Below, piece by piece: positions 1 through 64,000 of a stretch of 64,000 bases of DNA. The position numbers and the translations under genes were made by a program. Source of the DNA: an uncultured Armatimonadota bacterium. Its GTDB lineage: Bacteria; Armatimonadota; Fimbriimonadia; Fimbriimonadales; Fimbriimonadaceae. Under the pieces are notes generated by a model, which saw only the letters and a program-made list of their open reading frames with translations, was not told the origin of the DNA and did no database searches. The stretch covers positions 1 to 64,000 of the forward strand of contig CAIYLG010000017.1 in NCBI GenBank assembly GCA_903927025.1, written 5' to 3'. Every line of letters begins with the position of its first letter. The first letter of the stretch is position 1.

Positions 1-186
1 CGAGAGCGAGCAAGCTCGCCTATGCTCTGTACACTCATCTCATGCCTCCGCTCGCTCGCCATAATGCAAGCCTGCTTCGGTCGGTTTTAGTTTTGACGGA
101 ACAACCCTAGCTTCGGTCGGTTTTCATATGAGGGAATGCGCAGGCTTGAATCGAACCCTCAGATCGGGTATCTTTTTGATCCGCCT
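1..186. other. Left edge, upstream region of tRNA-Leu
   Basis: No gene is supported here. The first 60 bases contain GC-rich inverted repeats built on GCGAGC/GCTCGC. A 15-bp direct repeat, GCTTCGGTCGGTTTT, occurs at 74-88 and 110-124. The copies could be a small repeat or the descending arms of terminators for a gene that lies left of the window. Confidence 0.4.
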
Positions 187-273
<87 letters not shown>

Positions 274-303
274 ATCGCTGGCTCTACGCCATTCGTGGGG
301 GCG

Positions 304-762
304 CTAATCCTTTTGGCGTTTGCGGCGTTGCAGTCGTTCCACATCCGCCAGGTCCTTAGTTCGCCCGGACGCAATTTTGTTCGTCAGGAGGTCTTCTTCA
401 GACAAAAAGAAAACATCCGAGCCACCTAACCTGCCGGAGACTCTGCGGTCCCAGGCCGCGTCGAAGTCAACCCCGGAAATTACAGGCAACAGATCGATTC
501 GACCTGGAGGCACGCCCATCATCAGCATGTTGCCTTCAGCGATGTCGAGAGGTCCGAAGCCGATGCTCCCCAGTCCGAAGTCCTGGATCGCCTGCCAGAC
601 TCGGCGAGAGTTTTCCTCGGTTGGACGGACCCAAAAATCGATGTCACCCGTTGTGCGGGGGAGGCTGTGATAGCCCATCGCAAATGCGCCCACGACCATA
701 AAGTCGACTTCATTCGCCCTTAGGCAATCGATGAATTCGTTCCAATCCGGTAGTAAATCCAT
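304..762 (-). CDS. MNT-type nucleotidyltransferase (possible toxin of a TA-like pair)
   Basis: The protein (about 152 aa from the ATG at 762; a TTG at 786 would add 8 residues) has the minimal nucleotidyltransferase signature: a Gly-containing turn in VVGAFAMGYHS, then GDIDFWV, where the two Asp residues of D-x-D would bind the catalytic metal. A later acidic/hydrophobic strand (GRIDLLPVI) fits the third carboxylate. Proteins of this size and layout (DUF6036/AbiEii-like) are known both as resistance-type enzymes and as the nucleotidyl-transferring half of toxin-antitoxin pairs. The upstream small gene overlaps it by 53 nt, which suggests coupled translation. The pair lies between the tRNA-Leu and its duplicated 3' half. 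The TA role is inferred from context only. Confidence 0.7.
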   Translation of the reverse strand: MDLLPDWNEFIDCLRANEVDFMVVGAFAMGYHSLPRTTGDIDFWVRPTEENSRRVWQAIQDFGLGSIGFGPLDIAEGNMLMMGVPPGRIDLLPVISGVDFDAAWDRRVSGRLGGSDVFFLSEEDLLTNKIASGRTKDLADVERLQRRKRQKD

Positions 763-910
763 GTTGATTGTGGCCGACAAGCTCAACCATCATGTCCAGG
801 CGCTGCTGAGCGGTCAATGACTCATAAAAGGCAAAGTCAACTTCATCCGCCTGCTCAAAGGACGACACCACCTGAATCGGCCAATGGCTCCGATCTGTTT
901 TTGATCTCAT
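710..910 (-). CDS. Small partner protein of the nucleotidyltransferase
   Basis: A 66-residue protein starting at the ATG at 910; a purine-rich GAAGAGAGCG lies just upstream, and a TTG at 922 is an alternative start. The core, FYESLTAQQRLDMMVELV, resembles the short 'T-x-E-E-R-L-x-M-M-W-x-L' proteins commonly encoded just before small nucleotidyltransferases. No catalytic motif is visible. It overlaps the nucleotidyltransferase gene by 53 nt, consistent with an operon and with a partner or antitoxin role. It is soluble, with no signal peptide or membrane segment. Confidence 0.6.
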   Translation of the reverse strand: MRSKTDRSHWPIQVVSSFEQADEVDFAFYESLTAQQRLDMMVELVGHNQHGFTTGLERIHRLPKGE

Positions 911-1036
911 CGCTCTCTTCAATGCTACCCGGCTGGCAGAAATTTGACAGAAAAAGGTCTATATAACGCAGGAAGATAACGCACGAACGCGATGCCGCGA
1001 AACCGCTTTACAGTCACACGCCGTAGATCCACTTCA

Positions 1037-1091
1037 TTCAGGTGCCAGTGTCCGCAAGGACGTGAAGGTTCGAGTCCTTTCCTTGGCACCA
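1037..1091 (+). repeat. Duplicated 3' half of tRNA-Leu (possible att remnant)
   Basis: These 55 bases repeat 219-273 of the intact tRNA-Leu in the same orientation with one mismatch (T at 1084 against G at 266). The copy starts in the anticodon loop and runs through the T-arm and CCA. The 5' half of the tRNA is absent, so it cannot be a working tRNA. Same-orientation duplication of a tRNA 3' end is the usual scar of site-specific integration, but no integrase is present. A second shared block of 22 bp follows each copy (279-300 and 1127-1148), which is also compatible with a segmental duplication. Confidence 0.85.
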
Positions 1092-1120
1092 TCGCATGGC
1101 GATGGGGATCATAGCCGCCA

Positions 1121-1148
1121 CCCCAATGGCTCTACGCCATTCGTGGGG
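1121..1148. terminator. Hairpin downstream of the tRNA remnant
   Basis: CCCCAATGGC at 1121-1130 can pair with GCCATT and GGGG at 1136-1148 around a TCTAC loop. The right arm is part of the 22-bp block also found after the intact tRNA. It may act as a terminator for transcripts from either side; there is no long T-run. Confidence 0.35.
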
Positions 1149-1222
1149 CAACTCTTCTTCACCCGGCCTACGAGCACCCAATTATCATCGCGGGCCTTTG
1201 GTCTCCGGTTCACATTCCGGTG

Positions 1223-3397
1223 CTACTTGGATCCGTTGATCCGCTGCAGTTCGGTCACCAAGAAGTCGATGTTCGTGAAGGGATCGCCACCCGTTCGCTT
1301 CCATCGGACGCAGCCCTTCTTGTCGATCAGGATCGTTGAGTGAAGCTCGATCTCCTCGAAATCATCGTAGGAGGAAAATCTGCGAGCGTTTTCGTGAGCC
1401 TTGTCAGATAGGAGCGTTACGTTCACTTTGCCGAGGGTCGCGGACTCTTTGAGCTTGGCGGGAGTCGAACTGCAGACCGCCAGCACCACCGTATCTTGCG
1501 CCTCGAAGTCGGAACTCCGGTCGTTGATGGATTTCAGCTGACCGACGCAATGCACGCATTCATCACCAAGGAAGAACACCAGCAAGACGTTCTTGCCTGC
1601 ATAGTCCTTGAGCTGAACAGGCTTCCCTTTCACATTCAAAACCTGCAAGGCAGGCGCCTGGAACGGACGCCAGTTCATCGGGCCCATACTGTCGAGGTCT
1701 TTGGGGTGATAGATTCGCTCGGGCCTCGGGGTTTCAGCGATCGGCTTGGTTGCCAGACCAAGCTTTCGGACGTCTTCCAGCCATTTCAGATTGGGATCGG
1801 CCTGTGACCAGACGTATTCCAGACGGCCCGCATAGTAAGTCGCTTTCTCCTTGTTGCCATTCGCATAATGTGCGAGGGCTAGGCCGGAGAGGGAGAAGCC
1901 GTCGTTTGGTTCCTGCTTGAGGCCGCGCTCGTAGCACTCGATGGCGAGTTGATTCTGGCCCCGCTTGCGGTAGTCATCGCCAAGCAGGCGAATGACAGGC
2001 CAAGCCTGACCGGGCGGATCGCCACCATAGTGTTTGGTGTCCTCATCGGCGGCGTCCAGCAGAGCCTTCTGCCCTTCCAGCATGTGTCCATCAGACAGGG
2101 CAACCATCCCTTCGACGACGCTCACGGCAGCGGCAATCCCTTTTGTCGCGGGGCTATCGGGATCCTTGTTTGCTGCGGCCAGTTTCACCTGGAGGGCTTT
2201 CACATCCAGCAATCGCTCCTTCGCTTCCCGAAGTTTGCCAGTGCCGTTCAAAGCGAGAGTCTCTGCAAATGCCTGGTCAAGTTTGCCGAAATCGTCTTTG
2301 TCACTCCAGACGACGACCCCTTTGGCCAAAATCTGGTCCCATCTCTCGAACTTGATGAGGGCGCGCACCGTAGCCTGGTGTCCCTCCAATACGGCACGTC
2401 CTGCCGATTCAGAATTGAGATCCGGGTCGCGCGGTGCGGCGAGCATGTCGCGAGAACCTTGGAGAGAGGCTTCTGCCATGCCAAGCTGCTCCTGGATGTA
2501 GCAAAGATAGTTCCGGTTGTGCGGATAGTTCCACGTTTCAAACGGCAGAGCCAGCCGGTCGTTCATGTAACGGAGTTCGATCCGGGTCGCGGAATCCATC
2601 GCGATCGCCGCCTCGTGCCACATTCCAATCTTGGTGTATATGTGCCCCGGCATGTGAAGGGCGTGGCCAATGCCGGGCGCGGACTTTCCGTATAGTTCGC
2701 AGCTCCGTATCGCCTGCTCTGACGAGACTCCGTCCCAATTGTGAATGCTCGCGTGGTGGGCGCCGGGGTGCATCGAATTTTTAGCCAGCACCTGTTCGAT
2801 CAGCAGTTCGTTAGCGAATGCGCTGCCGTCGCCGATATTGAAGAGCGCAAGGTGGGCCTTGGCCTCAACGTCGTCGGGATATTTGATCACAATTTTCTGA
2901 AGCTGCGCGACGAGTACCTTGCGGCCCTCCTTCACGCCAGGAGCGGTAGCTTGTGCCCATGCCTCGATGTACATTCGCTCTCGGTCTGAAACCTTGTCTT
3001 CTCTTCGAACTGCCTCCTTGAGAAACGCCTTGTACCGATCGAAATCCTTATCATCAAAGTTTGGCGCACCCATCGCGAACCAATTGAAGCCGCATCGAGC
3101 AAGGCTCCAGTACGCCATGGCACAGTCAGGATCGAGCTTTAGGCACCAACGAAACGATCGCTCCGCCTCTTCGAACCAAAAGGAGTGAAGCAGGGCGTTG
3201 CCCTGGTTGAACCACTTTTGCACTTCCGGATTCTTGGCGGTTATGGGGAATGGAGCTTCGCCAATTCCATCCATGGCCCATGGCCGAGTTCTCATCCCGG
3301 AGTCAAAAGCGGAACCGTGACTGGAGTGCCCAGGCTGATCATCGGCGAACGCTGAGACCGAGATCAACAAGAGGATAAATGCAAGGACTTGGCGCAT
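1223..3397 (-). CDS. Secreted TPR protein with C-terminal thioredoxin-like domain
   Basis: A 724-aa exported protein. Residues 1-18 are a Sec signal peptide ending SVSAFA. The middle is alpha-helical with TPR units visible near residues 58-104 (WFNQGNALLHSFWFEEAERS) and 480-520 (AIECYERGLKQEPNDGFSLS). Residues about 595-720 form a peroxiredoxin/TlpA-like thioredoxin fold, with the sequence DECVHCVGQL carrying a C-x-x-C pair and a later strand STILIDKKGCVRW. It probably works in the periplasm, using the TPRs for binding and the thioredoxin domain for redox chemistry, but the substrate is unknown. A TATAAT box lies 11 bp upstream of the start, so the leader would be very short. It stands alone, convergent with nothing on the right. 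Confidence 0.75.
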   Translation of the reverse strand: MRQVLAFILLLISVSAFADDQPGHSSHGSAFDSGMRTRPWAMDGIGEAPFPITAKNPEVQKWFNQGNALLHSFWFEEAERSFRWCLKLDPDCAMAYWSLARCGFNWFAMGAPNFDDKDFDRYKAFLKEAVRREDKVSDRERMYIEAWAQATAPGVKEGRKVLVAQLQKIVIKYPDDVEAKAHLALFNIGDGSAFANELLIEQVLAKNSMHPGAHHASIHNWDGVSSEQAIRSCELYGKSAPGIGHALHMPGHIYTKIGMWHEAAIAMDSATRIELRYMNDRLALPFETWNYPHNRNYLCYIQEQLGMAEASLQGSRDMLAAPRDPDLNSESAGRAVLEGHQATVRALIKFERWDQILAKGVVVWSDKDDFGKLDQAFAETLALNGTGKLREAKERLLDVKALQVKLAAANKDPDSPATKGIAAAVSVVEGMVALSDGHMLEGQKALLDAADEDTKHYGGDPPGQAWPVIRLLGDDYRKRGQNQLAIECYERGLKQEPNDGFSLSGLALAHYANGNKEKATYYAGRLEYVWSQADPNLKWLEDVRKLGLATKPIAETPRPERIYHPKDLDSMGPMNWRPFQAPALQVLNVKGKPVQLKDYAGKNVLLVFFLGDECVHCVGQLKSINDRSSDFEAQDTVVLAVCSSTPAKLKESATLGKVNVTLLSDKAHENARRFSSYDDFEEIELHSTILIDKKGCVRWKRTGGDPFTNIDFLVTELQRINGSK

Positions 3398-3408
3398 AAG
3401 ATCCCGAC

Positions 3409-3414
3409 ATTATA
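3409..3414 (-). promoter_or_regulatory. -10 box of the TPR-thioredoxin gene
   Basis: A perfect TATAAT on the minus strand, ending 11 bp before the ATG at 3397. Transcription would start about 5 bases before the start codon. Confidence 0.6.
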
Positions 3415-3478
3415 TACGTATGCCTCCTGACCCGTTCGATGATTCTTGAGAGCACACGATCGTCGTTGGGCTTTGCCT

Positions 3479-3688
3479 CTATTTTGGGAGGGTCTTCACT
3501 TCACGCAAGTAGCGCTGAACGAGAAACAGACCGCCAAAAACCACCGCAAATTCCAGTAGCGACACGAAGGCGAATGGCAAACCGGACTTATAGAGAAATT
3601 GTCCAGCACCCAACAAAGCGGAAAAAATCAGCACCGAAAGCAGGACTAGCGCACCTTTGTCGGCGATCAGTTTGATCCAGTTTCTCAT
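3479..3688 (-). CDS. Small membrane protein, unknown
   Basis: A 69-aa protein with two hydrophobic helices (about residues 12-32 and 38-58) separated by a short polar loop, and basic ends, so an integral inner-membrane protein is likely. The ATG at 3688 is preceded by GAGGTG at a short distance, which makes it preferable to the GTG at 3694. No family is recognised and the neighbours give no clue to function. Confidence 0.5.
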   Translation of the reverse strand: MRNWIKLIADKGALVLLSVLIFSALLGAGQFLYKSGLPFAFVSLLEFAVVFGGLFLVQRYLREVKTLPK

Positions 3689-3694
3689 ATCCAC

Positions 3695-3993
3695 CTCTAA
3701 CGACGATGATACAGCTTAGGTCCGTTCTTTGACATCAGTTTTCGACTGAAGAAACTGAGTCGGAAGGTCAGCTTTTAGTGGCGAGAACACCGTTGGCTCA
3801 TGTTCCAGATTGTGGTGCCGATCGATCCAACAGGTTCAGAGACCCTGCTACAAAGAGCGTGCTGGAAACAACTAGTGTGAGGTTCATTTGAACCTCGTCC
3901 GACTGGGCACATTTTCCTGGGAAGCTTGACTCGCTCCATTTGCCCTCTGTACGCGCTCGGTGAACAGCCCTACTCCGTTATCATGTAGGCACG
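3695..3993. other. Non-coding gap with an 18-bp palindrome
   Basis: About 300 bases between divergent genes without a supported ORF. GAGGTTCA (3879-3886) and TGAACCTC (3889-3896) form a perfect 8-bp inverted repeat with a 2-base centre, which could be an operator. A TATCAT hexamer (3979-3984) lies 9 bp before the next start codon and is the likely -10 box of the following gene. Confidence 0.4.
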
Positions 3994-4518
3994 ATGACTC
4001 CTGAATTGGCGAGAGCCGGGTGTCAAGGAACTCCGCCCTTCCATGGTGAGACTTGTGAAGTCGGTGGCCTTAGTCTGGATCAACTTTGGCATTGCTACAA
4101 GGCGGCCGTTTCCCACCTAACCATAGCATCAGCCGACGCAGGGTACAGAAGCGTCCAAGACTGGCACCTCCATGATGGACTGATAACTGCATCCAGCGAG
4201 CTTTCAGCGGCTGATTGGGCTGCGTGGCTAGATTCACCTCAGAGTCTGTTGAAAGCATGGCAGGCGGAAGATTGGTGCCACAGGACGGTCTACCCGCTTG
4301 ACATGGCTTGGTGCCTGAGATTTCGCTGCTGGGAGGCGCATGCCGAGAACAAACACTCTCATGACTTCGCTCTTGACCTCTCCGGTGACCCCACTCTCGT
4401 CAGGCAGTTCGCAGACAAAGTTCGGGAACTCTTCCGAGTTGATCCACAGGTAAAGGCCTCAAGCGATTGGTTCATAGCAGCAGGACATACTGCGACATCG
4501 CCCGAGAGCCTATCTTGA
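3994..4518 (+). CDS. Hypothetical protein, unknown
   Basis: A 174-aa soluble protein rich in Trp (11 residues) and His, with no signal peptide or membrane helix. Motifs such as DQLWHCYKAAV and DWFIAAG are not ones I recognise. The reading frame is uninterrupted and the opposite-strand ORFs are weaker. A TATCAT -10 box 9 bp upstream of the ATG supports expression with little or no leader. It converges on a membrane-protein gene. Function cannot be inferred. Confidence 0.5.
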   Translation: MTPELARAGCQGTPPFHGETCEVGGLSLDQLWHCYKAAVSHLTIASADAGYRSVQDWHLHDGLITASSELSAADWAAWLDSPQSLLKAWQAEDWCHRTVYPLDMAWCLRFRCWEAHAENKHSHDFALDLSGDPTLVRQFADKVRELFRVDPQVKASSDWFIAAGHTATSPESLS

Positions 4519-4560
4519 TGTCGATGTCCCGAGCGTATATGTCGGAAGAGCGACTTACTA

Positions 4561-4971
4561 TCAAAGGCCATACAGGATCTTGATCAAAATCAAGAATGCC
4601 GCGACGTAGCCAAGCGCCGCAAGGGGAACCAGAAGTCTGGAGCGGTTGCCGTTGATGGAAAGTTTTGCGAACCAAACCAATCCAATCAGTCCGCCAATTC
4701 CTGTGCTGGCGAGGACGATAAGGCCCGCTGCAAGGCCATAGCCAAAATCTCCCGATGGGTTCGAATTTCCGGCGGTCTGAGAGAGGTTTGACGCAATAGC
4801 GAATCCCAGTAGCCCTCCTAGCGAAGCGGTCAAGAGACCGCCGCCAACAGCCTGTAGGAGCACTGAAGCCGCACTGGCTTTGTGAGTTGGATTATTCAAA
4901 TGCTCAAAGCCTCTGTCATGGTTGGAGTCTAACTGACTTCCCGATTTCTGGCTTGGAAATGGCACACGCAA
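4561..4971 (-). CDS. Membrane protein, unknown
   Basis: A protein of up to 136 aa with three hydrophobic segments: about 38-61 (rich in Gly/Leu), 78-102 and 111-134. The first 35 residues are polar. The start is uncertain: no ATG precedes the first helix, so the TTG at 4971 or the GTG at 4965 must be used. No family is recognised. It lies tail to tail with the preceding plus-strand gene. Confidence 0.5.
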   Translation of the reverse strand: MRVPFPSQKSGSQLDSNHDRGFEHLNNPTHKASAASVLLQAVGGGLLTASLGGLLGFAIASNLSQTAGNSNPSGDFGYGLAAGLIVLASTGIGGLIGLVWFAKLSINGNRSRLLVPLAALGYVAAFLILIKILYGL

Positions 4972-5088
4972 TCTACAGACGTTATCGCGAAGTTTCTAAG
5001 ATGGTCCAATCGATGCCGCCTACTTCAGAGCGCTGACCCCTCACCTGCCCCAAGGGGCTATGCAAAATCACCGGCTAGTAGGAAACTA

Positions 5089-7599
5089 GTGAGCATGCAC
5101 ATCGGCGTTGCTTTAGCCTTACTTGCTCCAGGGGCAATCCTTCAGGTTCAGGCAGTCGAAAAGACGCCCGGCGAATATGTTGCCAGTCATAAATGGTCCG
5201 AACAGTCGAGGGGATCACTCCTTTATCTGCCAAATCGATCCCTTCAGGCGCAAGACCGTCCCCAGATGGACGGCGGATTTCAAATCTTGTCCAGCGGCTC
5301 CCTACACGTTGTCGCGCCTGCACAAATGACGGTAATCGACCCAGACTACAGCCAGTCACCCAACATCTATGACGGGTTGCCGAGAAATCTCAAAGTCCTC
5401 TATCTTGCTTCTACGTTAACACCTTCTCAATGGCAGACCGCTTGTACCACAGGAATTGGGCTCTCAAGTTTGAACCGGGACCAGCAGGCGGTTTATCGGT
5501 CCATCCTTCCGTCCGAATTCAAATACGAAACTTCAACGGTACAAAACCCCTTCAATCGCTCTGGCACTCCCGGCACAAGGACAGAGACCACGCTCACTCA
5601 TGACGAGGAAGCGCAAGTTTTGCTCAAGATCTACAAAGAGATGACCCTTGGCGTAGTGCTCGGGGGTCAAGGGGGCTTTTCCGCGATCTCTGCACAGGAT
5701 TGGGATCGACACAAGCCAGGCACGAAGGTTTCCTCACGGATCGACAGTGCGGCCGAAGACAAAAACTCTGCCTTCGGTATCGAGATCCGAAAGACGACAC
5801 CCAATCAGGCCAAGCGGTCTGATTTAGATTACAAGAGCTCTGTCTTTGACGTGCCCTTTCCACTGTCTCCTTCCAGCTCAGTGAAGGACATCTGTCGAAT
5901 CGCATCCCAGTTGACCCACCGAACCATCATTCCCGATGGGAGGTTTGGATACGAGACGGTGTCGACACTTGGCAGCTCGGCAAGGTGTGGAGACGTACTG
6001 AAAGGCCTTGCCCTGTGCCTAACAGGTACGTACAGAATGGTTGGAAACACGTTCGTTCTCACTTCCGATATCGAGGGAATCGGCACGAAAATGACGAAGC
6101 TCGGCTACTGGCACTGGAATTTGACGCAGCGTGAGCGAAAGGAGTCAGAAACTTGGAAGAGCCAGATAGCCGCCAATGTAGGAGTTCGATCAATCGGCTA
6201 TTCCTCGGATGATCTCCTGACACCCAACGAAGCCATGCAGAAGTTCATGGCGACAGACTTTGATCAAGGCGACAAAACGATGCCTGCTTCCCTACTGTCG
6301 CCAGCGTGGTCCCAGTTGCTCAATTCGAAAGACCAACACTTTGCGGAGCCTCTTCGAACAGACGTTGCAGAGCCTTGGGACAGCGTGTTCTGGTGCTTCG
6401 TTGCCCCTGGGAATGAAGCACTCCGTTGGGAAAGCGAACTCTGCGACCTGAATGAGTTCACTCACTACAAGGAACGCCATCCCGTCCGCAGCCCATCCCA
6501 AGCACCTAGAACCAACTTGGCCGGCGTACCAGGTTCTGCCCTTATCTACCAGTCAGAAGACGTCGCTATTGCTTCCCAGCTGCCTCAACTGGCGAAGGAC
6601 CAGGGGTTTACCGAAGTTTGGCTTCAAACGACACAGCCAGCCGCGGTCGCTGCAGCAGTCCGGGCAGCAGGAGCTGCAGGAATTCAGGTGAAGCTCGTCG
6701 TGGAGCCCTTCACTGCCGTTGCGGTGCGAAAAGGAGATCAACTCGATCGGACAATTTTAGGCGACACCTATGCACAGGCTCAATTGCTGATCGAAGGTTC
6801 CGAATGGGTGCAAAGCTCAAACGAGATGTTTGCGGCAAATCCAAGACCTATGAATTTCTTGGCACAAAGCGCTCCGCAACTCTCAGACAGATGGAAGGCG
6901 CTTTCCAGCCTTGCCAGACTCCCCGGCTTGTCAGGTGCTGTGCTTCTCACGGGAACTCCTGAAGGATACGAGCCTCATTCAGAGTGGGCGGAGTACGTTC
7001 CCACTCAGCTTTCTGCTCCTCAGACACTCGGTTACACAACTGATTTACGGGAGGCGTTCCTCCTCGCGAACTCGGTCGATCCTATCGACCTCTTGGAGGT
7101 TCGTCAACAACTCGATCTCCATCCGCTTGAACTGACGATATCTTCCTTTGGCTATTTGAATAACTACACTTACGGCAAAGTAGCAGAGACTCCTCCGTCG
7201 TATCCGGACAAGTGGGACAAAATGCGGTGCGAGGCGAATGAAGCCCAACTGACAAAGTTCGAATCTCTTTTCGAATCGCCTCTACTGGTTGAATGGCGAC
7301 GCAAACTCCACGACACTGCCATGAGCTGGGATAAAGTTGTGTCGCTTCATGCCGACGGAGCCCCCATCGAGACGTTGGACGAGGATCCTTATCCCAAGCT
7401 CATTCAGTCAGACGCCTATTTCCTTCAAACGATCGGCTTTCCCCTTTCAGAGGGCGCGGTCTCCTACCTTCGTCGGCATATGACGATCCGGATTAAGACG
7501 CAAGCGACCAAATTCGCTGTAGACCTGCGTGCAGTGCCTGTTGATCAGCTCACCGCAACAATCAAGAACTTATTCCTCTCAAAGGCAAATAGTAAATAG
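5089..7599 (+). CDS. Large secreted protein with STN-like domain, unknown
   Basis: Up to 836 aa from the GTG at 5089 (an ATG at 5095 is equally possible). The N-terminus is a signal peptide (HIGVALALLAPGAILQVQA). Residues about 247-312 resemble the short secretin/TonB N-terminal (STN) fold: a strand, a helix (SVKDICRIASQL), then VLKGLALCLTGTYRMVGNTFVLT, as seen in proteins that present a small domain to the periplasm. Around residues 480-560 a stretch with FTEVWLQTT and AAGIQVKLVV looks like a beta/alpha fold such as a TIM barrel. A similar STN-like start occurs in the gene at 32873. The cellular role is unknown; export to the periplasm or cell surface is likely. Confidence 0.6.
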   Translation: MSMHIGVALALLAPGAILQVQAVEKTPGEYVASHKWSEQSRGSLLYLPNRSLQAQDRPQMDGGFQILSSGSLHVVAPAQMTVIDPDYSQSPNIYDGLPRNLKVLYLASTLTPSQWQTACTTGIGLSSLNRDQQAVYRSILPSEFKYETSTVQNPFNRSGTPGTRTETTLTHDEEAQVLLKIYKEMTLGVVLGGQGGFSAISAQDWDRHKPGTKVSSRIDSAAEDKNSAFGIEIRKTTPNQAKRSDLDYKSSVFDVPFPLSPSSSVKDICRIASQLTHRTIIPDGRFGYETVSTLGSSARCGDVLKGLALCLTGTYRMVGNTFVLTSDIEGIGTKMTKLGYWHWNLTQRERKESETWKSQIAANVGVRSIGYSSDDLLTPNEAMQKFMATDFDQGDKTMPASLLSPAWSQLLNSKDQHFAEPLRTDVAEPWDSVFWCFVAPGNEALRWESELCDLNEFTHYKERHPVRSPSQAPRTNLAGVPGSALIYQSEDVAIASQLPQLAKDQGFTEVWLQTTQPAAVAAAVRAAGAAGIQVKLVVEPFTAVAVRKGDQLDRTILGDTYAQAQLLIEGSEWVQSSNEMFAANPRPMNFLAQSAPQLSDRWKALSSLARLPGLSGAVLLTGTPEGYEPHSEWAEYVPTQLSAPQTLGYTTDLREAFLLANSVDPIDLLEVRQQLDLHPLELTISSFGYLNNYTYGKVAETPPSYPDKWDKMRCEANEAQLTKFESLFESPLLVEWRRKLHDTAMSWDKVVSLHADGAPIETLDEDPYPKLIQSDAYFLQTIGFPLSEGAVSYLRRHMTIRIKTQATKFAVDLRAVPVDQLTATIKNLFLSKANSK

Positions 7600-7655
7600 G
7601 CTGGTCGCAATCGGTAAGAACACATCTCCAGCCACACCCGGATTGCTCACACTCA

Positions 7656-7693
7656 CCATTGAAAAGCGAACTCTTGGTATTCGTTTTCAATGG
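7656..7693. terminator. Bidirectional terminator between convergent genes
   Basis: CCATTGAAAA (7656-7665) pairs perfectly with TTTTCAATGG (7684-7693), extended by CGAA/TTCG inside. The A-run on one arm and T-run on the other let it serve both strands. It overlaps the stop codon of the minus-strand dehydrogenase gene. Confidence 0.6.
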
Positions 7694-8718
7694 GGAGCGG
7701 CTTCGGTTCGCCAGTCGAAGACGGCTGTCATCGCTGAGGGATTTCCTCGGAGCAAGTTGTAGGCGTCGAGTGCATGATGAGGATCCCCCATCCAGGAGAT
7801 CATGTCATCGACCGCGCAGAACCCATTCGCCACCAAGTGGACAGCGTGCTGGAGGTCTCCACGAGTACAGTCTCGGGGGATATGGAGAGATAGCTCCCTC
7901 TCAAACGCCGTTTGATACGGCACCGAGAACATGTCTGGATAGGATCCTTGGACTACAAGCTTGGCACCGTCACCCCTGTTTTCACCCCAAGGCAGGTCCC
8001 TAGCACATAGAACAGAGTCACGTAGGGAATCTGACGAACCCGTAGCGTCTACCACAATGTCGGCTCCACGCCCAAAGTGAGCGTGAACCAATGATTGCAG
8101 CGGTGACGAAGCAACTACTGCCTTGAGGCCCCCTCGAACGGCTAGATCGACTCGAGCCGCCTCACGGTCGATGCCCAGGACGGAAGCGCCACGCACACCA
8201 TACAACCTTGCCGCAAGCAGTCCGATGGGCCCCAATCCCACTACGACCACCTTGTCACCAAACTTGGGGTTCGCAACATTGACTCCCCTCAGGGCGATGG
8301 CTACAAGTTTGGAGAGTGCCGCCGATTGAGGCTTACAACCTTCCGGCACGATAACGACATTCTCGATCTTCGCAATCGCGTGTGAGATGTGGCCGCCCCA
8401 CTGCCTGTTGACACTGGCCCGAACCGTGCCGCCAGCAACGACCCTCGTTCCGACGGCAAGACCATCTGCTTTGTGATCCGATCCGTCGGCATTACCGCGT
8501 GCCAATGAAATGATGGTGCCGCACAGTGCATATCCGGGAATGAAGGGAAACGCCACAGAGTTGGGTTGCAGCCCGGCTAGGCATCGCAGCTCCGTTCCAG
8601 GGCTCACTGCGGAAGCTTCAACTTCGATCAGCATCTCGCCGTGCTCGATGACAGGCAATTCCACAGATTCAAAGCCGACAACGCCCGGACTTTCAAACGT
8701 CACTGCCCTTGCAGTCAT
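7687..8718 (-). CDS. MDR-family alcohol dehydrogenase-like oxidoreductase
   Basis: About 343 aa from the ATG at 8718. It shows the medium-chain dehydrogenase plan: a GroES-like N-terminal half and a Rossmann NAD(P)-binding half with VVGLGPIGLLAARLYG (near residues 160-177). The segment SAVSPGTELR (38-47) matches the subgroup of zinc-type dehydrogenases that carry 'SPGTE' where classical enzymes have the zinc-binding C-G-x-D. The catalytic-zinc Cys therefore appears absent and the structural four-Cys lobe is missing. BchC-like and sugar/polyol dehydrogenases belong here, so a redox step on a sugar derivative is plausible given the adjacent glycosidase locus. It follows the glycosidase gene on the same strand after a 230-bp gap. 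Confidence 0.75.
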   Translation of the reverse strand: MTARAVTFESPGVVGFESVELPVIEHGEMLIEVEASAVSPGTELRCLAGLQPNSVAFPFIPGYALCGTIISLARGNADGSDHKADGLAVGTRVVAGGTVRASVNRQWGGHISHAIAKIENVVIVPEGCKPQSAALSKLVAIALRGVNVANPKFGDKVVVVGLGPIGLLAARLYGVRGASVLGIDREAARVDLAVRGGLKAVVASSPLQSLVHAHFGRGADIVVDATGSSDSLRDSVLCARDLPWGENRGDGAKLVVQGSYPDMFSVPYQTAFERELSLHIPRDCTRGDLQHAVHLVANGFCAVDDMISWMGDPHHALDAYNLLRGNPSAMTAVFDWRTEAAPH

Positions 8719-8948
8719 CACTTCGCTTCCCCTCTGACCACTGGCTCATGGGCGAATCTGTGGCTAATTTCCTTGGTGGAAGCAGCCAAAACCAACTGAC
8801 GGAGAACGGCTTTGTATCTCATGAAAGTCTCTGAAGGGCAACTCGGCGGCGCCCTTCAAAACTTCAGATGCCATTCAAAATCAGCGGGTTCCATCCATGC
8901 TCGCCTCAGCAAGGCAAAATGGGAGAAAGGTGGGTCAGACCCTCCTGT

Positions 8949-10934
8949 TCATTCGACCTTTCGAGCGTTACGCCAGAAGAGGGCGACCCCTTCATCGGTT
9001 GAAGCGGGATGGTAGTCGGCGATTTGACCGTTCGAAACTTCGATCACAGAATCCTTTTCGACTCCCGTCTGAACATCAAACTGGCGCATCTCGTACTCGC
9101 CATCCTTTAGGGCAGGAATCGTGACGGTCTTGGGCTGCGTTCCAATTCCGCCAACCCATTGAAGGCGCATCAAGCTATAAGAGTTGGAAGCCAGGCAGGT
9201 GCTGATCACGCCATCCCCCAACTTGGGCAAGGTGACGGCTTTGAGCTTCACCCAGTCTTCGCCCACGTTGTCAATTGATAATTCGTTCTGCCCCTTGGAG
9301 TAGGGGATCAAGAACTCCTGGACGACGGTGTGGTCCGCCGTCGCAGCCTTCCAGGCTTGTGTCGCAGCCATTTGCCCGTTCAGTTTCAGCTCGATCGCCC
9401 CCCCGGCCTTTGAAATTTCACCAATCACGATTCTCGCGACTCCGTCTTCCGACGCATTGAACCGCAGTCGAATCGGTTCCGACATGAGATTCCGATTGTG
9501 GCTGCCGACACTCTGAATGAAGCTGGAAACCTGCGGGAGAGAGCCGTTTGAAGCGTCGGCAGGAAGAGAGTGGACAAACTTCGTGGTTGTGCCCCAGCCT
9601 ATCCCGGGGGTTACGGTCAGGTCGCTTGGGAGCCCGCCCATGACTTTGATTGAGGTCGGCTTTACGTCGGCGTTTTGCGCGAATCCAGACCTTGCCAAGA
9701 CTTTGGATTCCCGCAGATATTCATCGTAAAGGTGATACTTGTAGGCTTCATCCCAATACCAGTATTGAGCCGGACCTGCTTCGCCAGACAGGAGTCCAGC
9801 CCAGAAACCATCCCTCAGAGCTCGCTTTGCTACCGGTTCCGTCACCGTTTCAAAGTGGACACCAAACTCTCCCACGAACGTTGGCCGATCTTTTGGAACT
9901 GGATTCGCCAAGATTGCCGGGAAGATATTCGGCGGATAGTTGTGCGGCTGAAGGTAGTCCATCGTGTCAAACACTTCCGGATTGATCTCCTCCGAGGAAC
10001 TGCTGGTGACGAGATGATGATACGGATCGATGGAGCGCACGTATTCGCCCATTTCACGATGCCACGCAATAACATCCTTCAGGCGCTCAGGATGTTTTCT
10101 TGCCGCGTCCACCCACTGAACTTCGTTGAATAGCTCCCAAGCCATCACCGAGGTCGAATGTCCCCACCGAGCGACGGCATAACGGAGCCAATTCTTGGTG
10201 AGCCTTTTTGCTGTGACATTCACAAAGTAGTCGGTTGGATCAGCCAAAAAGCCGCCATTCGCTACGTTCCAGGGATGCTCTTCCCAATTTGGATCGGTCG
10301 TTGTGCTGAACAGGCCGTGGTGAAACAACACGAATTGGAACTTGATGTTGTTCTTCTCACAGTCACTGATAATCGAATCCCATCGCTCAAAGGCAGGCTC
10401 GTTCATCCAGCCGAGTTCCAGCTTCTTGGCCGGGTCTTGAGGCAAGAACGGACTCTTGGTATCCCAGCGATTTGCCCAGATCCGCGTCCAGTTCAATCCT
10501 GCTTTTGCCATATCGGCAACTTGAACACCGTAAGATGCTGCGCCACCATACTGCCAAGCGAGATTGTGGCCAAATGGCACATAGGGCTTTCCGGACTCCA
10601 ATTTAAAACGGTGTCCATCCCTGCGGACAAAGTCTCCATCTGAAGAGGGTCTAAGAGTGATGAAGGTCGTCTCACCCGGCGTCAACTTTCCGTTGACGTA
10701 GAACTGAACTTGATATCTACCTCCCTCTGGGGCTGAGAGAGTTGCGTGCCATTTTCCGTTTCCAAAGTATGCAAGCCGTTCATGTCGATGGCCTGGCTGA
10801 ATAAAGATGGCTCGCACATCATTCGCGGTTGAGTCAAATGGATTCCCTTTCGTAGTCAAAGTCCGGTCCACGGTGACAGGACCAAACCATTGGGCCGCAA
10901 GTGGGGCAAGAGTCAGTAGGCAGTTTAGGATCAT
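8949..10934 (-). CDS. DUF5060 / GH5-like secreted glycoside hydrolase
   Basis: A 661-aa protein with an N-terminal hydrophobic signal (MILNCLLTLAPLAA). Residues about 15-95 match the beta-sandwich DUF5060 domain that often precedes clan GH-A glycosidases. The catalytic TIM barrel follows: VMAWELFNEVQW puts the acid/base Glu at 271 after Asn270, and PTFVGEFGVHF gives the nucleophile at about Glu356. The region after residue 430 is beta-rich and looks like a carbohydrate-binding or Ig-like module. It probably hydrolyses a beta-linked plant polysaccharide such as a mannan or glucan outside the cytoplasm. Its start overlaps the stop of the CBM gene (ATGA), so they are cotranscribed under the LacI regulator. 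Confidence 0.85.
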   Translation of the reverse strand: MILNCLLTLAPLAAQWFGPVTVDRTLTTKGNPFDSTANDVRAIFIQPGHRHERLAYFGNGKWHATLSAPEGGRYQVQFYVNGKLTPGETTFITLRPSSDGDFVRRDGHRFKLESGKPYVPFGHNLAWQYGGAASYGVQVADMAKAGLNWTRIWANRWDTKSPFLPQDPAKKLELGWMNEPAFERWDSIISDCEKNNIKFQFVLFHHGLFSTTTDPNWEEHPWNVANGGFLADPTDYFVNVTAKRLTKNWLRYAVARWGHSTSVMAWELFNEVQWVDAARKHPERLKDVIAWHREMGEYVRSIDPYHHLVTSSSSEEINPEVFDTMDYLQPHNYPPNIFPAILANPVPKDRPTFVGEFGVHFETVTEPVAKRALRDGFWAGLLSGEAGPAQYWYWDEAYKYHLYDEYLRESKVLARSGFAQNADVKPTSIKVMGGLPSDLTVTPGIGWGTTTKFVHSLPADASNGSLPQVSSFIQSVGSHNRNLMSEPIRLRFNASEDGVARIVIGEISKAGGAIELKLNGQMAATQAWKAATADHTVVQEFLIPYSKGQNELSIDNVGEDWVKLKAVTLPKLGDGVISTCLASNSYSLMRLQWVGGIGTQPKTVTIPALKDGEYEMRQFDVQTGVEKDSVIEVSNGQIADYHPASTDEGVALFWRNARKVE

Positions 10935-12130
10935 TTTGAGGATGTTGTGCGTGCGGAATCAGAGGCAACCGTGCCGACGGCCTTGAGAGAGCAGTTGGCG
11001 AACCAATAGGTTTGACCAACGACGGTCCCCAAGTCGGTAAAGCAGATTCGAACATTGTCGTCCGTCCAAGGACCCTTAAAGGTGAAATGAAGCAGGGTCC
11101 ATTCGCTTGTGACGGGCAGCTTCACATTTGTCTCATGTTCCCATGGCTCGTGGTTCTGGGTGACTTCAGCGGTGATCACCCCCGAATGTTCGGCACGTGC
11201 CCAAAAGGTCATTTCATACTTCTGACCCTTTTCAATCTGCATTCCGGTTTGATAGATCTGAAGGTGCCAGGCATGGTCCTCGACTGCGACAACCTTGAGT
11301 CGAAGTGACGGCTTCCCTTCTGGACCTTCCGGAACAGCTTCTGCTATGCCTTTCGCCGAACCCGACTGCTCTAAGACCCACTTTGAGATTCCATCGCCGA
11401 AACCCCCGTTTGCCAACATCTCCGCGCCGGGCTTGACTGAGGTCGCTCCTTGAGTTGGCACCTTAGCGACTTCAGCCGGTTTGGGTCCCGCGACCTTCTT
11501 GGTACTTAGAACTAGGTTGTCGATCCAAACCACACGGTTGCCAGTGGTCAGTCCGCTGGCAAAGAACTTGATGGCAAACCCTCTTGCGTCCGACACGTCT
11601 CCTGTAATGGGCACCGACAGATGAAACCAGCCGTTGCGGGTGTCGAGGTTCTCGCCGTACTCTTTGATAAACGTGTGTCCGTCTTTGCCAGTGGTGATCC
11701 CCAGTTCAAACCATCCTGCATGGAAATCGCCCCAGGCAGGGGATTTAGGGTCCACCTTTACGTCCAAGCTGATGCTGGAATACCCCTTCGCTTTCAGATC
11801 AGCTCCAGTAGGATATTTTTCGAGATTGAAATCGAATTCACCATCCTTGGTGAACGGCAGTACAAGCTTCAGTGAGCCCTTGGCTTTCCCTCCCCCCGCA
11901 TCCTGTTGGGAGTCGAACGTGACGGCACTGCCAGGGAGTCCACCTGTGAACTTCCATTCGCCCGCATCTTTGGGATGCTCAAAGCGACTTATTATAAGCT
12001 CGCCCTTTTGAGTTTCTACCGCACGAGTTGCCCCCGCAGCGTGGGAGATTGCGGCGAAACTTGGGCTAACAAGGGATAGTGCGAGTGTGCAGACCGCACC
12101 TGCATAGATGGATGTTCTGTGATGGTTCAT
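10931..12130 (-). CDS. Secreted carbohydrate-binding protein (two CBM-like modules)
   Basis: 399 aa from the ATG at 12130; the longer ORF start at 12154 runs into the upstream gene and is less likely. A signal peptide (YAGAVCTLALSLVSPSFA) is followed by two beta-sandwich modules. The first (about 40-205) has the look of CBM11/CBM-like lectin domains, with SISLDVKVDP and RVVWIDNLVL. The second (about 235-390) fits the CBM4/9 pattern: NGGFGDGISKWVLEQSG near its start, then YEMTFWARAEHSG and TLLHFTFKGPW. No catalytic residues are seen. It should bind polysaccharide for the glycosidase encoded next, with which it shares a 4-bp overlap. Confidence 0.8.
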   Translation of the reverse strand: MNHHRTSIYAGAVCTLALSLVSPSFAAISHAAGATRAVETQKGELIISRFEHPKDAGEWKFTGGLPGSAVTFDSQQDAGGGKAKGSLKLVLPFTKDGEFDFNLEKYPTGADLKAKGYSSISLDVKVDPKSPAWGDFHAGWFELGITTGKDGHTFIKEYGENLDTRNGWFHLSVPITGDVSDARGFAIKFFASGLTTGNRVVWIDNLVLSTKKVAGPKPAEVAKVPTQGATSVKPGAEMLANGGFGDGISKWVLEQSGSAKGIAEAVPEGPEGKPSLRLKVVAVEDHAWHLQIYQTGMQIEKGQKYEMTFWARAEHSGVITAEVTQNHEPWEHETNVKLPVTSEWTLLHFTFKGPWTDDNVRICFTDLGTVVGQTYWFANCSLKAVGTVASDSARTTSSK

Positions 12131-12144
12131 GATTTGTTCTCTCG

Positions 12145-13206
12145 TCAGTCGCACGCGCAGTGCGACGCTCCTTCACAAGGCGTCTTCTTGATCGATTGAG
12201 TACTTCTGGGTCGGGAAGTGGACTCTCGGACGAAGAGTTGTGGAGGAATGACAATCTGATTTGGGCCGCCCCTAAATGAAGGTGTTTTCAAGCGGCCGAG
12301 TAGGGTCTCCACTGCGCAGCTTGCCATCTGCTCCATGGAGAGGTCAACTGTCGTCAGTTGTGGGCATAGGTAAGTCCCGAGTTCCAGGTTGTCAAAGCCC
12401 ACAACGGAAATTTCCTCCGGTATCGAGACGCAAGACTGTCTTAAGCAACGACAGGCCATTGCTGCCAAAGAATCTTGATAGGCGAAGATGGCAGTTGGCG
12501 GCTTATCCAGACCTAAGAGGTGGTCTATCCCTAGCCTAACTTCCTCGTTGGTACGTGCCGGAACCACAATCTCGGTGACTCCAGGAGTCTCCATGAGTCC
12601 CTTTCGAAATCCAACCAATCTATCGAAGGGACCTCGATGGGGAACAGCGCCAAGAATGGCGACTCGGCGATGGCCAAGATCCGTAAAGTGTTTGGCAACT
12701 AGGTAGCCCCCGGTCGCGTCGTTGCCAAACACCATGTCCACGGGTGGCTCGCCGCTAACCCAGCCAAGCAGTACCGCTGGAACGCCAAAAGCGACCATCT
12801 GACTCAAGGCTTCTCTGGCGACGAGCCCGTTTTCGGAAGTCACGAGAATGACCCCATCAACACGCTGTTCCCTTAAGGCTGCGAGGCAGTCTCCTTCGGA
12901 TTCTTGGGAGACGCCGCTCAAGTGGAGCTGCAGTCGATAGCCAGCGCCGATCGCACTATCTGCGATGAGCTGCACCAGCCGAGGAAAGAAGGGGTTTGTG
13001 ATTTCAGGAATCACGAGTCCAAGTGTCTTCGTCGACTGAACCCGAAGATTACGGGCGACCTGATTGACTGTGTAACCCGCTTCCAGAGCAATCCGCTGGA
13101 TCAGTTCCCTTTTCACGGCGCTTATCCGTGGACTATTTGCCAAAGCCCTCGAGGCTGTGGACTCTGAAACCCCTGCCTGTTCTGCAATGTCTGCAAGTTT
13201 GATCAT
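12145..13206 (-). CDS. LacI-family transcriptional regulator
   Basis: A 353-aa repressor of standard length. Residues 1-50 are the LacI helix-turn-helix and hinge (KLADIAEQAGVSESTASRAL, then YTVNQVARNLR), followed by the periplasmic-binding-protein-like sensor from residue 58 (TKTLGLVIPEITNPFF) to the end. The sensor ligand is probably a sugar released by the linked glycosidase. The gene is first in an operon with the CBM protein and GH5 enzyme (14-nt gap) and is divergent from the aldo/keto reductase. Two palindromic operators lie over its own -35 and -10 boxes, so it should repress itself, the operon and probably the divergent gene. Confidence 0.93.
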   Translation of the reverse strand: MIKLADIAEQAGVSESTASRALANSPRISAVKRELIQRIALEAGYTVNQVARNLRVQSTKTLGLVIPEITNPFFPRLVQLIADSAIGAGYRLQLHLSGVSQESEGDCLAALREQRVDGVILVTSENGLVAREALSQMVAFGVPAVLLGWVSGEPPVDMVFGNDATGGYLVAKHFTDLGHRRVAILGAVPHRGPFDRLVGFRKGLMETPGVTEIVVPARTNEEVRLGIDHLLGLDKPPTAIFAYQDSLAAMACRCLRQSCVSIPEEISVVGFDNLELGTYLCPQLTTVDLSMEQMASCAVETLLGRLKTPSFRGGPNQIVIPPQLFVRESTSRPRSTQSIKKTPCEGASHCACD

Positions 13207-13244
13207 TTTGGAAATGCTCCGATCAGTGCCTGGGAGCCTGCTGG

Positions 13245-13294
13245 TGCAATCGATTGTACAACGATCAAATCAAGTATTGCAATCGATTGCGCAA
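13245..13294. promoter_or_regulatory. Two LacI-type operators over the lacI promoter
   Basis: Two near-identical palindromes centred on AATCGATT occupy 13245-13260 and 13277-13294; their centres (13251/13252 and 13284/13285) are 33 bp apart, about three helical turns. The minus-strand promoter for the repressor operon is TTGCAA (13277-13282), an 18-bp spacer and TACAAT (13253-13258), so one operator covers each box. A central CG dinucleotide is typical of LacI-family sites. Confidence 0.8.
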
Positions 13295-13311
13295 ATGAGA
13301 TCGAACAGGGC

Positions 13312-13317
13312 TATACT
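13312..13317 (+). promoter_or_regulatory. -10 box of the aldo/keto reductase gene
   Basis: TATACT, 8 bp before the ATG at 13326. The upstream -35 region falls within the right-hand LacI operator. No Shine-Dalgarno sequence is present, so the message is probably leaderless. Confidence 0.55.
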
Positions 13318-13325
13318 GCCTCCAA

Positions 13326-14225
13326 ATGACGCCCACTCTCACCGATCTCTCTCGGTTCGTATATGGAACCACCCGTCTTGGCGATGAAAGCATTCTCTTC
13401 ACTGACCGACTCGCAATTGTTCGAGAAGCCGTTGCGGCTGGGCTTTGGATTCACACCAGCCATCAGTACGGCGACGCCCTAAATGTATTGCGAGCGCTGT
13501 TCGATGAGGACCGCACAAAGGTTCCTCCAACCATCTTCAAGCTAGGCAACAGTTCCCCTGAAGAGGTGCGCGCTCAGGCCGTAACACAGCTGGAGACAGT
13601 AGGAAATACAGGCATGACGATAGGGCAAGTTTTCCCAAGTGGTCAGCTGGCCGAAGACCTATGCACGGGCGGACCGGGCATTGAAGGATTAGCGCAGCTA
13701 AAATCTGATGGGATCGTAGGGCGGTTCGAAATGGAGGTTTGGCCCTGGAGCTCTGATATCGCGCTTCGATGCATCCAGAACGGGCACGCTGACCACGTCA
13801 TTGACGGCTACACGTTCTATCTCAACCCCCTCCAGAGATTCGTATCGAATGAGCTGTGGGACGTGATGATGGATCGCAACGTCTCGATCGTCGCCATGCG
13901 GACTGTTGCGGGTGGGGATGTCCACCATACGCTCAAAAAGCCAGACGCACCCGATTATCTGCGCAAGAGAGCGGCTGAAATCGCACCAATCTTTGACGCT
14001 TCGGGTGTCGAATCTTGGACGGAATTTGCCGTTCGATTTGCGCTGGGTTTCTCCCAGGTAAGGGCAACCGTCGGGTCAACTGCTCGAAGCAGCAATCTAA
14101 AGGAGTTTCTAGACGCGACACAAGATGCAAGGCCGCTCGATGAAGCTATTGTCAACGAGATTCTTCTGCTCCAGAGAAAGTGGTCAGACGAGCATGATGT
14201 CCACGCCGCACCGTGGTCCATGTAG
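13326..14225 (+). CDS. Aldo/keto reductase-like protein
   Basis: A 299-aa protein with the aldo/keto-reductase barrel order: FVYGTTRLG at the start, DRLAIVREAVAAGLWIHTSHQYGDAL (the strand-2 helix and the position of the catalytic Asp-Tyr pair), a middle segment with the family's 'x-x-x-N-x' strand, and near the C-terminus QVRATVGSTARSSNLKEFL, which corresponds to the NADP-phosphate-binding loop. The usual DTAxxYG is changed to HTSHQYG, so the catalytic Asp is His here while Tyr is kept; activity is uncertain. It is divergent from the LacI operon and shares its operator region, suggesting a function in the same sugar pathway. Confidence 0.75.
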   Translation: MTPTLTDLSRFVYGTTRLGDESILFTDRLAIVREAVAAGLWIHTSHQYGDALNVLRALFDEDRTKVPPTIFKLGNSSPEEVRAQAVTQLETVGNTGMTIGQVFPSGQLAEDLCTGGPGIEGLAQLKSDGIVGRFEMEVWPWSSDIALRCIQNGHADHVIDGYTFYLNPLQRFVSNELWDVMMDRNVSIVAMRTVAGGDVHHTLKKPDAPDYLRKRAAEIAPIFDASGVESWTEFAVRFALGFSQVRATVGSTARSSNLKEFLDATQDARPLDEAIVNEILLLQRKWSDEHDVHAAPWSM

Positions 14226-14297
14226 TCCTCGCTGCTCGCTCTATACGCACCTCAAGCAGCTGCTTTCAGGGCCCTCACTGGAAAACTTCATGAGGGC

Positions 14298-14303
14298 TAG
14301 AAT
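14298..14303 (+). promoter_or_regulatory. -10 box, leaderless promoter of the HAD gene
   Basis: TAGAAT exactly 6 bp before the ATG at 14310, which puts the expected transcription start on the A of the start codon. Confidence 0.6.
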
Positions 14304-14309
14304 TGTCCA

Positions 14310-15386
14310 ATGATCGAGGCCGTTTTGTTCGACTTGGATGGCACCCTAATCAGCTTCTCTGCGAGTTATGCCGACTTCATGAGAAAGATGGCGGCGAGGT
14401 GGGGCATCACAGATGCGACGGATCCATTTTTCATGGAATATAGCTCTGCAATTCTTGCCAGTGGCACGGTGACGTTTCAATCCTCAATCGAACATGCTCT
14501 GAAAGCAACTGGACGCTCGGTACCGAAAGACGTTTCTACCCAATGCCAGGAGTCAGTCGCAAAGTATACGGAAGGAATCCAACTTCTTCCGCACGCCCTT
14601 TCGCTCATCAATCGCTACTCTTCCCTTCCCACTGCAATCGTCAGCAACGGACCTTTTGACATGCAGCTTTCTGCTCTCAAGAAGTTTGGGCTTCACAACT
14701 TGGTGAATGAGGTGATTATTTCAGGTGATCCTGAAGTTGGAGTCCGTAAGCCAAACTCCGAGATCTTTCGGATAGCCTGCTCTCGCCTAGGAGTTGACCC
14801 ATCCCAAACGCTCATGATCGGAGACAATGAGGTTGCAGACGTACAAGGGGCAAAGGATGCAGGGTTACAGGCGGTCTTGATCGGAGAACTTGTCAGTGCC
14901 ATGTTCGAAAAGCTCTCAGATGAACAGCGAAGGGCCCTTTCTAGGATCACTCCGAGCCATGACCGAGGGCTAGCCTACTTTCCCTGCTGCGTTGAATTAA
15001 CCGACGGAACGATTCACGAGAGGGTGTATATCGTTTCCCAATTGCCATACCTCAATATTTGGGGGGTCTACCCCGCTGATGATGCCGGCAAAACTGAAGT
15101 AAAGCTCTCGGATATCGCCAGAATCCACGAGAGTCCTCAACGACTGCCGGCAGCTTTTGCAACCGAGCTGTACGCGGCTGGAGAAAGCGGAATGGGCTAT
15201 GTGATCTTCAGTGTCACCTTTAGCGATGGCTCAAAGCAGACCTACGCAAGTGGAAACGCTGTGGATTTCATTCAATACCCAGCCGGCAAATCACGGGAGG
15301 ACGTTGTATCCGTGCAGGCGCATGATCGATCTGATATGAACTACGAGCGAGCCCAACCTTACGCGTGGTGCCTGTACTCCGAATAG
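14310..15386 (+). CDS. HAD-family phosphatase with extra C-terminal domain
   Basis: A 358-aa protein. Residues 1-205 are a HAD hydrolase with all four motifs: DLDGTL (Asp8 nucleophile, Asp10 acid), VSNGP (motif II), RKPNSEIF (motif III Lys) and MIGDNEVADVQGA (motif IV), plus a helical cap. Residues about 215-358 form a separate domain (FPCCVELTDGTIHERVYIVSQ, YVIFSVTFSDG) that is not part of the HAD fold and is unknown to me. It contains repeated beta-strand patterns and might sense or bind a ligand. The natural substrate, a small phosphate ester, cannot be predicted. Confidence 0.8.
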   Translation: MIEAVLFDLDGTLISFSASYADFMRKMAARWGITDATDPFFMEYSSAILASGTVTFQSSIEHALKATGRSVPKDVSTQCQESVAKYTEGIQLLPHALSLINRYSSLPTAIVSNGPFDMQLSALKKFGLHNLVNEVIISGDPEVGVRKPNSEIFRIACSRLGVDPSQTLMIGDNEVADVQGAKDAGLQAVLIGELVSAMFEKLSDEQRRALSRITPSHDRGLAYFPCCVELTDGTIHERVYIVSQLPYLNIWGVYPADDAGKTEVKLSDIARIHESPQRLPAAFATELYAAGESGMGYVIFSVTFSDGSKQTYASGNAVDFIQYPAGKSREDVVSVQAHDRSDMNYERAQPYAWCLYSE

Positions 15387-15590
15387 ACCTCGCGGGTGAT
15401 AGCTCACCACATGAGTGAGCCACGAACCAATCTTTTGTCGAGTCATCTGCAGGCAACGCGGTGTATTCTGTGTGGGTGGTGGTCGCCACATCCCTGTACC
15501 GAGTCGATCCGAACTGACCCTCGCTGGTCTTTTGTCCCCGCTCGCGACGCATATTCCCTTGCTATAGAGGGTAGGAGTCAGCAGAGAGAT

Positions 15591-15710
15591 ATGGGTGATC
15601 GAAAGCCAAAGAAGAATTCATCGGGCAACTCAGACGCACAAAAAGCGAAAACCGCAAAAGATGCCGCCAACCGACCGCCAGCCCCTCCAAAGGGCAACAC
15701 AAAGAAGTAG
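15591..15710 (+). CDS. Short Lys-rich protein
   Basis: A 39-residue, very basic and low-complexity polypeptide (KPKKNSSGNSDAQKAK at its start, PPAPPKG near its end). A longer ORF from 15396 is open in the same frame, but its upstream part has an unnatural composition. The ATG at 15591 follows a purine-rich GCAGAGAGAT, and a strong terminator follows the stop. Such small charged proteins are common in related genomes and may bind nucleic acid or be disordered; no role is known. Confidence 0.5.
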   Translation: MGDRKPKKNSSGNSDAQKAKTAKDAANRPPAPPKGNTKK

Positions 15711-15760
15711 CCTAGCCAGGTCCGACGGAGCCGTTCTGCTGACGCCAAGGTCAGCAACGT

Positions 15761-15796
15761 AGTGCCCAACCCTTCAGAAGGAGTTGGGCACTTTCA
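15761..15796. terminator. Rho-independent terminator
   Basis: AGTGCCCAAC (15761-15770) pairs with GTTGGGCACT (15783-15792), with CCTT/AAGG extending the stem around a CAG loop, then TTTCAATTT. It ends the short Lys-rich gene. Confidence 0.8.
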
Positions 15797-15863
15797 ATTT
15801 CCGGCCAATTGTCGGTGCCTTCAATTGGAAACTTAAGATCAAGGCGGGTAAACCGGCCATTTG

Positions 15864-15886
15864 TGGGCCAGAAGGCCCATTTAATG
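15864..15886. terminator. Small hairpin before hicB-like gene
   Basis: TGGGCC (15864-15869) pairs with GGCCCA (15874-15879) around AGAA and is followed by TTTAAT. It may be a second terminator or part of the 5' region of the next gene. Confidence 0.45.
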
Positions 15887-16008
15887 TATCAATTCTCCGA
15901 GGAACTTGCACTGGATATCTGAAGTCACATGAAAGCGTTACATGGAGCCGGTAGGATTGACCTGATTCCGCTTTCGATAGGCTTCATCAACGTTGAAGGG
16001 CCACTGAA

Positions 16009-16275
16009 ATGATCCAACTGACTGCCGCTACCCAATCATCCGCACAAACCGACACGAATGTCGTGGTCGACTATATTGTCCTGACCAAGTCCCATAACGA
16101 AGGCTCGAGCGCATGGATTCCAGGTCTGCCCGGTTGCTGGTCAGATGGAGCCACGGATGACGAAGCGCTTAGCCGAGTATCCGAAACGGTTGCGGAAATT
16201 CTCTCGGATGCATGCGGAATTTCACTCAAGCGGTCAGCCGACAACACGCACACGCTCAGTGTCAGCTTCCATTAG
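16009..16275 (+). CDS. HicB-like protein (solo antitoxin-type)
   Basis: An 88-aa protein with the HicB/UPF0150 signature: AWIPGLPGCWSDGATDDEAL, where the 'P-x-L-P-G-x-x-x-x-G-x-T-x-x-E-A' pattern marks the partial RNase-H-like fold, then a helix SRVSETVAEIL. HicB normally neutralises a HicA mRNA interferase encoded next to it, but no HicA-type ORF is seen on either side, and no DNA-binding tail is visible. It is either an orphan antitoxin or a HicB-fold protein with another job. GAAGGG lies upstream of the ATG. Its end overlaps the convergent gene by 4 bp. Confidence 0.7.
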   Translation: MIQLTAATQSSAQTDTNVVVDYIVLTKSHNEGSSAWIPGLPGCWSDGATDDEALSRVSETVAEILSDACGISLKRSADNTHTLSVSFH

Positions 16276-16793
16276 AAAGTTATCCGCTCACCGTGGCAGA
16301 TCGCTTTGCCCCCACCAGGGATGACTTTGCCCTTGTCATCTTTGAGCGTGAAGGTTAATTTGGATGTGTACGATTTACCGTCGCCAGCAAGCTTGACCGT
16401 TTCAGTGAGAATGCCCCAACCCGAGGGCATCCAGCCGCCACCACCCAATATCTCATCCATCTTTTTAGGTGCCTTCGTATTGAAAAACTCGTAGTGGAGT
16501 TTAAATGTCCCCCGCCCAGTCTTCTTCCAGATTCCGTACGCAGGTGTGACTGGAGGAGCCTCATCGTAATTTGATGACTCGATCAAGGTGCCACCCTCAT
16601 TAAAGGCTATAAGGAACTTCAAGTCTTTGACGGCGGCGTAGGGGCCATCGACAAACTGAACGGTGGTGCGCCAGGCGCCAAGGATGGACGAACCTTTATC
16701 GTGAGGAAGTTTAGGTTGCGAAGCCAGACTCATCGAGCTCAACAAGCCTACAAAGAGAAGAGTGGCAATCGTGGACCTTTTCAAGTAAAGCAT
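16272..16793 (-). CDS. Secreted protein, unknown (lipocalin-like pattern)
   Basis: A 173-aa protein with a signal peptide (TIATLLFVGLLSSMSLA). The mature part has a repeated beta-strand pattern (ILGAWRTTVQFVDGPY, FNEGGTLIESS, YGIWKKTGRGTFKLHYEFF, KLTFTLKDDKGKVI) like small secreted beta-barrel proteins with a 'G-x-W' opening. No catalytic motif is seen. A TAGAAT box exactly 6 bp before the ATG indicates a leaderless transcript. Confidence 0.65.
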   Translation of the reverse strand: MLYLKRSTIATLLFVGLLSSMSLASQPKLPHDKGSSILGAWRTTVQFVDGPYAAVKDLKFLIAFNEGGTLIESSNYDEAPPVTPAYGIWKKTGRGTFKLHYEFFNTKAPKKMDEILGGGGWMPSGWGILTETVKLAGDGKSYTSKLTFTLKDDKGKVIPGGGKAICHGERITF

Positions 16794-16799
16794 TTGGCA

Positions 16800-16805
16800 A
16801 TTCTA
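16800..16805 (-). promoter_or_regulatory. -10 box, leaderless promoter of the secreted barrel gene
   Basis: Minus-strand TAGAAT, 6 bp before the ATG at 16793. The -6 to -1 bases are TGCCAA, with no ribosome-binding site. Confidence 0.6.
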
Positions 16806-16840
16806 TCAGTTGCCCAACGAGGCGTTGAGGAGTTTGCCGG

Positions 16841-18316
16841 TCAATGAGCAACGAGCAGTACATGAATCTTGGGTACTCCAAATTGGAGGAGGCGCTTTTT
16901 TGCCTCTGAGCCAAACCCTTCCGACAGCTTTAAGTGAGATGCGGAGAGTTGAGACTCGTCAACCGTAGCGTCCACCCCAATCCAATGAGTTCCATCCCAA
17001 ATTTCACACCATGCATGCCCAAAGAAGGTGGCTCCAAGAACTTCGAATCCAGAAACGATGCGGGTAGGAATCCCAGCCGCCCGCAACAAAGTAGTGCATA
17101 GAATCGCGTAGTTGATACACATTCCACGTTTCGAGCGCAGAGTTTCACCAGCGTCCCTTGGATCGGACATGGAGGGATCTGGACGCAGCTCTCGATGTAC
17201 AAAATCGCGGACCATCAAGGCGGCTTCGATTACCGACGAGCTCTCTCCGGTGAGCTTTACAGATAACCGCTTGAAGTCGTCACTCTTACATGGAATCAGG
17301 TCCTCAATCTCCAGATACTTCTCCATACCCGCCGTTCTTCCAACATCCGAGATCTTGGCAACAGAAGAACTATTGGCGATTGGATGGATATCTACTATCC
17401 ATCTTTCGCTGTCGCGCGCGATTGTCTGACTGGCATCCGACGGCACCGAGGCCAGATCTGTGCCGGTCACATCTAGCTTGAACCGAGTTAAAGTTTCGGT
17501 ATCAGGAATCGGGCGGTCAGTGTGAGCGGTAAGAAGTTCATCCAAGTTGAGGCCGGAAGCACCTCGGGGAGACTTTGCGAGGGCATCCTCCTTGGAAACA
17601 GGGATGGTCTCGGTCATAAAGTTTCCGTAACTGAGTTTCAGGAAAGACCCATCCGCCGCATAGTACGCCCTCAGCGATTGTTCTGACAGTTGAGCCTCTA
17701 GCAGTTCAGCTTTCACCGCAATCCCACCCAGTGCCAAATTCACCGTCCCAACCGGCTTCACCTGAAGTTTGATAAGACTTTGGGTGTCCGAGTCGATGAA
17801 GTAAGTCGCCGGCGTCGTTGGGTTTGGCTTCGAACTCACCCAAACTGAGTAAGGATCTGGGGCAAAGGCTCCATCGGGAAGGTCTAGGCGCTTCTTGGAT
17901 TTGTCACCATCGGAATTGATGGTCAAATTGACGAAGTCATCCGAATACTCCGCCGACAGGTTAAATCGGCTCCGCCCGCTGCTTCTCTCGAAGATGGCTC
18001 GAAGCGGCTTGCCTTCACGAGTTATCCAGTATTTCCAAGTTGATTTAAGCTCCACCTTCGTCCCTGAGAATTCGAGAGCAACTGAGGTGAAATCCTCGAT
18101 GAACGTGCAGTTTTTGCCGTTCCACGTCGAAGGCTTCTCTGAATGCACTTCGTAGCCGATGCGCTTTCCCTGAACGCTGATCCCAAAGTATTTGGGAGGG
18201 TTTTCCTGAATCGTGGTCCAGCATGAGAGTCCAAAGGCTGAGCCGACCAAACCGCAGAGTCCCGATGCAAAACAGATGATCTTCAGCACCGATGGCCCAG
18301 GCTTGGAAAACCCCAT
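16841..18316 (-). CDS. Exported transglutaminase-like protein
   Basis: 491 aa from the ATG at 18316, which is preceded by GAGGAGG; the frame continues upstream to 18565 but that part overlaps the PQQ gene. An N-terminal hydrophobic helix (VLKIICFASGLCGLVGSAFGL) exports or anchors it. Residues about 40-290 are beta-rich and unrecognised. The C-terminal transglutaminase core has the triad in order: Cys400 in SKRGMCINYAILC, His434 in GHAWCEIW and Asp449 in IGVDATVDE. Bacterial members are usually proteases or cross-linkers acting on peptides outside the cytoplasm. It starts inside the end of the upstream gene, a sign of cotranscription or a crowded boundary. Confidence 0.8.
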   Translation of the reverse strand: MGFSKPGPSVLKIICFASGLCGLVGSAFGLSCWTTIQENPPKYFGISVQGKRIGYEVHSEKPSTWNGKNCTFIEDFTSVALEFSGTKVELKSTWKYWITREGKPLRAIFERSSGRSRFNLSAEYSDDFVNLTINSDGDKSKKRLDLPDGAFAPDPYSVWVSSKPNPTTPATYFIDSDTQSLIKLQVKPVGTVNLALGGIAVKAELLEAQLSEQSLRAYYAADGSFLKLSYGNFMTETIPVSKEDALAKSPRGASGLNLDELLTAHTDRPIPDTETLTRFKLDVTGTDLASVPSDASQTIARDSERWIVDIHPIANSSSVAKISDVGRTAGMEKYLEIEDLIPCKSDDFKRLSVKLTGESSSVIEAALMVRDFVHRELRPDPSMSDPRDAGETLRSKRGMCINYAILCTTLLRAAGIPTRIVSGFEVLGATFFGHAWCEIWDGTHWIGVDATVDESQLSASHLKLSEGFGSEAKKRLLQFGVPKIHVLLVAH

Positions 18317-18396
18317 AGAAATAGCATACGCCTCCTCATTGAGTGCAGCTAGAATCGTCGACGAAACCGGATGCCGAGCATCCTGAACATGAGAGC

Positions 18397-20250
18397 TTAT
18401 TTTGGGATTGCATAACACAGTACGGAGTCGCCAACTGCGCCGTGATCCATCCCGAACGCTTTGCCGAACCCGCCTCCACAAGCTGCGATCACGATGTACT
18501 GTCTGCCCTTCCACATATACGTTTCCGCTGCGGCGAACGCCGATGCTGGCAATCCGGTCTGCCATAGCACCTTGCCTGTTGATGCGTCGAATGCGCGAAA
18601 CTTTTGGTCACACGTTGCTCCAACGAAGACTAAATCTCCTCCAGTGGACAGAGTGCCTCCAAGATTCATAGTGCCTGTCTGCGGGACGCCTCGAGAAGTC
18701 AGTTCGGCATATTCACCAAGAGCCTTTCGCCACTTAAATGCACCCGTGTCTAGGCTAATTGCCGTGAGGCAGCCCCATGGCGGCTTAATCCCTGGATAAC
18801 CATCCTGATCCGTCAGGAGCGAGTAGTTTGCTGGATTCGCCACGATCGCTGGCATATTGTTGGTGTTCACAAACAGGGTATCCGTGCGAGGGTCAAACGA
18901 AGCTCCAGACCAAGGTGATCCGCCAAAGTAGCCTGGCACCGCTACGGTTCCATTCCCAGTCGGTGGAAGATATTTCTTGCCAAACGATAGATTCCTGATT
19001 CGGTCAAGGACGAAATCGCGACTCTTGGCCGAAACGTTCGTGACGGAATTCTCGGTAAACAGCGTTTCCGAGAGAGCCGGCGGAAGGGTTGGTTCCGGCT
19101 GAGTGAGAGAAGCAACTTCCTTTGGGTCAGAGGAGGGCTGGGCAGAAACTTCTCTCACCGGAAAAAGCGGCTTGCCGGTCACGCGATCCAACACAAAGCA
19201 GAAGCCGGTTTTAGTCACTTGCGCAACTGCGTCGATGTACTTGCCATTTCGCTTGACTCGGCACAGAGTAGGAGCAGAGGCATTGTCATGGTCCCAGAGA
19301 TCGTGGTGAACAGTTTGAAAGTGCCAAAGCCGTTTGCCCGTCTTGGCATCAATAGCAATCACGCAGTTAGCGAATAGGTTGTTTCCAATTCGGCCAGAAC
19401 CATCAAAGTCGGGTGCCGCAGAACCGGTTGCGGCAAAGAGAATTCCGCGAGTAGTATCAATCGTATAGCCGTTCCACGCTCCAGCCGCGTAGCCATCTTT
19501 CCAGGAATCTCCCCTCCACGTGTCGATCCCAAATTCTTTTCCTTGAGGAATTACGTGGAAAGTCCAGATCCGCTTCCCTGTTCGGACGGAAAACGCCATG
19601 ACATGCCCAGGAGCCGCCCCGGTGCTTTCCCCGCTGGCGATGCCTACATAGAGGAGGTCTTTGTAAATCGTCGGCGCGGCAGAAATCCCGATGGGCTCTT
19701 GATTCCAGCGTGACCCCAGTTCCGCATGGAGATCCACGACATTAAAGGCAGGGTCGAGTTGCCCCGATCTGGCATCCATTGAAAAGACTCTGCCGTTGGG
19801 TGTTCCGTACAGAACTCGCCGGAGCCCTCCAGTCTTTCCATCGGACCAAAATGCGACTCCTCGACTCGCCTTCTGGTGAATGCTCTTCCCTGGGTCTTGC
19901 TTGGTAGCGGAGCACGACCAGATCTCTTTCCCGGAAAATGGGTCGAGTGCAACGACTCTACCCATTTGGGTCGCCATGTACAGGCGGCCTTCGGCGAAGG
20001 TGGACCGGCATTCCAAAGGAATGTTCTTGTAGTTATCGTGCGTGTGATACGTCCACGCCAATTTGAGCTGATGTACATTCTTTCGATTGATTTGGTCCAA
20101 CGACGAGTAACTGGGTCCGCCGAAATTGCCGCGGTTTGAATCTTCAGGCTTAGGCTTAGCGGAAGCGGTACAAAGCACGGCGAGGATCATCGCTGAGATC
20201 GATGGAATGCATCTGAGCACAATGACAACATTCTGCCAGAGTAGAGACAA
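18397..20250 (-). CDS. PQQ-dependent dehydrogenase-like beta-propeller protein
   Basis: About 617 aa from a TTG at 20250; a GTG at 20220 would give a cleaner signal peptide (MLRCIPSISAMILAVLCTASA). The body is the eight-bladed quinoprotein propeller, with repeated tryptophan-docking motifs such as VVALDPFSGKEIWS, VIAIDAKTGKRLWHF, AFSVRTGKRIWTF and AFDASTGKVLWQTG. Residues GTMNLGGTLSTGGDLVFVGA near the end match membrane/periplasmic glucose- or polyol-dehydrogenases. It should oxidise an alcohol or sugar in the periplasm with PQQ as cofactor; no cytochrome domain or PQQ-biosynthesis gene is nearby. It overlaps the longer ORF of the transglutaminase gene downstream. Confidence 0.85.
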   Translation of the reverse strand: MSLLWQNVVIVLRCIPSISAMILAVLCTASAKPKPEDSNRGNFGGPSYSSLDQINRKNVHQLKLAWTYHTHDNYKNIPLECRSTFAEGRLYMATQMGRVVALDPFSGKEIWSCSATKQDPGKSIHQKASRGVAFWSDGKTGGLRRVLYGTPNGRVFSMDARSGQLDPAFNVVDLHAELGSRWNQEPIGISAAPTIYKDLLYVGIASGESTGAAPGHVMAFSVRTGKRIWTFHVIPQGKEFGIDTWRGDSWKDGYAAGAWNGYTIDTTRGILFAATGSAAPDFDGSGRIGNNLFANCVIAIDAKTGKRLWHFQTVHHDLWDHDNASAPTLCRVKRNGKYIDAVAQVTKTGFCFVLDRVTGKPLFPVREVSAQPSSDPKEVASLTQPEPTLPPALSETLFTENSVTNVSAKSRDFVLDRIRNLSFGKKYLPPTGNGTVAVPGYFGGSPWSGASFDPRTDTLFVNTNNMPAIVANPANYSLLTDQDGYPGIKPPWGCLTAISLDTGAFKWRKALGEYAELTSRGVPQTGTMNLGGTLSTGGDLVFVGATCDQKFRAFDASTGKVLWQTGLPASAFAAAETYMWKGRQYIVIAACGGGFGKAFGMDHGAVGDSVLCYAIPK

Positions 20251-20341
20251 TGTGAAAACTCACAATTGAAGCAACATAAATCCTTTTGACTCGAAGCACC
20301 AAAACAAGCACACCCAGTATGATTTCGCAGAGTCAGAAGAA

Positions 20342-21187
20342 ATGAAAGCCATTTTAGGTGTCGATGAAGCGCGTACGTATCTCCCGGTTTTGAACCTCTT
20401 ATCAAGGTTGAGACTTGACGATCTGGACCTGGAGCTAGTTCACGTTGATCACAGCGGTATCGTTGGGACCAAGAAGGACTTTGGATTCGCCGGCGGAGCG
20501 GAGCTGGCTCAGCTTGATGTAGACGACTCCGTGATCGGAGACGCAGTCCAGACGTCTGATCACCTGGGGCTAGGCAGCTCTCACCGCATCGTATATGGTT
20601 CGCCCGCCGAGGAACTGGTTGCATGCGCTGAGGAGACGAAAGCACTTCTGATCTGCATCGGTTCCAAGAGACGCTCCAAGTTCAACTCTTCCCTCTTTGG
20701 AAGCATTGGCAAATCACTCACGCTGTCCTCTCGGCAGTCGATCCTGATTGCAAAGGGAGAAATCGAAGAAACTCAAGCGCTCACCGTGGTCGCCACCACG
20801 GATTTCTCGAACTATTCAGACAGAGCGCTGAAGGAATTCATTCGAATGGCTCCAAAGGGCGTCAGCAGGGTGATCCTGTTAACGGCGATTGATCGTCAGC
20901 TGGTGGCAAACGTCAGCCGCGAGCAGATTCACCTCTTTAGGGCGTTCTTGAACGACCGTGCAGACAAGCTTGTGGCCGAGTTCGTCGCAGCCGGATTCGA
21001 TTGCGATCACAAACTTTTGGACGGCGACCTCGGTGAAGTCGTCGAATCTCTCATGGCGGAAACGAAGGCTGATCTCCTCGTGATGGGAGCTCAAGGCGAG
21101 GGGTATCAGCCTCGTGTCTCAATCGGAAGCTCGGCTCTCAAACAGGTCGTCTCCAGTCGTCACTCGATATTGGTCCTTCGACCCTAA
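20342..21187 (+). CDS. Tandem universal stress protein (UspA)
   Basis: A 281-aa protein made of two Usp domains. The first (1-140) starts MKAILGVD and ends with GSIGKSLTLSSRQSILIAKG; the second (about 148-281) has TVVATTDFS at its start and LLVMGAQGEG, then SSALKQVVSSRHSILVLRP, which carries the G-x2-G-x9-G(S/T)-like nucleotide loop in degenerate form. Usp proteins bind ATP or other nucleotides and modulate stress survival. A purine-rich AGAAGAA precedes the ATG, and TATGAT at about 20318 may be its -10 box. It is divergent from the PQQ gene with a 90-bp gap. Confidence 0.85.
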   Translation: MKAILGVDEARTYLPVLNLLSRLRLDDLDLELVHVDHSGIVGTKKDFGFAGGAELAQLDVDDSVIGDAVQTSDHLGLGSSHRIVYGSPAEELVACAEETKALLICIGSKRRSKFNSSLFGSIGKSLTLSSRQSILIAKGEIEETQALTVVATTDFSNYSDRALKEFIRMAPKGVSRVILLTAIDRQLVANVSREQIHLFRAFLNDRADKLVAEFVAAGFDCDHKLLDGDLGEVVESLMAETKADLLVMGAQGEGYQPRVSIGSSALKQVVSSRHSILVLRP

Positions 21188-21189
21188 CT

Positions 21190-21792
21190 CTATTTTTCGT
21201 CGGTGGGCAATAGATGCTCTTTAACGAGTCGAGACTTCTTCGGCTGAAGCTTTCCTTGGGCATCAAAGTGAAGCTCTACAACCCGGTCGTAGACTTCGCT
21301 GGGCCATTTCCCTTCTGGAACAAATGCCTTTGGATCTCCACCAAACGTTTGAATCAGATCTGGAATCTTGCCGTGACGCCAGCACAGCAGAATCTCGTGA
21401 CCGTAGCTCTTGGTCATGAGTTCGGCGACGATATCCGTTGGGTTCTTGTCGGTGAATCGTAGGTCGATTGGTGCGTTAAGCGCTTTTGCCAAGGGTTCAA
21501 TCGTCAGCCTCGGGCGCATGCTGGCTTTGCTGTCTTTGGCGGCAAAGAGGTGATCCAAAACTAGCGGTTTGCCGTCGACGCGATACTTTTTAAAGAACCC
21601 GACATAGGCATCGGCTCGCTTTTGTCCAATAGGAGTTAATTCCGGTCCTGTCTCCGGCTTTTCGGCATGGCGGATGATGAGAATCACCGCGTTGGCCAAT
21701 CCGTTCGCTTCGGTTTTTGTCCGAGCCTGGGCGGCTGCGCCTCCACAAATCAATAATGCGAGAGAAAGAGTGCGAAGACCCACGAACTTCAT
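21190..21792 (-). CDS. Exported histidine phosphatase-like protein
   Basis: About 200 aa from the ATG at 21792 (an ATG 9 nt upstream is an alternative). A signal peptide (LRTLSLALLICGGAAAQA) is followed by the phosphoglycerate-mutase-like fold: ILIIRHAEKPE is the catalytic RHx loop whose His would become phosphorylated, and ILLCWRHGKIPDLI near residue 150 supplies the second conserved His. It should act on small phosphates in the periplasm. A TAAAAT hexamer 7 bp upstream of this ATG supports the start. Upstream in the same strand lies the prepilin pseudogene. Confidence 0.7.
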   Translation of the reverse strand: MKFVGLRTLSLALLICGGAAAQARTKTEANGLANAVILIIRHAEKPETGPELTPIGQKRADAYVGFFKKYRVDGKPLVLDHLFAAKDSKASMRPRLTIEPLAKALNAPIDLRFTDKNPTDIVAELMTKSYGHEILLCWRHGKIPDLIQTFGGDPKAFVPEGKWPSEVYDRVVELHFDAQGKLQPKKSRLVKEHLLPTDEK

Positions 21793-21802
21793 GCCAGCCA
21801 TT

Positions 21803-22434
21803 TTACTTGCTGGATCGATTCCGATTGATAAGAGGTGCTGGTCCAGAAGGCAACTTTGATGGATCGGACTGGCAGGCCCTCCAATCATTGGAATCCGCAC
21901 ACCAGGCCGAGTCGAGTGGACGATCGTGCACGAAGAGCTGGGCTCCATTTATAAATTTGACATGGCCATCAAAGTAGGCAACGCCGCACTTTGGAGGATG
22001 TCGAAGAATGGGTCGCCCTTCGTATCGATGAGATATCTTTCCATCGGGCACCACCGCCTTAAAGGTATTCGGACGTGAGGTGATGAGGTCATCCTCAGTG
22101 CCTGTCTCGCAAAGAAGTATTGTTGTGGCTTGATATCCGTACTAGGAGAGCTTGGGGAATCCTGAAGCTGGCCGAACCGTCGCATCATTGGGATCGAAGA
22201 ACGCGAGACTGTTTGCTCCGTAGCTGATCAATGCGTTAGCTTCTAAAGGACAATGTGGGAGCCTTTTGCCATGGCTCAGCCAAGCGATTTGAGCTGACTC
22301 AAACACATCCTGTTCGGGTCGAACCAAACACTTTGGCGAGCCGGAACGAAAATGATCGCGATAAGAATCACAACAAGCGTCACCAGAATCACTTGCATGA
22401 GAGTGATCCCCCTGACGTCATGCGGATGGTTCAC
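21803..22434 (-). pseudogene. Broken H-X9-DG prepilin gene
   Basis: A degraded relative of the intact prepilin at 22501-23169. From a GTG at 22434 one frame gives NHPHDVRGITLMQVIL, a type IV pilin N-terminus with a hydrophobic helix, then NRMCLSQLKSLG, and stops at TGA 22276-22278. A second frame continues with CPLEANALISYGANSLAFFD and is stopped by TAG at 22142-22144. Downstream of that TAG the same frame still matches the intact gene (TILLCETGTEDD, then FKAVVPDGK and RHPPKCGVAYFDGHVKF, the H-X9-DG motif). So it has one frameshift/deletion after the pilin helix and one in-frame stop. Confidence 0.8.
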
Positions 22435-22449
22435 TTGACTCTCATTGGT

Positions 22450-22473
22450 GTTGAACTTGAAGTTGAACTTGAA
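22450..22473. repeat. Tandem 12-bp repeat
   Basis: Two perfect adjacent copies of GTTGAACTTGAA (22450-22461 and 22462-22473), followed by CTT, between the broken and intact prepilin genes. It is simple slippage-type DNA; no role is evident. Confidence 0.7.
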
Positions 22474-22500
22474 CTTAGTCCGAATCTGGCGAGAATCCGA

Positions 22501-23169
22501 TTAGTTGGACTTGCAAGTGGCAAGGTCAGCTCGATCTCGACACCACCAGTAATCCAGCGGCTTTTGACCGGTATAGAATGCCTCTTTGCGCCAAGACTTG
22601 GCGTGGCCATCCATATAGCCAAGTCTTGCAACCCCAGCATGCCGGAAAGCAGGTCTTGCTTCGTAAGGTAGGCGGAGGACACCGTCCGGAGCCACTGCCT
22701 TATAGGTTCCAATTAACGGGGTTATGAAGTCATTGTCGTATCCCACCTCAGTCAACATGATCGTTTCATTCGGATGCACAAACTGAGCGTACGAAAGGGT
22801 CTTCTGCATCGAATTGTGTCGGCCTGCCACTGGATCAAAGAACGCGAGCGCATTGAGGCCGTAGGAGATCGCCCCACTCTGGTCCAACGGGCACGTCAAG
22901 ATTGAGCGGTTCTTGTAGTAAGGAAAAAGAAGATCTGTCCAAAGCTTCTTTTGGCTCGGATTCGACATTGGTGGCAATCGGTCGTCGGCGTCGTCGGAGT
23001 ACATGATGACGGAAAGATCAATTTGCTTCGCATTTGACAGGCATCGATCCGCTCCACTGAATTTCCGTTGAGAAAACACGGGAAACAGAATCACCGCCAA
23101 AATGACGAGCACAAGAACTATTACCAGCAGATCAATTGCCGTAAAACCCGCACGCCTTTGTTCTCTCAT
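22501..23169 (-). CDS. Prepilin-type protein with H-X9-DG domain
   Basis: A 222-aa type II/IV pseudopilin-like protein. The N-terminus RRAGFTAIDLLVIVLVLVIL is the class III signal: cleavage after Gly would leave Phe at +1, and the helix follows. The usual Glu at +5 is Asp here. After the helix comes ADRCLSNAKQI, and near the C-terminus RHAGVARLGYMDGHAKSW contains the H-X9-DG motif that names this family (DUF1559-like). Such proteins are expanded in Planctomycetota and Armatimonadota and probably form surface or secretion-pseudopilus structures. The gene lies next to a decayed paralogue. Confidence 0.9.
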   Translation of the reverse strand: MREQRRAGFTAIDLLVIVLVLVILAVILFPVFSQRKFSGADRCLSNAKQIDLSVIMYSDDADDRLPPMSNPSQKKLWTDLLFPYYKNRSILTCPLDQSGAISYGLNALAFFDPVAGRHNSMQKTLSYAQFVHPNETIMLTEVGYDNDFITPLIGTYKAVAPDGVLRLPYEARPAFRHAGVARLGYMDGHAKSWRKEAFYTGQKPLDYWWCRDRADLATCKSN

Positions 23170-23215
23170 CTGATCAACTCGTATTCCTAGGATACGACAG
23201 CTTTGCAGGAATGGT

Positions 23216-24229
23216 CTATTTTCTTGCCGGTGCAGTAATCACTCGAATATGGCTCTGAAGATCAAACGTGATGGGCACAATTCCAGGCTTTTCTTGCCAT
23301 GGGCCGGAGTCATCGCTCCCAAAAAGTGTCGACCACCAATCTCCCTTTTCATCCTGAAAGAACACATTGTGGCCAGCGTGAGGAATCGCTTCCTCCCTCG
23401 GACTGTATGGTCCGTAAAGGTGCTTCGACATGGCGACCGCGCAACTGTATCGCCCCTCAAAATTCTCGGAACAAGACATGTAGTAGATACCCTTCCTCTT
23501 GAAGAGATAAACGCCTTCATATCCGATATGAGTGAACTCATCCTTGCCAAAGATCCCTGAACAGAGGCCAGAATGATGGGCCGGATTAGAATCCCTACCG
23601 GTCGTTCGGATCCAGTGATAAGGCTCAGCGAGACCGGTCATCTCATCGTTCATCCGAGCAATCTTTCCGCTGTGCCAAAGGAAGTAGACCTTGCCACCGT
23701 CATCCTGAAACAGCGACGCGTCGATCTCGTCACCCATTCGCTCGCGCGGATGTACATCAATGTAAGGTCCTTCCGGTTTTCCGCTTGTGCTCCGCAGGAG
23801 TCCACTTCCAGAGGTCTTCGCCGTGCCGTCATAACCCGGCATGCTGTATGTCAGCCAAAACGTGCCCTTGAGGTAGTGAATCTCTGGCGCCCATAGCGAC
23901 ATCTTGGCCCTAAGGTATGGCTTGTGCCAGGCGCTGTCTCCATATTTCCAGACCATGCCGAGGTCGGACCAGTGCAACATATCCTTTGACTTCCAAACTT
24001 TGATGCCCTCATTGAATCCATAGAAAGGCTCTACCGTACCGGTGAGATACCAAGTCCCATCGGGTCCGCTGCATACGGAAGCATCTCGGAGAGGCATGTC
24101 TGCCAGTAGCCTAAGACCGGGCAGTCCACCGAATGGAGGGGCAAGCGGCAGTTTTGATGGTGTTGATTGTGGACGTCCAGAATATGTGCTCGACGCGAGG
24201 AGAATGGATAGGCTGAGCCACGACAACAT
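23216..24229 (-). CDS. GH43-family secreted glycoside hydrolase
   Basis: A 337-aa five-bladed propeller enzyme with a signal peptide (LSWLSLSILLASS). The catalytic triad fits GH43: general base Asp49 in LRDASVCSGPDG, pKa-modulating Asp170 in DEIDASLFQDDGGKVYFLW and general acid Glu238 in HIGYEGVYLFKRKG. GH43 enzymes act on arabinans, xylans or related polymers, and this one would complement the GH5-like enzyme. A CATAAT box exactly 6 bp before the ATG suggests leaderless expression. It is divergent from the racemase gene. Confidence 0.85.
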   Translation of the reverse strand: MLSWLSLSILLASSTYSGRPQSTPSKLPLAPPFGGLPGLRLLADMPLRDASVCSGPDGTWYLTGTVEPFYGFNEGIKVWKSKDMLHWSDLGMVWKYGDSAWHKPYLRAKMSLWAPEIHYLKGTFWLTYSMPGYDGTAKTSGSGLLRSTSGKPEGPYIDVHPRERMGDEIDASLFQDDGGKVYFLWHSGKIARMNDEMTGLAEPYHWIRTTGRDSNPAHHSGLCSGIFGKDEFTHIGYEGVYLFKRKGIYYMSCSENFEGRYSCAVAMSKHLYGPYSPREEAIPHAGHNVFFQDEKGDWWSTLFGSDDSGPWQEKPGIVPITFDLQSHIRVITAPARK

Positions 24230-24235
24230 TTAGCC

Positions 24236-24241
24236 ATTATG
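24236..24241 (-). promoter_or_regulatory. -10 box, leaderless promoter of GH43 gene
   Basis: Minus-strand CATAAT, 6 bp before the ATG at 24229. The divergent racemase promoter lies 45 bp away. Confidence 0.55.
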
Positions 24242-24285
24242 CGGCGAGACAATTAGGCTGGCAATTGTGAAATATACGGCATCGG

Positions 24286-24291
24286 TAAACT
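24286..24291 (+). promoter_or_regulatory. -10 box, leaderless promoter of racemase gene
   Basis: TAAACT exactly 6 bp before the ATG at 24298; the intervening CGGCCG is not a ribosome-binding site. Confidence 0.55.
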
Positions 24292-24297
24292 CGGCCG

Positions 24298-24990
24298 ATG
24301 AAAACAATTGGCCTGCTGGGCGGAATGAGCTGGGTTTCCACCCACATGTACTATTCCCTACTCAATAAGGCCACGGCGAAGCGAAGAGGGCTTGGCTATC
24401 AGCCCCCAATTCTTTTGAAGTCATTCGACTACCAAGCCCTGTTCGACCTCCAGATGGCCGGAAAAGAAGATCAGGTTGGTGTCGAACTGGCAAAGGGAGC
24501 GAAGGATCTTGAGAGTATTGGTGCCGATGTCGTGGCAATCTGCGCCAACACGATGCATCGGCACTATGGAGTCGTTCAGGAAGCAGTCTCCGTTCCCGTC
24601 ATGCACGTTGTAGATGCGACCGCACAAGCCATCCAAAGCGCCGGATTCAAGAATGCTGGACTGCTTGGCACTCGGTACACCATGGAAGGCGATTTTTACC
24701 GACCTCTGTTCAAAAACAAATTTGAAGTCGAAACAACGATCCCCAATGAACAAGATCGCGTTGACGTTGAGAGAATCATCCGCACGGAGTTGACTAGCGA
24801 CATTGTTTCAGATGAATCTCGGGCTATTTATCTTCAAGTCATAGAACACCTAGCTGGGCAGGGAGCTGAATGTGTAATCCTGGGCTGCACTGAGATTGGG
24901 CTCCTCATCAATCAGAGCCAAACTCCGACTCCGCTCTTTGACACGACTGTGCTTCATGCCCAAGCCCTGGTGAATTGGGCTTTGAGCTGA
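24298..24990 (+). CDS. Aspartate/glutamate racemase family protein
   Basis: A 230-aa cofactor-independent racemase. The start MKTIGLLGGMSWVSTHMYY is typical of the YgeA/aspartate racemase group. Two catalytic cysteines are seen in the expected places: Cys82 in VVAICANTMH and Cys197 in VILGCTEIGLL. It would interconvert D and L forms of an acidic or related amino acid in the cytoplasm, for example to supply cell-wall D-amino acids. The gene is followed by a separately promoted exporter. Confidence 0.9.
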   Translation: MKTIGLLGGMSWVSTHMYYSLLNKATAKRRGLGYQPPILLKSFDYQALFDLQMAGKEDQVGVELAKGAKDLESIGADVVAICANTMHRHYGVVQEAVSVPVMHVVDATAQAIQSAGFKNAGLLGTRYTMEGDFYRPLFKNKFEVETTIPNEQDRVDVERIIRTELTSDIVSDESRAIYLQVIEHLAGQGAECVILGCTEIGLLINQSQTPTPLFDTTVLHAQALVNWALS

Positions 24991-25062
24991 CATCGACCAG
25001 GCTAAGGTAAGAAGCACCTAAGCCAATCCCAGTTTCCCAAGCCTTAATGGCTCGGTAAAACG

Positions 25063-25068
25063 TAGAAA
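25063..25068 (+). promoter_or_regulatory. -10 box of the MFS gene
   Basis: TAGAAA, 5 bp before the ATG at 25074. It fits the leaderless pattern but the hexamer is weaker than the others. Confidence 0.4.
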
Positions 25069-25073
25069 CCGGT

Positions 25074-26321
25074 ATGGCCGAGACGTTTCGTGCACTTCGA
25101 TCTCGGAACTATCGCCTCTTCTTCACCGGGCAAACGCTCTCTCTCATCGGCAGCTGGATGCAGACCGTCGCGATGAGCTGGCTGATCTACCGCATCACGG
25201 GTTCCAAGGTGATGCTGGGAACCGTCGCCCTTTCTTCCCAAATCCCAATGTTTGTAGCGGCGCCGTTCGCTGGCGTAGTCACCGATCGATTGAACAGGCA
25301 CAAGATTCTGCTGGTGACCCAGAGCCTTGCCATGCTCCAGGCTCTCACTTTGGCTATTCTCGTGCTGACTGGGACCGTACATCCTTGGCACATCATTGTT
25401 CTCAGCGCATTCATCGGTGTTGTGAATGCATTTGACATGCCCACCCGACAGGCTTTCGTTCCTGAACTTGTTGGTGATCGATCGATCCTCTCCAATGTCA
25501 TTGCTCTAAATTCCGCGCAATTCAATCTGGCGAGACTCATTGGACCCGTCGTCGCCGGGGTGGCAATCAAGGCAGTGGGCGAGGGTTACTGCTTCCTGCT
25601 GAATGCAGTGAGCTATGTTGCTGTGCTTACTGCCCTAAAGATGATTCGAGTCGAACGTGAGGAGCGCTTTATCAGCAATCAGAATCCACTAGCCGAACTG
25701 GTTGCCGGTGCTCGCTACGCATGGTCGCTGCACCCTATCCGTGCCTTGTTGGGACTTATCGCGGTCGTCAGCTTTGCGTCTGGGAGTCTGCAGGAAGTCT
25801 TTCTCCCCGTTTATGCCAAAGAAGTGTTCCACGGAAATTCCGGAACACTGGGCGTGATGTTTGCCTGTATCGCTGTCGGCGCGCTTGCGGCGGCGTACAT
25901 GCTTGCCGCGAGAAAATCCGTTATCGGTTTGGGAAAGTGGATCATCTGGGCTTCCGGCTTAACCGCCATCTCGATGGCACTTTTCGGCTACTGCACCAAC
26001 CTCTACCTGGGGCTCGTGATTCTGGTTGGCCTTGGTTTTGGAGCAATGAAGCACATGGGCAGCACCAATACGATGTTGCAGACGATTGTGGAGGACAACA
26101 TGCGCGGACGCGTCATGGCCTTTTACGCAATGGCGATGGTGGGCTCAATGCCTATCGGCAGCTTTCTCTCTGGCTTCATCGCCGCCGCCATAGGTTCGCC
26201 TGCGACTTTGTTGCTGTTCAGCGCCATCAGCCTCCTGGCAACCCTCCTCTTCTACCACTCACTCCCCCGTTTCCGGGCAGAGCTCAGGCCGATCTACGAG
26301 CGCAAAGGCATCTCGGCGTAG
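25074..26321 (+). CDS. MFS transporter (EntS/MFS_3-type exporter)
   Basis: A 415-aa integral membrane protein with 12 predicted helices. FRALRSRNYRLFFTGQTLSL, then GSWMQTVAMSWLIYRITGS, is the hallmark opening of the enterobactin-exporter/MFS_3 branch; the motif A loop follows as GVVTDRLNRHKILL. The C-terminal half repeats the plan. It probably exports a small molecule by proton antiport, but the substrate is not predictable. A hairpin with a short T-run (26342-26363) follows the stop. Confidence 0.85.
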   Translation: MAETFRALRSRNYRLFFTGQTLSLIGSWMQTVAMSWLIYRITGSKVMLGTVALSSQIPMFVAAPFAGVVTDRLNRHKILLVTQSLAMLQALTLAILVLTGTVHPWHIIVLSAFIGVVNAFDMPTRQAFVPELVGDRSILSNVIALNSAQFNLARLIGPVVAGVAIKAVGEGYCFLLNAVSYVAVLTALKMIRVEREERFISNQNPLAELVAGARYAWSLHPIRALLGLIAVVSFASGSLQEVFLPVYAKEVFHGNSGTLGVMFACIAVGALAAAYMLAARKSVIGLGKWIIWASGLTAISMALFGYCTNLYLGLVILVGLGFGAMKHMGSTNTMLQTIVEDNMRGRVMAFYAMAMVGSMPIGSFLSGFIAAAIGSPATLLLFSAISLLATLLFYHSLPRFRAELRPIYERKGISA

Positions 26322-26341
26322 GTAAGGCTAGCAGCCTGGCA

Positions 26342-26363
26342 AGAATCGTGGTACGATTCTCTT
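26342..26363 (+). terminator. Terminator after the MFS gene
   Basis: AGAATCGT (26342-26349) pairs with ACGATTCT (26353-26360) around a 3-base loop, followed by CTTT. It is short but well placed. Confidence 0.5.
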
Positions 26364-26406
26364 TCCGACGCGGAGGCGTCCGATCTTAAGCAGGAGGAAA
26401 GTGAGA

Positions 26407-26463
26407 ATGATGAAACCCCTTGAACTGAACACCCTCGCGCCTGCCTGCATGCTGGTCCCTTAG
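26407..26463 (+). CDS. Possible 18-aa leader peptide upstream of rsgA
   Basis: An 18-codon frame (MMKPLELNTLAPACMLVP) begins 8 bp after a strong Shine-Dalgarno sequence, AGGAGGAAA, the best in this stretch. It ends with TAG 93 bp before the rsgA start. GC-rich inverted repeats follow (GGCAAG/CTTGCC at about 26489-26505 and GTGAT/ATCAC at about 26517-26528). It could be a regulatory leader peptide or a true micro-protein. Nothing is known of this sequence. Confidence 0.35.
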   Translation: MMKPLELNTLAPACMLVP

Positions 26464-26556
26464 GGCATTTCTGTCCACAAGTCTGCTTGGCAAGCGCGCC
26501 TTGCCGTCCACGGTCCGTGATCTATCACGCACCCTCGCGCGCCTTTGCCTCAAAAA

Positions 26557-27651
26557 ATGCAGAAAGAACAGACCCAATATCTCAACACCCGCCTCGCGCA
26601 GTTGGACGACAACGAGCGCAAGAAGCTCTTTAAGCGCGCCGCGCTGCTCAGGAAAATCGAACAGTCCAGAAACCGTCGCAGGCCAGACGAGGAATCGATG
26701 CGATCTCGTCCTCTCGACGAATTTGTTTTCAAACTGCTCAAAGACGAAGATCAAGAACCGCGCATGGGTGAGTGCGCCGGTCAGGGACTGGTGACCTGGC
26801 TCGGACCGAAGACTTGTCGCGTGGACGCCGGTCACTCCGTAGTGGAGTGCCACCTGTCCAAGAGGGTAAGCGTCGCGATCGGAGACACTGTCGATTACTC
26901 CCCATCTGGAGAGGGTTTTGCCGTCTGCCGTGTCAAACCACGCTTGACGGTACTGTCGCGACCCGATGTAGGAAACGGCAATCTAGAAAGGGTAATCGCT
27001 GCAAACATCGATGTCGTGGTGGTGGTGGTTTCGGTGGTCGCCCCTCCCCTCCATCCCAAGATTATCGACCGCTATATGATTGCGATTCAGAGAGGGGGTG
27101 CCAAGATGATCCTGGCGGTCAACAAGTGTGACTTGCTCGATGAATTCACTAAGATATCGGAATTGGACAAGCTTGCCCCGTATCGCGGAATCGTCCACGC
27201 CTGCTTCTGCTCCACCGCTGACGGGTCCGGAATTGGCGATCTGGAGAACCTGCTGGCGGGTCAAACCTGCGCGTTTGTGGGGCACTCCGGAGTGGGCAAA
27301 TCATCCCTGATCAATGCGATCGCTCCATCTCTCAATCAACTGGTTGGCGAAGTTTCGGCCGGGTACGGTCGCGGCACTCACACAACCACTTCGTCCACTC
27401 TCCACAAACTACCGGGTGGCACTCGACTCATTGATACGCCAGGGGTTCGGAGCTTTGGCCTTTGGGATATCGATGCCGCCACTCTCCCTTGGTATTTTCC
27501 GGAATTCGAGGAATTCTCATCCGAGTGCAAGTTCCGTAACTGCACCCATTCCCACGAACCTTCATGCGCTGTAAAGTCTGCGTCGCTGAAAGGAAGCCTG
27601 TCTCATCACAGATATGAAACATATTTGAGGATTCTTACTTCGCTGGAGTAG
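26557..27651 (+). CDS. rsgA: Small ribosomal subunit biogenesis GTPase RsgA
   Basis: About 364 aa from the ATG at 26557 (a TTG 12 nt upstream is open). RsgA checks maturation of the 30S subunit and hydrolyses GTP when bound to it. An N-terminal basic coiled region is longer than usual, and then come the OB-fold (AGQGLVTWLGPKTCRVD), the circularly permuted GTPase with G4 NKCD preceding G1 GHSGVGKSSLINAI, switch region TTTSS and G3 DTPGV, and finally the zinc finger CKFRNCTHSHEPSCAV (Cys-His-Cys ligands). No ribosome-binding site is obvious, but an 18-codon frame with a strong one lies upstream. Confidence 0.95.
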   Translation: MQKEQTQYLNTRLAQLDDNERKKLFKRAALLRKIEQSRNRRRPDEESMRSRPLDEFVFKLLKDEDQEPRMGECAGQGLVTWLGPKTCRVDAGHSVVECHLSKRVSVAIGDTVDYSPSGEGFAVCRVKPRLTVLSRPDVGNGNLERVIAANIDVVVVVVSVVAPPLHPKIIDRYMIAIQRGGAKMILAVNKCDLLDEFTKISELDKLAPYRGIVHACFCSTADGSGIGDLENLLAGQTCAFVGHSGVGKSSLINAIAPSLNQLVGEVSAGYGRGTHTTTSSTLHKLPGGTRLIDTPGVRSFGLWDIDAATLPWYFPEFEEFSSECKFRNCTHSHEPSCAVKSASLKGSLSHHRYETYLRILTSLE

Positions 27652-27689
27652 TGGCGGGTGTAGAAAGTAAGCAACCTAGGAGATCAACT

Positions 27690-28193
27690 ATGAAGAAACT
27701 CAGCCTACTGTTAATCGCGGCGTTCGCGGCGTCACTTGCCATCGCTCAGGGACCCGGAGGGCGACCCGGTGGTCCTGGAGGTCCTGGGGGGCCAGGCGGT
27801 CCCGGAGGTCCTGGTGGACCCGGCGGTCGACGTGGAATGGATCCCAAGGCACAGCTTGAAGCGCTAAAGAAGACCCTCAACCTCACTCCTGCGCAGATCA
27901 AGAAAGTTGAAGCGGCTCAGGCGGAGCGAAAGGCGTCCATGGACAAGCTTCGCGCAGCCCCTGGAGATCGAAAGTCCAAGGGACCAGAGATGAAGAAGAT
28001 CCGGGATGCATTCGACGGCAAGCTCCACAAGATTCTCACCAAAGAGCAGTCCGCGAAGTTCGACAAGATGCAGGCTGAGATGCGCGCCAAATGGGGCGGC
28101 CGTGGACCTGGCGGTCCTGGCGGCGCTGGTGGACCCGGGGGCGGTCGTGGTGGACGTCCCGGCGGACCTGGCGGTCCTGGTGGCGGAGCCTAA
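27690..28193 (+). CDS. Secreted Pro-Gly-Gly-rich Spy/LTXXQ-like protein
   Basis: 167 aa from the ATG at 27690, preceded by GGAGATC. A signal peptide (LSLLLIAAFAASLAIA) is followed by a run of Pro-Gly-Gly triplets (about residues 20-48), a helical core with the LTPAQ and LTKEQ motifs typical of Spy/CpxP (residues 55-135), and another Pro-Gly-Gly-rich tail. Spy-type proteins are periplasmic helical chaperones and stress or metal sensors. The collagen-like flanks are unusual and could mediate multimerisation. A strong terminator follows 22 bp after the stop. Confidence 0.75.
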   Translation: MKKLSLLLIAAFAASLAIAQGPGGRPGGPGGPGGPGGPGGPGGPGGRRGMDPKAQLEALKKTLNLTPAQIKKVEAAQAERKASMDKLRAAPGDRKSKGPEMKKIRDAFDGKLHKILTKEQSAKFDKMQAEMRAKWGGRGPGGPGGAGGPGGGRGGRPGGPGGPGGGA

Positions 28194-28214
28194 GCTAGCT
28201 CCAACCCGAAGCTC

Positions 28215-28255
28215 AAGAGCCGCCAGCCATCAGGCTTGGCGGCTCTTGTGCTTTT
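28215..28255 (+). terminator. Rho-independent terminator
   Basis: AAGAGCCGCCA (28215-28225) pairs with TGGCGGCTCTT (28237-28247), followed by GTGCTTTT. It ends the Pro-Gly-Gly gene and may also serve the convergent surE. Confidence 0.8.
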
Positions 28256-28260
28256 CAGGC

Positions 28261-29037
28261 TTAGAGCGTGGCGTCTACCTGCTTCATCGATTCGGAAAGG
28301 TGCTCCATGAGCCCTCGATTTGTCCAATCAAGCGATACGGGAGTGATGCTGACAAAACCTTCACTGACGGCCTGCACATCGGTTCCGGGTTGATTCGGTT
28401 CCATGACAACAACCCCACCCTGCCAGTAATAGGGTCGGCCCCACGGGTCATGCCTCACTTCGACTCGGTCTTGATATACGCGCTGGCCCATCTTCGTGAC
28501 CCGGTGACCCCGAATTTCAGGATAAGCGATGCTGGGGATGTTCACGTTGAGAAACGTCAGATCTCCTTGAGGAGCAGTCGTCAACATTTCCCAGTTGTGC
28601 TCAAGCCAGGTCATGCCAGTTTCGTAGTGAATGGGGGCTCCGCTGACGAACAGTGCCATGCTGAGAGAAATGCTGCGAATGCCGTTGATGGTTCCCTCCA
28701 TCGCGCCCGCCACCGTTCCGCTGTATGTAATGTCAAACCCAAGATTCGGGCCATTGTTGATCCCACTCAGCACAAGGTCGCAACCGTCTGGCCAAGCAAC
28801 TGTCAGGCCAACGTTAACGCAGTCGACAGGCACTCCGTTAACTTCCATGGCCTCAACCTCTGGCCAATTGAATTTCGACACGCGAAGCGGGTCTCGCATG
28901 GTCATGGCATGACCACATGCCGAGCGCTCTCGGTCTGGGGCGACAACCTTCACCTCTCCAAATTTTGTTGCAACTCGTACCAGTGCTTCAAGCCCAGGGG
29001 CTCGAATTCCATCGTCGTTCGTGATCAGGATGCGCAT
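28261..29037 (-). CDS. surE: 5'/3'-nucleotidase SurE
   Basis: A 258-aa survival protein E. The metal-binding start MRILITNDDGI has both Asp8 and Asp9; APDRERSACGHAMT carries the conserved Ser, and LSGINNGPNLG gives the Asn ligand near residue 95. The fold hydrolyses nucleoside monophosphates in the cytoplasm. AGGAGCG lies just upstream of the ATG at 29037. It is divergent from the cyclase gene with a gap of under 100 bp. Confidence 0.95.
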   Translation of the reverse strand: MRILITNDDGIRAPGLEALVRVATKFGEVKVVAPDRERSACGHAMTMRDPLRVSKFNWPEVEAMEVNGVPVDCVNVGLTVAWPDGCDLVLSGINNGPNLGFDITYSGTVAGAMEGTINGIRSISLSMALFVSGAPIHYETGMTWLEHNWEMLTTAPQGDLTFLNVNIPSIAYPEIRGHRVTKMGQRVYQDRVEVRHDPWGRPYYWQGGVVVMEPNQPGTDVQAVSEGFVSITPVSLDWTNRGLMEHLSESMKQVDATL

Positions 29038-29126
29038 TCGCTCCTAGCGTACCTATACGTCTTCCCCGGTACGATTAGAGGCGACAGAAATGCAAAGGTG
29101 CTTGGACACTGTCGAAACAGGAAAGA

Positions 29127-31751
29127 ATGATGTCTCATACGTCGATGCTCACGTTCCTGTTTACTGACATAGAAGGCAGCACACGCCTATGGGACAGCCA
29201 GCCTGACCTCATGCGCACCGCTTTGGCCCGCCACGACGCCATCATGCGCCGTGCGATTGGTCTGGGCGGCGGCCGAGTGTTCAAGACAGTTGGAGACGCT
29301 TTCTGCGCTGTCTTTGTGAATCCTTCCGGAGCAGTCGATGCGGCGCTGCTTGCGCAGCTCCAACTCAGTACCGAACCCTGGGCCACGTCCGATCCGATCA
29401 AAGTTCGGATGGCGGTACATACGGGTGAAGCCGAATGCCGCGATGACGATTACTTTGGCCCGCCACTCAATCGAGTCGCGCGAATGCTGAATTTAGGCCA
29501 CGGTGGACAGACCCTTCTAAGTCAAAACACCTACGCTCTCGTCCAAGACGAAACTGAAACGACCCTCACGTTCAAGGATCTTGGAGAACACCGTCTCAAA
29601 GACCTGCAGCGGCCTGAGCACATCTACCAGATCGTCCACCCAGACTTAGCCGAATCGTTTAAGCCGCTTCGCTCGTTGGATACTCTTCCCAATAATCTCC
29701 CCCAGCAGGTCACCTCCTTCGTCGGCAGAGATCGGGAATTGCGTGAGATCAAGCGAATCCTGGCGAATGCTCGACTTTTGACTCTGACCGGAGCGGGTGG
29801 AACGGGCAAAACTCGGCTTGGATTACAGGCAGCGGTCGATCTCTTGGACGCTGGCGGTGATGGATCTTGGCTAGTGGAGCTTGCCGCCATCTTCGATCCA
29901 CTCCTCGTGCCTCAAACCGTGGCCAACGTCTTAGGGATTCGAGAGGAGCCGGGCCGTGCACTCAGCGATACGCTGTTGGACTACCTTCGCACCAAACGAA
30001 CGCTGTTGATGCTCGACAACTGCGAGCATTTGTTGAATGCCGTTGCTGGGCTTGTGGACAGGATCATCCGAAACTGTCCCCATGTCCAAATCCTTGCCAC
30101 GAGTCGCGAGGCGCTTTCAGTGAGTGGAGAGAGGACGTATCGAGTCCCATCTCTGACTACGCCCGACCCTGATAGGCGCTACACCCGTGAATCGCTCATG
30201 GAGTTTGAGTCGATCAAGCTGTTTGTCGATCGCGCAGTGATGTCGCAGCCCACCTTTGAGCTGAACAACTCTACTGCAGGTCCAATCGCTCAGCTGTGCC
30301 ATCGGCTGGACGGAATTCCGATGGCAATTGAACTTGCCGCTGCGCGAGTCCGTGCACTGCCTGTTGAGCGTATCGCAGAAAGACTGGACGATAGATTCCG
30401 ACTGCTGACGGGCGGGGCCAGAACGGCGCTGCCGAGGCAACAGACGCTCCGCGCAATGATTGACTGGAGTTACGACCTCCTTACGACGAAGGAGAAAACT
30501 CTACTCCGCCGCCTCTCTGTCTTCTCGGGCGGCTGGACGCTTGACTCCGCGGAGAGGATATGCTCAAGCGTCGGAGATGCGCTTGAAGACTGGGAGATTC
30601 TAGACCTGCTTCAGTCACTTGTCGACAAGTCCCTAGCCGTTTACGATGATACAACCAGCAGGTACCGCATTACGGAAACGGTAAGGGCTTACGGACGTGA
30701 AGCACTTGATGAACTACACGAATCGTATGCGATCCGTAGCACCCACCTGGATTATTTCCTGCAGCTGGGAGAAAAATCAGAAGATCAGATTCTGGGTCCG
30801 AAAGCCATGGAGACCCTTTCAATTCTGGACGACGAACAAAAGAACCTTCGTGCCGCAATCGAATGGGGACTCGACGGTGGCGATTCAATTCAGGCCCTCA
30901 GACTTGCTAACTCGCTTCTTCAATTCTTCCAGATGCGAGGAAAATATACTGAAGCGAGTTCCATTTTCGAGTCTGCCCTGGTCAAGGTGCCAAAAGAAGC
31001 TCGGGCCGAACGGGCAGTTGCACTAGCTGGGCTGGGGATCCTCGGATTCCGCCTGACACAGCTTTCCGAGGCGAGAGAGCCGCTGAAGCAGTCGCTCGCG
31101 CTATTCGCTGAACTTGGCGACGAATTGGGTGCTGCCCGTGTTGCCAACACCCTGGGCGTAATCGCCCTTCAACTAGGAAACTTTGAAGATGCTGCTCAGT
31201 GGTTTGACAGAGCTGAGCCAATCTTCCGCATGGCAAGTGAGCCGGTCCGTCTGGCTGTGCTTTTAAACAACAAGGCGATTCTTGCGATTCATCACCAGAA
31301 GGACCTCAATCAAGCCCGCGCCATTTACAATGAGGCGCTTGCTATCAACCGCGAATTGGGCAATAAGACACACGAAGCCGGCAACCTTTCGAACCTCGCC
31401 GACATTTCGTTCAAGGAAGGTGATCCTGCGACGGCTCGTGAACTGGCACGTGAGGCATGCGGAATTCAACTTGCTTTAGGTGATATGCAAAACCTTCAGG
31501 ACAGCATCGAAGTTCTGGCACCCGCAGAGCTTGCTCTTGGAAGACCGAGAATTGCCGCCCTACTCATTGCCACAAAGGAAGCCGTCATGGAGCAACTTGG
31601 CACAAAGGTTGCCCCTTACATCGTGGAAGAGTATCGCCGGAACGTAGAGGACGTGCGCCAAGCCCTTGGAGATGTTGAATTTGAAGAGGTCACCGCTCGA
31701 GCCCGAACGATGACCCTTGAAGAAGCCTACCGAGCCTCTCTGGAGGAGTAG
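29127..31751 (+). CDS. Adenylate/guanylate cyclase-ATPase-TPR signalling protein
   Basis: A large 874-aa cytoplasmic protein with three parts. Residues 1-170 are a class III nucleotide cyclase with FLFTDIEGSTRLWD (first metal-binding Asp) and VGDAFCAVF (second Asp). Residues about 190-480 form an AAA/NB-ARC-like ATPase: Walker A TGAGGTGKTRLG, Walker B LLMLDNCEH, and ELAAARV in the helical lid. From about 560 to the end are TPR repeats (LAGLGILGFRLTQLSEAREPL, NLADISFKEGD). Proteins of this type are common in environmental bacteria and probably couple cAMP production to protein-protein sensing. AGGAAAG precedes the start. The DNA-binding domain seen in some relatives is absent. Confidence 0.88.
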   Translation: MMSHTSMLTFLFTDIEGSTRLWDSQPDLMRTALARHDAIMRRAIGLGGGRVFKTVGDAFCAVFVNPSGAVDAALLAQLQLSTEPWATSDPIKVRMAVHTGEAECRDDDYFGPPLNRVARMLNLGHGGQTLLSQNTYALVQDETETTLTFKDLGEHRLKDLQRPEHIYQIVHPDLAESFKPLRSLDTLPNNLPQQVTSFVGRDRELREIKRILANARLLTLTGAGGTGKTRLGLQAAVDLLDAGGDGSWLVELAAIFDPLLVPQTVANVLGIREEPGRALSDTLLDYLRTKRTLLMLDNCEHLLNAVAGLVDRIIRNCPHVQILATSREALSVSGERTYRVPSLTTPDPDRRYTRESLMEFESIKLFVDRAVMSQPTFELNNSTAGPIAQLCHRLDGIPMAIELAAARVRALPVERIAERLDDRFRLLTGGARTALPRQQTLRAMIDWSYDLLTTKEKTLLRRLSVFSGGWTLDSAERICSSVGDALEDWEILDLLQSLVDKSLAVYDDTTSRYRITETVRAYGREALDELHESYAIRSTHLDYFLQLGEKSEDQILGPKAMETLSILDDEQKNLRAAIEWGLDGGDSIQALRLANSLLQFFQMRGKYTEASSIFESALVKVPKEARAERAVALAGLGILGFRLTQLSEAREPLKQSLALFAELGDELGAARVANTLGVIALQLGNFEDAAQWFDRAEPIFRMASEPVRLAVLLNNKAILAIHHQKDLNQARAIYNEALAINRELGNKTHEAGNLSNLADISFKEGDPATARELAREACGIQLALGDMQNLQDSIEVLAPAELALGRPRIAALLIATKEAVMEQLGTKVAPYIVEEYRRNVEDVRQALGDVEFEEVTARARTMTLEEAYRASLEE

Positions 31752-31766
31752 GCGATCCGTCGAATC

Positions 31767-31958
31767 CTACAGCGGATCGAACGGCTTAATCATTCGAACG
31801 TTGTACAGGGTGAAGAACATAGTTTCGCCATCGGCTTTTTTGAGCACCAGCCAACCGTCCTCGACTCCCTGCAAGATTCCGACATCCTGCTTCTCGGTTT
31901 CTCCCAGTCGGGAATATACAGTGACTTTCTTTCCGGTAAGGCTGGTAACTGAACTCAT
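31767..31958 (-). CDS. Small beta-rich protein, unknown
   Basis: About 63 aa from the ATG at 31958 (the frame continues to 31997). The sequence alternates strands: TSLTGKKVTVYSRLG, then KQDVGILQGVEDGWLVLKKADGETMFFTLYNVRMIKPF, which reads as a small SH3- or Sm-like beta barrel. Such a fold could bind RNA or protein. GGGAGAGAG lies upstream of the start. It ends just beyond the cyclase gene in the convergent sense. No specific family can be given. Confidence 0.55.
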   Translation of the reverse strand: MSSVTSLTGKKVTVYSRLGETEKQDVGILQGVEDGWLVLKKADGETMFFTLYNVRMIKPFDPL

Positions 31959-32049
31959 GTGTTTGCTCTCTCCCTCTATTTTCCCTATCGGAGACATTGA
32001 TTGGGATCTTTGGGAACGATGTTAGCACCTGCTGGGGTTCAATCTTCAC

Positions 32050-32823
32050 GTGAGTCCCCTTGGTAAGATCGGAGCGTTCCTATTTGGCGCGATCTTGACG
32101 ATTCTCGTGGTCGGGATTCTAGACGACACTTTCCCATGGTTTTGGCTTCCGCTCTTATGTGGTGTAGCCCTCATTGGTTGTGCTGTTCCTCATCGCTGGC
32201 TCCAAAAGAGCGGTTTAACTTGGCGATACGGTTTCGCGGCAGCGTTGGCCGTGTGCACAACCTACAGTGCCTCGTCTAAGACGGTGACAACCCGGCTGGG
32301 CCCGCTTGTTCCGCAACTGGCGATCCTAATTCTGCTCTCGGCCTGCGCCTTTGCCGTGATTCAGATGCTCTCGGCAGGCTTAGCGCAAAAGGCAGCTCGC
32401 CCCGTCTCTCTTTGGCTCTTGATCCCAGTGACTGGCTGCGCGGTTGTGGGAATGGTAAGCGGTGGAGTTGGTGGAGCAGATCACATGGTCGTGTGGCTCC
32501 TTGCCCATACCCACCTCACCCAGGCCCGGGCGGAGGAACTGGTCCATTACTTCCGAAAGGGCATCCACCTTTCTGCATACGGACTCGTAGGCTTAGCCCT
32601 TTCTCGTGCCGCGCTCTCAGGCAAGGCAACCAACGCCGGCGCTTGGATGTTTGCCTTGAGCAGCACGCTCTGCTTGGCGAGCTTCGATGAGATCCGTCAG
32701 ACAACTGCTCCCAATCGCTCAGGCTCGGCGTGGGATGTTGCGCTGGACATGACTGGTGCAGCTCTTTTCATCGCTGCGGCCATGATTTTCTCTCGAAAGA
32801 AGCGAACTTCTTCCGCTTCTTGA
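32050..32823 (+). CDS. VanZ-like membrane protein
   Basis: A 257-aa integral membrane protein starting at GTG 32050. Eight hydrophobic segments are visible. The C-terminal half has the VanZ-family pattern: YFRKGIHLSAYGLVGLALSRA, then SFDEIRQTTAPNRSGSAWDVALDMTGA, with conserved His, Asp-Glu and Arg-Ser positions. VanZ-like proteins are known from glycopeptide resistance and cell-envelope contexts; the role here is unknown. A divergent small gene starts about 90 bp upstream. Confidence 0.75.
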   Translation: MSPLGKIGAFLFGAILTILVVGILDDTFPWFWLPLLCGVALIGCAVPHRWLQKSGLTWRYGFAAALAVCTTYSASSKTVTTRLGPLVPQLAILILLSACAFAVIQMLSAGLAQKAARPVSLWLLIPVTGCAVVGMVSGGVGGADHMVVWLLAHTHLTQARAEELVHYFRKGIHLSAYGLVGLALSRAALSGKATNAGAWMFALSSTLCLASFDEIRQTTAPNRSGSAWDVALDMTGAALFIAAAMIFSRKKRTSSAS

Positions 32824-32872
32824 CAGCCAATATTCGTCACTTCCCTCTTTCGGAAACCACAGATCTAAACTG

Positions 32873-35179
32873 ATGAACCATTTCAAGCGTAACATGATGG
32901 CTATGCGATCTTTTGCTGCTGCGTCTTGCCTTGCTCTGACGTGCCTTGGCATTGCTCAGGACCGTTCGCTTCCGGTTACATACAAAACTCGGGCTGCCCG
33001 AGCAAGCGTGGTTCTGAAGCAGCTGTCTGACCTCACTAAAGTCGACCTGGAGACTTCCCCGCAGACCGAGAACGAAATACTGCTTATCTCGGTGAAGGAC
33101 GTTTCGCTCAATGATCTCATGGCGAAGATTGCTATCGCCGCCAGCGCAGATTGGCGACAGGAGGGGAGCAAGTTCCGCCTGGTGGCCAACAAGGTGATGC
33201 GCCGCAAGGAAGATGATGCGGAGGCCGCCAAGCGAATTGGGGACGTTAGAAAAGCAATTGCAGACCGGGAAGCCCAGGCCAAGAAGATGCGAGACCGCTT
33301 CGCCAAAATGATGGCGGACGAGGCCAAGAAGACCGCCGCAAAAGCAGATACCAAAAAGGGTGATAAGCAGGAAGCCGCACCAGACTTCTCTGAAATGCCG
33401 CCCGTCAACCCAGACGAAACAGCGTTTAATGGTCTCCTTAGGGAGATTGATCCAACTCCGCTGGCTCTCATGGAACCAGGTGAGCGTGTGGTCTACGCGA
33501 CGGACGCAAATAAGACCCAGCATCCATTGGGTCCCAGCGCGACCGAAATATTGAACACCTTCATCAAGGCTCACAACGAGATGGTCGCGCAGCAGCCCCC
33601 CGAAGCCGTGGACCAGAACAATGGCGTTGATACTCAACAGGCGGAAATGATACGCAAGTTCATGAAGCGCCAAAACTCCAAGATTGGAACCGTCAGTAAG
33701 GCTCTCTTGATTGCATCGGACTCAGGGTTTGGCATTCAGATGGGCGTGATGCTGGAACTTCGGCTCTACGACGCCAAAGGGAACGTCCTTTTCTCAGGCA
33801 ATAGCAACCTTGCCGTTAACGGTGAGAACCCATTCATGGGCGCCATGGCCACTGACGCAGAAGATACATCGGTGGCCGTCGCTGCCCCACCTCAGCCGGC
33901 TAAGGCAGCAAACGCGGGTCCCCCACAGAAGCGAACACCCATCCAGCTCTCGGAAGACTCGAAAGCCATTCAGGAGAGCACCAAGGGAATGGCGACCGGC
34001 ATGGCGATGATGCAGATTAAGCCAGAGCTTCGAAAGCACCTGTTGATGCCATCCCTTTACGATCCCCTTTCCTTTTTGGATTCGGATGAGCTGCTTGCCT
34101 ACGGCACATCGCGACAGCGACCGATCGTCGCGGATCTTCCCGATGGAGAAGATTCTCTCTTTGGACTCTTTGGAAACGAAGGGAAGGTTCCCAGCCTGGA
34201 GGAATTCACCGAAAGTATCAACAAAGGGACGGCGATGGTTTCCGTTCCGGATGACACGTTCACGATCATCAAGTCCGCGAGACCCACTCGCACGAGGATG
34301 TACCGAACCGATCGCATTGCACTCACGGCCCTTGTTCAGGCCAGCGAGGAGAAGGGCGTTCCATCCGTGGACGATCTCTCTGCCTATGCAGTTACCTCAC
34401 CAAGTCCGATGCAGGGCAAAGTGAGTCAGATGTATCTGATGCTGTTCGTGCCCGGTTCCCTGCAGATGGGGTTGGACGGTGGTCAGTGGTCGATGCTTCG
34501 CCTTTATGGGCACCTGCCAGAAGAAGCAAGGAACACCTTAATCAATGGCGGCCGAATCGGCCTTGGCAATCTTCCTGGTGCCAGTCGGGCTGATGCAGAT
34601 CTCCTCGTGTATGGTTCTGGTAATCGACTCACGGTCGACGACGGCAAGAAGTCGGGGGATGAAGACTTGCCCAGCTTCATGCGCGCGTCCCTATCTATGT
34701 TCAATGATTCATCGGACTACCGAACCGAACCTACCGAAGTCGCACCCAATGGGCTACCGAACGACGGGTTCGTCGAGTTGAAGGGTGTTACTGAGCCCTT
34801 CGCCACAATCGCCGGCGAAAACACTTCGCCTATCACAGCAATGTTGGGCGCATTGGGACCGGAAGAATTTGCTCTTCTCAACCTTATGAAGTCTCAAAAG
34901 GGAGCTGAGATGCTCTCGGCAATGCTTCCCCCGATGAACCGTCTCAAAGTCGGCAGCCGATCTGTCATGAACTTCACGTTCCACATCGCGCCGCAGGTGG
35001 TCGTCAAGGAAACTCTCAAGGACCACCACATCGACAAGAACGCCGCAATCGTTTCCGAGAAGTCACTTCCCAGTGACTTCATGAAGCTCATCGCAAATAA
35101 GATGGAGGCCCTCAAAAAGAGCTCCTTTGGACAGATGGGAAGCTTCTTCGGTGGCGGCGGCAACGCCATCCACCCGTAG
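32873..35179 (+). CDS. Large secreted protein with STN-like start, unknown
   Basis: A 768-aa exported protein. The signal peptide is MRSFAAASCLALTCLGIAQ; the start could be 32873, 32894 or 32903, since all give an export signal. Residues about 35-105 look like an STN domain: TYKTRAARASVVLKQLSDLT, then VKDVSLNDLMAKIAIAAS. A charged helix with many Lys, Glu and Arg follows (about 105-165). The rest is unrecognised and contains acidic beta-rich stretches. A similar STN-like domain occurs in the gene at 5089. A role in envelope assembly or secretion is possible. Confidence 0.6.
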   Translation: MNHFKRNMMAMRSFAAASCLALTCLGIAQDRSLPVTYKTRAARASVVLKQLSDLTKVDLETSPQTENEILLISVKDVSLNDLMAKIAIAASADWRQEGSKFRLVANKVMRRKEDDAEAAKRIGDVRKAIADREAQAKKMRDRFAKMMADEAKKTAAKADTKKGDKQEAAPDFSEMPPVNPDETAFNGLLREIDPTPLALMEPGERVVYATDANKTQHPLGPSATEILNTFIKAHNEMVAQQPPEAVDQNNGVDTQQAEMIRKFMKRQNSKIGTVSKALLIASDSGFGIQMGVMLELRLYDAKGNVLFSGNSNLAVNGENPFMGAMATDAEDTSVAVAAPPQPAKAANAGPPQKRTPIQLSEDSKAIQESTKGMATGMAMMQIKPELRKHLLMPSLYDPLSFLDSDELLAYGTSRQRPIVADLPDGEDSLFGLFGNEGKVPSLEEFTESINKGTAMVSVPDDTFTIIKSARPTRTRMYRTDRIALTALVQASEEKGVPSVDDLSAYAVTSPSPMQGKVSQMYLMLFVPGSLQMGLDGGQWSMLRLYGHLPEEARNTLINGGRIGLGNLPGASRADADLLVYGSGNRLTVDDGKKSGDEDLPSFMRASLSMFNDSSDYRTEPTEVAPNGLPNDGFVELKGVTEPFATIAGENTSPITAMLGALGPEEFALLNLMKSQKGAEMLSAMLPPMNRLKVGSRSVMNFTFHIAPQVVVKETLKDHHIDKNAAIVSEKSLPSDFMKLIANKMEALKKSSFGQMGSFFGGGGNAIHP

Positions 35180-35187
35180 AAGCTAAA

Positions 35188-35228
35188 GTCTCAGGCTGGC
35201 TGAGAGAAGTACTCTTCCAGCCTGAGAC
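35188..35228. terminator. Bidirectional terminator overlapping carB-C end
   Basis: GTCTCAGGCTGG (35188-35199) pairs perfectly with CCAGCCTGAGAC (35217-35228). The hairpin includes the last codons and the stop of carB-C and lies 8 bp after the stop of the convergent secreted-protein gene. Confidence 0.65.
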
Positions 35229-36861
35229 ACTGAGCCTTGGTAGGATCCGCAAAGACGTCCAGAGCCCGAATTAGCGCGCTCGCAGTGTCGATGCTGGTCA
35301 CGCAAGGTACGCCAGTTTCGATACAGGCTCTTCGAATCCTCGCAGCCTCAGATTCGCTGGTCTCGTTGAGACCTGGCGTGTTGATCATGATGCTGACCCG
35401 TCCTGCCGTGATCAGATCGAGAATATTGGGCGAACCCGACTGAATCTTCGCGATCGATTCGCACGGAATTCCCGCATCCGTAATCACCTTCGCCGTACCT
35501 GGCGTCGCGGCAACTGCCCTACCAGAAAGATGGAGCTGCTTTGCAATTTCCAACGCAGCTGCCTTATCGGAGTCGTTTACAGTAAGGAGCACGACACCGT
35601 CTCCCTTGAAGTGGATACCGCTGGCGACCATTGCCTTGTACAGTGCACCTTCAAAGGTATTGTCGATGCCGAGGATCTCTCCAGTCGACTTCATCTCCGG
35701 CCCAAGGCTAGGCTCAACTTTTGCCAGCTTTTGGAAGCTAAATACTGGCGCCTTTATCGCGAACATTTTGGGAGGATGAATCTCTGCGGTGCCATCCACA
35801 AAAGCCTGCTCCGTCTCTATGAAACCGTGTGCGTGAGTCTTTGGCAGCCTTGTCGGTTCGGTCTCTCCGTTCGCTCCGAGGACCCATAGACCACTTGAAT
35901 AGCCCATCTCTTTGAGCGTTTGACCCATCATGCAGCGGGTGGCCAAATCGACCATTGGAATTCCAGTGACCTTGCTCAGATAAGGCACCGTTCGGCTCGC
36001 ACGTGGGTTCACTTCCAGCACGTAGGCGATTTCGTTCTGGACGACGAACTGGATGTTCATCAGGCCCTTCACGCCGAGGGCTCGGGCGATCTTGCAGGCG
36101 CTGGTGACCATCTGGGCCTGAATGGACTGGCTGAGCGAAATGGCGGGGTAGACGGCCATTGAGTCGCCACTGTGGACGCCTGCCCGCTCAATGTGCTCCA
36201 TGATGCCGGGCACCAGCGTATCCACTCCATCTGAAATGACATCGACTTCCGCCTCTTTGCCAAGAAGGTACTTGTCGACCAAAACTGGCTGACCTGGGTT
36301 AGCATCTTCCGCTTCCTTGTAGAAGCCGTCAAGCTGACCTTCGCTGAATACGATCTCCATCGCTCGGCCGCCTAGAACGAAGCTTGGCCGCACGAGTACC
36401 GGGTAGCCCACCTCGAGTGCAATCTTCTTCGCTTCCGCAAGAGATCGAACTGCCTTGCCTTTTGGCCTCGGGATGTTTAGGCTCTCCAGAAGATCGTCGA
36501 ACTGCTCTCGGTCTTCTGCCATCGCAATGGCAGAAGGGCTGGTGCCAAGAACTTTGACGCCGTTCTGAGAGAGGCCCTCCGCCAGGTTGATTGCGGTTTG
36601 GCCTCCAAATTGGCACACGACCCCAATCGGATTCTCGTGGGCAATGACGTCGAGGGTGTCTTCTAGGGTCACCGGCTCAAAGTAGAGTCCATCACCGGTG
36701 TCAAAGTCTGTACTCACCGTTTCCGGATTGTTGTTGACAATGATGGCTCGGTAGCCGAGTTCTCGAAGTGACCAAACGCAGTGGACGCAGGAGTAGTCAA
36801 ACTCAATCCCCTGGCCGATTCTAATGGGTCCAGACCCGAGGACGAGAACAGTGGGCTTCAT
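35191..36861 (-). CDS. carB: Carbamoyl-phosphate synthetase large subunit, C-terminal half
   Basis: A 556-aa protein equal to the second half of classical CarB: it starts at the second synthetase repeat (VLVLGSGPIRIGQGIEFDY) and runs through the second ATP-grasp domain (PVLVRPSFVLGGRAMEIV) and the C-terminal MGS-like regulatory domain (LTVNDSDKAAALEIA, SPNILDLITAGRVSIMINTP). This half phosphorylates carbamate and carries the allosteric domain. In most bacteria both halves are one chain of about 1070 aa; here they are separate genes with a membrane-protein gene between them. Splitting is known in Aquifex and some archaea. A CACAAT -10 box lies 10 bp upstream. Confidence 0.93.
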   Translation of the reverse strand: MKPTVLVLGSGPIRIGQGIEFDYSCVHCVWSLRELGYRAIIVNNNPETVSTDFDTGDGLYFEPVTLEDTLDVIAHENPIGVVCQFGGQTAINLAEGLSQNGVKVLGTSPSAIAMAEDREQFDDLLESLNIPRPKGKAVRSLAEAKKIALEVGYPVLVRPSFVLGGRAMEIVFSEGQLDGFYKEAEDANPGQPVLVDKYLLGKEAEVDVISDGVDTLVPGIMEHIERAGVHSGDSMAVYPAISLSQSIQAQMVTSACKIARALGVKGLMNIQFVVQNEIAYVLEVNPRASRTVPYLSKVTGIPMVDLATRCMMGQTLKEMGYSSGLWVLGANGETEPTRLPKTHAHGFIETEQAFVDGTAEIHPPKMFAIKAPVFSFQKLAKVEPSLGPEMKSTGEILGIDNTFEGALYKAMVASGIHFKGDGVVLLTVNDSDKAAALEIAKQLHLSGRAVAATPGTAKVITDAGIPCESIAKIQSGSPNILDLITAGRVSIMINTPGLNETSESEAARIRRACIETGVPCVTSIDTASALIRALDVFADPTKAQCLRLEEYFSQPA

Positions 36862-36871
36862 CTAAAAGAGG

Positions 36872-36881
36872 ATTGTGACAC
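36872..36881 (-). promoter_or_regulatory. carB-C promoter (GTGTCACAAT)
   Basis: The minus-strand decamer GTGTCACAAT, an extended -10 element, is identical to that upstream of carB-N. The predicted start of transcription leaves a 4-base leader before ATG. Confidence 0.55.
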
Positions 36882-36897
36882 GGATAGCACGCTGCAG

Positions 36898-37668
36898 TCA
36901 GCTAAGATGCTCGAGGTTCATCACTTCCTCATAGGCTTCGTTCAACGAGCGCATCTCTCCAAGCACTTGCCGAAGGTCTGCAGACACATCTCCAGCAAAG
37001 CCTTTCCGTTCGGACATTCGTTCAGTTGAGGCAACAATTTCTTCTGCGGTCCGGTGAATATCCTGCTTCAATGCAGCTACATCAGAGCTCGCGGCAGGCA
37101 CTCCCTGACCAAACATCGTTACCAACCTTGCCATTCCTGCCTCCATCGCCATCTCTGCTTTATCTCGGGCGGCAGCCCATGGAGAATCTGGAGTAAACGA
37201 CTTCCAAACCGGTGAGGTTAGGGCGGATCGGCACCGCAAAAAGTCGAGCGCCGCTTCATTTAGGGCTAACGCCTCCGCCTCACCGAGTTTCCCTTTGATG
37301 TTTCCGAGCCATCTAGCCTGCGTAAGGTTCCACATTGCGGTCTGCGCGGCACCAAGTCTGCGTCGGTGCTCTTTCTCCTCAAGCGGAGCCATGAGGTAGT
37401 ACCAGAGGATAAAAGGGACGGTCAGCCCAGCTCCGATTCCCAGCGGCCAGAAAAAGAGTCCAGGATCGTTGTGGATCTTCGTGTGGTGAGCCTTGAGAAG
37501 GACAATGGCAGTTGTCAGCGAGACAGCAAAGATCGTGCCCAATGCCGCGGCCAAGATTTTCGCCCGCTTCCCTCCGCAGCTGTTGCTCTGCAGGTCTATG
37601 TATTCGTAGAGGCTTCTGAGATCTGGCTCACTCTTCTGCCAACTCCATACGCCATCTGATGCCGCCAT
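36898..37668 (-). CDS. Two-helix membrane protein with coiled region, unknown
   Basis: A 256-aa protein. Two adjacent membrane helices (about residues 37-58 and 71-91) are followed by a charged, helical C-terminal part with coiled-coil character (ERMSERKGFAGDVSADLRQVLGEM). No family is recognised. It sits between the two halves of carB, in the same direction, without overlap. A TGTACT box 8 bp before the ATG suggests its own near-leaderless promoter. Its location may be chance or may point to a link with carbamoyl-phosphate synthetase. Confidence 0.6.
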   Translation of the reverse strand: MAASDGVWSWQKSEPDLRSLYEYIDLQSNSCGGKRAKILAAALGTIFAVSLTTAIVLLKAHHTKIHNDPGLFFWPLGIGAGLTVPFILWYYLMAPLEEKEHRRRLGAAQTAMWNLTQARWLGNIKGKLGEAEALALNEAALDFLRCRSALTSPVWKSFTPDSPWAAARDKAEMAMEAGMARLVTMFGQGVPAASSDVAALKQDIHRTAEEIVASTERMSERKGFAGDVSADLRQVLGEMRSLNEAYEEVMNLEHLS

Positions 37669-37738
37669 GTATAAAGAGTACAGTCAGACCCCCGGCTTGG
37701 TTTCCGAGGGTTGCGGGAATCTTTAAATAAAGTCGGCG

Positions 37739-39454
37739 CTAAGCCAAGACGACAGCATCGTCTTCCTGCTCAAACGTCCCGTAGTAGTAGGGCGTGTGAG
37801 ATTCAAACTCGCCAGCGCAGGTATCCACCATCTTGAACACGGGCATCACCTTCTGGCGCTCGATTTCCCAAGCGGCCTGTGTCTCCCAATTGCCGTCTGC
37901 TGGAGCTGTGTTTCCAGCCCGGAACTGCTTTCCTACTTCTCGAATCGTTTCAGTCGAAATCTGAAGGATCGAGGCAATTGTCGGGCTCGGGAACCCAATG
38001 AGGAAGGCTTCCTGAATCGTCTCGCCAAGAGACTCGGATTCAGCTCCATGAGCGGCTTCCAGTCGCTTCTCCATTTTGATAAGGCCGTTGATCTTTCTCA
38101 GGAACCACTTGTCAACTCGGCTGATACGGTTGACTTCATCCACCGTCCAGTTGCGGCGAAGCCCTTCCGCCAATGCCCAAAGTCGCTCGTCGGTCGGCTT
38201 TTTGATCGCCTGCTTCAAGTCTTCGTCACTAACCTCAGCGAATTTGGCGTGGCGCAGATCTTTCTGTTTAACTTCCAGTCCTCGAAGCGCCTTCATGAGG
38301 GCAGCCTCGAAGGTGCGGTCGATGGCCATAACCTCGCCGGTTGCCTTCATCTGGGTGAAGAGAGACCGGTCACCGGTAGAGAACTTGTCAAAAGGCCAAC
38401 GTGGAATCTTGACGACGCAGTAGTCCAGCGCGGGCTCAAAGCATGCCTTGGTGGTGCCGGTTACTTGGTTGTCGATCTCATCAAGCGTCTTGCCAACCGC
38501 GATCTTGGCGGCAACTCTTGCAATTGGATAGCCGGTGGCTTTCGAAGCCAGCGCCGATGACCGAGAGACGCGTGGGTTGACTTCGATGATGTAATAGTCA
38601 AAGCTGTCTGGATTGACCGCTAGCTGAACGTTGCACCCGCCTTCGATGCCTAGCGACTGAATGATCTTCAGCGAGGCGGTTCTCAGCATGTGGTACTCAA
38701 GATCGCTGAGAGTCTGCGATGGGGCAATGACGATGCTGTCACCTGTATGCACGCCCATCGGGTCCAAGTTTTCCATGTTGCAGACGGTGATACAGTTCCC
38801 TGCTCCGTCTCGCATCACTTCATACTCCACCTCTTTCCAGCCGAGCAGGCTTCGCTCAACCATGATCTGGCTTCGCATCGAGAGTTTCAGGCCCTTTCTA
38901 CCCGTCTCCCAAAGCTCTTCGCGGGTGTTGGCAATGCCTCCGCCGGTGCCGCCAAGGGTGTATGCCGGGCGGATGATACAGGGGTAAGGAACCACGTCAA
39001 GAACAGCTTGCAGTTCGTCATCCGTCTGGATGATCCAGCTCTCAGGAACTGGCTCCTTGATCTCCCGCATCAGATTGCGGAAGCTCTCGCGGTCTTCGGC
39101 CTTTTTAATGGCACTGAGGGGGGTGCCAAGCACCTTGATGTTGTACTTCTCAAGGATTCCGGCATCGGAAAGCTGGGTGGCCAAGTTGAGGCCTGTCTGC
39201 CCACCAAGGGTAGGGAGGAGAGCGTCAGGGCGTTCGCGCTTGATCACCCGTTCGCAAAAGTCCACGTTGAGCGGCTCAATGTAGAGCGCATCGCTGACAC
39301 CGGGGTCGGTCATGATCGTAGCGGGATTGCTGTTGATCAGGACAACTTCGTGGCCCTCTTCCTTGAGGCTCTTGCAGGCTTGTGTTCCCGCGTAATCAAA
39401 CTCGGCCGCCTGTCCGATAACAATCGGGCCAGAACCGATAACGAGGACCTTCAT
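37739..39454 (-). CDS. carB: Carbamoyl-phosphate synthetase large subunit, N-terminal half
   Basis: About 571 aa from the ATG at 39454; the ORF extends to 39496 without need. It is the first half of Car[26 protein letters not shown], then [17 protein letters not shown] (ATP-grasp), [25 protein letters not shown] (the catalytic part of the carboxyphosphate domain), and the oligomerisation domain ending [21 protein letters not shown]. It thus stops exactly where the second repeat begins in fused enzymes. This half makes carboxyphosphate and carbamate from bicarbonate and ammonia. It must assemble with carB-C and CarA. The -10 box CACAAT lies 11 bp upstream. Confidence 0.94.
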
Positions 39455-39465
39455 TCTAAGGACGT

Positions 39466-39475
39466 ATTGTGACAC
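39466..39475 (-). promoter_or_regulatory. carB-N promoter (GTGTCACAAT)
   Basis: The minus-strand decamer GTGTCACAAT, identical to that of carB-C. The expected transcript starts TTAGA before the ATG. Confidence 0.55.
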
Positions 39476-39683
39476 ACGTCGATGCTGAGCAGGCAATTGG
39501 CAGCCAACTACGACAAGAAAGCAAGGCAGTTAGAGAAGTAAGGCCGCACATGCTCCATATAGATGCGACAAGACGGTCAACCTACAATAGAACCTTGGAA
39601 GCGTTTGGCGTATTCAATGTCGGCAACTGGATGATTCAAACCAGGGTGCAGAAGACGAAAAGGATCCGAGGCTTGTAGCCGAG

Positions 39684-40604
39684 CTACTTCAGATGCAATT
39701 CCATCCAGACGGCTAGTTCATCCAGCGCTTTTGCCTGGTTGGCGACTCTTGGAGTGAGTCCGTGGGCCATATCCGGGACGAGGATCACCTTTGAGTCCAC
39801 TCCCAGCGCTTTCAACGTCTGGTTGGCATCTAGGCTTTGCTTGGCTGGAACCAGCGGATCGGCGGTCCCCTGGATATACAGGGTTGCTGCCGTGTGGGTG
39901 TCATAGAAAGTTTGCGGACTTGCCTTGATCCGTTGAGCCTTGTCAACACCACCCTGCTCGCCAATCAGACCTTGGACGATTCCATAGGTTTCACCCTCTT
40001 TGGTCAGCGGCGACGTAAGGTCATGGATTCCCGAGATGCTCCCAACGCACTGAACGCGACTCAAGGGGGATTTCACATCCTTGGCATCAACCGAACCTAG
40101 AAAGGAGGAGAGATGGCCGCCGGCGCTGATGCCGGCCGCCCCAACTTTACTTGGGTCAATATCGAGCTTGGACGCCTGCTGTCTGAGCCAACGAACCGCA
40201 GCCTGCGCATCTTCTAGCTGGGCGGGCCAATGTGACCGAGGCACCAGCCGGTAGTCGATCGACGCTGCCACAAAGCCTTTTTTGGCCAGGTAGTCCGCTA
40301 TCTCCTGCATGTCGGCGCGGTTTCCGCTCACCCATCCACCGCCATGAATCAGAACGATCAAGCGATGAAGGGACTTGTCCTTTTGCGGTCGGGTGATGTC
40401 CACTCGAAGCGGGCCCTGAGTGGATTTCGTGTAGACAGCGGTCTCAATGTCCTTGCGAATAGGTACAGATCGGGCGAGCGCGGTTGAATCGGCAACTTCA
40501 TCGTTGCCAGAGATTTGCTTGTCAGAATTCATGCAGCCTCCAATGCAAAGGTAGGCGCTCAGCACAAGCAACGTTGATCGGGCTAGAGATTTGCAGAGCG
40601 GCAC
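39684..40604 (-). CDS. Lipoprotein alpha/beta hydrolase (carboxylesterase-like)
   Basis: About 306 aa from the GTG at 40604, which has GAAGG 7 bp upstream and avoids overlap with carA. A lipobox YLCIGGC gives Cys24 as the lipidated residue. The alpha/beta hydrolase features are HGGGW (oxyanion hole), GISAGGHL (nucleophile Ser in G-x-S-x-G), TADPLVP (catalytic Asp) and DMAHG (catalytic His). This matches secreted esterases/acetylxylan esterases of the BD-FAE type. It sits between carA and carB-N, same strand, with no known connection to pyrimidine synthesis. Confidence 0.85.
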   Translation of the reverse strand: MPLCKSLARSTLLVLSAYLCIGGCMNSDKQISGNDEVADSTALARSVPIRKDIETAVYTKSTQGPLRVDITRPQKDKSLHRLIVLIHGGGWVSGNRADMQEIADYLAKKGFVAASIDYRLVPRSHWPAQLEDAQAAVRWLRQQASKLDIDPSKVGAAGISAGGHLSSFLGSVDAKDVKSPLSRVQCVGSISGIHDLTSPLTKEGETYGIVQGLIGEQGGVDKAQRIKASPQTFYDTHTAATLYIQGTADPLVPAKQSLDANQTLKALGVDSKVILVPDMAHGLTPRVANQAKALDELAVWMELHLK

Positions 40605-40615
40605 AATGTGCCCTT

Positions 40616-41722
40616 CTACGCCTTTTTGGCTGTCATCTTCTCCACAAAATCGAAGAAGTAAGGTCGTGAATCCCAAGGGCCAGGAGCAGCTTCTGGATGG
40701 TATTGAATACTTGAGGCATCCGCACCTCTAATTCGAATACCCTCAACCGTCTCATCGTTCAGGTTGAGTTGGGTCACCTCTGCTCCAGTTCCATCAAGGC
40801 TGGCAGGGTCAACGGCGTAGCCATGATTCTGACTGGTGATCGTGACCTTCCCTGTGACGAGGTCCTTTACGGGGTGATTCGACCCTCGGTGGCCAAACTT
40901 GAGCTTGTAGGTGTGACCACCTACCGCATGGCAAAGGAGCTGGTTTCCAAGACAGATTCCGAAAATGGGACGTTGACCGATGAGACCTTTCACTGTCTCG
41001 ATTACCCCACCTAGTCGTTGGGGATCTCCCGGACCAGGCGACAGGAGAATGCCGTCCGGCTTCCAGGACATCACTTCATCGGCAGTTGAAGTCGCGGGCA
41101 AAACGATGGGCTGGCAGCCTGCTCGCCAGAAACGGCGAAGAATGTTGTACTTCAAGCCGCAGTCCAGCACCACAAGCTTGGGTCGGCTCGTGTCCATCGG
41201 CTCACCGAGAGACTGTTTGCCTTCCCTTCCCCACACATACGCCTTCTTCGTGGTGACGTCCATGACGAAGTCGGATTCATCGTACGGCTTCATGTTTGCC
41301 AGCCATGCCTTGCCAGCCTCCAAGTCATCCGCGATGCATCCGGTCGTGACGCCGCCAGTTCTGATGCGCTTGGTGATCAAACGAGTGTCAAGCCCCTGAA
41401 TGCCAACCGTGCCACGCTCCTTGAGGAGTTGATCGAGGCTTTTGGTTGCTCGCCAGTTGCTGGGGACGTCACAGGCCTCTCGTACGATCAATCCTGTGGG
41501 CTGAATTCGATCCGACTCAAAGTCGTCGTCGTTGATCCCGTAGTTGCCAATCAGCGGATAGGTGAAGAGAACAATCTGGCCCGAATAGCTGGGATCCGTA
41601 AGGATTTCTTGGTAGCCGGTCATGCCGGTGTTGAAAACAACTTCCCCAAGCGTATGTCCATCGGCACCAAGGGCCTTGCCGGTAAAAACGGTGCCGTCGC
41701 CGAGGATAAGGTAGCGCTTCAA
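40616..41722 (-). CDS. carA: Carbamoyl-phosphate synthetase small subunit CarA
   Basis: A 368-aa glutamine amidotransferase subunit starting at TTG 41722. It has the N-terminal CPSase domain (YLILGDGTVFTGKALGADG, TGMTGYQEILTDPSYSGQIV) and the C-terminal class I amidotransferase, with the catalytic Cys in IFGICLGNQLLCHA and the His-Glu pair near SIQYHPEAAPGP. It supplies ammonia to the CarB halves for pyrimidine and arginine synthesis. It lies first in a minus-strand series: carA, lipoprotein, carB-N, membrane protein, carB-C. A 30-bp palindrome and TTGAAC/TATCAT promoter lie immediately upstream. Confidence 0.94.
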   Translation of the reverse strand: MKRYLILGDGTVFTGKALGADGHTLGEVVFNTGMTGYQEILTDPSYSGQIVLFTYPLIGNYGINDDDFESDRIQPTGLIVREACDVPSNWRATKSLDQLLKERGTVGIQGLDTRLITKRIRTGGVTTGCIADDLEAGKAWLANMKPYDESDFVMDVTTKKAYVWGREGKQSLGEPMDTSRPKLVVLDCGLKYNILRRFWRAGCQPIVLPATSTADEVMSWKPDGILLSPGPGDPQRLGGVIETVKGLIGQRPIFGICLGNQLLCHAVGGHTYKLKFGHRGSNHPVKDLVTGKVTITSQNHGYAVDPASLDGTGAEVTQLNLNDETVEGIRIRGADASSIQYHPEAAPGPWDSRPYFFDFVEKMTAKKA

Positions 41723-41733
41723 TCTAAAGGAGA

Positions 41734-41776
41734 ATGATACCTATACACCTCACTTCGGTTCAAACCGAAGTGAGGT
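41734..41776 (-). promoter_or_regulatory. carA promoter with 30-bp palindromic operator
   Basis: The palindrome ACCTCACTTCGGTT...AACCGAAGTGAGGT occupies 41747-41776 with perfect 14-bp arms. Its centre contains TTGAAC, 18 bp from TATCAT (41734-41739), which ends 11 bp before the TTG start of carA. A repressor bound there would cover the -35 box. A role as a transcription terminator is less likely because no T-run follows and no gene ends near it. Confidence 0.55.
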
Positions 41777-42168
41777 TCAGGGGTGAATTTCTTGCGACTT
41801 CTCCCATTTTCTCGAGCGGCGGAATCGGAAATCTAAATTTTGGTGGAGGGTGGAGCGGGTTTGTCTGCCTCATCTGGCAGTGTTCGGATTCTGGACGCAC
41901 AGATTGTTGTCGACGCAAACACTCTGCGTTCTAAGAGAGAGTTGGAATGCTATGGTTGCCTCCAAAATGAGGCGCCCCATTGCCTGTTTGCACTTGGCGC
42001 CTCAGCCCAACACCACGTTCGACGCGCTTTTGCCTTGCATGTTTAGAACCTGCGAAAACTTGCAACAATAGGTTTGAACCCCTCTTTAGATGCGCGCTAA
42101 CTGCCCGCGCTCCCATCGAACACCATGCTCTTGCAAAACCTCGGACCTCAAACTGCACGTGCCATCCA
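41777..42168. other. Gap without a supported gene
   Basis: Some 390 bases between carA's regulatory region and the mutase-like gene. ORFs on both strands are short and of odd composition. One hairpin is visible: TGAGGCGCC (41968-41976) with GGCGCCTCA (41996-42004) and a 19-base loop. It may end the transcript of the mutase-like gene. Nothing else is seen. Confidence 0.4.
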
Positions 42169-43311
42169 TTAGTCCGGAAGCGACAGCGCACTTGCCACGA
42201 TTTTGGGGAGATCTCTTTGGCTAAGTGTTCGTTCTTCTAGGCTTCGCTCGTCGACCGGGTAGCTCTTCTCAATGACTGCACGAGGTTCGTATCCTACGGA
42301 AAGGCCGACGTCAGACGCTGGAATATTGGCAGCTGAGCCTGTGGACAAGGGACCCGGCATGATGAGCGCCAATCGATCATGGGCTTGGACGGCTTCTTTG
42401 AGAAGTGGCTCCAACAACTCGACACTGAACTCGCGGACCGCCCACTCCATCTCTTCTTCCAGACCAGCACGCCGCAAGTTGGCAAACAGTGGGAGATAGA
42501 CGATCACCGACGAATGATCCAGCATCCTCTTTCGTATGGAGGTGAATTTAGTTTGAAGCCCTTCACCAAACTGAGAGCGCGGGACATGCCGATAGCCTGC
42601 AAGGCGCGTCAGCCCAGCAAGGCGCATCGAGGGACTTTCAATCCAGGTCGGTTCTCCCCGAACCAGAGCAAGATTAGGAACAGCCGCCCGTCTTCCGTGC
42701 CCCCATGGCCAAAGAAGGTTGAACGGTGGAAGGCCCTCATCTTGACGGCGGACGTTCACTTCAAGTGAGGACAACAGATTTACGGAATCGTCGATGTATC
42801 GACGAAACTGAGATTCACCATCTCCCTCCGGCATCATCTCCTCGTAGTTCTTGCCTTCCAGCTCCGTAGGCGGAGTGGTTCCGAGATCTCCAAGGTTCTC
42901 CCAAACGAGTCCGTGATCAAAGCGCTCTCCCACCAACGTCGTGAGCAACTTTGAATTCAGCCGAGGCGTCTCCGCCATAATCGCTTCGATCTCACCGGGT
43001 CTGGGCAACACGGAAGGAACCACGGCAGTGCCATCTGTGGCGCTAAGAAGGGAGAGATGAAAGTGAGTCGATCGCTCGGGAGGGTCAAACCCCAGGCTCG
43101 ATACGGTGAGCGGCCCCTGACGCAGCTCCACGACGCCCGGGCTGATGCCTAAAAGCAAGGATTCAGGCGTTTCCTGTCGGGGGACGCTGGCGACCCTCGA
43201 CAGGGAGCCAAGCTCGCCCAGACGGTGAAAGCCGACGAGGCCCTTTTGGATGAACGAGTTCTGTCCCGGCTCGGACAAGAGTTCCGGGGCAATAATGACC
43301 CATCGTCGCAT
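42169..43311 (-). CDS. Degenerate cofactor-independent phosphoglycerate mutase homologue
   Basis: A 380-aa protein with the layout of archaeal-type ApgM (alkaline-phosphatase superfamily): LLLGISPGVVELRQG, a central domain, FNLLWPWGHGRRAAVPNL (the family's W-P-W-G-x-G motif), and a C-terminal half. The metal and catalytic residues are not where they should be. The opening V-x-x-x-G-D-G-M is MRRWVIIAPELL, the Asp-x-x-x-His of the D-E-A-G-H-D-G region is replaced by VYLPLFANLRRAGL, and the D-H-S-T motif is absent. It is therefore probably a non-enzymatic paralogue. It begins 10 bp after the purF stop, with GGAGG as ribosome-binding site. Confidence 0.7.
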   Translation of the reverse strand: MRRWVIIAPELLSEPGQNSFIQKGLVGFHRLGELGSLSRVASVPRQETPESLLLGISPGVVELRQGPLTVSSLGFDPPERSTHFHLSLLSATDGTAVVPSVLPRPGEIEAIMAETPRLNSKLLTTLVGERFDHGLVWENLGDLGTTPPTELEGKNYEEMMPEGDGESQFRRYIDDSVNLLSSLEVNVRRQDEGLPPFNLLWPWGHGRRAAVPNLALVRGEPTWIESPSMRLAGLTRLAGYRHVPRSQFGEGLQTKFTSIRKRMLDHSSVIVYLPLFANLRRAGLEEEMEWAVREFSVELLEPLLKEAVQAHDRLALIMPGPLSTGSAANIPASDVGLSVGYEPRAVIEKSYPVDERSLEERTLSQRDLPKIVASALSLPD

Positions 43312-43321
43312 AGCCAGCCTC

Positions 43322-44794
43322 CTATATTTCCAGGAGGCGGAGCTGCGATCGGCTCAGTGTGGCAATTTCGCCCACGTCTGCAAGTTCTTCCAGTGACGCC
43401 TTCGTGAGATCGCTAGGAACCTCTACCGGATATTTGCCGGTGAAACACGCCGTGCAGAAGCTGTTGTGCGGTCTGCCAACCGCATTCATCGCTCCTTCAA
43501 CGCTCAAATAGCCCAGCGAGGTGGCGCCAAGATAATTCTCAAGCTCCGGAAGCGTCATCTTCGCGGCAGCTAGCTCCTTGGTCGTCGCCATGTCAATACC
43601 GTAGAAGCATGGGTGCTTAATCGGTGGCGCGGTGATGCGCACGTGAACTTCCGTCGCTCCAGATTCGAACAGCAGCTTCACGATCTGCTTCGTGGTAGTT
43701 CCGCGAACGATGGAGTCGTCCACGAGGATGACGCGCTTGCCCACCAGATGGTCGACAAGCGGAGACAACTTCATCTTCACGCCCAGTTCTCGCATTCGCT
43801 GGTCTGGTTGAATGAACGTGCGGTGGATATACCGACTCTTTATCATCCCTTCTCGGAATGGGATGCCGCTTTCACGGCTATAGCCCAATGCGGCGGGAAT
43901 GCCGCTGTCCGGAACTGGAATCACGATGTCCGCCTCGGCTGGGTGCTCTATGGAGAGACGAGCGCCCATTCTCTCTCGCGCGGAGTAAATGGTGGTGCCG
44001 TACATCTCAGAATCCGGTCGAGCGAAGTAGATCATCTCGAAGAGACACATCGCCTTACAGTCTGCCTTGGCGCCACAGGCCACTCGCATGCCTCGTGAGT
44101 CGATAATGACCATCTCACCAGGCTCAAGTTCTTGAAGTGGGGTTGCGCCAACCGGATTGAACGCACAGGTCTCACTGGCAATCACGTAGCCATCCTTGCC
44201 CAAAGCGCCCACCACTAGAGGTCGGATTCCGGCAGGATCTCTGAAGCCAATCAACATGGTGGGAGTCAGAACTGTGACGCTGTAAGCGCCCTTCGCCCGT
44301 CTCATCACCTCAGAAACAGCCGTCTCCGCCCCTCTGTCCAGGTTTCGGACAATAATTCGAGCTAAGATTTCGCTGTCGCTGGTGCCCTCAAACTTTTCGC
44401 CGTCAAGCTCCATTTCAATACGAAGCTCACGGGCATTGATAAGGTTGCCGTTGTGGGCGACCGCTATCTCTCCGACCGTGCTTTGGCAAAAGACGGGTTG
44501 AGCGTTTTTAAGCACGCTGGCCCCGGTGGTGCTGTAACGGGTGTGCCCCACCGCGATATGCCCTGGAAGACTGTCGAGTGTGACCTCGTCGAAAACCTGG
44601 TTTACCAGTCCCATTCCAACTCGAAGTCGAACTTTCTCGCCGTCACTGACCGCAAGACCGGCCGATTCTTGGCCACGGTGTTGAAGCGCGAAGAGTCCAA
44701 AGAAGCCAATTCGTGCCGCGTTCTCTTCAGGTGCGTACACCCCGAATACGCCGCACTCTTCTTTCAGCCGTTCATCGAGTTCGACGTCTACCAC
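43322..44794 (-). CDS. purF: Amidophosphoribosyltransferase PurF
   Basis: A 490-aa enzyme making phosphoribosylamine, the first step of purine synthesis. Residues 1-13 (starting at GTG 44794) are a propeptide; Cys14 in EECGVFGVYA is the N-terminal nucleophile after processing. The PRPP-binding loop is ILVDDSIVRGTTTKQIV near residue 355. Cysteines in ADCKAMCLFEM and NSFCTACFTGK are consistent with the Fe-S-containing B. subtilis type. A TATACT box exactly 6 bp upstream of the GTG means a leaderless transcript. The degenerate mutase gene follows it. Confidence 0.95.
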   Translation of the reverse strand: MVDVELDERLKEECGVFGVYAPEENAARIGFFGLFALQHRGQESAGLAVSDGEKVRLRVGMGLVNQVFDEVTLDSLPGHIAVGHTRYSTTGASVLKNAQPVFCQSTVGEIAVAHNGNLINARELRIEMELDGEKFEGTSDSEILARIIVRNLDRGAETAVSEVMRRAKGAYSVTVLTPTMLIGFRDPAGIRPLVVGALGKDGYVIASETCAFNPVGATPLQELEPGEMVIIDSRGMRVACGAKADCKAMCLFEMIYFARPDSEMYGTTIYSARERMGARLSIEHPAEADIVIPVPDSGIPAALGYSRESGIPFREGMIKSRYIHRTFIQPDQRMRELGVKMKLSPLVDHLVGKRVILVDDSIVRGTTTKQIVKLLFESGATEVHVRITAPPIKHPCFYGIDMATTKELAAAKMTLPELENYLGATSLGYLSVEGAMNAVGRPHNSFCTACFTGKYPVEVPSDLTKASLEELADVGEIATLSRSQLRLLEI

Positions 44795-44800
44795 TGGTTC

Positions 44801-44806
44801 AGTATA
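44801..44806 (-). promoter_or_regulatory. -10 box, leaderless purF promoter
   Basis: Minus-strand TATACT, exactly 6 bp (GAACCA) before the GTG at 44794, placing the transcription start on the start codon. Confidence 0.6.
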
Positions 44807-44868
44807 TCGGACGGTCGTGTTAAGAAGCAGTTAGCCTTTAACATAAGATTTAGACTTGACAAAGTAAT

Positions 44869-44901
44869 TGGGGGCACAACGTCTAATACGTTGTGCCCCC
44901 A
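44869..44901. terminator. Strong hairpin between rpmB and purF
   Basis: TGGGGGCACAACGT (44869-44882) pairs perfectly with ACGTTGTGCCCCCA (44888-44901) around CTAAT. It is a 14-bp stem placed just after rpmB on the minus strand. A perfect TCTCTCGAGAGA palindrome also lies at 44911-44922. Confidence 0.75.
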
Positions 44902-44924
44902 AAAGGTGATTCTCTCGAGAGAGC

Positions 44925-45194
44925 TTAAAGGTTGTAGCTTGGCTTCTTCAACCAGGCTTTAGGAACTGGCCTCAGTCCACAGGCAACCATGTTGAAAGCT
45001 TCCGACTTGATAACCGATGTTGCGACCTTAAGTCGCACCACTCCGTTTGGAGTCTTCAACCGAACAACCTGGAGGTTGGGCGACTGAGTTCGATTCTTGT
45101 GCGGCGCCTTGTATTTCCAGCCCTGAGAGTGCTGGTTTCGAATGTGTTTTGCGTTATTTGCGCGCTTGCCGCTTACCTGACAGATCTTAGCCAT
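44925..45194 (-). CDS. rpmB: 50S ribosomal protein L28
   Basis: An 89-aa basic protein starting at ATG 45194 (GAGGA lies upstream; an in-frame extension to 45206 is unneeded). The beginning MAKICQVSGKRANNAKHIRNQHS is typical for L28, followed by the conserved core TQSPNLQVVRLKTPNG. The C-terminus has a longer tail (VPKAWLKKPSYNL) than in many bacteria. No Cys quartet is seen, so it is the zinc-free form apart from the single Cys near residue 5. It is monocistronic, ended by a strong hairpin. Confidence 0.93.
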   Translation of the reverse strand: MAKICQVSGKRANNAKHIRNQHSQGWKYKAPHKNRTQSPNLQVVRLKTPNGVVRLKVATSVIKSEAFNMVACGLRPVPKAWLKKPSYNL

Positions 45195-45268
45195 TTTCGT
45201 CCTCAACCGCGCTTCGAGCGGCGAAGGGAGAATATACCCCCTTTAGCCTGCTCTCTGCAACCTCAGGT

Positions 45269-46288
45269 TCACTGAACCTTCTTCTTCGTCGGCGGAAGTA
45301 TCCGCTGACCCGCTAGCCGCATCGTTGTGTGCGCCTTGATCTTGTCTTCCTGAACCGCCTCGTCTGGAAAATCCGTGACAAACACTCCAAACCCAGATTC
45401 TGTTTTCGCCTCCGCGAGAATCGTGTGTTTGGTCTTCAGATCCAGATCAAACTCTATCGTGGATTTCATTGTAAGTGGGACCTTTTTGAGCCCGGTATCT
45501 TCCGGCTTCATTCCCACCAATTGATTGACGAAATCTCCGAGATCCGTCTTCAGGTCGAGAGTTCCCTCAACCCGATAGACCTTTTTGCCATCACTCTCAA
45601 CAATTCCCTTGTACGTGAAGGTGTAGTCCAGGCGCTGGACGGCCTGCTTGTCTCCCTTCCCTTTGAGCTTTTGTGGTTGGTAGCCCACTGTTCTCTTCCA
45701 ACTGTCGCCAACCTTGACCTCATCCAAAGGCGTCTTTGGCGCAAAGTCCAAGGCTGACTCAAACGAGCCCGCAAACAGAGACAGTCGGTACATCTCGCTG
45801 ACAAATTGGCTCAGCAAACCACCGAGCTGCGCCTGCCTGCGTTCGACGCCTACTGGCGCAAGAGATGTGAAGCCACCTTTCTTCGTTGGTTTGCCACCTT
45901 TGTCTGTGAGATCCTTCATCTCCAAGATTTCATTGAGAGGCGATACCGTCAATCTAAAGTCGATGTTCGACTGGATGACATTGTCCTTGGGGGGAGCATC
46001 GAATGTCTCGCCCTCGATCTCATGCATCACAGGTCTCTGATAGTGCACCACGGCAATACCATCAGCCTTGAGATCTTCCACGACGGTCGTGAAGTCGTAA
46101 TTGAGGTCGAGATCCTCTGGAATCCAAGTTTGCAGTCCACGTACGCGATGCTCAGAGTGAAGGCTCGATCGGATCTCGTAGGCGAGCTTTTCGTTCTTCA
46201 CGAAAACTCGCCCTAACGAAACCGAAGGATCCTTCGCCTGTGGCAGCACGCTGGCTGCGGTGACGAACAACAACTGCGCGATCAGCAC
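45269..46288 (-). CDS. Secreted protein, unknown
   Basis: A 339-aa protein starting at GTG 46288, with GAGAGA just upstream. A signal peptide (MLIAQLLFVTAASVLPQ) is followed by a beta-strand-rich domain: YEIRSSLHSEHR, VGDSWKRTVGY, LDYTFTYKGIVESDGKKVYRVEG, then VPLTMKSTIEFDLDLKT. The pattern is of a beta-barrel or beta-sandwich, as in lipid-binding envelope proteins, but no family is recognised. Its own strand has no close operon partner. Confidence 0.55.
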   Translation of the reverse strand: MLIAQLLFVTAASVLPQAKDPSVSLGRVFVKNEKLAYEIRSSLHSEHRVRGLQTWIPEDLDLNYDFTTVVEDLKADGIAVVHYQRPVMHEIEGETFDAPPKDNVIQSNIDFRLTVSPLNEILEMKDLTDKGGKPTKKGGFTSLAPVGVERRQAQLGGLLSQFVSEMYRLSLFAGSFESALDFAPKTPLDEVKVGDSWKRTVGYQPQKLKGKGDKQAVQRLDYTFTYKGIVESDGKKVYRVEGTLDLKTDLGDFVNQLVGMKPEDTGLKKVPLTMKSTIEFDLDLKTKHTILAEAKTESGFGVFVTDFPDEAVQEDKIKAHTTMRLAGQRILPPTKKKVQ

Positions 46289-46350
46289 TCTCTCACCTCA
46301 GAACGTTTCAACGAACTGCAAAACGTCTGCGTTCTGTCAGTCAGCGAATT

Positions 46351-47469
46351 CTATCGTAACACTTGTTTGGCGATGACGAGCCTCTGAATCTCCGAGCACC
46401 CTTCGCCAATCTCAGTTAGCTTAGCGTCTCGCCAGAGTTTCTCGACAAGAAACTCATGGGTCATTCCTCTTCCGCCATGAATTTGAATAGCTCGGTTAGT
46501 GACCCGATTGGCGGTTTCACTGGCGTAAAGCTTGGCAAAGGATGACTCTTTGATGATCGGAAGACCCGCATCGTACATGGCCGCGCCCTTATCCGTCAGG
46601 AGATTGGAAGCTTCAATTTCCATGGCGCTGTCCGCAATCATGTTTTGAACTGACTGCATATCAGCAAGGCGGCGATTGAACTGTTCCCTGCCCTTTGCGT
46701 ATTCACACGTAAGTTCGAAAGCCTTTTCCGCAATTCCAACCGCCATAGCGGCAATTCCAAGCCTTCCACGGTAGAGGAGGCCAATGGCATCCTCAAACCG
46801 GCACGGCGTATGCCACCCGACGGCATTGGTGAGCGCAAACTGCACAGTGTTGGAGGCGCTGACACCCACCGTATGAATCCGATTTTCGACCTTGAAGCCC
46901 TCTTGGGCGGTTTCAACGAGGAACGCAGTGAGCTCAGTCGGCGAGACTCGTGCAATCACAACAATTAAGTCTGCCTTGCCACCGTTGGTGATGAACATCT
47001 TTTGGCCATTCAGGTGGAAATAGCCTGGTCGGCCGGGAATCTCTTCGGCGTGAGTCTTCACTCTCCGAGCGTCCGAGCCAGCGTCGGGCTCAGTGAGCCC
47101 CCATGCCAATTTCAGCTCGCCGGTGACGATTCCAGGAACGTACTTCGCACACTGCTCTTCGGTAGCGAAGCGATCAAAATGGGCACTCACGAGCGCGTTG
47201 ATGGCAGATAGGTTCATTGCCAGCGCAGGATCGGCTTTGGCAATCTCTTTGACCGCATGACAGTAGGCCATACAGGAAACCCCGGTTCCACCCTTCTCCC
47301 TGGGGAGCGTCATTGCTAGGAGCCCCATCGCGCCTAACTTGGGCCAGATCTCATCTGGAAATGCGGCATTGCTCTCCCACTCTCGGGTGTAAGGGAGAAC
47401 GTGCTCCGCCGCAAACTCCCTAACCTTGGCCAGGAACTGTTCTTCGGATGCTGGAGCGATGTTAAACAT
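46351..47469 (-). CDS. Acyl-CoA dehydrogenase
   Basis: A 372-aa flavoenzyme of standard length. MLLG-type helical N-domain, then LAWGLTEPDAGSDARRVKT and GQKMFITNGG (FAD/substrate loop), the C-terminal helices with RGREQFNRRLADMQSVQNMIADS-like sequence, ending with RGMTHEFLVEKLWRDAKLTEIGEGCSEIQRLVIAKQVL. The Glu in EGCSEIQ occupies the catalytic-base region. It oxidises acyl-CoA to enoyl-CoA and passes electrons to the EtfAB pair encoded at 52.2-53.9 kb. The gene is divergent from the ArsR/B12 regulator, which might control it. Confidence 0.92.
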   Translation of the reverse strand: MFNIAPASEEQFLAKVREFAAEHVLPYTREWESNAAFPDEIWPKLGAMGLLAMTLPREKGGTGVSCMAYCHAVKEIAKADPALAMNLSAINALVSAHFDRFATEEQCAKYVPGIVTGELKLAWGLTEPDAGSDARRVKTHAEEIPGRPGYFHLNGQKMFITNGGKADLIVVIARVSPTELTAFLVETAQEGFKVENRIHTVGVSASNTVQFALTNAVGWHTPCRFEDAIGLLYRGRLGIAAMAVGIAEKAFELTCEYAKGREQFNRRLADMQSVQNMIADSAMEIEASNLLTDKGAAMYDAGLPIIKESSFAKLYASETANRVTNRAIQIHGGRGMTHEFLVEKLWRDAKLTEIGEGCSEIQRLVIAKQVLR

Positions 47470-47561
47470 GGTCGAAAACCTCTCGATCTTTGAGAATTGT
47501 CAGCTTCATTGCTCCCTTGATTTTACTTGGCTCCAGATTCCTGATGTTGCCTGAAGGAATG

Positions 47562-47596
47562 TGCATACAGAATGCATCACGAATCCGTATTATAAT
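47562..47596 (+). promoter_or_regulatory. Promoter and palindrome of the B12-type regulator
   Basis: TGCAT-N5-ATGCA (47562-47576) is a perfect 5-bp-arm palindrome overlapping the expected -35 area, and TATAAT (47591-47596) is a perfect -10 box 12 bp before the ATG at 47609. The palindrome could be a binding site for the encoded regulator and could affect the divergent acyl-CoA dehydrogenase gene. Confidence 0.5.
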
Positions 47597-47608
47597 TTGA
47601 GAACACGG

Positions 47609-48547
47609 ATGATACATCTATACGAGGAACTTGGGGATACGTCACGAAGACGACTCCTCGGCGAATTGCGAACGGGCCCCAAGACCGTCTCCGAACTTGT
47701 CGAAACCACACTGCTCAAGCAACCGAACGTTTCCAACCATCTTTCTCGCATGAAGGCTAAGGGGCTTCTGCGCGCACAGAAGGTGGGCCGACAAGTGTTC
47801 TACGCCTTTGCTTCTCCACAAATTGAAGCGGCTGTCAAAGCGGCATTTGCAACACGAGATGTTGCAGAAACCACTCTGGATGTAGAAGACGCCTCGAAGC
47901 GTTACGCCAAAGCAGCGATTCAAGGCAATGACGCCGTTTGCCAAGAGATTGTCGAAATGGCGCTGCGTCAAAGGATGTCTCTCCTGGACATCTATCAGAA
48001 CCTTCTGATGCCAGCAATGGTCGCCATTGGCACTTGGTATAAAGTTGATGCCATTGACACTGCTCAAGAGCACCTTGCGAGTTCTATCACGGAGCGAATG
48101 ATGGCCCGCGTCGTACAGAACTCAGTTCCCCTTCGCCAAGTAGGGCGAACGGCTCTGCTTGGATGCGGTCCCCAGTCTTGGCACGTGATTGGAATTCGGA
48201 TGGTGGCGGACTACCTGCACGTTGCTGGCTGGAAGACACTTTTCCTCGGGGCAAATATGCCCCACAAGTGCTTCCTCAGTTCCGTTGAGCAGCACAATCC
48301 AGATCTCATCCTGGTGAGCTGCGTCTGCTCGGACAGCGTGGAGTGCGCGACTGAACTGGTAAAGGACCTCAACGAGGCTCGGACTCCCAAGCGGAGATAC
48401 GTCATCGGAGTCGGTGGACCAAGTGCCTGTGAGAACAAGCAGATGTTCCTTGATTCAGGGGCAAGCTTTACCTGTTCAAACCTGAGGACTTTTGCAGAGG
48501 TCATCCTCCCAGAGATTGAACAGACCGGCACCTACCAAAACAAATAG
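47609..48547 (+). CDS. ArsR-type HTH regulator fused to a B12-binding domain
   Basis: 312 aa from the ATG at 47609; the frame is open to 47561 but the perfect TATAAT lies inside that part. Residues about 5-75 are an ArsR-like winged helix (EELGDTSRRRLLGEL, QPNVSNHLSRMKAKGLL). Residues about 90-170 resemble the helical B12-capping bundle, with GTWYKVDAIDTAQEHLASS (a W-x10-EH version of the W-x9-EH motif). Residues about 180-300 are the B12-binding Rossmann-like domain; SWHVIG keeps His and Gly of D-x-H-x-x-G but not Asp. In CarH/LitR the DNA-binding domain is MerR-type, so this pairing is different. Light or cobalamin sensing is inferred. Confidence 0.78.
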   Translation: MIHLYEELGDTSRRRLLGELRTGPKTVSELVETTLLKQPNVSNHLSRMKAKGLLRAQKVGRQVFYAFASPQIEAAVKAAFATRDVAETTLDVEDASKRYAKAAIQGNDAVCQEIVEMALRQRMSLLDIYQNLLMPAMVAIGTWYKVDAIDTAQEHLASSITERMMARVVQNSVPLRQVGRTALLGCGPQSWHVIGIRMVADYLHVAGWKTLFLGANMPHKCFLSSVEQHNPDLILVSCVCSDSVECATELVKDLNEARTPKRRYVIGVGGPSACENKQMFLDSGASFTCSNLRTFAEVILPEIEQTGTYQNK

Positions 48548-48603
48548 GGTCCAGAGTCTCTAATGACCCTGAACCCTACGTGACTTTGTGATTTCAGCTC
48601 GTC

Positions 48604-48957
48604 TTAGAGACCAGCTTTAGCCTGAGCGACGATTGCCTGGAATGCAGGCATATCGGCGATTGCCAACTCACTGAGCATCTTTCGGTTGACCTGAATGCCC
48701 TGTGTATTGAGGCCGTGAATCAGTTGCGAATACTTAATGTCGTTTGTGGTGCAAGCGGCAGTAATTCGAGCGATCCAGAGCCGGCGGAAATCGCGCTTCT
48801 TAGCTCGTCGGTCTCGGAAGGCGTACTGACCCGCCTTCATTACCTGCTCGTGAGCACGGCTGAAGACGTTCTTCTTACGGCCCCAATAGCCGGAAGCCTT
48901 CTCGATAATCTTTTTGTGGCGCTTGTGGCGCATTAACCCGCGTTTGACGCGTGCCAT
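48604..48957 (-). CDS. rplT: 50S ribosomal protein L20
   Basis: A 117-aa basic protein with the normal L20 opening (ARVKRGLMRHKRHKKIIEKASGYWGRKKNVF) and end. L20 binds 23S rRNA early in assembly and, in E. coli and B. subtilis, represses its operon mRNA. The ATG at 48957 has CGAGGAGAATAGA upstream. It follows rpmI on the minus strand with a 118-nt gap that holds a strong hairpin. Confidence 0.96.
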   Translation of the reverse strand: MARVKRGLMRHKRHKKIIEKASGYWGRKKNVFSRAHEQVMKAGQYAFRDRRAKKRDFRRLWIARITAACTTNDIKYSQLIHGLNTQGIQVNRKMLSELAIADMPAFQAIVAQAKAGL

Positions 48958-49031
48958 ATTCTATTCTCCTCGTTTAGCTATGAACCGGGTCCCTGCCCTT
49001 GGGCGGTAGCGGTAGAGAGTGTCGATCGTTT

Positions 49032-49059
49032 CAGCAGCCGCTTTCATGCGCGGCTGCTG
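49032..49059 (-). promoter_or_regulatory. Hairpin in the rpmI-rplT intergenic region
   Basis: CAGCAGCCGC (49032-49041) pairs perfectly with GCGGCTGCTG (49050-49059) with an 8-base loop. It lies between rpmI and rplT and might be part of an L20-responsive structure or a processing site; there is no terminator-like T-run. Confidence 0.4.
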
Positions 49060-49075
49060 GACGGCAAGTGAAGTC

Positions 49076-49270
49076 CTAGAGAACCAGAAGTCGCTTGACG
49101 CGCTTCAACTCTCCACGGAACACTACTGGCTCTTGCTCAAGCCGTCTCTTCCGAGACGCGTTCTTGTGCAGGAACTGGTGATTGTTGTGCGACTTCCGGC
49201 GCGTGATCTTCCCCGTTCCGGTGATCTTGAACCGCTTTGCCGCCGTCTTGCATGTTTTGATTTTTGGCAT
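49076..49270 (-). CDS. rpmI: 50S ribosomal protein L35
   Basis: A 64-aa basic protein with the L35 signature [20 protein letters not shown], then [21 protein letters not shown]. It is a late-assembly ribosomal protein. Its ATG at 49270 lies within the 3' end of infC, so its first 134 nt are also read as the tail of IF-3 in the +1 frame. No clear ribosome-binding site precedes it, so translation may depend on coupling with infC. Confidence 0.93.
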
Positions 49271-49820
49271 CTTTTTTCTTGCCGGTATTCGGCTTCGGCA
49301 CGAGCACCATGATCATCATGCGCCCGTCCAATGTCGGTGTCCGCTCAACTGTCGCGAGTTCAACAACCTGTTCGGCGAAGATTTCAAGCTTCTTTTTGCC
49401 GAGTTCAGGGTGAGTGATCTCACGAGCCTTGAACATACAGGTCACTTTAACCTTGTGTCCTTCTTCCAAAAAGCGTGCTGCATTTCGGACCAAGAACGCG
49501 AGATCGTGCTCTGCGATGCGCGGACTGATCTTTATACCCTTTACTTCCTGCTGTTTGCCCTTCTTGTCCTTACCCAGCTTCCCTTCGAGGTACTTGTGCT
49601 TGCCGTAGTCAATTATTCGGCAAACGGGAGGCTGTGCGGTGGGGGACACCATCACAAGGTCCAAACCGTCCTCTTTGGCGAGTGACAGAGCCTGTCTGCT
49701 CTGCATAATTCCAAGCTGGTCGCCTTCGGGACCAATCACTCGGATGTCTCTATACTTCAGCACTCGCTGGTTGATTTCGGGGCCTGGCTCTGGGCGGGGC
49801 GGTCTTCTAAATCCTGCTAT
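49137..49820 (-). CDS. infC: Translation initiation factor IF-3, probable AUA start
   Basis: IF-3 of about 227 aa if begun at ATA 49820. A GTG at 49763 would start at residue 20, inside the conserved N-domain sequence that begins [18 protein letters not shown], so the upstream start is better. GAGGTG lies 7 bp before the ATA, an in-frame TGA lies just above, and no other ATG/GTG/TTG intervenes. Rare AUU/AUC/AUA starts in infC underlie IF-3 autoregulation in E. coli. The C-domain ends [13 protein letters not shown] 44-residue tail follows, mostly encoded by overlap with rpmI. Confidence 0.85.
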
Positions 49821-49827
49821 GTTCGTT

Positions 49828-49868
49828 CACCTCTGCTGCCAATGTTTCGGCAGTACACATCAGTATAT
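49828..49868 (-). promoter_or_regulatory. infC promoter, leader hairpin and ribosome-binding site
   Basis: Minus-strand TATACT at 49863-49868 is the likely -10 box. The leader contains a CTGCC/GGCAG hairpin (49836-49840 with 49849-49853) and GAGGTG (49828-49833), 7 bp before the ATA start at 49820. Confidence 0.55.
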
Positions 49869-50028
49869 CGTGGAGTGAAATGAGACACCAACGTCAGATT
49901 TCTGGATTCTTACAAGAATATCGTCTTCTGAGTGCTGCAAGGTTTCGATTTGACTCGAAGATACGTCTAGTGGTTAGCTTCTGAATCGAACGAAGAAGCC
50001 GACTTTGCAAGTCAGTTTAGGAAAAACA

Positions 50029-52203
50029 ATGGTGGAATCTCAGACGATCAAAAAGGTCTGCGTCCTGGGCGCGGGGACTATGGGAAGCGGGATTGCCGCA
50101 CATTTGGCCAATCTTGGCTTTCAAGTCTCCCTTTTGGACGCCACGGCGCAGTCAACGACGGAAGCTTTTGAAAAAGCCAAAGTAGCAAAGCCGCCCCTGT
50201 TTTATCTGCCTGAGAGAGCCATGGAGATCCGGCTCGGAAATACTTCAGAAAATCTTGATTGGGTGGCGGAAGCCGACTGGGTTTGTGAGGCAATTATCGA
50301 AAAAGAGTCGGCAAAGCGGTCGCTCTATGCCCGAATTGCTCCCCTGGTCCGCCCAGACGCCTTCCTTTCCACCAACACAAGCGGCCTCCAAATTGAACTG
50401 CTAACCGCCGATCTGCCGGAAAGCTTCCAGTCTCGAATGGTGGGTGCCCACTTCTTCAATCCACCGCGGTACCTAAAGCTTCTGGAGTTGATTCCAACAT
50501 CTAAGACCCCCGCAAACCTTATCGCGCAGTGGGAGACCTTCCTTGAAACACGAGTGGCGAGAAGAGTGGTCGTGGCGAAGGACACTCCTGGGTTCATTGC
50601 CAACAGATTTGGAATGTGGTGCATGTATCACGCCATTCACGTTGCAGAAAAGCTTCACCTTTCTGTTGAGCAGGTGGATGCGATCACCGGACCGTTCCTT
50701 GGACGACCTAAGAGCGCAAGTTTTCGCCTCAACGACATTGTTGGCCTGGATGTGATGGAGGATATTGCCTCCAACCTTTTGAGGCGATGTCCAAACGACC
50801 CGTATATCCAAACCCTGAGGACCCCAAAGTCAGCGGCCGCGCTTCTCGAAAGGGGATGGATGGGCGAAAAATCGGGACAGGGCTATTACCGGAGAGAAGG
50901 CAAAGAGCTTCTCGTCATAGACCTTTCCACGCTGGCCTATCGCCAAAAGCGCGAACCCGACCTTCCTGCTCTTGAACAGCTCCTGCCACTTCCCCTTCAT
51001 GAGCGAATCGCCAAGGCACTCGAACTTCGAGATGAAACTGGCGAGTACCTGCGGAACTACTTGCTCCCCGTCCTGAAATATGCTGACTCACTAAAGGAGG
51101 AAATCAGCCACAGTCCGGTGGATATCGACCACGTCATGGAGTGGGGCTTTGGATGGCAGATGGGACCGTTCAAATTGCTGGACGCAGTTGGGGCCGAGAA
51201 AGCCAAGGTCAGTCACCCGAAGTATTACGAAGGAGCCGCTGTTCGCACGTTCGAGGGCACCCTGAAACCTGTTTCTACAGATCCCAGGTACGCGACGCTG
51301 GCTGAATTCCCCGTGGTCAAGGAAGCTGAGACCTATCGACTCCGTGATTTAGGCGATGGAGTTCAGGCCATCTGCCTCACCACGAAGATGGGTGTCATCT
51401 CCACCCAATGCGTGGAGGAGCTTTCGGAACTCTATGCTTCTGGAACTCTTAGCCGTACGGTTTTGACCAGCGAAGCGCGGTCCTTTTCTGCCGGCTTTGA
51501 CCTGAAATTCTTCGCCAAGGCGATTGCAGACGAACGTTGGATCGATATTGACGAAGAGTTGGCCAAGCTCCAGCGGCTAGGAGAGGCGATTGAGAAGACT
51601 CGAACCGTGTCCGCCGTGTTCGGGCACGTGTTGGGTGCGGGCCTTGAAATCGCCCTTTCGACCGCTGTCATACTCGCCTCGGTAGAGACCTCGATTGGAC
51701 TCCCGGAATCAAAGGTCGGGCTGTTGCCGGCGGGCAGGGGACTCACCTTAATGCGGCTCAACAACCAGCACACCGCGAAGCGCCTGTCGGAAGTCACCTA
51801 CAACGTAGCTTTGGGCGCTGTTTCAAAGAACGCGGATGAAGCAAAGGTTTTGGGCTACCTCAGACCCACCGATATCACCGTCTATCATCCGGACACTCTG
51901 ATTTATGAAGCCAAGAGGGCCGCGCTAACGGTAGAGGCTACTCCTCGTCCCGAAGTTTCGACTTCTGTGGGTCCGCTCAGTGGAATGATCGATCGACTAC
52001 TAGAAATTGGGACTACAAAGAGTTTGCTCACGAATTACGATGAGACGATTGGGCAGAAGATGAAGAGCGTCATCTCAAAGGCAACCACGTATGACGAATG
52101 CCTGAGCAAGGAGCGATCGGAATTCCTCGATCTCTGTGGAAAGGCGCTGACCAGCGCTCGAATCAATCACATGCTGACGAACGGAGTTCCGCTTCGAAAC
52201 TGA
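50029..52203 (+). CDS. 3-hydroxyacyl-CoA dehydrogenase/enoyl-CoA hydratase (FadN-like)
   Basis: 724 aa from ATG 50029, preceded by AGGAAAAAC. The order is dehydrogenase first, hydratase last, as in FadN rather than FadB. The N-terminal Rossmann fold is KKVCVLGAGTMGSGIAAHLA; LGRPKSASFRLNDIVGLD marks the dehydrogenase C-domain, and the crotonase part (about 460-640) has FSAGFDLKFF and GHVLGAGLEIALS (oxyanion hole). The enzyme catalyses the middle two steps of fatty-acid beta-oxidation in the cytoplasm. It precedes etfBA on the same strand, and the acyl-CoA dehydrogenase at 46.4-47.5 kb is the matching first enzyme. No thiolase is visible. Confidence 0.9.
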   Translation: MVESQTIKKVCVLGAGTMGSGIAAHLANLGFQVSLLDATAQSTTEAFEKAKVAKPPLFYLPERAMEIRLGNTSENLDWVAEADWVCEAIIEKESAKRSLYARIAPLVRPDAFLSTNTSGLQIELLTADLPESFQSRMVGAHFFNPPRYLKLLELIPTSKTPANLIAQWETFLETRVARRVVVAKDTPGFIANRFGMWCMYHAIHVAEKLHLSVEQVDAITGPFLGRPKSASFRLNDIVGLDVMEDIASNLLRRCPNDPYIQTLRTPKSAAALLERGWMGEKSGQGYYRREGKELLVIDLSTLAYRQKREPDLPALEQLLPLPLHERIAKALELRDETGEYLRNYLLPVLKYADSLKEEISHSPVDIDHVMEWGFGWQMGPFKLLDAVGAEKAKVSHPKYYEGAAVRTFEGTLKPVSTDPRYATLAEFPVVKEAETYRLRDLGDGVQAICLTTKMGVISTQCVEELSELYASGTLSRTVLTSEARSFSAGFDLKFFAKAIADERWIDIDEELAKLQRLGEAIEKTRTVSAVFGHVLGAGLEIALSTAVILASVETSIGLPESKVGLLPAGRGLTLMRLNNQHTAKRLSEVTYNVALGAVSKNADEAKVLGYLRPTDITVYHPDTLIYEAKRAALTVEATPRPEVSTSVGPLSGMIDRLLEIGTTKSLLTNYDETIGQKMKSVISKATTYDECLSKERSEFLDLCGKALTSARINHMLTNGVPLRN

Positions 52204-52244
52204 CCCTGGGCCAACGGTAAACTTATGGGCGCAGCGAAGCACCT

Positions 52245-52982
52245 ATGAAGATCCTTGTTCCCATTAAGCGTGTTGTTGATCCTTACACCAAGGTCCGTCC
52301 CTTAGGGGATGGCTCCGGGCTTGACACTGAAGGTGCAAAATTCGAGATCAATCCTTTCGATGAGATTGCAGTTGAAGAAGCAGTTCGACTCCGTGAGAAG
52401 CACGGCTCGGTCGAAATCGTTGCCGTTAGCATTGGAACTTCTGCCAGTGAGGAGCAACTCAGAAAGGCCCTTGCAATGGGCGCTGACAAAGCCATTCTCA
52501 TTGAGTCGGACCTGGCATTTGACACCCTGGACATCGCCAATGAACTGAGCGTCATCGCTAAAGAGATTCGACCCGACCTGATCATCATGGGAAAGCAGGC
52601 GACGGACGATGACTCGAACCAAGTGGGACAAATGCTCGCCGCAAAGCTAGATTGGCCCCAAGCGACATACGCATCCAAGATTGAGGTGACCGGAGGTTCA
52701 GTAGACGTCACCCGCGAAACTGACGACGGAGACGAAACGCTTCGACTTGCAACACCCTGTGTCCTCACAACTGATCTTCGCCTGAACGAACCTCGATACA
52801 TCGGTTTGCCAGGAATCATCAAGGCTCGTTCGAAGCCCCTCGAAAAGCGAACCCCTAGTCAATCTCCGAACCCGAAGACTCGGTACACACTTTTCCAGGC
52901 TCCTCCTGCGAGAGAGGCCGGCAGGAAGCTCTCCGGAGTCTCTGAGCTAGTGGCAGTACTCAAAGAGCGAGGTGCCCTCTAA
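52245..52982 (+). CDS. etfB: Electron transfer flavoprotein beta subunit
   Basis: A 245-aa EtfB with the typical start MKILVPIKRVVDPYTKVRP, then INPFDEIAVEEAVRLRE and KALAMGADKAILI. The 'adenine-binding' region is ATDDDSNQVGQMLAAKL. EtfAB shuttles electrons from acyl-CoA dehydrogenases to the respiratory quinone pool. Its stop TAA overlaps the start of etfA (TAATG), so the two are translated together. A TAAACT box 21 bp upstream may be a promoter. The fadN-like gene ends 42 bp earlier. Confidence 0.95.
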   Translation: MKILVPIKRVVDPYTKVRPLGDGSGLDTEGAKFEINPFDEIAVEEAVRLREKHGSVEIVAVSIGTSASEEQLRKALAMGADKAILIESDLAFDTLDIANELSVIAKEIRPDLIIMGKQATDDDSNQVGQMLAAKLDWPQATYASKIEVTGGSVDVTRETDDGDETLRLATPCVLTTDLRLNEPRYIGLPGIIKARSKPLEKRTPSQSPNPKTRYTLFQAPPAREAGRKLSGVSELVAVLKERGAL

Positions 52983-53875
52983 TGTCTAAACTTCTTCTTG
53001 TTGCCTTCAGTGCTTCCGAAGCACCGCTTGGCGTAGGGTTCGCCAAGGCACTTGGCTTCCCTTTCGATATTCTCTGCTTTGGCGAAGCGCCAAGCGCCGA
53101 CCTTGGCGCAGAACTGATCAAGGTCGTTGCTATTACCGAGTTGCCGCCGGCTGACGCCATTGCGAGGATTATTGCCGGACAGGCCAACGGTTACACCACC
53201 CTTGCCTCAGCATCCTCCATGCATGCCAAGGACGCCATGGCGAGAGTCGCAGGCGTTCTGGATGCGGCAATGGTGACGGACGTCGTTGAAGTTGTTTCTC
53301 CGACGGAATTTAAGCGTCCAATCGTTGCGGGATCGGTTTTGGCTACTGTAGAAGTGCTTGCATCCCCACTCGTGGCAACTTTCCGTCCGTCTGCCTTCCG
53401 TTCCACGAACCGCAGCGGCAACTCACCGGTGGAGACTCTCACTGTTGACCTCACCTCCAAAGTTGAGCGCATCAGCCACTCCAAACGCGGGGGCGCTCGT
53501 CCGGACCTCAGCCAGGCGCGGGTTGTGGTGAGCGGAGGACGACCGTTGAAAGACGCCTCCACATTTGAAACGATTATTGGCGGACTTGCAGATGCCCTTG
53601 GAGGAGCCGCAGGAGCAACTCGCGCCGCCGTGGATTCTGGGATTGCCGCAAACGAGCTCCAGGTCGGGCAGACGGGCAAAATCGTTGCGCCGAACCTCTA
53701 CATCGCTGCCGGCATTTCCGGATCCACCCAGCACATGGCAGGAATCAAAGACAGCAAGATCATCGTCGCTATCAATAAGGATGCTGACGCACCCATCTTC
53801 GAATTCGCAGACTACGGAATCGTCGCAGACCTATTCGACGCCGTTCCGGAGCTCACGCGTCTAGTGAAATCCTGA
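52982..53875 (+). CDS. etfA: Electron transfer flavoprotein alpha subunit
   Basis: A 297-aa EtfA starting within the stop of etfB. The C-terminal FAD-binding segment has all the hallmarks: ARVVVSGGRPLKD, VGQTGKIVAPNLYIAAGISGS, then QHMAGIKDSKIIVAINKD and PIFEFADYGIV. It makes the heterodimer with EtfB, binding FAD. It is the last gene of the fatty-acid oxidation set in this segment. Confidence 0.95.
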   Translation: MSKLLLVAFSASEAPLGVGFAKALGFPFDILCFGEAPSADLGAELIKVVAITELPPADAIARIIAGQANGYTTLASASSMHAKDAMARVAGVLDAAMVTDVVEVVSPTEFKRPIVAGSVLATVEVLASPLVATFRPSAFRSTNRSGNSPVETLTVDLTSKVERISHSKRGGARPDLSQARVVVSGGRPLKDASTFETIIGGLADALGGAAGATRAAVDSGIAANELQVGQTGKIVAPNLYIAAGISGSTQHMAGIKDSKIIVAINKDADAPIFEFADYGIVADLFDAVPELTRLVKS

Positions 53876-53957
53876 ATCTCTGCTATTGCTCGATCCGACG
53901 GGTGCCGTTGGCACTCAGGCTGTTCCCGCACCAGTAGATAGCTCTGAAGTGTTCTTT

Positions 53958-54992
53958 ATGAATCCACCCTACAAACTGATTTCAAAACGCCTAACGGCGT
54001 CCACGGCAGCTGCAATGCTCGTGGCAACGGTGCTGTCTACCGGCATGTCTCGTGCACAGAGCGCCCAGATGGTTGACCCAAATCGGGTTGTCCTCGTGAT
54101 CAACGGTGAAGAGGTTAAGGGCGCCGAGTACTACCGGCGAATGGAATACCTTTCCGGCATCGGCACGAGGAGCGGCAACAACTTCGTAGAAATGCCGCCA
54201 GGATTCATCACCATCCAGCACCTTATTGACGAACGGATGACTTTTGCCCTCGCGAAGGATAAAGGCGTTTATCCAACTGATGCCGAAGTGGATGCGGAGA
54301 TCAACCTGCGGCAGCAAGATAACCCCAAGATGCTGGAGACGTACATTTCCGCCGGTGGAAATATCGAGGAGTTGAAGTACCAGATCCGAGTTCAACTTGC
54401 CGAATTCAAGATCGCGACCTTTGGCATCACAAAAACCGACGCTGAGGTAGAGCTGTTCTACAAGGATCATCCAGATCTTTACAAAACGCCTAAAATGCTC
54501 AAGCTGCGCCTGATCGCCGTCGGCACCTCAGATGACACCAAGGTCGTGGATCAGGAACTTGCTGCAGGCAAGCCGTTTGCCACCGTCGCCAAAGAAAAAA
54601 GCGTGGATGTCACCAAGGCAATCGGCGGCGAGTACGGCACGATTCCGGAATATAAGCTTGCCACTGTTGCGAAAGATGCCTTGACGGGCGTCAAGATTGG
54701 CCAGTCCACGGTTTGGCTCTCTACCGCTCAGGATGGCGGCCAGGGGACCTATCTCAAGTTCCTCCTGGAAGACGTGATCCCGGAAGCAAAGCAGCCGCTC
54801 GATGCACGTCTGAAACGCATCGTTCGACGGCAACTGATGCTGGATGCTGGCCGAGTAAAGAATGGCAGCGCCACCAAAGAACTAGACCTTCTCCGCGCGA
54901 AGGCAAAGATAGACATCAAACAGCCTGAGTTTGCCGAGGCCTACAAGAAGTTCCTCGAAGCGTATTTGAAGCAAAAAGGAATCACACAGTAG
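53958..54992 (+). CDS. Periplasmic peptidyl-prolyl isomerase (SurA/parvulin-like)
   Basis: 344 aa from ATG 53958; the ORF is open from 53886 but the longer form would spoil the signal peptide. Export signal: STAAAMLVATVLSTGMSRAQ. Then a SurA-N-like helical domain (VLVINGEEVKGAEYYRRM, LIDERMTFALAKDKGVYPTD) and a parvulin-type rotamase domain (LKLRLIAVGTSDDTKV, PFATVAKEKSVD, VKIGQSTVWL). It would assist folding of envelope proteins. The mazG gene follows directly: the TAG stop is abutted by its TTG start. Confidence 0.8.
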   Translation: MNPPYKLISKRLTASTAAAMLVATVLSTGMSRAQSAQMVDPNRVVLVINGEEVKGAEYYRRMEYLSGIGTRSGNNFVEMPPGFITIQHLIDERMTFALAKDKGVYPTDAEVDAEINLRQQDNPKMLETYISAGGNIEELKYQIRVQLAEFKIATFGITKTDAEVELFYKDHPDLYKTPKMLKLRLIAVGTSDDTKVVDQELAAGKPFATVAKEKSVDVTKAIGGEYGTIPEYKLATVAKDALTGVKIGQSTVWLSTAQDGGQGTYLKFLLEDVIPEAKQPLDARLKRIVRRQLMLDAGRVKNGSATKELDLLRAKAKIDIKQPEFAEAYKKFLEAYLKQKGITQ

Positions 54993-55943
54993 TTGCCAGA
55001 CATCGTAAGAATTCCAGCAGGGCCCACTGAACCGGGAATCCTGGATCAGCTCAGGAACAAAAAGGTCATCCTGCTTGAGCGGCAGCCTCGAGTGCAGCGC
55101 GCCCTCGCAGAGGCTGGAATTGAACACTCAGTGCTAGAGGGAAATTCGATTCCCTCAGAGTGCACGTTGGTTCTGGCCCCATCTGCTGTGGATGACCTTG
55201 TTTGCGTCGTGGACAGGCTCCTGGGACCTGGTGGATGCCCCTGGGATCAGGCGCAGACGCACGAATCACTGAAGAAATATCTGCTTGAGGAGGCCTACGA
55301 AGTCTTCGATGCGATTGATTCCAAGGACTCGGATCTCCTGTGCGAAGAGTTGGGAGATCTGCTTCTTCAACCCATCCTGCACTCCCAAATTTCAAAGGCT
55401 GCAGGCGGTTTTGATTCCCAACAAGTTGCGACTGGCATTGTTGACAAGCTCATTCGGAGACACCCACACGTATTCGGCGACACAGTTGTAGCGGATGCAG
55501 ATGAAGTCCTCAAGAATTGGGACAAGATCAAAAAAACGGAGAAAGGGGACGAGCCACGTTCCATTCTTACTGGCGTTCCCAAGGCCATGGCCGCACTCCT
55601 CAGGGCCCATGAAGTCAGCAAGCGTGCGGCGCGAATCGGCTTTGAGTGGCCCGACATTGAATCTGTCTTCGACAAGCTTCACGAAGAGGAAGCCGAACTT
55701 CAAGAAGCCCTCAAAGAAGGAAACCACGAAGCAATTTCCTCGGAATTGGGAGACCTCCTCTTTACCGTCGTCAATATTGCCCGGTGGGCCAAGGTTGAGC
55801 CAGAAGAGGCGCTTAGGGTCATGGTAGATCGCTTTACACGCCGATTCATCTGCATGGAGACCCTCACCGAAAAGGATATGAAAACGTTAAGCCAAGATCA
55901 GTGGAACGATTTATGGCTTAAAGCAAAAGACCAAGTGGGTTGA
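54993..55943 (+). CDS. mazG: Nucleoside triphosphate pyrophosphohydrolase MazG
   Basis: A 316-aa protein beginning with TTG immediately after the stop of the preceding gene. Residues 1-75 are an extra N-terminal domain with a P-loop-free beta/alpha pattern (KVILLERQPRVQRALAEAG). The tandem MazG domains follow: GGCPWDQAQTHESLKKYLLEEAYEVFDAI and LLCEELGDLLLQ in the first, LHEEEAELQEALK and ISSELGDLLFTVVNIARW in the second, each with the EExxE/ExxD magnesium ligands. MazG removes aberrant or noncanonical NTPs. The chain is longer than E. coli MazG by the N-terminal part. Confidence 0.9.
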   Translation: MPDIVRIPAGPTEPGILDQLRNKKVILLERQPRVQRALAEAGIEHSVLEGNSIPSECTLVLAPSAVDDLVCVVDRLLGPGGCPWDQAQTHESLKKYLLEEAYEVFDAIDSKDSDLLCEELGDLLLQPILHSQISKAAGGFDSQQVATGIVDKLIRRHPHVFGDTVVADADEVLKNWDKIKKTEKGDEPRSILTGVPKAMAALLRAHEVSKRAARIGFEWPDIESVFDKLHEEEAELQEALKEGNHEAISSELGDLLFTVVNIARWAKVEPEEALRVMVDRFTRRFICMETLTEKDMKTLSQDQWNDLWLKAKDQVG

Positions 55944-55963
55944 GCGCGGGTAACGTTTTGAGC

Positions 55964-56830
55964 ATGGCTTCTGTCAAGCGTTCCCTCTCAGCATTGGCTC
56001 TGCTCTGTATTCCGATTCTTTCCTCCGCGTGGATCGATACAGGGCATATGGTTGTTGCGGCCATTGCTCAAAAGGGGCTCAAGCCAAGCGTCAAGGCTGA
56101 GGTGGATCGCCTCCTGATGATTGGCGGGGACGCTAAGAACACCGATTTCATTACGACTTCCCCTTGGGCAGACGATATTCGACGACAGCGACCGAATACA
56201 GGCCCTTGGCACTACATCGACTTTCACTTCCGTGCCGATGGAAAGCCAAGCGCAAACAAGCCGGATGACGAAAATGCCGTGTGGGCCATTGAGAAGTTTT
56301 CCGCCGTGCTGCAGGACAAAAAGAACTCAGATGCCGATCGATCTGAGGCTCTCAGGTTTCTGATCCACTTCGTTGGAGACATTCATCAGCCTCTCCATGC
56401 CACCGCTCGAGATACCGATGCCAACCCGAAAGGGGATAAAGGCGGCAACGACTTCCGGATCACCGCTCCTTCCGTATTCAGCAGCGACAGCCGACCGCCA
56501 AGAAACCTTCACTCCTTGTGGGATTTTGCGGGTGGGCTCTACCACGGTGAGCAGCGTCCGCTTTCGGCCGAAGGCAAGGCCTATATCGATCAGCTAGCCG
56601 CCACGGTTGAAGCTCGGTATCCGCGAAAGAGCCTGAGAGAAGCAGGAGACCTCAAGCCCGAAGACTGGGCATCTGAGAGCTTTGCAATTGCCAAGGAGGT
56701 CGTCTACGCAACACCCGAGGGCGGCACTCCCAGTGACGAGTATGTAAAGAAGGCACAAGAGGTTTCCGGAAAGCGGCTGGCCCTTGCCGGCTACCGGCTC
56801 TCCGCCCTGTTGAACAAGCTTATGAAGTAG
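55964..56830 (+). CDS. Secreted S1/P1-type nuclease
   Basis: 288 aa from ATG 55964. A signal peptide ending SSA leaves Trp as the first mature residue (WIDTGHMVV), which is a zinc ligand in this family through its amino group. Other ligands are in place: SPWADDIRR, HYIDFHF, FVGDIHQPLHA, GGNDFRIT and NLHSLWDFA. The enzyme degrades single-stranded DNA and RNA, or acts as a 3'-nucleotidase, outside the cytoplasm, using three zinc ions. It follows mazG after a 20-bp gap and may be in its operon. Confidence 0.93.
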   Translation: MASVKRSLSALALLCIPILSSAWIDTGHMVVAAIAQKGLKPSVKAEVDRLLMIGGDAKNTDFITTSPWADDIRRQRPNTGPWHYIDFHFRADGKPSANKPDDENAVWAIEKFSAVLQDKKNSDADRSEALRFLIHFVGDIHQPLHATARDTDANPKGDKGGNDFRITAPSVFSSDSRPPRNLHSLWDFAGGLYHGEQRPLSAEGKAYIDQLAATVEARYPRKSLREAGDLKPEDWASESFAIAKEVVYATPEGGTPSDEYVKKAQEVSGKRLALAGYRLSALLNKLMK

Positions 56831-56907
56831 ACCGCGAGCACAATTAAGTACACGCTGGGACTTCTGATCGGCGCGGAAATTGATCACGCTTTCAGGCGTC
56901 CTAGCGC

Positions 56908-56913
56908 CATAAT
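56908..56913 (+). promoter_or_regulatory. -10 box, leaderless parA promoter
   Basis: CATAAT exactly 6 bp (TGATCC) before the GTG start at 56920, so the transcript should begin at the start codon. Confidence 0.6.
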
Positions 56914-56919
56914 TGATCC

Positions 56920-57705
56920 GTGCCGATTTGGGGGGTAGTCAATCAGAAAGGGGGAGTTGGGAAAACCACGACCTCGGTGAATCTAGCAGCTGGACTCGCG
57001 CAGAAGGGGCACCGAACCCTTCTCATCGACTGCGATCCTCAGGGGAATGCGACTACAGGGCTAGGTATCGACAAAGCCAAGGCGGATGCCACGCTTTATG
57101 AAGTGTTTGCGGACGCGGTGGACAATCCAGACAGTCCAACCGCAATTCACGCCGCCATCTGCAACGTCCGTCCGAATCTAGACCTATTGCCAGCAACTTT
57201 AGATTTGGCGGGAGCAGAACCGATCCTGCTGAATGCAGTTGGAAAGGAGCTGATATTAAGAGACGCCCTGTCCCCTGTAGTAGGCAACTACGATTGGATC
57301 ATCCTGGATGCTCCACCAAGCCTCGGGCTGCTGACCATCAACATCCTCTCCGCCGCAGACGCGGTGCTTGTCCCGATGCAGTGCGAGTTTTACGCACTGG
57401 AAGGGCTCAGTCAGCTCCTCAAGACGATTGACATCGTCAAGCGCCGAATCAATCCTAAGATTCACGTTGCCAAAGTTCTTCTCACCATGTACGATCCAAG
57501 AAACCGACTGACCCAACAGGTCACCGACGAGGTCCGCTCCTACTTTGGGGACAAGGTCGCCCGTACGGTCATTCCCCGAAATGTTCGACTCAGCGAATCC
57601 CCCAGCTTCGGAGAGGCCGCCGTCCAGCGCTTCCCCACTTCGAAGGGCGCTGAAGCCTACATGGCTTTCATTGAGGAGGTTGCCCCAACATGCGTCGCGC
57701 TCTAG
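56920..57705 (+). CDS. parA: Chromosome-partitioning ATPase ParA (Soj)
   Basis: A 261-aa MinD/ParA-type ATPase starting at GTG. Deviant Walker A GVVNQKGGVGKTTTSVNLAA, Walker A' DCDPQGNATTGLG and Walker B IILDAPPSLGLLTIN are all present. It lacks the long N-terminal domain of plasmid ParA, matching the chromosomal Soj group that works with Spo0J. It overlaps parB by 16 nt. No parS palindrome is seen in this window, although parS sites may lie elsewhere. Confidence 0.96.
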   Translation: MPIWGVVNQKGGVGKTTTSVNLAAGLAQKGHRTLLIDCDPQGNATTGLGIDKAKADATLYEVFADAVDNPDSPTAIHAAICNVRPNLDLLPATLDLAGAEPILLNAVGKELILRDALSPVVGNYDWIILDAPPSLGLLTINILSAADAVLVPMQCEFYALEGLSQLLKTIDIVKRRINPKIHVAKVLLTMYDPRNRLTQQVTDEVRSYFGDKVARTVIPRNVRLSESPSFGEAAVQRFPTSKGAEAYMAFIEEVAPTCVAL

Positions 57706-58532
57706 GCAAAGGACTTTCTCAGCTCATCGCGGAACAGTACGAGGGCCCGACCAATGAGCTGCCCATCGACGATATCGTTCCGAACACCAGGCAACCACGA
57801 ACAGTATTCAACGACGACGCGCTTCAAGAGCTCGCGGCATCAATCAAAGAATTCGGCATCATTCAACCGCTCCTCGTTCGGCCGATGGCCGAAGGCCAGC
57901 ACGAGCTCATCGCGGGAGAGCGCCGGCTTAGAGCAGCGAAACTCGCCGGACTTTCAACCGTTCCCGTCATCGTTCGGTCTGCAGGAAACCAATCTTCTCT
58001 GGAACTCGCGCTTATCGAGAACATCCAGCGAGAGGATATCAACGCGCTGGAATCGGCAAAGGCCTATTCCAAGCTGATCAACGAGTTTGGCTTGACTCAG
58101 GAACAGGTTGCCGACCGTGTTGGCAAGAGCCGCACTGGGATCGCCAATACCATTCGCCTGCTCCGCCTGCCGAAAAGGATCACTCTGGGGTTGGAGTCCG
58201 GCGTCATTACTGAAGGCCATGCCCGGGCACTCCTCCAATTTGATTCTGAGGCTCAGCAGCTGGCGGTCTATGACCAAATTATTGAGCGTAAGCTCACGGT
58301 GCGAGATGTAGAGAGTGCGGCCAAGCCAAAGGTTAAGCAACAGGCACAAAAGGCAAAGCAGCAATCGCACTCGGCTGACCCAAATGATCGAGCGCTAGAA
58401 GATGCAATTTCAGATTTCGCGGGTGCACCAACCAAGATTTCTCGCTCCGAAGGGGGCGGCAAACTCACAATCGACTTTTACAGCGACGATGACCTCGACA
58501 GAATTCTAGAGAAATTCGGCTTCAGACTGTGA
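57690..58532 (+). CDS. parB: Chromosome-partitioning protein ParB (Spo0J)
   Basis: A 280-aa ParB/Spo0J. The N-terminal CTPase region has the conserved box II, ELIAGERRLRAAKLAGLSTVPVI, preceded by QPRTVFNDDALQELAASI (box I). The helix-turn-helix that binds parS is LTQEQVADRVGKSRTGIANTIRLL, and the C-terminus is a short dimer domain ending SDDDLDRILEKFGFRL. With ParA it segregates the origin region. It overlaps parA by 16 nt and the GNAT gene by 4 nt, so the operon is tightly coupled. Confidence 0.96.
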   Translation: MRRALGKGLSQLIAEQYEGPTNELPIDDIVPNTRQPRTVFNDDALQELAASIKEFGIIQPLLVRPMAEGQHELIAGERRLRAAKLAGLSTVPVIVRSAGNQSSLELALIENIQREDINALESAKAYSKLINEFGLTQEQVADRVGKSRTGIANTIRLLRLPKRITLGLESGVITEGHARALLQFDSEAQQLAVYDQIIERKLTVRDVESAAKPKVKQQAQKAKQQSHSADPNDRALEDAISDFAGAPTKISRSEGGGKLTIDFYSDDDLDRILEKFGFRL

Positions 58533-59161
58533 CCGGAGATCGCCCCTTTGTCATCCGACAAATGATGCAGGAGGACGTTCCGGGTGCCGTCGCGCTTCAG
58601 AAGCTGGCCTTTCCCCCTCCATTTTCTGAGGACCTGCACTGGGACCCAGAGCATCTGCTTCACCATGTAGCGGTATTCCCAACCGGTCAATGGATAGCGG
58701 AATCGGAAGGTCAAATCGTTGGCAGCTGCAGCAACGCAATCATCAGCGAGGCTCGATGGCAGGCGCATGGTTCTTGGGGAGCCACGGTCGGTGGCCCTTA
58801 TATTCACAACCATGATTCCAAGGGATCGACGCTTTATGGGCTAGATATCACGGTGCATCCTGAATTCCGCCGGATTGGCATCGGCCGAGCATTCTACGCG
58901 GCGCGCTTCGATCTAATCCGAACCCAGGGATTGACTCGATATGGCACAGGGTGCCGGATTCCAGACTTCAGACAATTGGCTCAAACTAAGCCTGGCCTAA
59001 CTCCAGAGGCTTATGTTTCGAAGGTACAACATGGAGAATTCGCAGATCGGACGCTGACTCCACTCCTGCGATACGGGCTGAAGTTGATAGGCGTCGTAGA
59101 CAATTACATGGAAGACGAGGAGTCTGGAAACGCGGGAGCGCTTCTGGAGTGGACACGATGA
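58529..59161 (+). CDS. GNAT-family N-acetyltransferase
   Basis: A 210-aa protein starting at GTG (GTGA overlap with parB). The acetyl-CoA binding motif A is visible in LYGLDITVHPEFRRIGIGRAFYAARFDLI (R/Q-x-x-G-x-G/A). The rest has the alpha/beta GNAT fold with a longer C-terminal part. It overlaps the nitrilase-type gene by 4 nt; in many bacteria these two are a single fused protein, so they likely form a complex or act on the same substrate. The substrate is unknown. Cotranscription with parAB is probable. Confidence 0.88.
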   Translation: MTGDRPFVIRQMMQEDVPGAVALQKLAFPPPFSEDLHWDPEHLLHHVAVFPTGQWIAESEGQIVGSCSNAIISEARWQAHGSWGATVGGPYIHNHDSKGSTLYGLDITVHPEFRRIGIGRAFYAARFDLIRTQGLTRYGTGCRIPDFRQLAQTKPGLTPEAYVSKVQHGEFADRTLTPLLRYGLKLIGVVDNYMEDEESGNAGALLEWTR

Positions 59162-60063
59162 AACTTCGTGTTGCCGCCGCGGCATGGAAGATCCAAGGGA
59201 TTCGCAGCGATAGTCGCTACTTCGGGCACTTCTACGACATCGTCAGCTGCGCACACGATGAGGGTGCCCAAGTTCTTGTGGTTCCAGAGCTCCATGTTCT
59301 TGAACTGTTGCCGCTCGCGAGGGACCTTGACCCATGGAACGCTGCCAAGTACCTGGTGCAGTACAGCGATGCCATTGAAGGCTGGATCAAGCGCATCAGC
59401 GATTCCAGCGGCATGATCATCGTCGGCGGTTCGCACTTCAAAGAAACTCCACAAGGGATCAAGAATGTTTCGGCGATCGGGATTCCCGGCCAGGAGTTGG
59501 TTTTTGCCGAGAAGAATAAGCTCACCGTGTATGAACGCGAAGTCTGGGAGCTCCTGCCGGGAACAGGTCTAGCCCGGTTGCCGAAAACCCTCGGCGTCAC
59601 AATTTGCTACGACAGCGAATTCCCGGAGGCTGCTAGAGTGCTGGCCGAGTCTGGGATGCGGCTCCAATGCGTCCCGTCCTGGACGGAGACCCAGAGAGGG
59701 TTTCAGCGCGTACGATGGAGTTGCCTGGCGAGAGCCATCGAAAACCAGACCTACGTGATTCACGCTTCCCTTGTTGGAGAATTGGGTTATGAACCTGTCC
59801 CTGCGACGTACGGTTCAACCGCCATCATCGCCCCAAGCGTGGAGCCCTTTCCTGTCCAGGCTATCCTGCGCGAAACCGAGCTGAACGAGGAAGGCGTCGT
59901 GATTGCGGACCTTGATTTTGACCTTCTGAATGAAGCGCGTACAGACGGTGAGGTGACCAACTGGGAGGACCGCTCACCGGATACCTGGAACATGGTGGGA
60001 CGCGAGCATGAGCCAAATGCAGAAGACGACGACCCTCCGAATCTATTCGGCGATCTCAACTAG
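59158..60063 (+). CDS. Carbon-nitrogen hydrolase (nitrilase superfamily)
   Basis: About 301 aa from ATG 59158 (ATGA overlap with the GNAT gene). The Glu-Lys-Cys catalytic triad is complete: LVVPELHVLE near residue 43, FAEKNKLTVYEREVW near 118-132 and VTICYDSEFPE (Cys155 area). It belongs to amidases/N-carbamoylases that cleave C-N bonds in small molecules. Pairing with a GNAT partner is widespread and may modify a polyamine-like or peptide-derived amide. It is the last gene of the parAB operon. Confidence 0.9.
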   Translation: MKLRVAAAAWKIQGIRSDSRYFGHFYDIVSCAHDEGAQVLVVPELHVLELLPLARDLDPWNAAKYLVQYSDAIEGWIKRISDSSGMIIVGGSHFKETPQGIKNVSAIGIPGQELVFAEKNKLTVYEREVWELLPGTGLARLPKTLGVTICYDSEFPEAARVLAESGMRLQCVPSWTETQRGFQRVRWSCLARAIENQTYVIHASLVGELGYEPVPATYGSTAIIAPSVEPFPVQAILRETELNEEGVVIADLDFDLLNEARTDGEVTNWEDRSPDTWNMVGREHEPNAEDDDPPNLFGDLN

Positions 60064-60068
60064 CTCCC

Positions 60069-62324
60069 TCAGAGCTTAAAGGTGAGATTGCCAGACGTCT
60101 TTGGCTCCGTCTTTCCGCGAAGGAAGCGGCCCAAATCATCCGTAATCGCAACCTGGGCACGTCCGGTGTCTGCCGCGACTCGGGTCTTGCCCAGCCCGAT
60201 GAGGCATCGCTTCCCCCCTCCCAGATCCACGATGGCCAAGGCGCATCCATGATTGAGATCGATGGTGGTCGAGCCGTAGGTGAGCTTGTCTCCCATCACA
60301 TCGAAACCGGCTCGGTGGCATAGATCGAGCATCATCGGCATCGTCTTTGGGTTTCCGACTATGAACTTCCCGTTCGGATCTGATGGCGCAGAAAGGGTTC
60401 CGGTTCCACCCGCTCCGTCACTGAGATAGTCCGAGTGGGCAGGGTCCGTGTAGCGCGGAAGTGAGTGGATGAGGGTCTGGATCGTGTCCGGATTTTCGTT
60501 TGCCTCGATCTTCCGCAGCACTCGGCACCAGGGATCCACGGAGACAAGGACCGGCTTCTTATCAGAAGCGACAGTGATGGCTCCAGAGGAAGCAATATCC
60601 TGTGTCGAGAACGACCGGGTGCCATCTGCGTACTGAACCATCACGTCGAGAGGGATTCTGTACGAAGCTCCGTTGAAGGCTAGGTTCATCTGGACGCTCC
60701 CGCCCTCATGTCGGACGTCGGAAACCGTCAAGTCGGCGTATCCCGGCTTTCTAGTCCAGTCGTCGAAGAAGGTCTTGAGTCCGAGCTTGGGGTTCAGTTG
60801 CGTAATCGTCGCCTCGAAGTCTCCCCAATCGCTGGCTGTTCCCTTCGACTTCTTGATCCACTCCTTCATTGCCTCCACCATCTTGTCGGTGCCGACGAGC
60901 TGTTCCAGCATCTGAAGGACCTGGCCTCCCTTCCCGTAGCCAAGGCTGCTCCCTACTCCACCCACTTCGACGCCAGATTCCGAAATCGGAACCTCGTTAT
61001 AGGCTTCGGAACCCGCTCCATCCCGGATGAACGCCAGTTTTCGTTCATCGGAATTTCCGATGGCGACGTTCCGACGGTAGAGCCCTTCTGAGAAGACAGC
61101 AAAGCTCTCATTCCAAAAGCTGCCGAGGTAGGTGTTGTTGATGATGCCGCCCCACCAAGTGTGAGATGGCTCGTGAGCATCTTCGATCGGAAGGCTGCCG
61201 TGTCCCCATGTTGTAAAGGAATAGGCTTCGAGGGCGCCACCCCCGTAAACCAGACTGTCTACCGCGCCGTAGCCTGTAAATGGAAACGGAGCAAATCGAT
61301 GGTAGAACTCAATGATCGGAGCATACAATTCTGCCTGGGCAGCCATCTGAGACTCAGTCATCTGCGAGCTCCAGCAGCTGTACCATTTCCCATTGACTTC
61401 TTTGCTCAGCTTCTTGAACGGACCTGCCATCACGCTGTAGTACACGCACGGGAGATCCATGCGATAGCGGGACATGTGTTCCGCAGTTGTGGACTTATCT
61501 TCCACCAACTCGCCTTGACCCACTGGAGTCCATCCGCCTGGCGCATGAATCGTGATGTCGTAAGGAACGGGTTGCCGAGCGACCATGGGATACCAGTAGT
61601 CGTTGACGAGGCTCGCTTCTTTGGTGCTGATGCTTCCTGCGTAGTTAGGAAGATCGACTTTGCCCGAGTACTCGATCGTATAGGTGTCTTCCTTTTGAGG
61701 AGCCGCCACCGCGACGACCCCGTCCGTCTCTTTAAACGGCACGCCCTGCCCCTTCGCATTGGAGATGGAACCTACAAGGTACTGAGGAGACATCCTGAAT
61801 ACGAACTCGCCAGTGGGTGCAAGCGGCTTGAGCTTGAGGGTGTCCTTGAGATACGCCTTCTTCTCCGGAATGTCGAACTTCAGATCAAAGTCGTGCCGGA
61901 TCAGCTTGATGCCGTAAGACTCCGACTCGGGCACAAATTGGAGTCCTGTCCCTGAACGGAGAAACAGAAGCTCGCCGCTGTCTTCACTGGTTAGAGGCGT
62001 GCTGACAACCACATAGCTCTTTCCACTTGGACTCACCAGTTCGTGGGCGTGCCAGCCAAATCTGCCGACTTCGTAGGCCCCATTCGTCTTGAGAATCTTG
62101 AACGGACTGTGCGCTCCCGAAGGCGAACCCACAAGATATTTGGACAGCGAATCAACATCCCGCTTTTGGGCTAAGCCGTCGAGTTCTTTGATTGAGGGTG
62201 CTTCATCGAGCCTGGCGGTGAAAGCAGAGAACAGGAAAGCGGCGGCGAGCATGGCGAATAGTATGACCGCCTGCCCCAACCTTCCCGTTCGGCTTATGGG
62301 CCCATCCTGCGGCCGATTTCGCAA
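60069..62324 (-). CDS. M1-like metallopeptidase, exported
   Basis: A 751-aa protein starting at TTG 62324. A hydrophobic segment near residues 17-35 (QAVILFAMLAAAFLFSAFTA) exports or anchors it. The M1 zinc site is present: HEPSH corresponds to HEXXH and the third ligand Glu comes in SFWNESFAVFSE. Only 17 residues separate the second His from that Glu, against 18 in classical aminopeptidases. GGGALEAYSF is the equivalent of the GAMEN exopeptidase motif. A C-terminal beta domain follows. It probably trims peptides in the periplasm. It converges on the nitrilase gene with a gap of 5 bp. Confidence 0.82.
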   Translation of the reverse strand: MRNRPQDGPISRTGRLGQAVILFAMLAAAFLFSAFTARLDEAPSIKELDGLAQKRDVDSLSKYLVGSPSGAHSPFKILKTNGAYEVGRFGWHAHELVSPSGKSYVVVSTPLTSEDSGELLFLRSGTGLQFVPESESYGIKLIRHDFDLKFDIPEKKAYLKDTLKLKPLAPTGEFVFRMSPQYLVGSISNAKGQGVPFKETDGVVAVAAPQKEDTYTIEYSGKVDLPNYAGSISTKEASLVNDYWYPMVARQPVPYDITIHAPGGWTPVGQGELVEDKSTTAEHMSRYRMDLPCVYYSVMAGPFKKLSKEVNGKWYSCWSSQMTESQMAAQAELYAPIIEFYHRFAPFPFTGYGAVDSLVYGGGALEAYSFTTWGHGSLPIEDAHEPSHTWWGGIINNTYLGSFWNESFAVFSEGLYRRNVAIGNSDERKLAFIRDGAGSEAYNEVPISESGVEVGGVGSSLGYGKGGQVLQMLEQLVGTDKMVEAMKEWIKKSKGTASDWGDFEATITQLNPKLGLKTFFDDWTRKPGYADLTVSDVRHEGGSVQMNLAFNGASYRIPLDVMVQYADGTRSFSTQDIASSGAITVASDKKPVLVSVDPWCRVLRKIEANENPDTIQTLIHSLPRYTDPAHSDYLSDGAGGTGTLSAPSDPNGKFIVGNPKTMPMMLDLCHRAGFDVMGDKLTYGSTTIDLNHGCALAIVDLGGGKRCLIGLGKTRVAADTGRAQVAITDDLGRFLRGKTEPKTSGNLTFKL

Positions 62325-62360
62325 CCCTGACGAACACTACGGCGTCCTGATAACAAGCTG

Positions 62361-62594
62361 ATGTTCACACTAATCAAGCTCGCTCTGGCCCTTCTCTGCT
62401 TCTGCAGCACGGCAATCATCATCATTGATGCGTTCAAGTCTGCGCTGTGGAAGGGTCTCCTCTGCTTCATCTGCGGCTTCTACTACATCATCTACGCGCT
62501 CTTCGAGTTTAAGCACGAAAGCAAATTCTGGATAGTGCTCTGTTCCCTATTCAGCGGCGGTGTCGCCGGCGCTATGCAGCTTCTGCTCCACTAG
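62361..62594 (+). CDS. Small membrane protein, unknown
   Basis: A 77-aa protein that is mostly hydrophobic: helices at about 4-25, 31-47 and 56-75, with Cys residues spread through them (five in all). It is expected in the inner membrane. It is divergent from the M1-like peptidase gene with only 36 bp between starts. No family is recognised. Confidence 0.6.
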   Translation: MFTLIKLALALLCFCSTAIIIIDAFKSALWKGLLCFICGFYYIIYALFEFKHESKFWIVLCSLFSGGVAGAMQLLLH

Positions 62595-62620
62595 GAAGGG
62601 CCATAACCGGTCGTCACAAG

Positions 62621-63772
62621 TTACTGCCCGACATCCCTGACGAACGATCCATTCTTCATCACGAACGCAATATGGCGGCTGTCAGATGACCAGGCAATCA
62701 GCGGGCGATCAAAGTCTCTCGACGTGTGCACAATCTCGCGCTTGAGAGGTTTGCTTCCCAAGTGAAGAATCGACCAGTGAATAGTGAGGACCACGCGCTT
62801 CGAAAGGTCGGATGCACTTCTTTGTAAGTCTGTCCGCTCAGTCGAGTTCGTCGTCTGGCTGAGTTGCCTCTCTACCGTAATCAATTTGAACAGCTCACCT
62901 TTTGGACTGTGATCAAAGATTTGAACCTGAACCACGAAATTCCCATCAGGGGATATGGACGGTACCCAGGAGAACACGAGATTCCGTTCGTTCACGAGCC
63001 CAGAATTCAGGTAAGCCTCGGTAAAAATCTCAGTCCCCGAGGTCAGGTCGTAGCGAGCCCAATTCACGAATAAAGGATTTAGCGGCAAGGATGTAGCCTT
63101 CTCCGGAGAGTACGGAAAAGGCATGATCTGCACCTGAAGATGAGACTGTCCCGTTTCATCTTCAAGGTCGGGAAAGTCGAGATTCGGGCCAATCGCAACC
63201 CAGATCAGTCGTCGTTCCTTTTCATTGACAGCAAGATGGATTTCCTTGGCATGAATGTTAAGGGAATGGACCCGACCGTCCTCCACTGTCGCCAGTGTGT
63301 CGCTAGAGCAGAACGCCATACTTCGCCCTTCGCCCAGCCAGATAGCCTCAAGTGGTTTAATCGGAAGAGGGTAGGAGCGCACGATCTTTCGGGAGGCAAT
63401 GTGGACTACGACTGCGGACCTGTTGCGACATCCCACAAACTCAGAGGAGTTAGGGTTCCAAGCGATGGGTGGGTCAACCCGGGGCAAAATCCCCACCGCG
63501 CTCCCGTCCCTGTCCAGCAAGAGTGTCGACTTCGGTGCCGGCACCACAATCCATTTGCCATCGGGCGAGCAGCTAGGCGGCCCCGCCTCCTTGATGGGAA
63601 TTCGGCGGTCGGCGCGTCGGTCGACGAGGGAGTGAATTACCAAAGAATTAGCCTCGTTGTACGCAACTATTCGGGCATCTGAGCCGAGGCTGGCTCCGCG
63701 AAGGGGTCCACATCCGACGAGGCACAGTCCCACTGCAAATACCCAAAAGCCGAATGTACGCACTATCTTCAT
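62621..63772 (-). CDS. Exported lipoprotein-like beta-propeller protein, unknown
   Basis: About 383 aa from ATG 63772, preceded by GGGAGGG; upstream in-frame starts exist to 63844. The N-terminus (KIVRTFGFWVFAVGLCLVGCGPLRG) is a signal with a possible lipobox LVGC. The body has repeated 'S-P-D-G-x-x-I/V' turns (PSCSPDGKWIVVPA, WNPNSSEFVG, SPDGNFVVQVQIF, WSSDSRHIAFVMKNG), the mark of TolB/WD40-like propellers. It may bind envelope proteins or be a dipeptidyl-peptidase-like scaffold without its catalytic domain. Confidence 0.6.
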   Translation of the reverse strand: MKIVRTFGFWVFAVGLCLVGCGPLRGASLGSDARIVAYNEANSLVIHSLVDRRADRRIPIKEAGPPSCSPDGKWIVVPAPKSTLLLDRDGSAVGILPRVDPPIAWNPNSSEFVGCRNRSAVVVHIASRKIVRSYPLPIKPLEAIWLGEGRSMAFCSSDTLATVEDGRVHSLNIHAKEIHLAVNEKERRLIWVAIGPNLDFPDLEDETGQSHLQVQIMPFPYSPEKATSLPLNPLFVNWARYDLTSGTEIFTEAYLNSGLVNERNLVFSWVPSISPDGNFVVQVQIFDHSPKGELFKLITVERQLSQTTNSTERTDLQRSASDLSKRVVLTIHWSILHLGSKPLKREIVHTSRDFDRPLIAWSSDSRHIAFVMKNGSFVRDVGQ

Positions 63773-64000
63773 GCCCGACTGACCCTCCCAACGTAGAAAC
63801 ATGGCTTGCGAATCGGCCTCTGGTAAAGAGCAATCCTTACTCAATGTCAGCCGTCTCCATCAAATGAATTTGACCTTGGCACCTTAAGGATTCGCAACCG
63901 CAAGCCTCAAAGTCGAAATTGCGGGTTACAAGACAACCTTTTGCCGTGTTTCGCCAGTCGCGGACACGATGGCAACGCAGGAAGAATCTTGCGCCCAAGC
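63773..64000. other. Right edge, no gene seen
   Basis: About 230 bases up to the window end. Only short open frames are present. An upstream promoter for the propeller gene is expected here on the minus strand, but no strong consensus stands out. Confidence 0.3.

Follow-up and report, generated by a model that had tools for sequence, protein, structure and literature searches.

An ArsR-type winged helix joined to a B12-binding domain

The window (the whole stretch of DNA analysed here, 64,000 nucleotides long) contains on its forward strand a gene for a 312-residue protein (47609–48547) in which three domains follow one another: an ArsR/SmtB winged-helix DNA-binding domain (residues 5–75, 47621–47833), a four-helix B12 cap (residues 97–167, 47897–48109) and a B12-binding Rossmann domain (residues 182–281, 48152–48451), all read in the forward direction. 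Each domain reaches its Pfam cut-off, with matches to HTH_5 (6e-9, residues 11–54), B12-binding_2 (1.4e-13, residues 97–167) and B12-binding (6.9e-16, residues 182–281), as expected from the original prediction of an ArsR-like winged helix joined to a capping bundle and a B12 fold. We rejected an upstream GTG (47561) as the start codon because the ATG at 47609 is backed by the orthologues, in which it is conserved.

The N-terminal domain also scores above the cut-off of the HTH_metalloreg model that marks ArsR-type winged helices (59.7 bits, cut-off 55), and domain searches of the protein found no match to a MerR-type helix-turn-helix. Its recognition helix, KQPNVSNHL, is nearly invariant among orthologues. 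There is no cysteine in residues 1–75, and therefore neither the metal-ligand cysteine motif of ArsR/SmtB metal sensors nor a classical ArsR metal site.

The predicted B12 site resembles those of light-sensing domains

The B12 motifs of the regulator comprise G141-T-W-Y144 and E154-H155 in the cap, and H192, G214-ANM-P218, S237 and G269-G270 in the Rossmann domain, where H192 (within SWHVIG, which maps to residues 190–195) is predicted to be the lower cobalt ligand. These residues are strongly conserved: of 35 sampled orthologues, 34 retain Glu154, 34 His155 and 34 His192, and all retain Gly214 and Pro218. Light-responsive cobalamin-binding domains carry the signature GxxW, EH, GxxH and GxxxP (PMC11796333). 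The window protein has EH (34 of 35 orthologues) and GxxxP, as GANMP at 214–218 (35 of 35), and lacks GxxW, which nine of the 35 orthologues have, and GxxH, for which it has QSWH, with the histidine in place and glutamine at position 189, where 23 of the 35 have glycine. All four elements are complete in some family members, such as L045 and L047. The shifted W-x10-EH motif seen earlier is real: the tryptophan stands one residue upstream of its position in CarH, giving GTWY-x9-EH, with Tyr144 at the canonical GxxW place. At this position, which is the adenosyl-contact tryptophan in CarH, 25 of the 35 orthologues have tyrosine and nine have tryptophan (34 of 35 together). The regulator has no equivalent of CarH His132, and neither does CtMerR.

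Structural modelling gave a confident AlphaFold2 model (mean pLDDT 92.5) whose fold is closest to light-sensing B12 domains. The top fold matches are the light-sensing domain of CtMerR and the photocobilins, then CarH and methionine synthase, and the nearest solved structures by sequence and fold together are light-sensing AdoCbl domains (8jbs/8jbt, 8j2w/8j2x and CarH). CtMerR (8JBS/8JBT), a light-responsive B12 regulator from Chloracidobacterium, is the best match of the B12 part in both respects; it differs in having a MerR-family DNA-binding domain and the full GxxW/EH/GxxH/GxxxP signature. The B12 domains of the photocobilins SasPcob and AbDPcob (8J2W, 8J2X, 8J2Y) have the highest structural Z (25–26) and share the xWH motif with the window protein, but in photocobilins the partner domain is a globin that binds biliverdin, and a DNA-binding domain is absent. 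From the conserved pocket residues, the model and the fold matches, it is very likely that the regulator binds B12. The bound form would be AdoCbl. A light response is plausible; the tyrosine at position 144 and the glutamine at 189, which leave the signature incomplete in this protein, count against it.

A regulator of this kind could alternatively respond to how much AdoCbl or other corrinoid is present, and not to light, with the holo form repressing, the apo form releasing DNA, and an ECF sigma-factor regulon matched to coenzyme supply. The conserved B12 fold and cobalt-ligand histidine would suit such a sensor, as would the tyrosine that most members have at the adenosyl contact, and all 70 genomes of good quality in the family encode an adenosyltransferase. 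Since this enzyme is near-universal, its co-occurrence with the regulator is uninformative as evidence. We nevertheless consider level sensing doubtful, because E154/H155 and GxxxP, which characterise light-responsive domains, hardly vary among the orthologues, the nearest proteins of known structure are photoreceptors, and no cobalamin or methylmalonyl-CoA genes were recognised at the operator sites that we found (see below). The window's genome encodes a PduO-type adenosyltransferase and no methylmalonyl-CoA mutase, both in keeping with the model proposed below; as there is no mutase, we dropped a link to methylmalonyl-CoA.

One orthologue (L091/L054, G011:C33) lacks EH, the ligand histidine and the glycine pair. 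It has also lost the acyl-CoA dehydrogenase neighbour described below, yet the ECF operator is kept in its genome. By analogy with CarA it may be a B12-independent repressor. If the whole family were degenerate or B12-independent in this way, like CarA and class II LitR, its B12 domain would serve for assembly only, and a distant member without the ligand histidine (L145) could be read similarly; with ligand and pocket residues kept in 34 of 35 sampled orthologues, the window's among them, this is quite improbable.

A conserved family of Armatimonadota

Apart from the window's own genome, 23 of 60 related genomes encode full-length relatives by protein search, and a profile search across 291 genomes of the phylum yielded about 50. 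In a scan of named genomes the full-length form is confined to Armatimonadota, mostly Fimbriimonadaceae with some Chthonomonadales (some few records carry unspecific or wrong titles). In a tree of B12 domains, the ArsR-linked domains form one clade of 41 rows (support 96/99), apart from a local MerR-linked clade (100/100) and from Mta-type domains; two further ArsR forms, L137 and L145, are more divergent and lie outside it. The regulator is therefore a conserved, mostly monophyletic family of Armatimonadota (Fimbriimonadia and Chthonomonadia), separate from CarH/LitR in the B12-domain tree, which supports the suggestion of a class of B12-based regulator distinct from the MerR-type ones, with ArsR-type DNA binding. 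We found no description of it in a literature search limited to open-access papers, in which those transcription factors that sense light through B12 belong to the MerR type.

Other architectures turned up in these searches. The window's own genome also encodes a MerR-type CarH-like protein (L003, G000:C2:197665), so two B12 regulators coexist in it. In another family of the same order, an open frame on the reversed strand (L057, G046:C4, from 7892) encodes a B12-binding domain followed by a C-terminal XRE-type helix-turn-helix, another non-MerR B12 regulator. In L136 (G202:C145) a different, unassigned winged-helix-like N-terminus precedes a B12 domain whose GTLW, EH and GNVH motifs are all complete. 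Finally, in proteins from Armatimonadota and Proteobacteria (L132, L133, L134 and L095–L099) a light-responsive type of B12 domain is preceded by an unrecognised N-terminal region about 150 residues long.

A 26-bp dyad covers the regulator's own promoter

The regulator promoter has a perfect TATAAT (47591–47596, forward strand), as originally reported. This -10 hexamer ends 12 nt before the ATG, and the mRNA is likely to be leaderless or to have a short leader. It forms part of the right arm of a 26-bp dyad, AATGCATCACGAATCCGTATTATAAT (47571–47596, either strand), with the consensus ATATATCA-N8-TGATATAT, that we take as the operator; the dyad thus covers the -10. Among upstream regions of the regulator a palindromic motif has a log-likelihood of 121.5, compared to 63.7 for a mirror motif, 67.3 for a direct repeat, and at most 54 in dinucleotide shuffles. 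When each sequence and its nearest kin were removed from training, the best upstream site still outscored the rest of its locus in 18 of 37 cases, against an expectation of 0.4, and the site at 47571–47596 ranks first in the 64-kb window even if training excludes the window and its nearest relative. The distance of the operator from the regulator start is conserved.

The original prediction had put the operator at 47562–47576, on a TGCAT-N5-ATGCA palindrome. That palindrome, TGCATACAGAATGCA, does sit at those positions, and its right half overlaps the conserved dyad, but it is at chance level (one such repeat seen in the 139-bp gap, 1.76 expected in shuffles) and is absent from all the orthologous promoters examined.

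Like ArsR/SmtB repressors, then, the window protein has a winged helix (HTH_5 and HTH_metalloreg, both over cut-off) and a dyad over its own promoter; it differs from them in lacking metal-ligand cysteines, its presumed effector module being the C-terminal B12 domain. A conserved operator and a nearly invariant recognition helix also speak against the idea that the protein is a partner or chaperone of a corrinoid methyltransferase and does not act on DNA. Its weak NCBIfam similarity to MtgC/MtaC-type corrinoid proteins, which is the point in favour, falls far below the cut-offs, no methyltransferase is among the nearby genes examined, the B12 domain lies outside the Mta group in the tree, and in place of D-x-H-x-x-G it has SWHVIG, without the aspartate. 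A chaperone without DNA binding does not fit a protein with a DNA-binding domain and a conserved operator, and we regard this role as highly improbable.

The divergent acyl-CoA dehydrogenase

Divergent from the regulator, as was noted originally, lies an acyl-CoA dehydrogenase gene (46351–47469, reverse strand), a conserved neighbour in Fimbriimonadaceae. It is followed, across the family, by a gene for a conserved 339-residue protein (45269–46288, reverse strand) with no family match over cut-off; the two genes probably form one operon. A -10-like element, CAAGTAAAAT (CAAGTAgAAT; 47520–47529, reverse strand), is conserved across the family and is probably the -10 of the dehydrogenase promoter. 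We sought a palindromic site on this side as well and rejected it, since the dyad signal is weak and what is conserved is CAAGTAgAAT.

This arrangement had suggested that the main job of the regulator is to control the dehydrogenase and hence fatty-acid oxidation. The divergent gene is present at 24 of 35 sampled loci, nearly always within 260 bp, and fadB-like, etfB and etfA genes are nearby in the window. However, the dehydrogenase -10 is not covered by the operator, which lies about 42 bp upstream and is fixed in position relative to the regulator start, and the dehydrogenase neighbour is missing in Chthonomonadia, where we found no conserved neighbours of the regulator, and in several Fimbriimonadaceae. 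Moreover, a second target is better supported (below). Regulation of the dehydrogenase is possible, though we think it unlikely to be the main function.

An ECF sigma-factor gene as a probable second target

We searched 13 genomes with the operator consensus and found 16 sites, compared to one for a reversed control pattern. Five of the 16 lie between an ECF sigma-factor gene and a divergent gene for a conserved 121-residue protein, whose relative in genome G012 has no Pfam or NCBIfam match. The ECF gene product has Pfam sigma-70 r2 and r4 domains, and an orthologous gene is present in most Fimbriimonadaceae. The window's genome has one on another contig, outside the window (L170, G000:C52:42636–43211), with the operator AATCAATCAATCATCACTGATATAAT about 76 bp upstream. 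In many ECF promoters TATAAT is the operator's right arm. An exact search for the operator core in 31 genomes found ten sites, seven of them at the ECF gene, and none in the ten genomes without the regulator. Other operator-like sites (L154, L156, L159, L163, L199, L204 and L206) are not seen repeatedly at any one locus and could be chance matches.

To score the ECF upstream regions we used a matrix trained on regulator promoters only. In a first set, every one of the 21 regulator-bearing genomes has the ECF operator, as opposed to two of nine that lack the regulator, and in 20 of the 21 it is the best site of about 3.5 kb. One of the two exceptions (G008) has a regulator fragment truncated by a contig end, which we spotted after scoring, and the other (G006) is 77% complete. 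In a second set of 35 genomes the operator ranks first in 20 of 20 genomes with the regulator and scores at least 6 in two of 15 without it (Fisher P = 9e-7 at threshold 6). Combining the sets, and counting G008 as regulator-bearing, the ECF operator occurs in 42 of 42 genomes with the regulator and 3 of 23 without (65 genomes), where presence and absence of the regulator are calls on draft genomes; of the three, one is the genome that is 77% complete, one is 89% complete and in 690 contigs, and one has a marginal site.

Regulator and ECF operator have been lost together within genera g1, g7, g15, g40 and g47, and on a tree of the ECF proteins the presence of the regulator changes at least 14 times, five of these changes being forced by well-supported branches. 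Neither a general promoter signal nor shared ancestry explains this co-occurrence. Motif and co-occurrence together indicate the ECF sigma-factor gene as the best-supported candidate for a second target.

A proposed AdoCbl-dependent repressor

Our model is built on computed results, namely the fold and domain make-up, the conserved B12-contact residues, the operator and its co-occurrence with the regulator at the ECF gene. In CarH/LitR the AdoCbl form binds DNA and light releases it (PMC6739363, PMC4557120), and Streptomyces LitR controls the ECF sigma factor LitS (PMC12705666). By analogy with these systems, the most likely reading is that the regulator is an AdoCbl-binding, ArsR-type repressor of its own gene and of the ECF sigma-factor gene, released by light or by loss of AdoCbl, and we think this is probably correct. 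A dimer would bind the 26-bp dyad over the -10 of the two promoters and block RNA polymerase. If the adenosyl group were lost, most likely through green light as happens in CarH, or if AdoCbl became scarcer, the assembly of the B12 domain would change, the DNA would be released and the sigma factor would be switched on. Repression rather than activation is suggested by the position of the operator over the -10 of both promoters, the single long dyad would suit an ArsR dimer, and light is proposed as the signal by analogy.

The family shares with CarH/LitR a B12 cap and Rossmann domain with EH and the histidine ligand after an N-terminal DNA-binding domain, an operator over the promoter and, as in Streptomyces LitR-LitS, an ECF sigma factor as target (PMC12705666). 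It differs from these MerR-type proteins in its ArsR winged helix and single long dyad operator, and in its B12 domain, which forms a separate clade and mostly has tyrosine in place of the tryptophan. The arrangement would thus be a LitR-LitS-like circuit on an ArsR fold. Whether light-responsive B12 repressors of a second class were assembled independently here, with ArsR-type DNA binding and control of an ECF sigma factor throughout Fimbriimonadaceae, so that LitR-LitS was re-invented convergently in Armatimonadota, seems to us evenly poised. If so, the occurrence in nature of an ArsR form that has its own dyad and a defined target would mean that the B12 light switch is a module able to drive unrelated DNA-binding folds. 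It would offer optogenetics a compact repressor that works on another operator, and would give Armatimonadota a directly testable signalling circuit with a sigma factor as its output.
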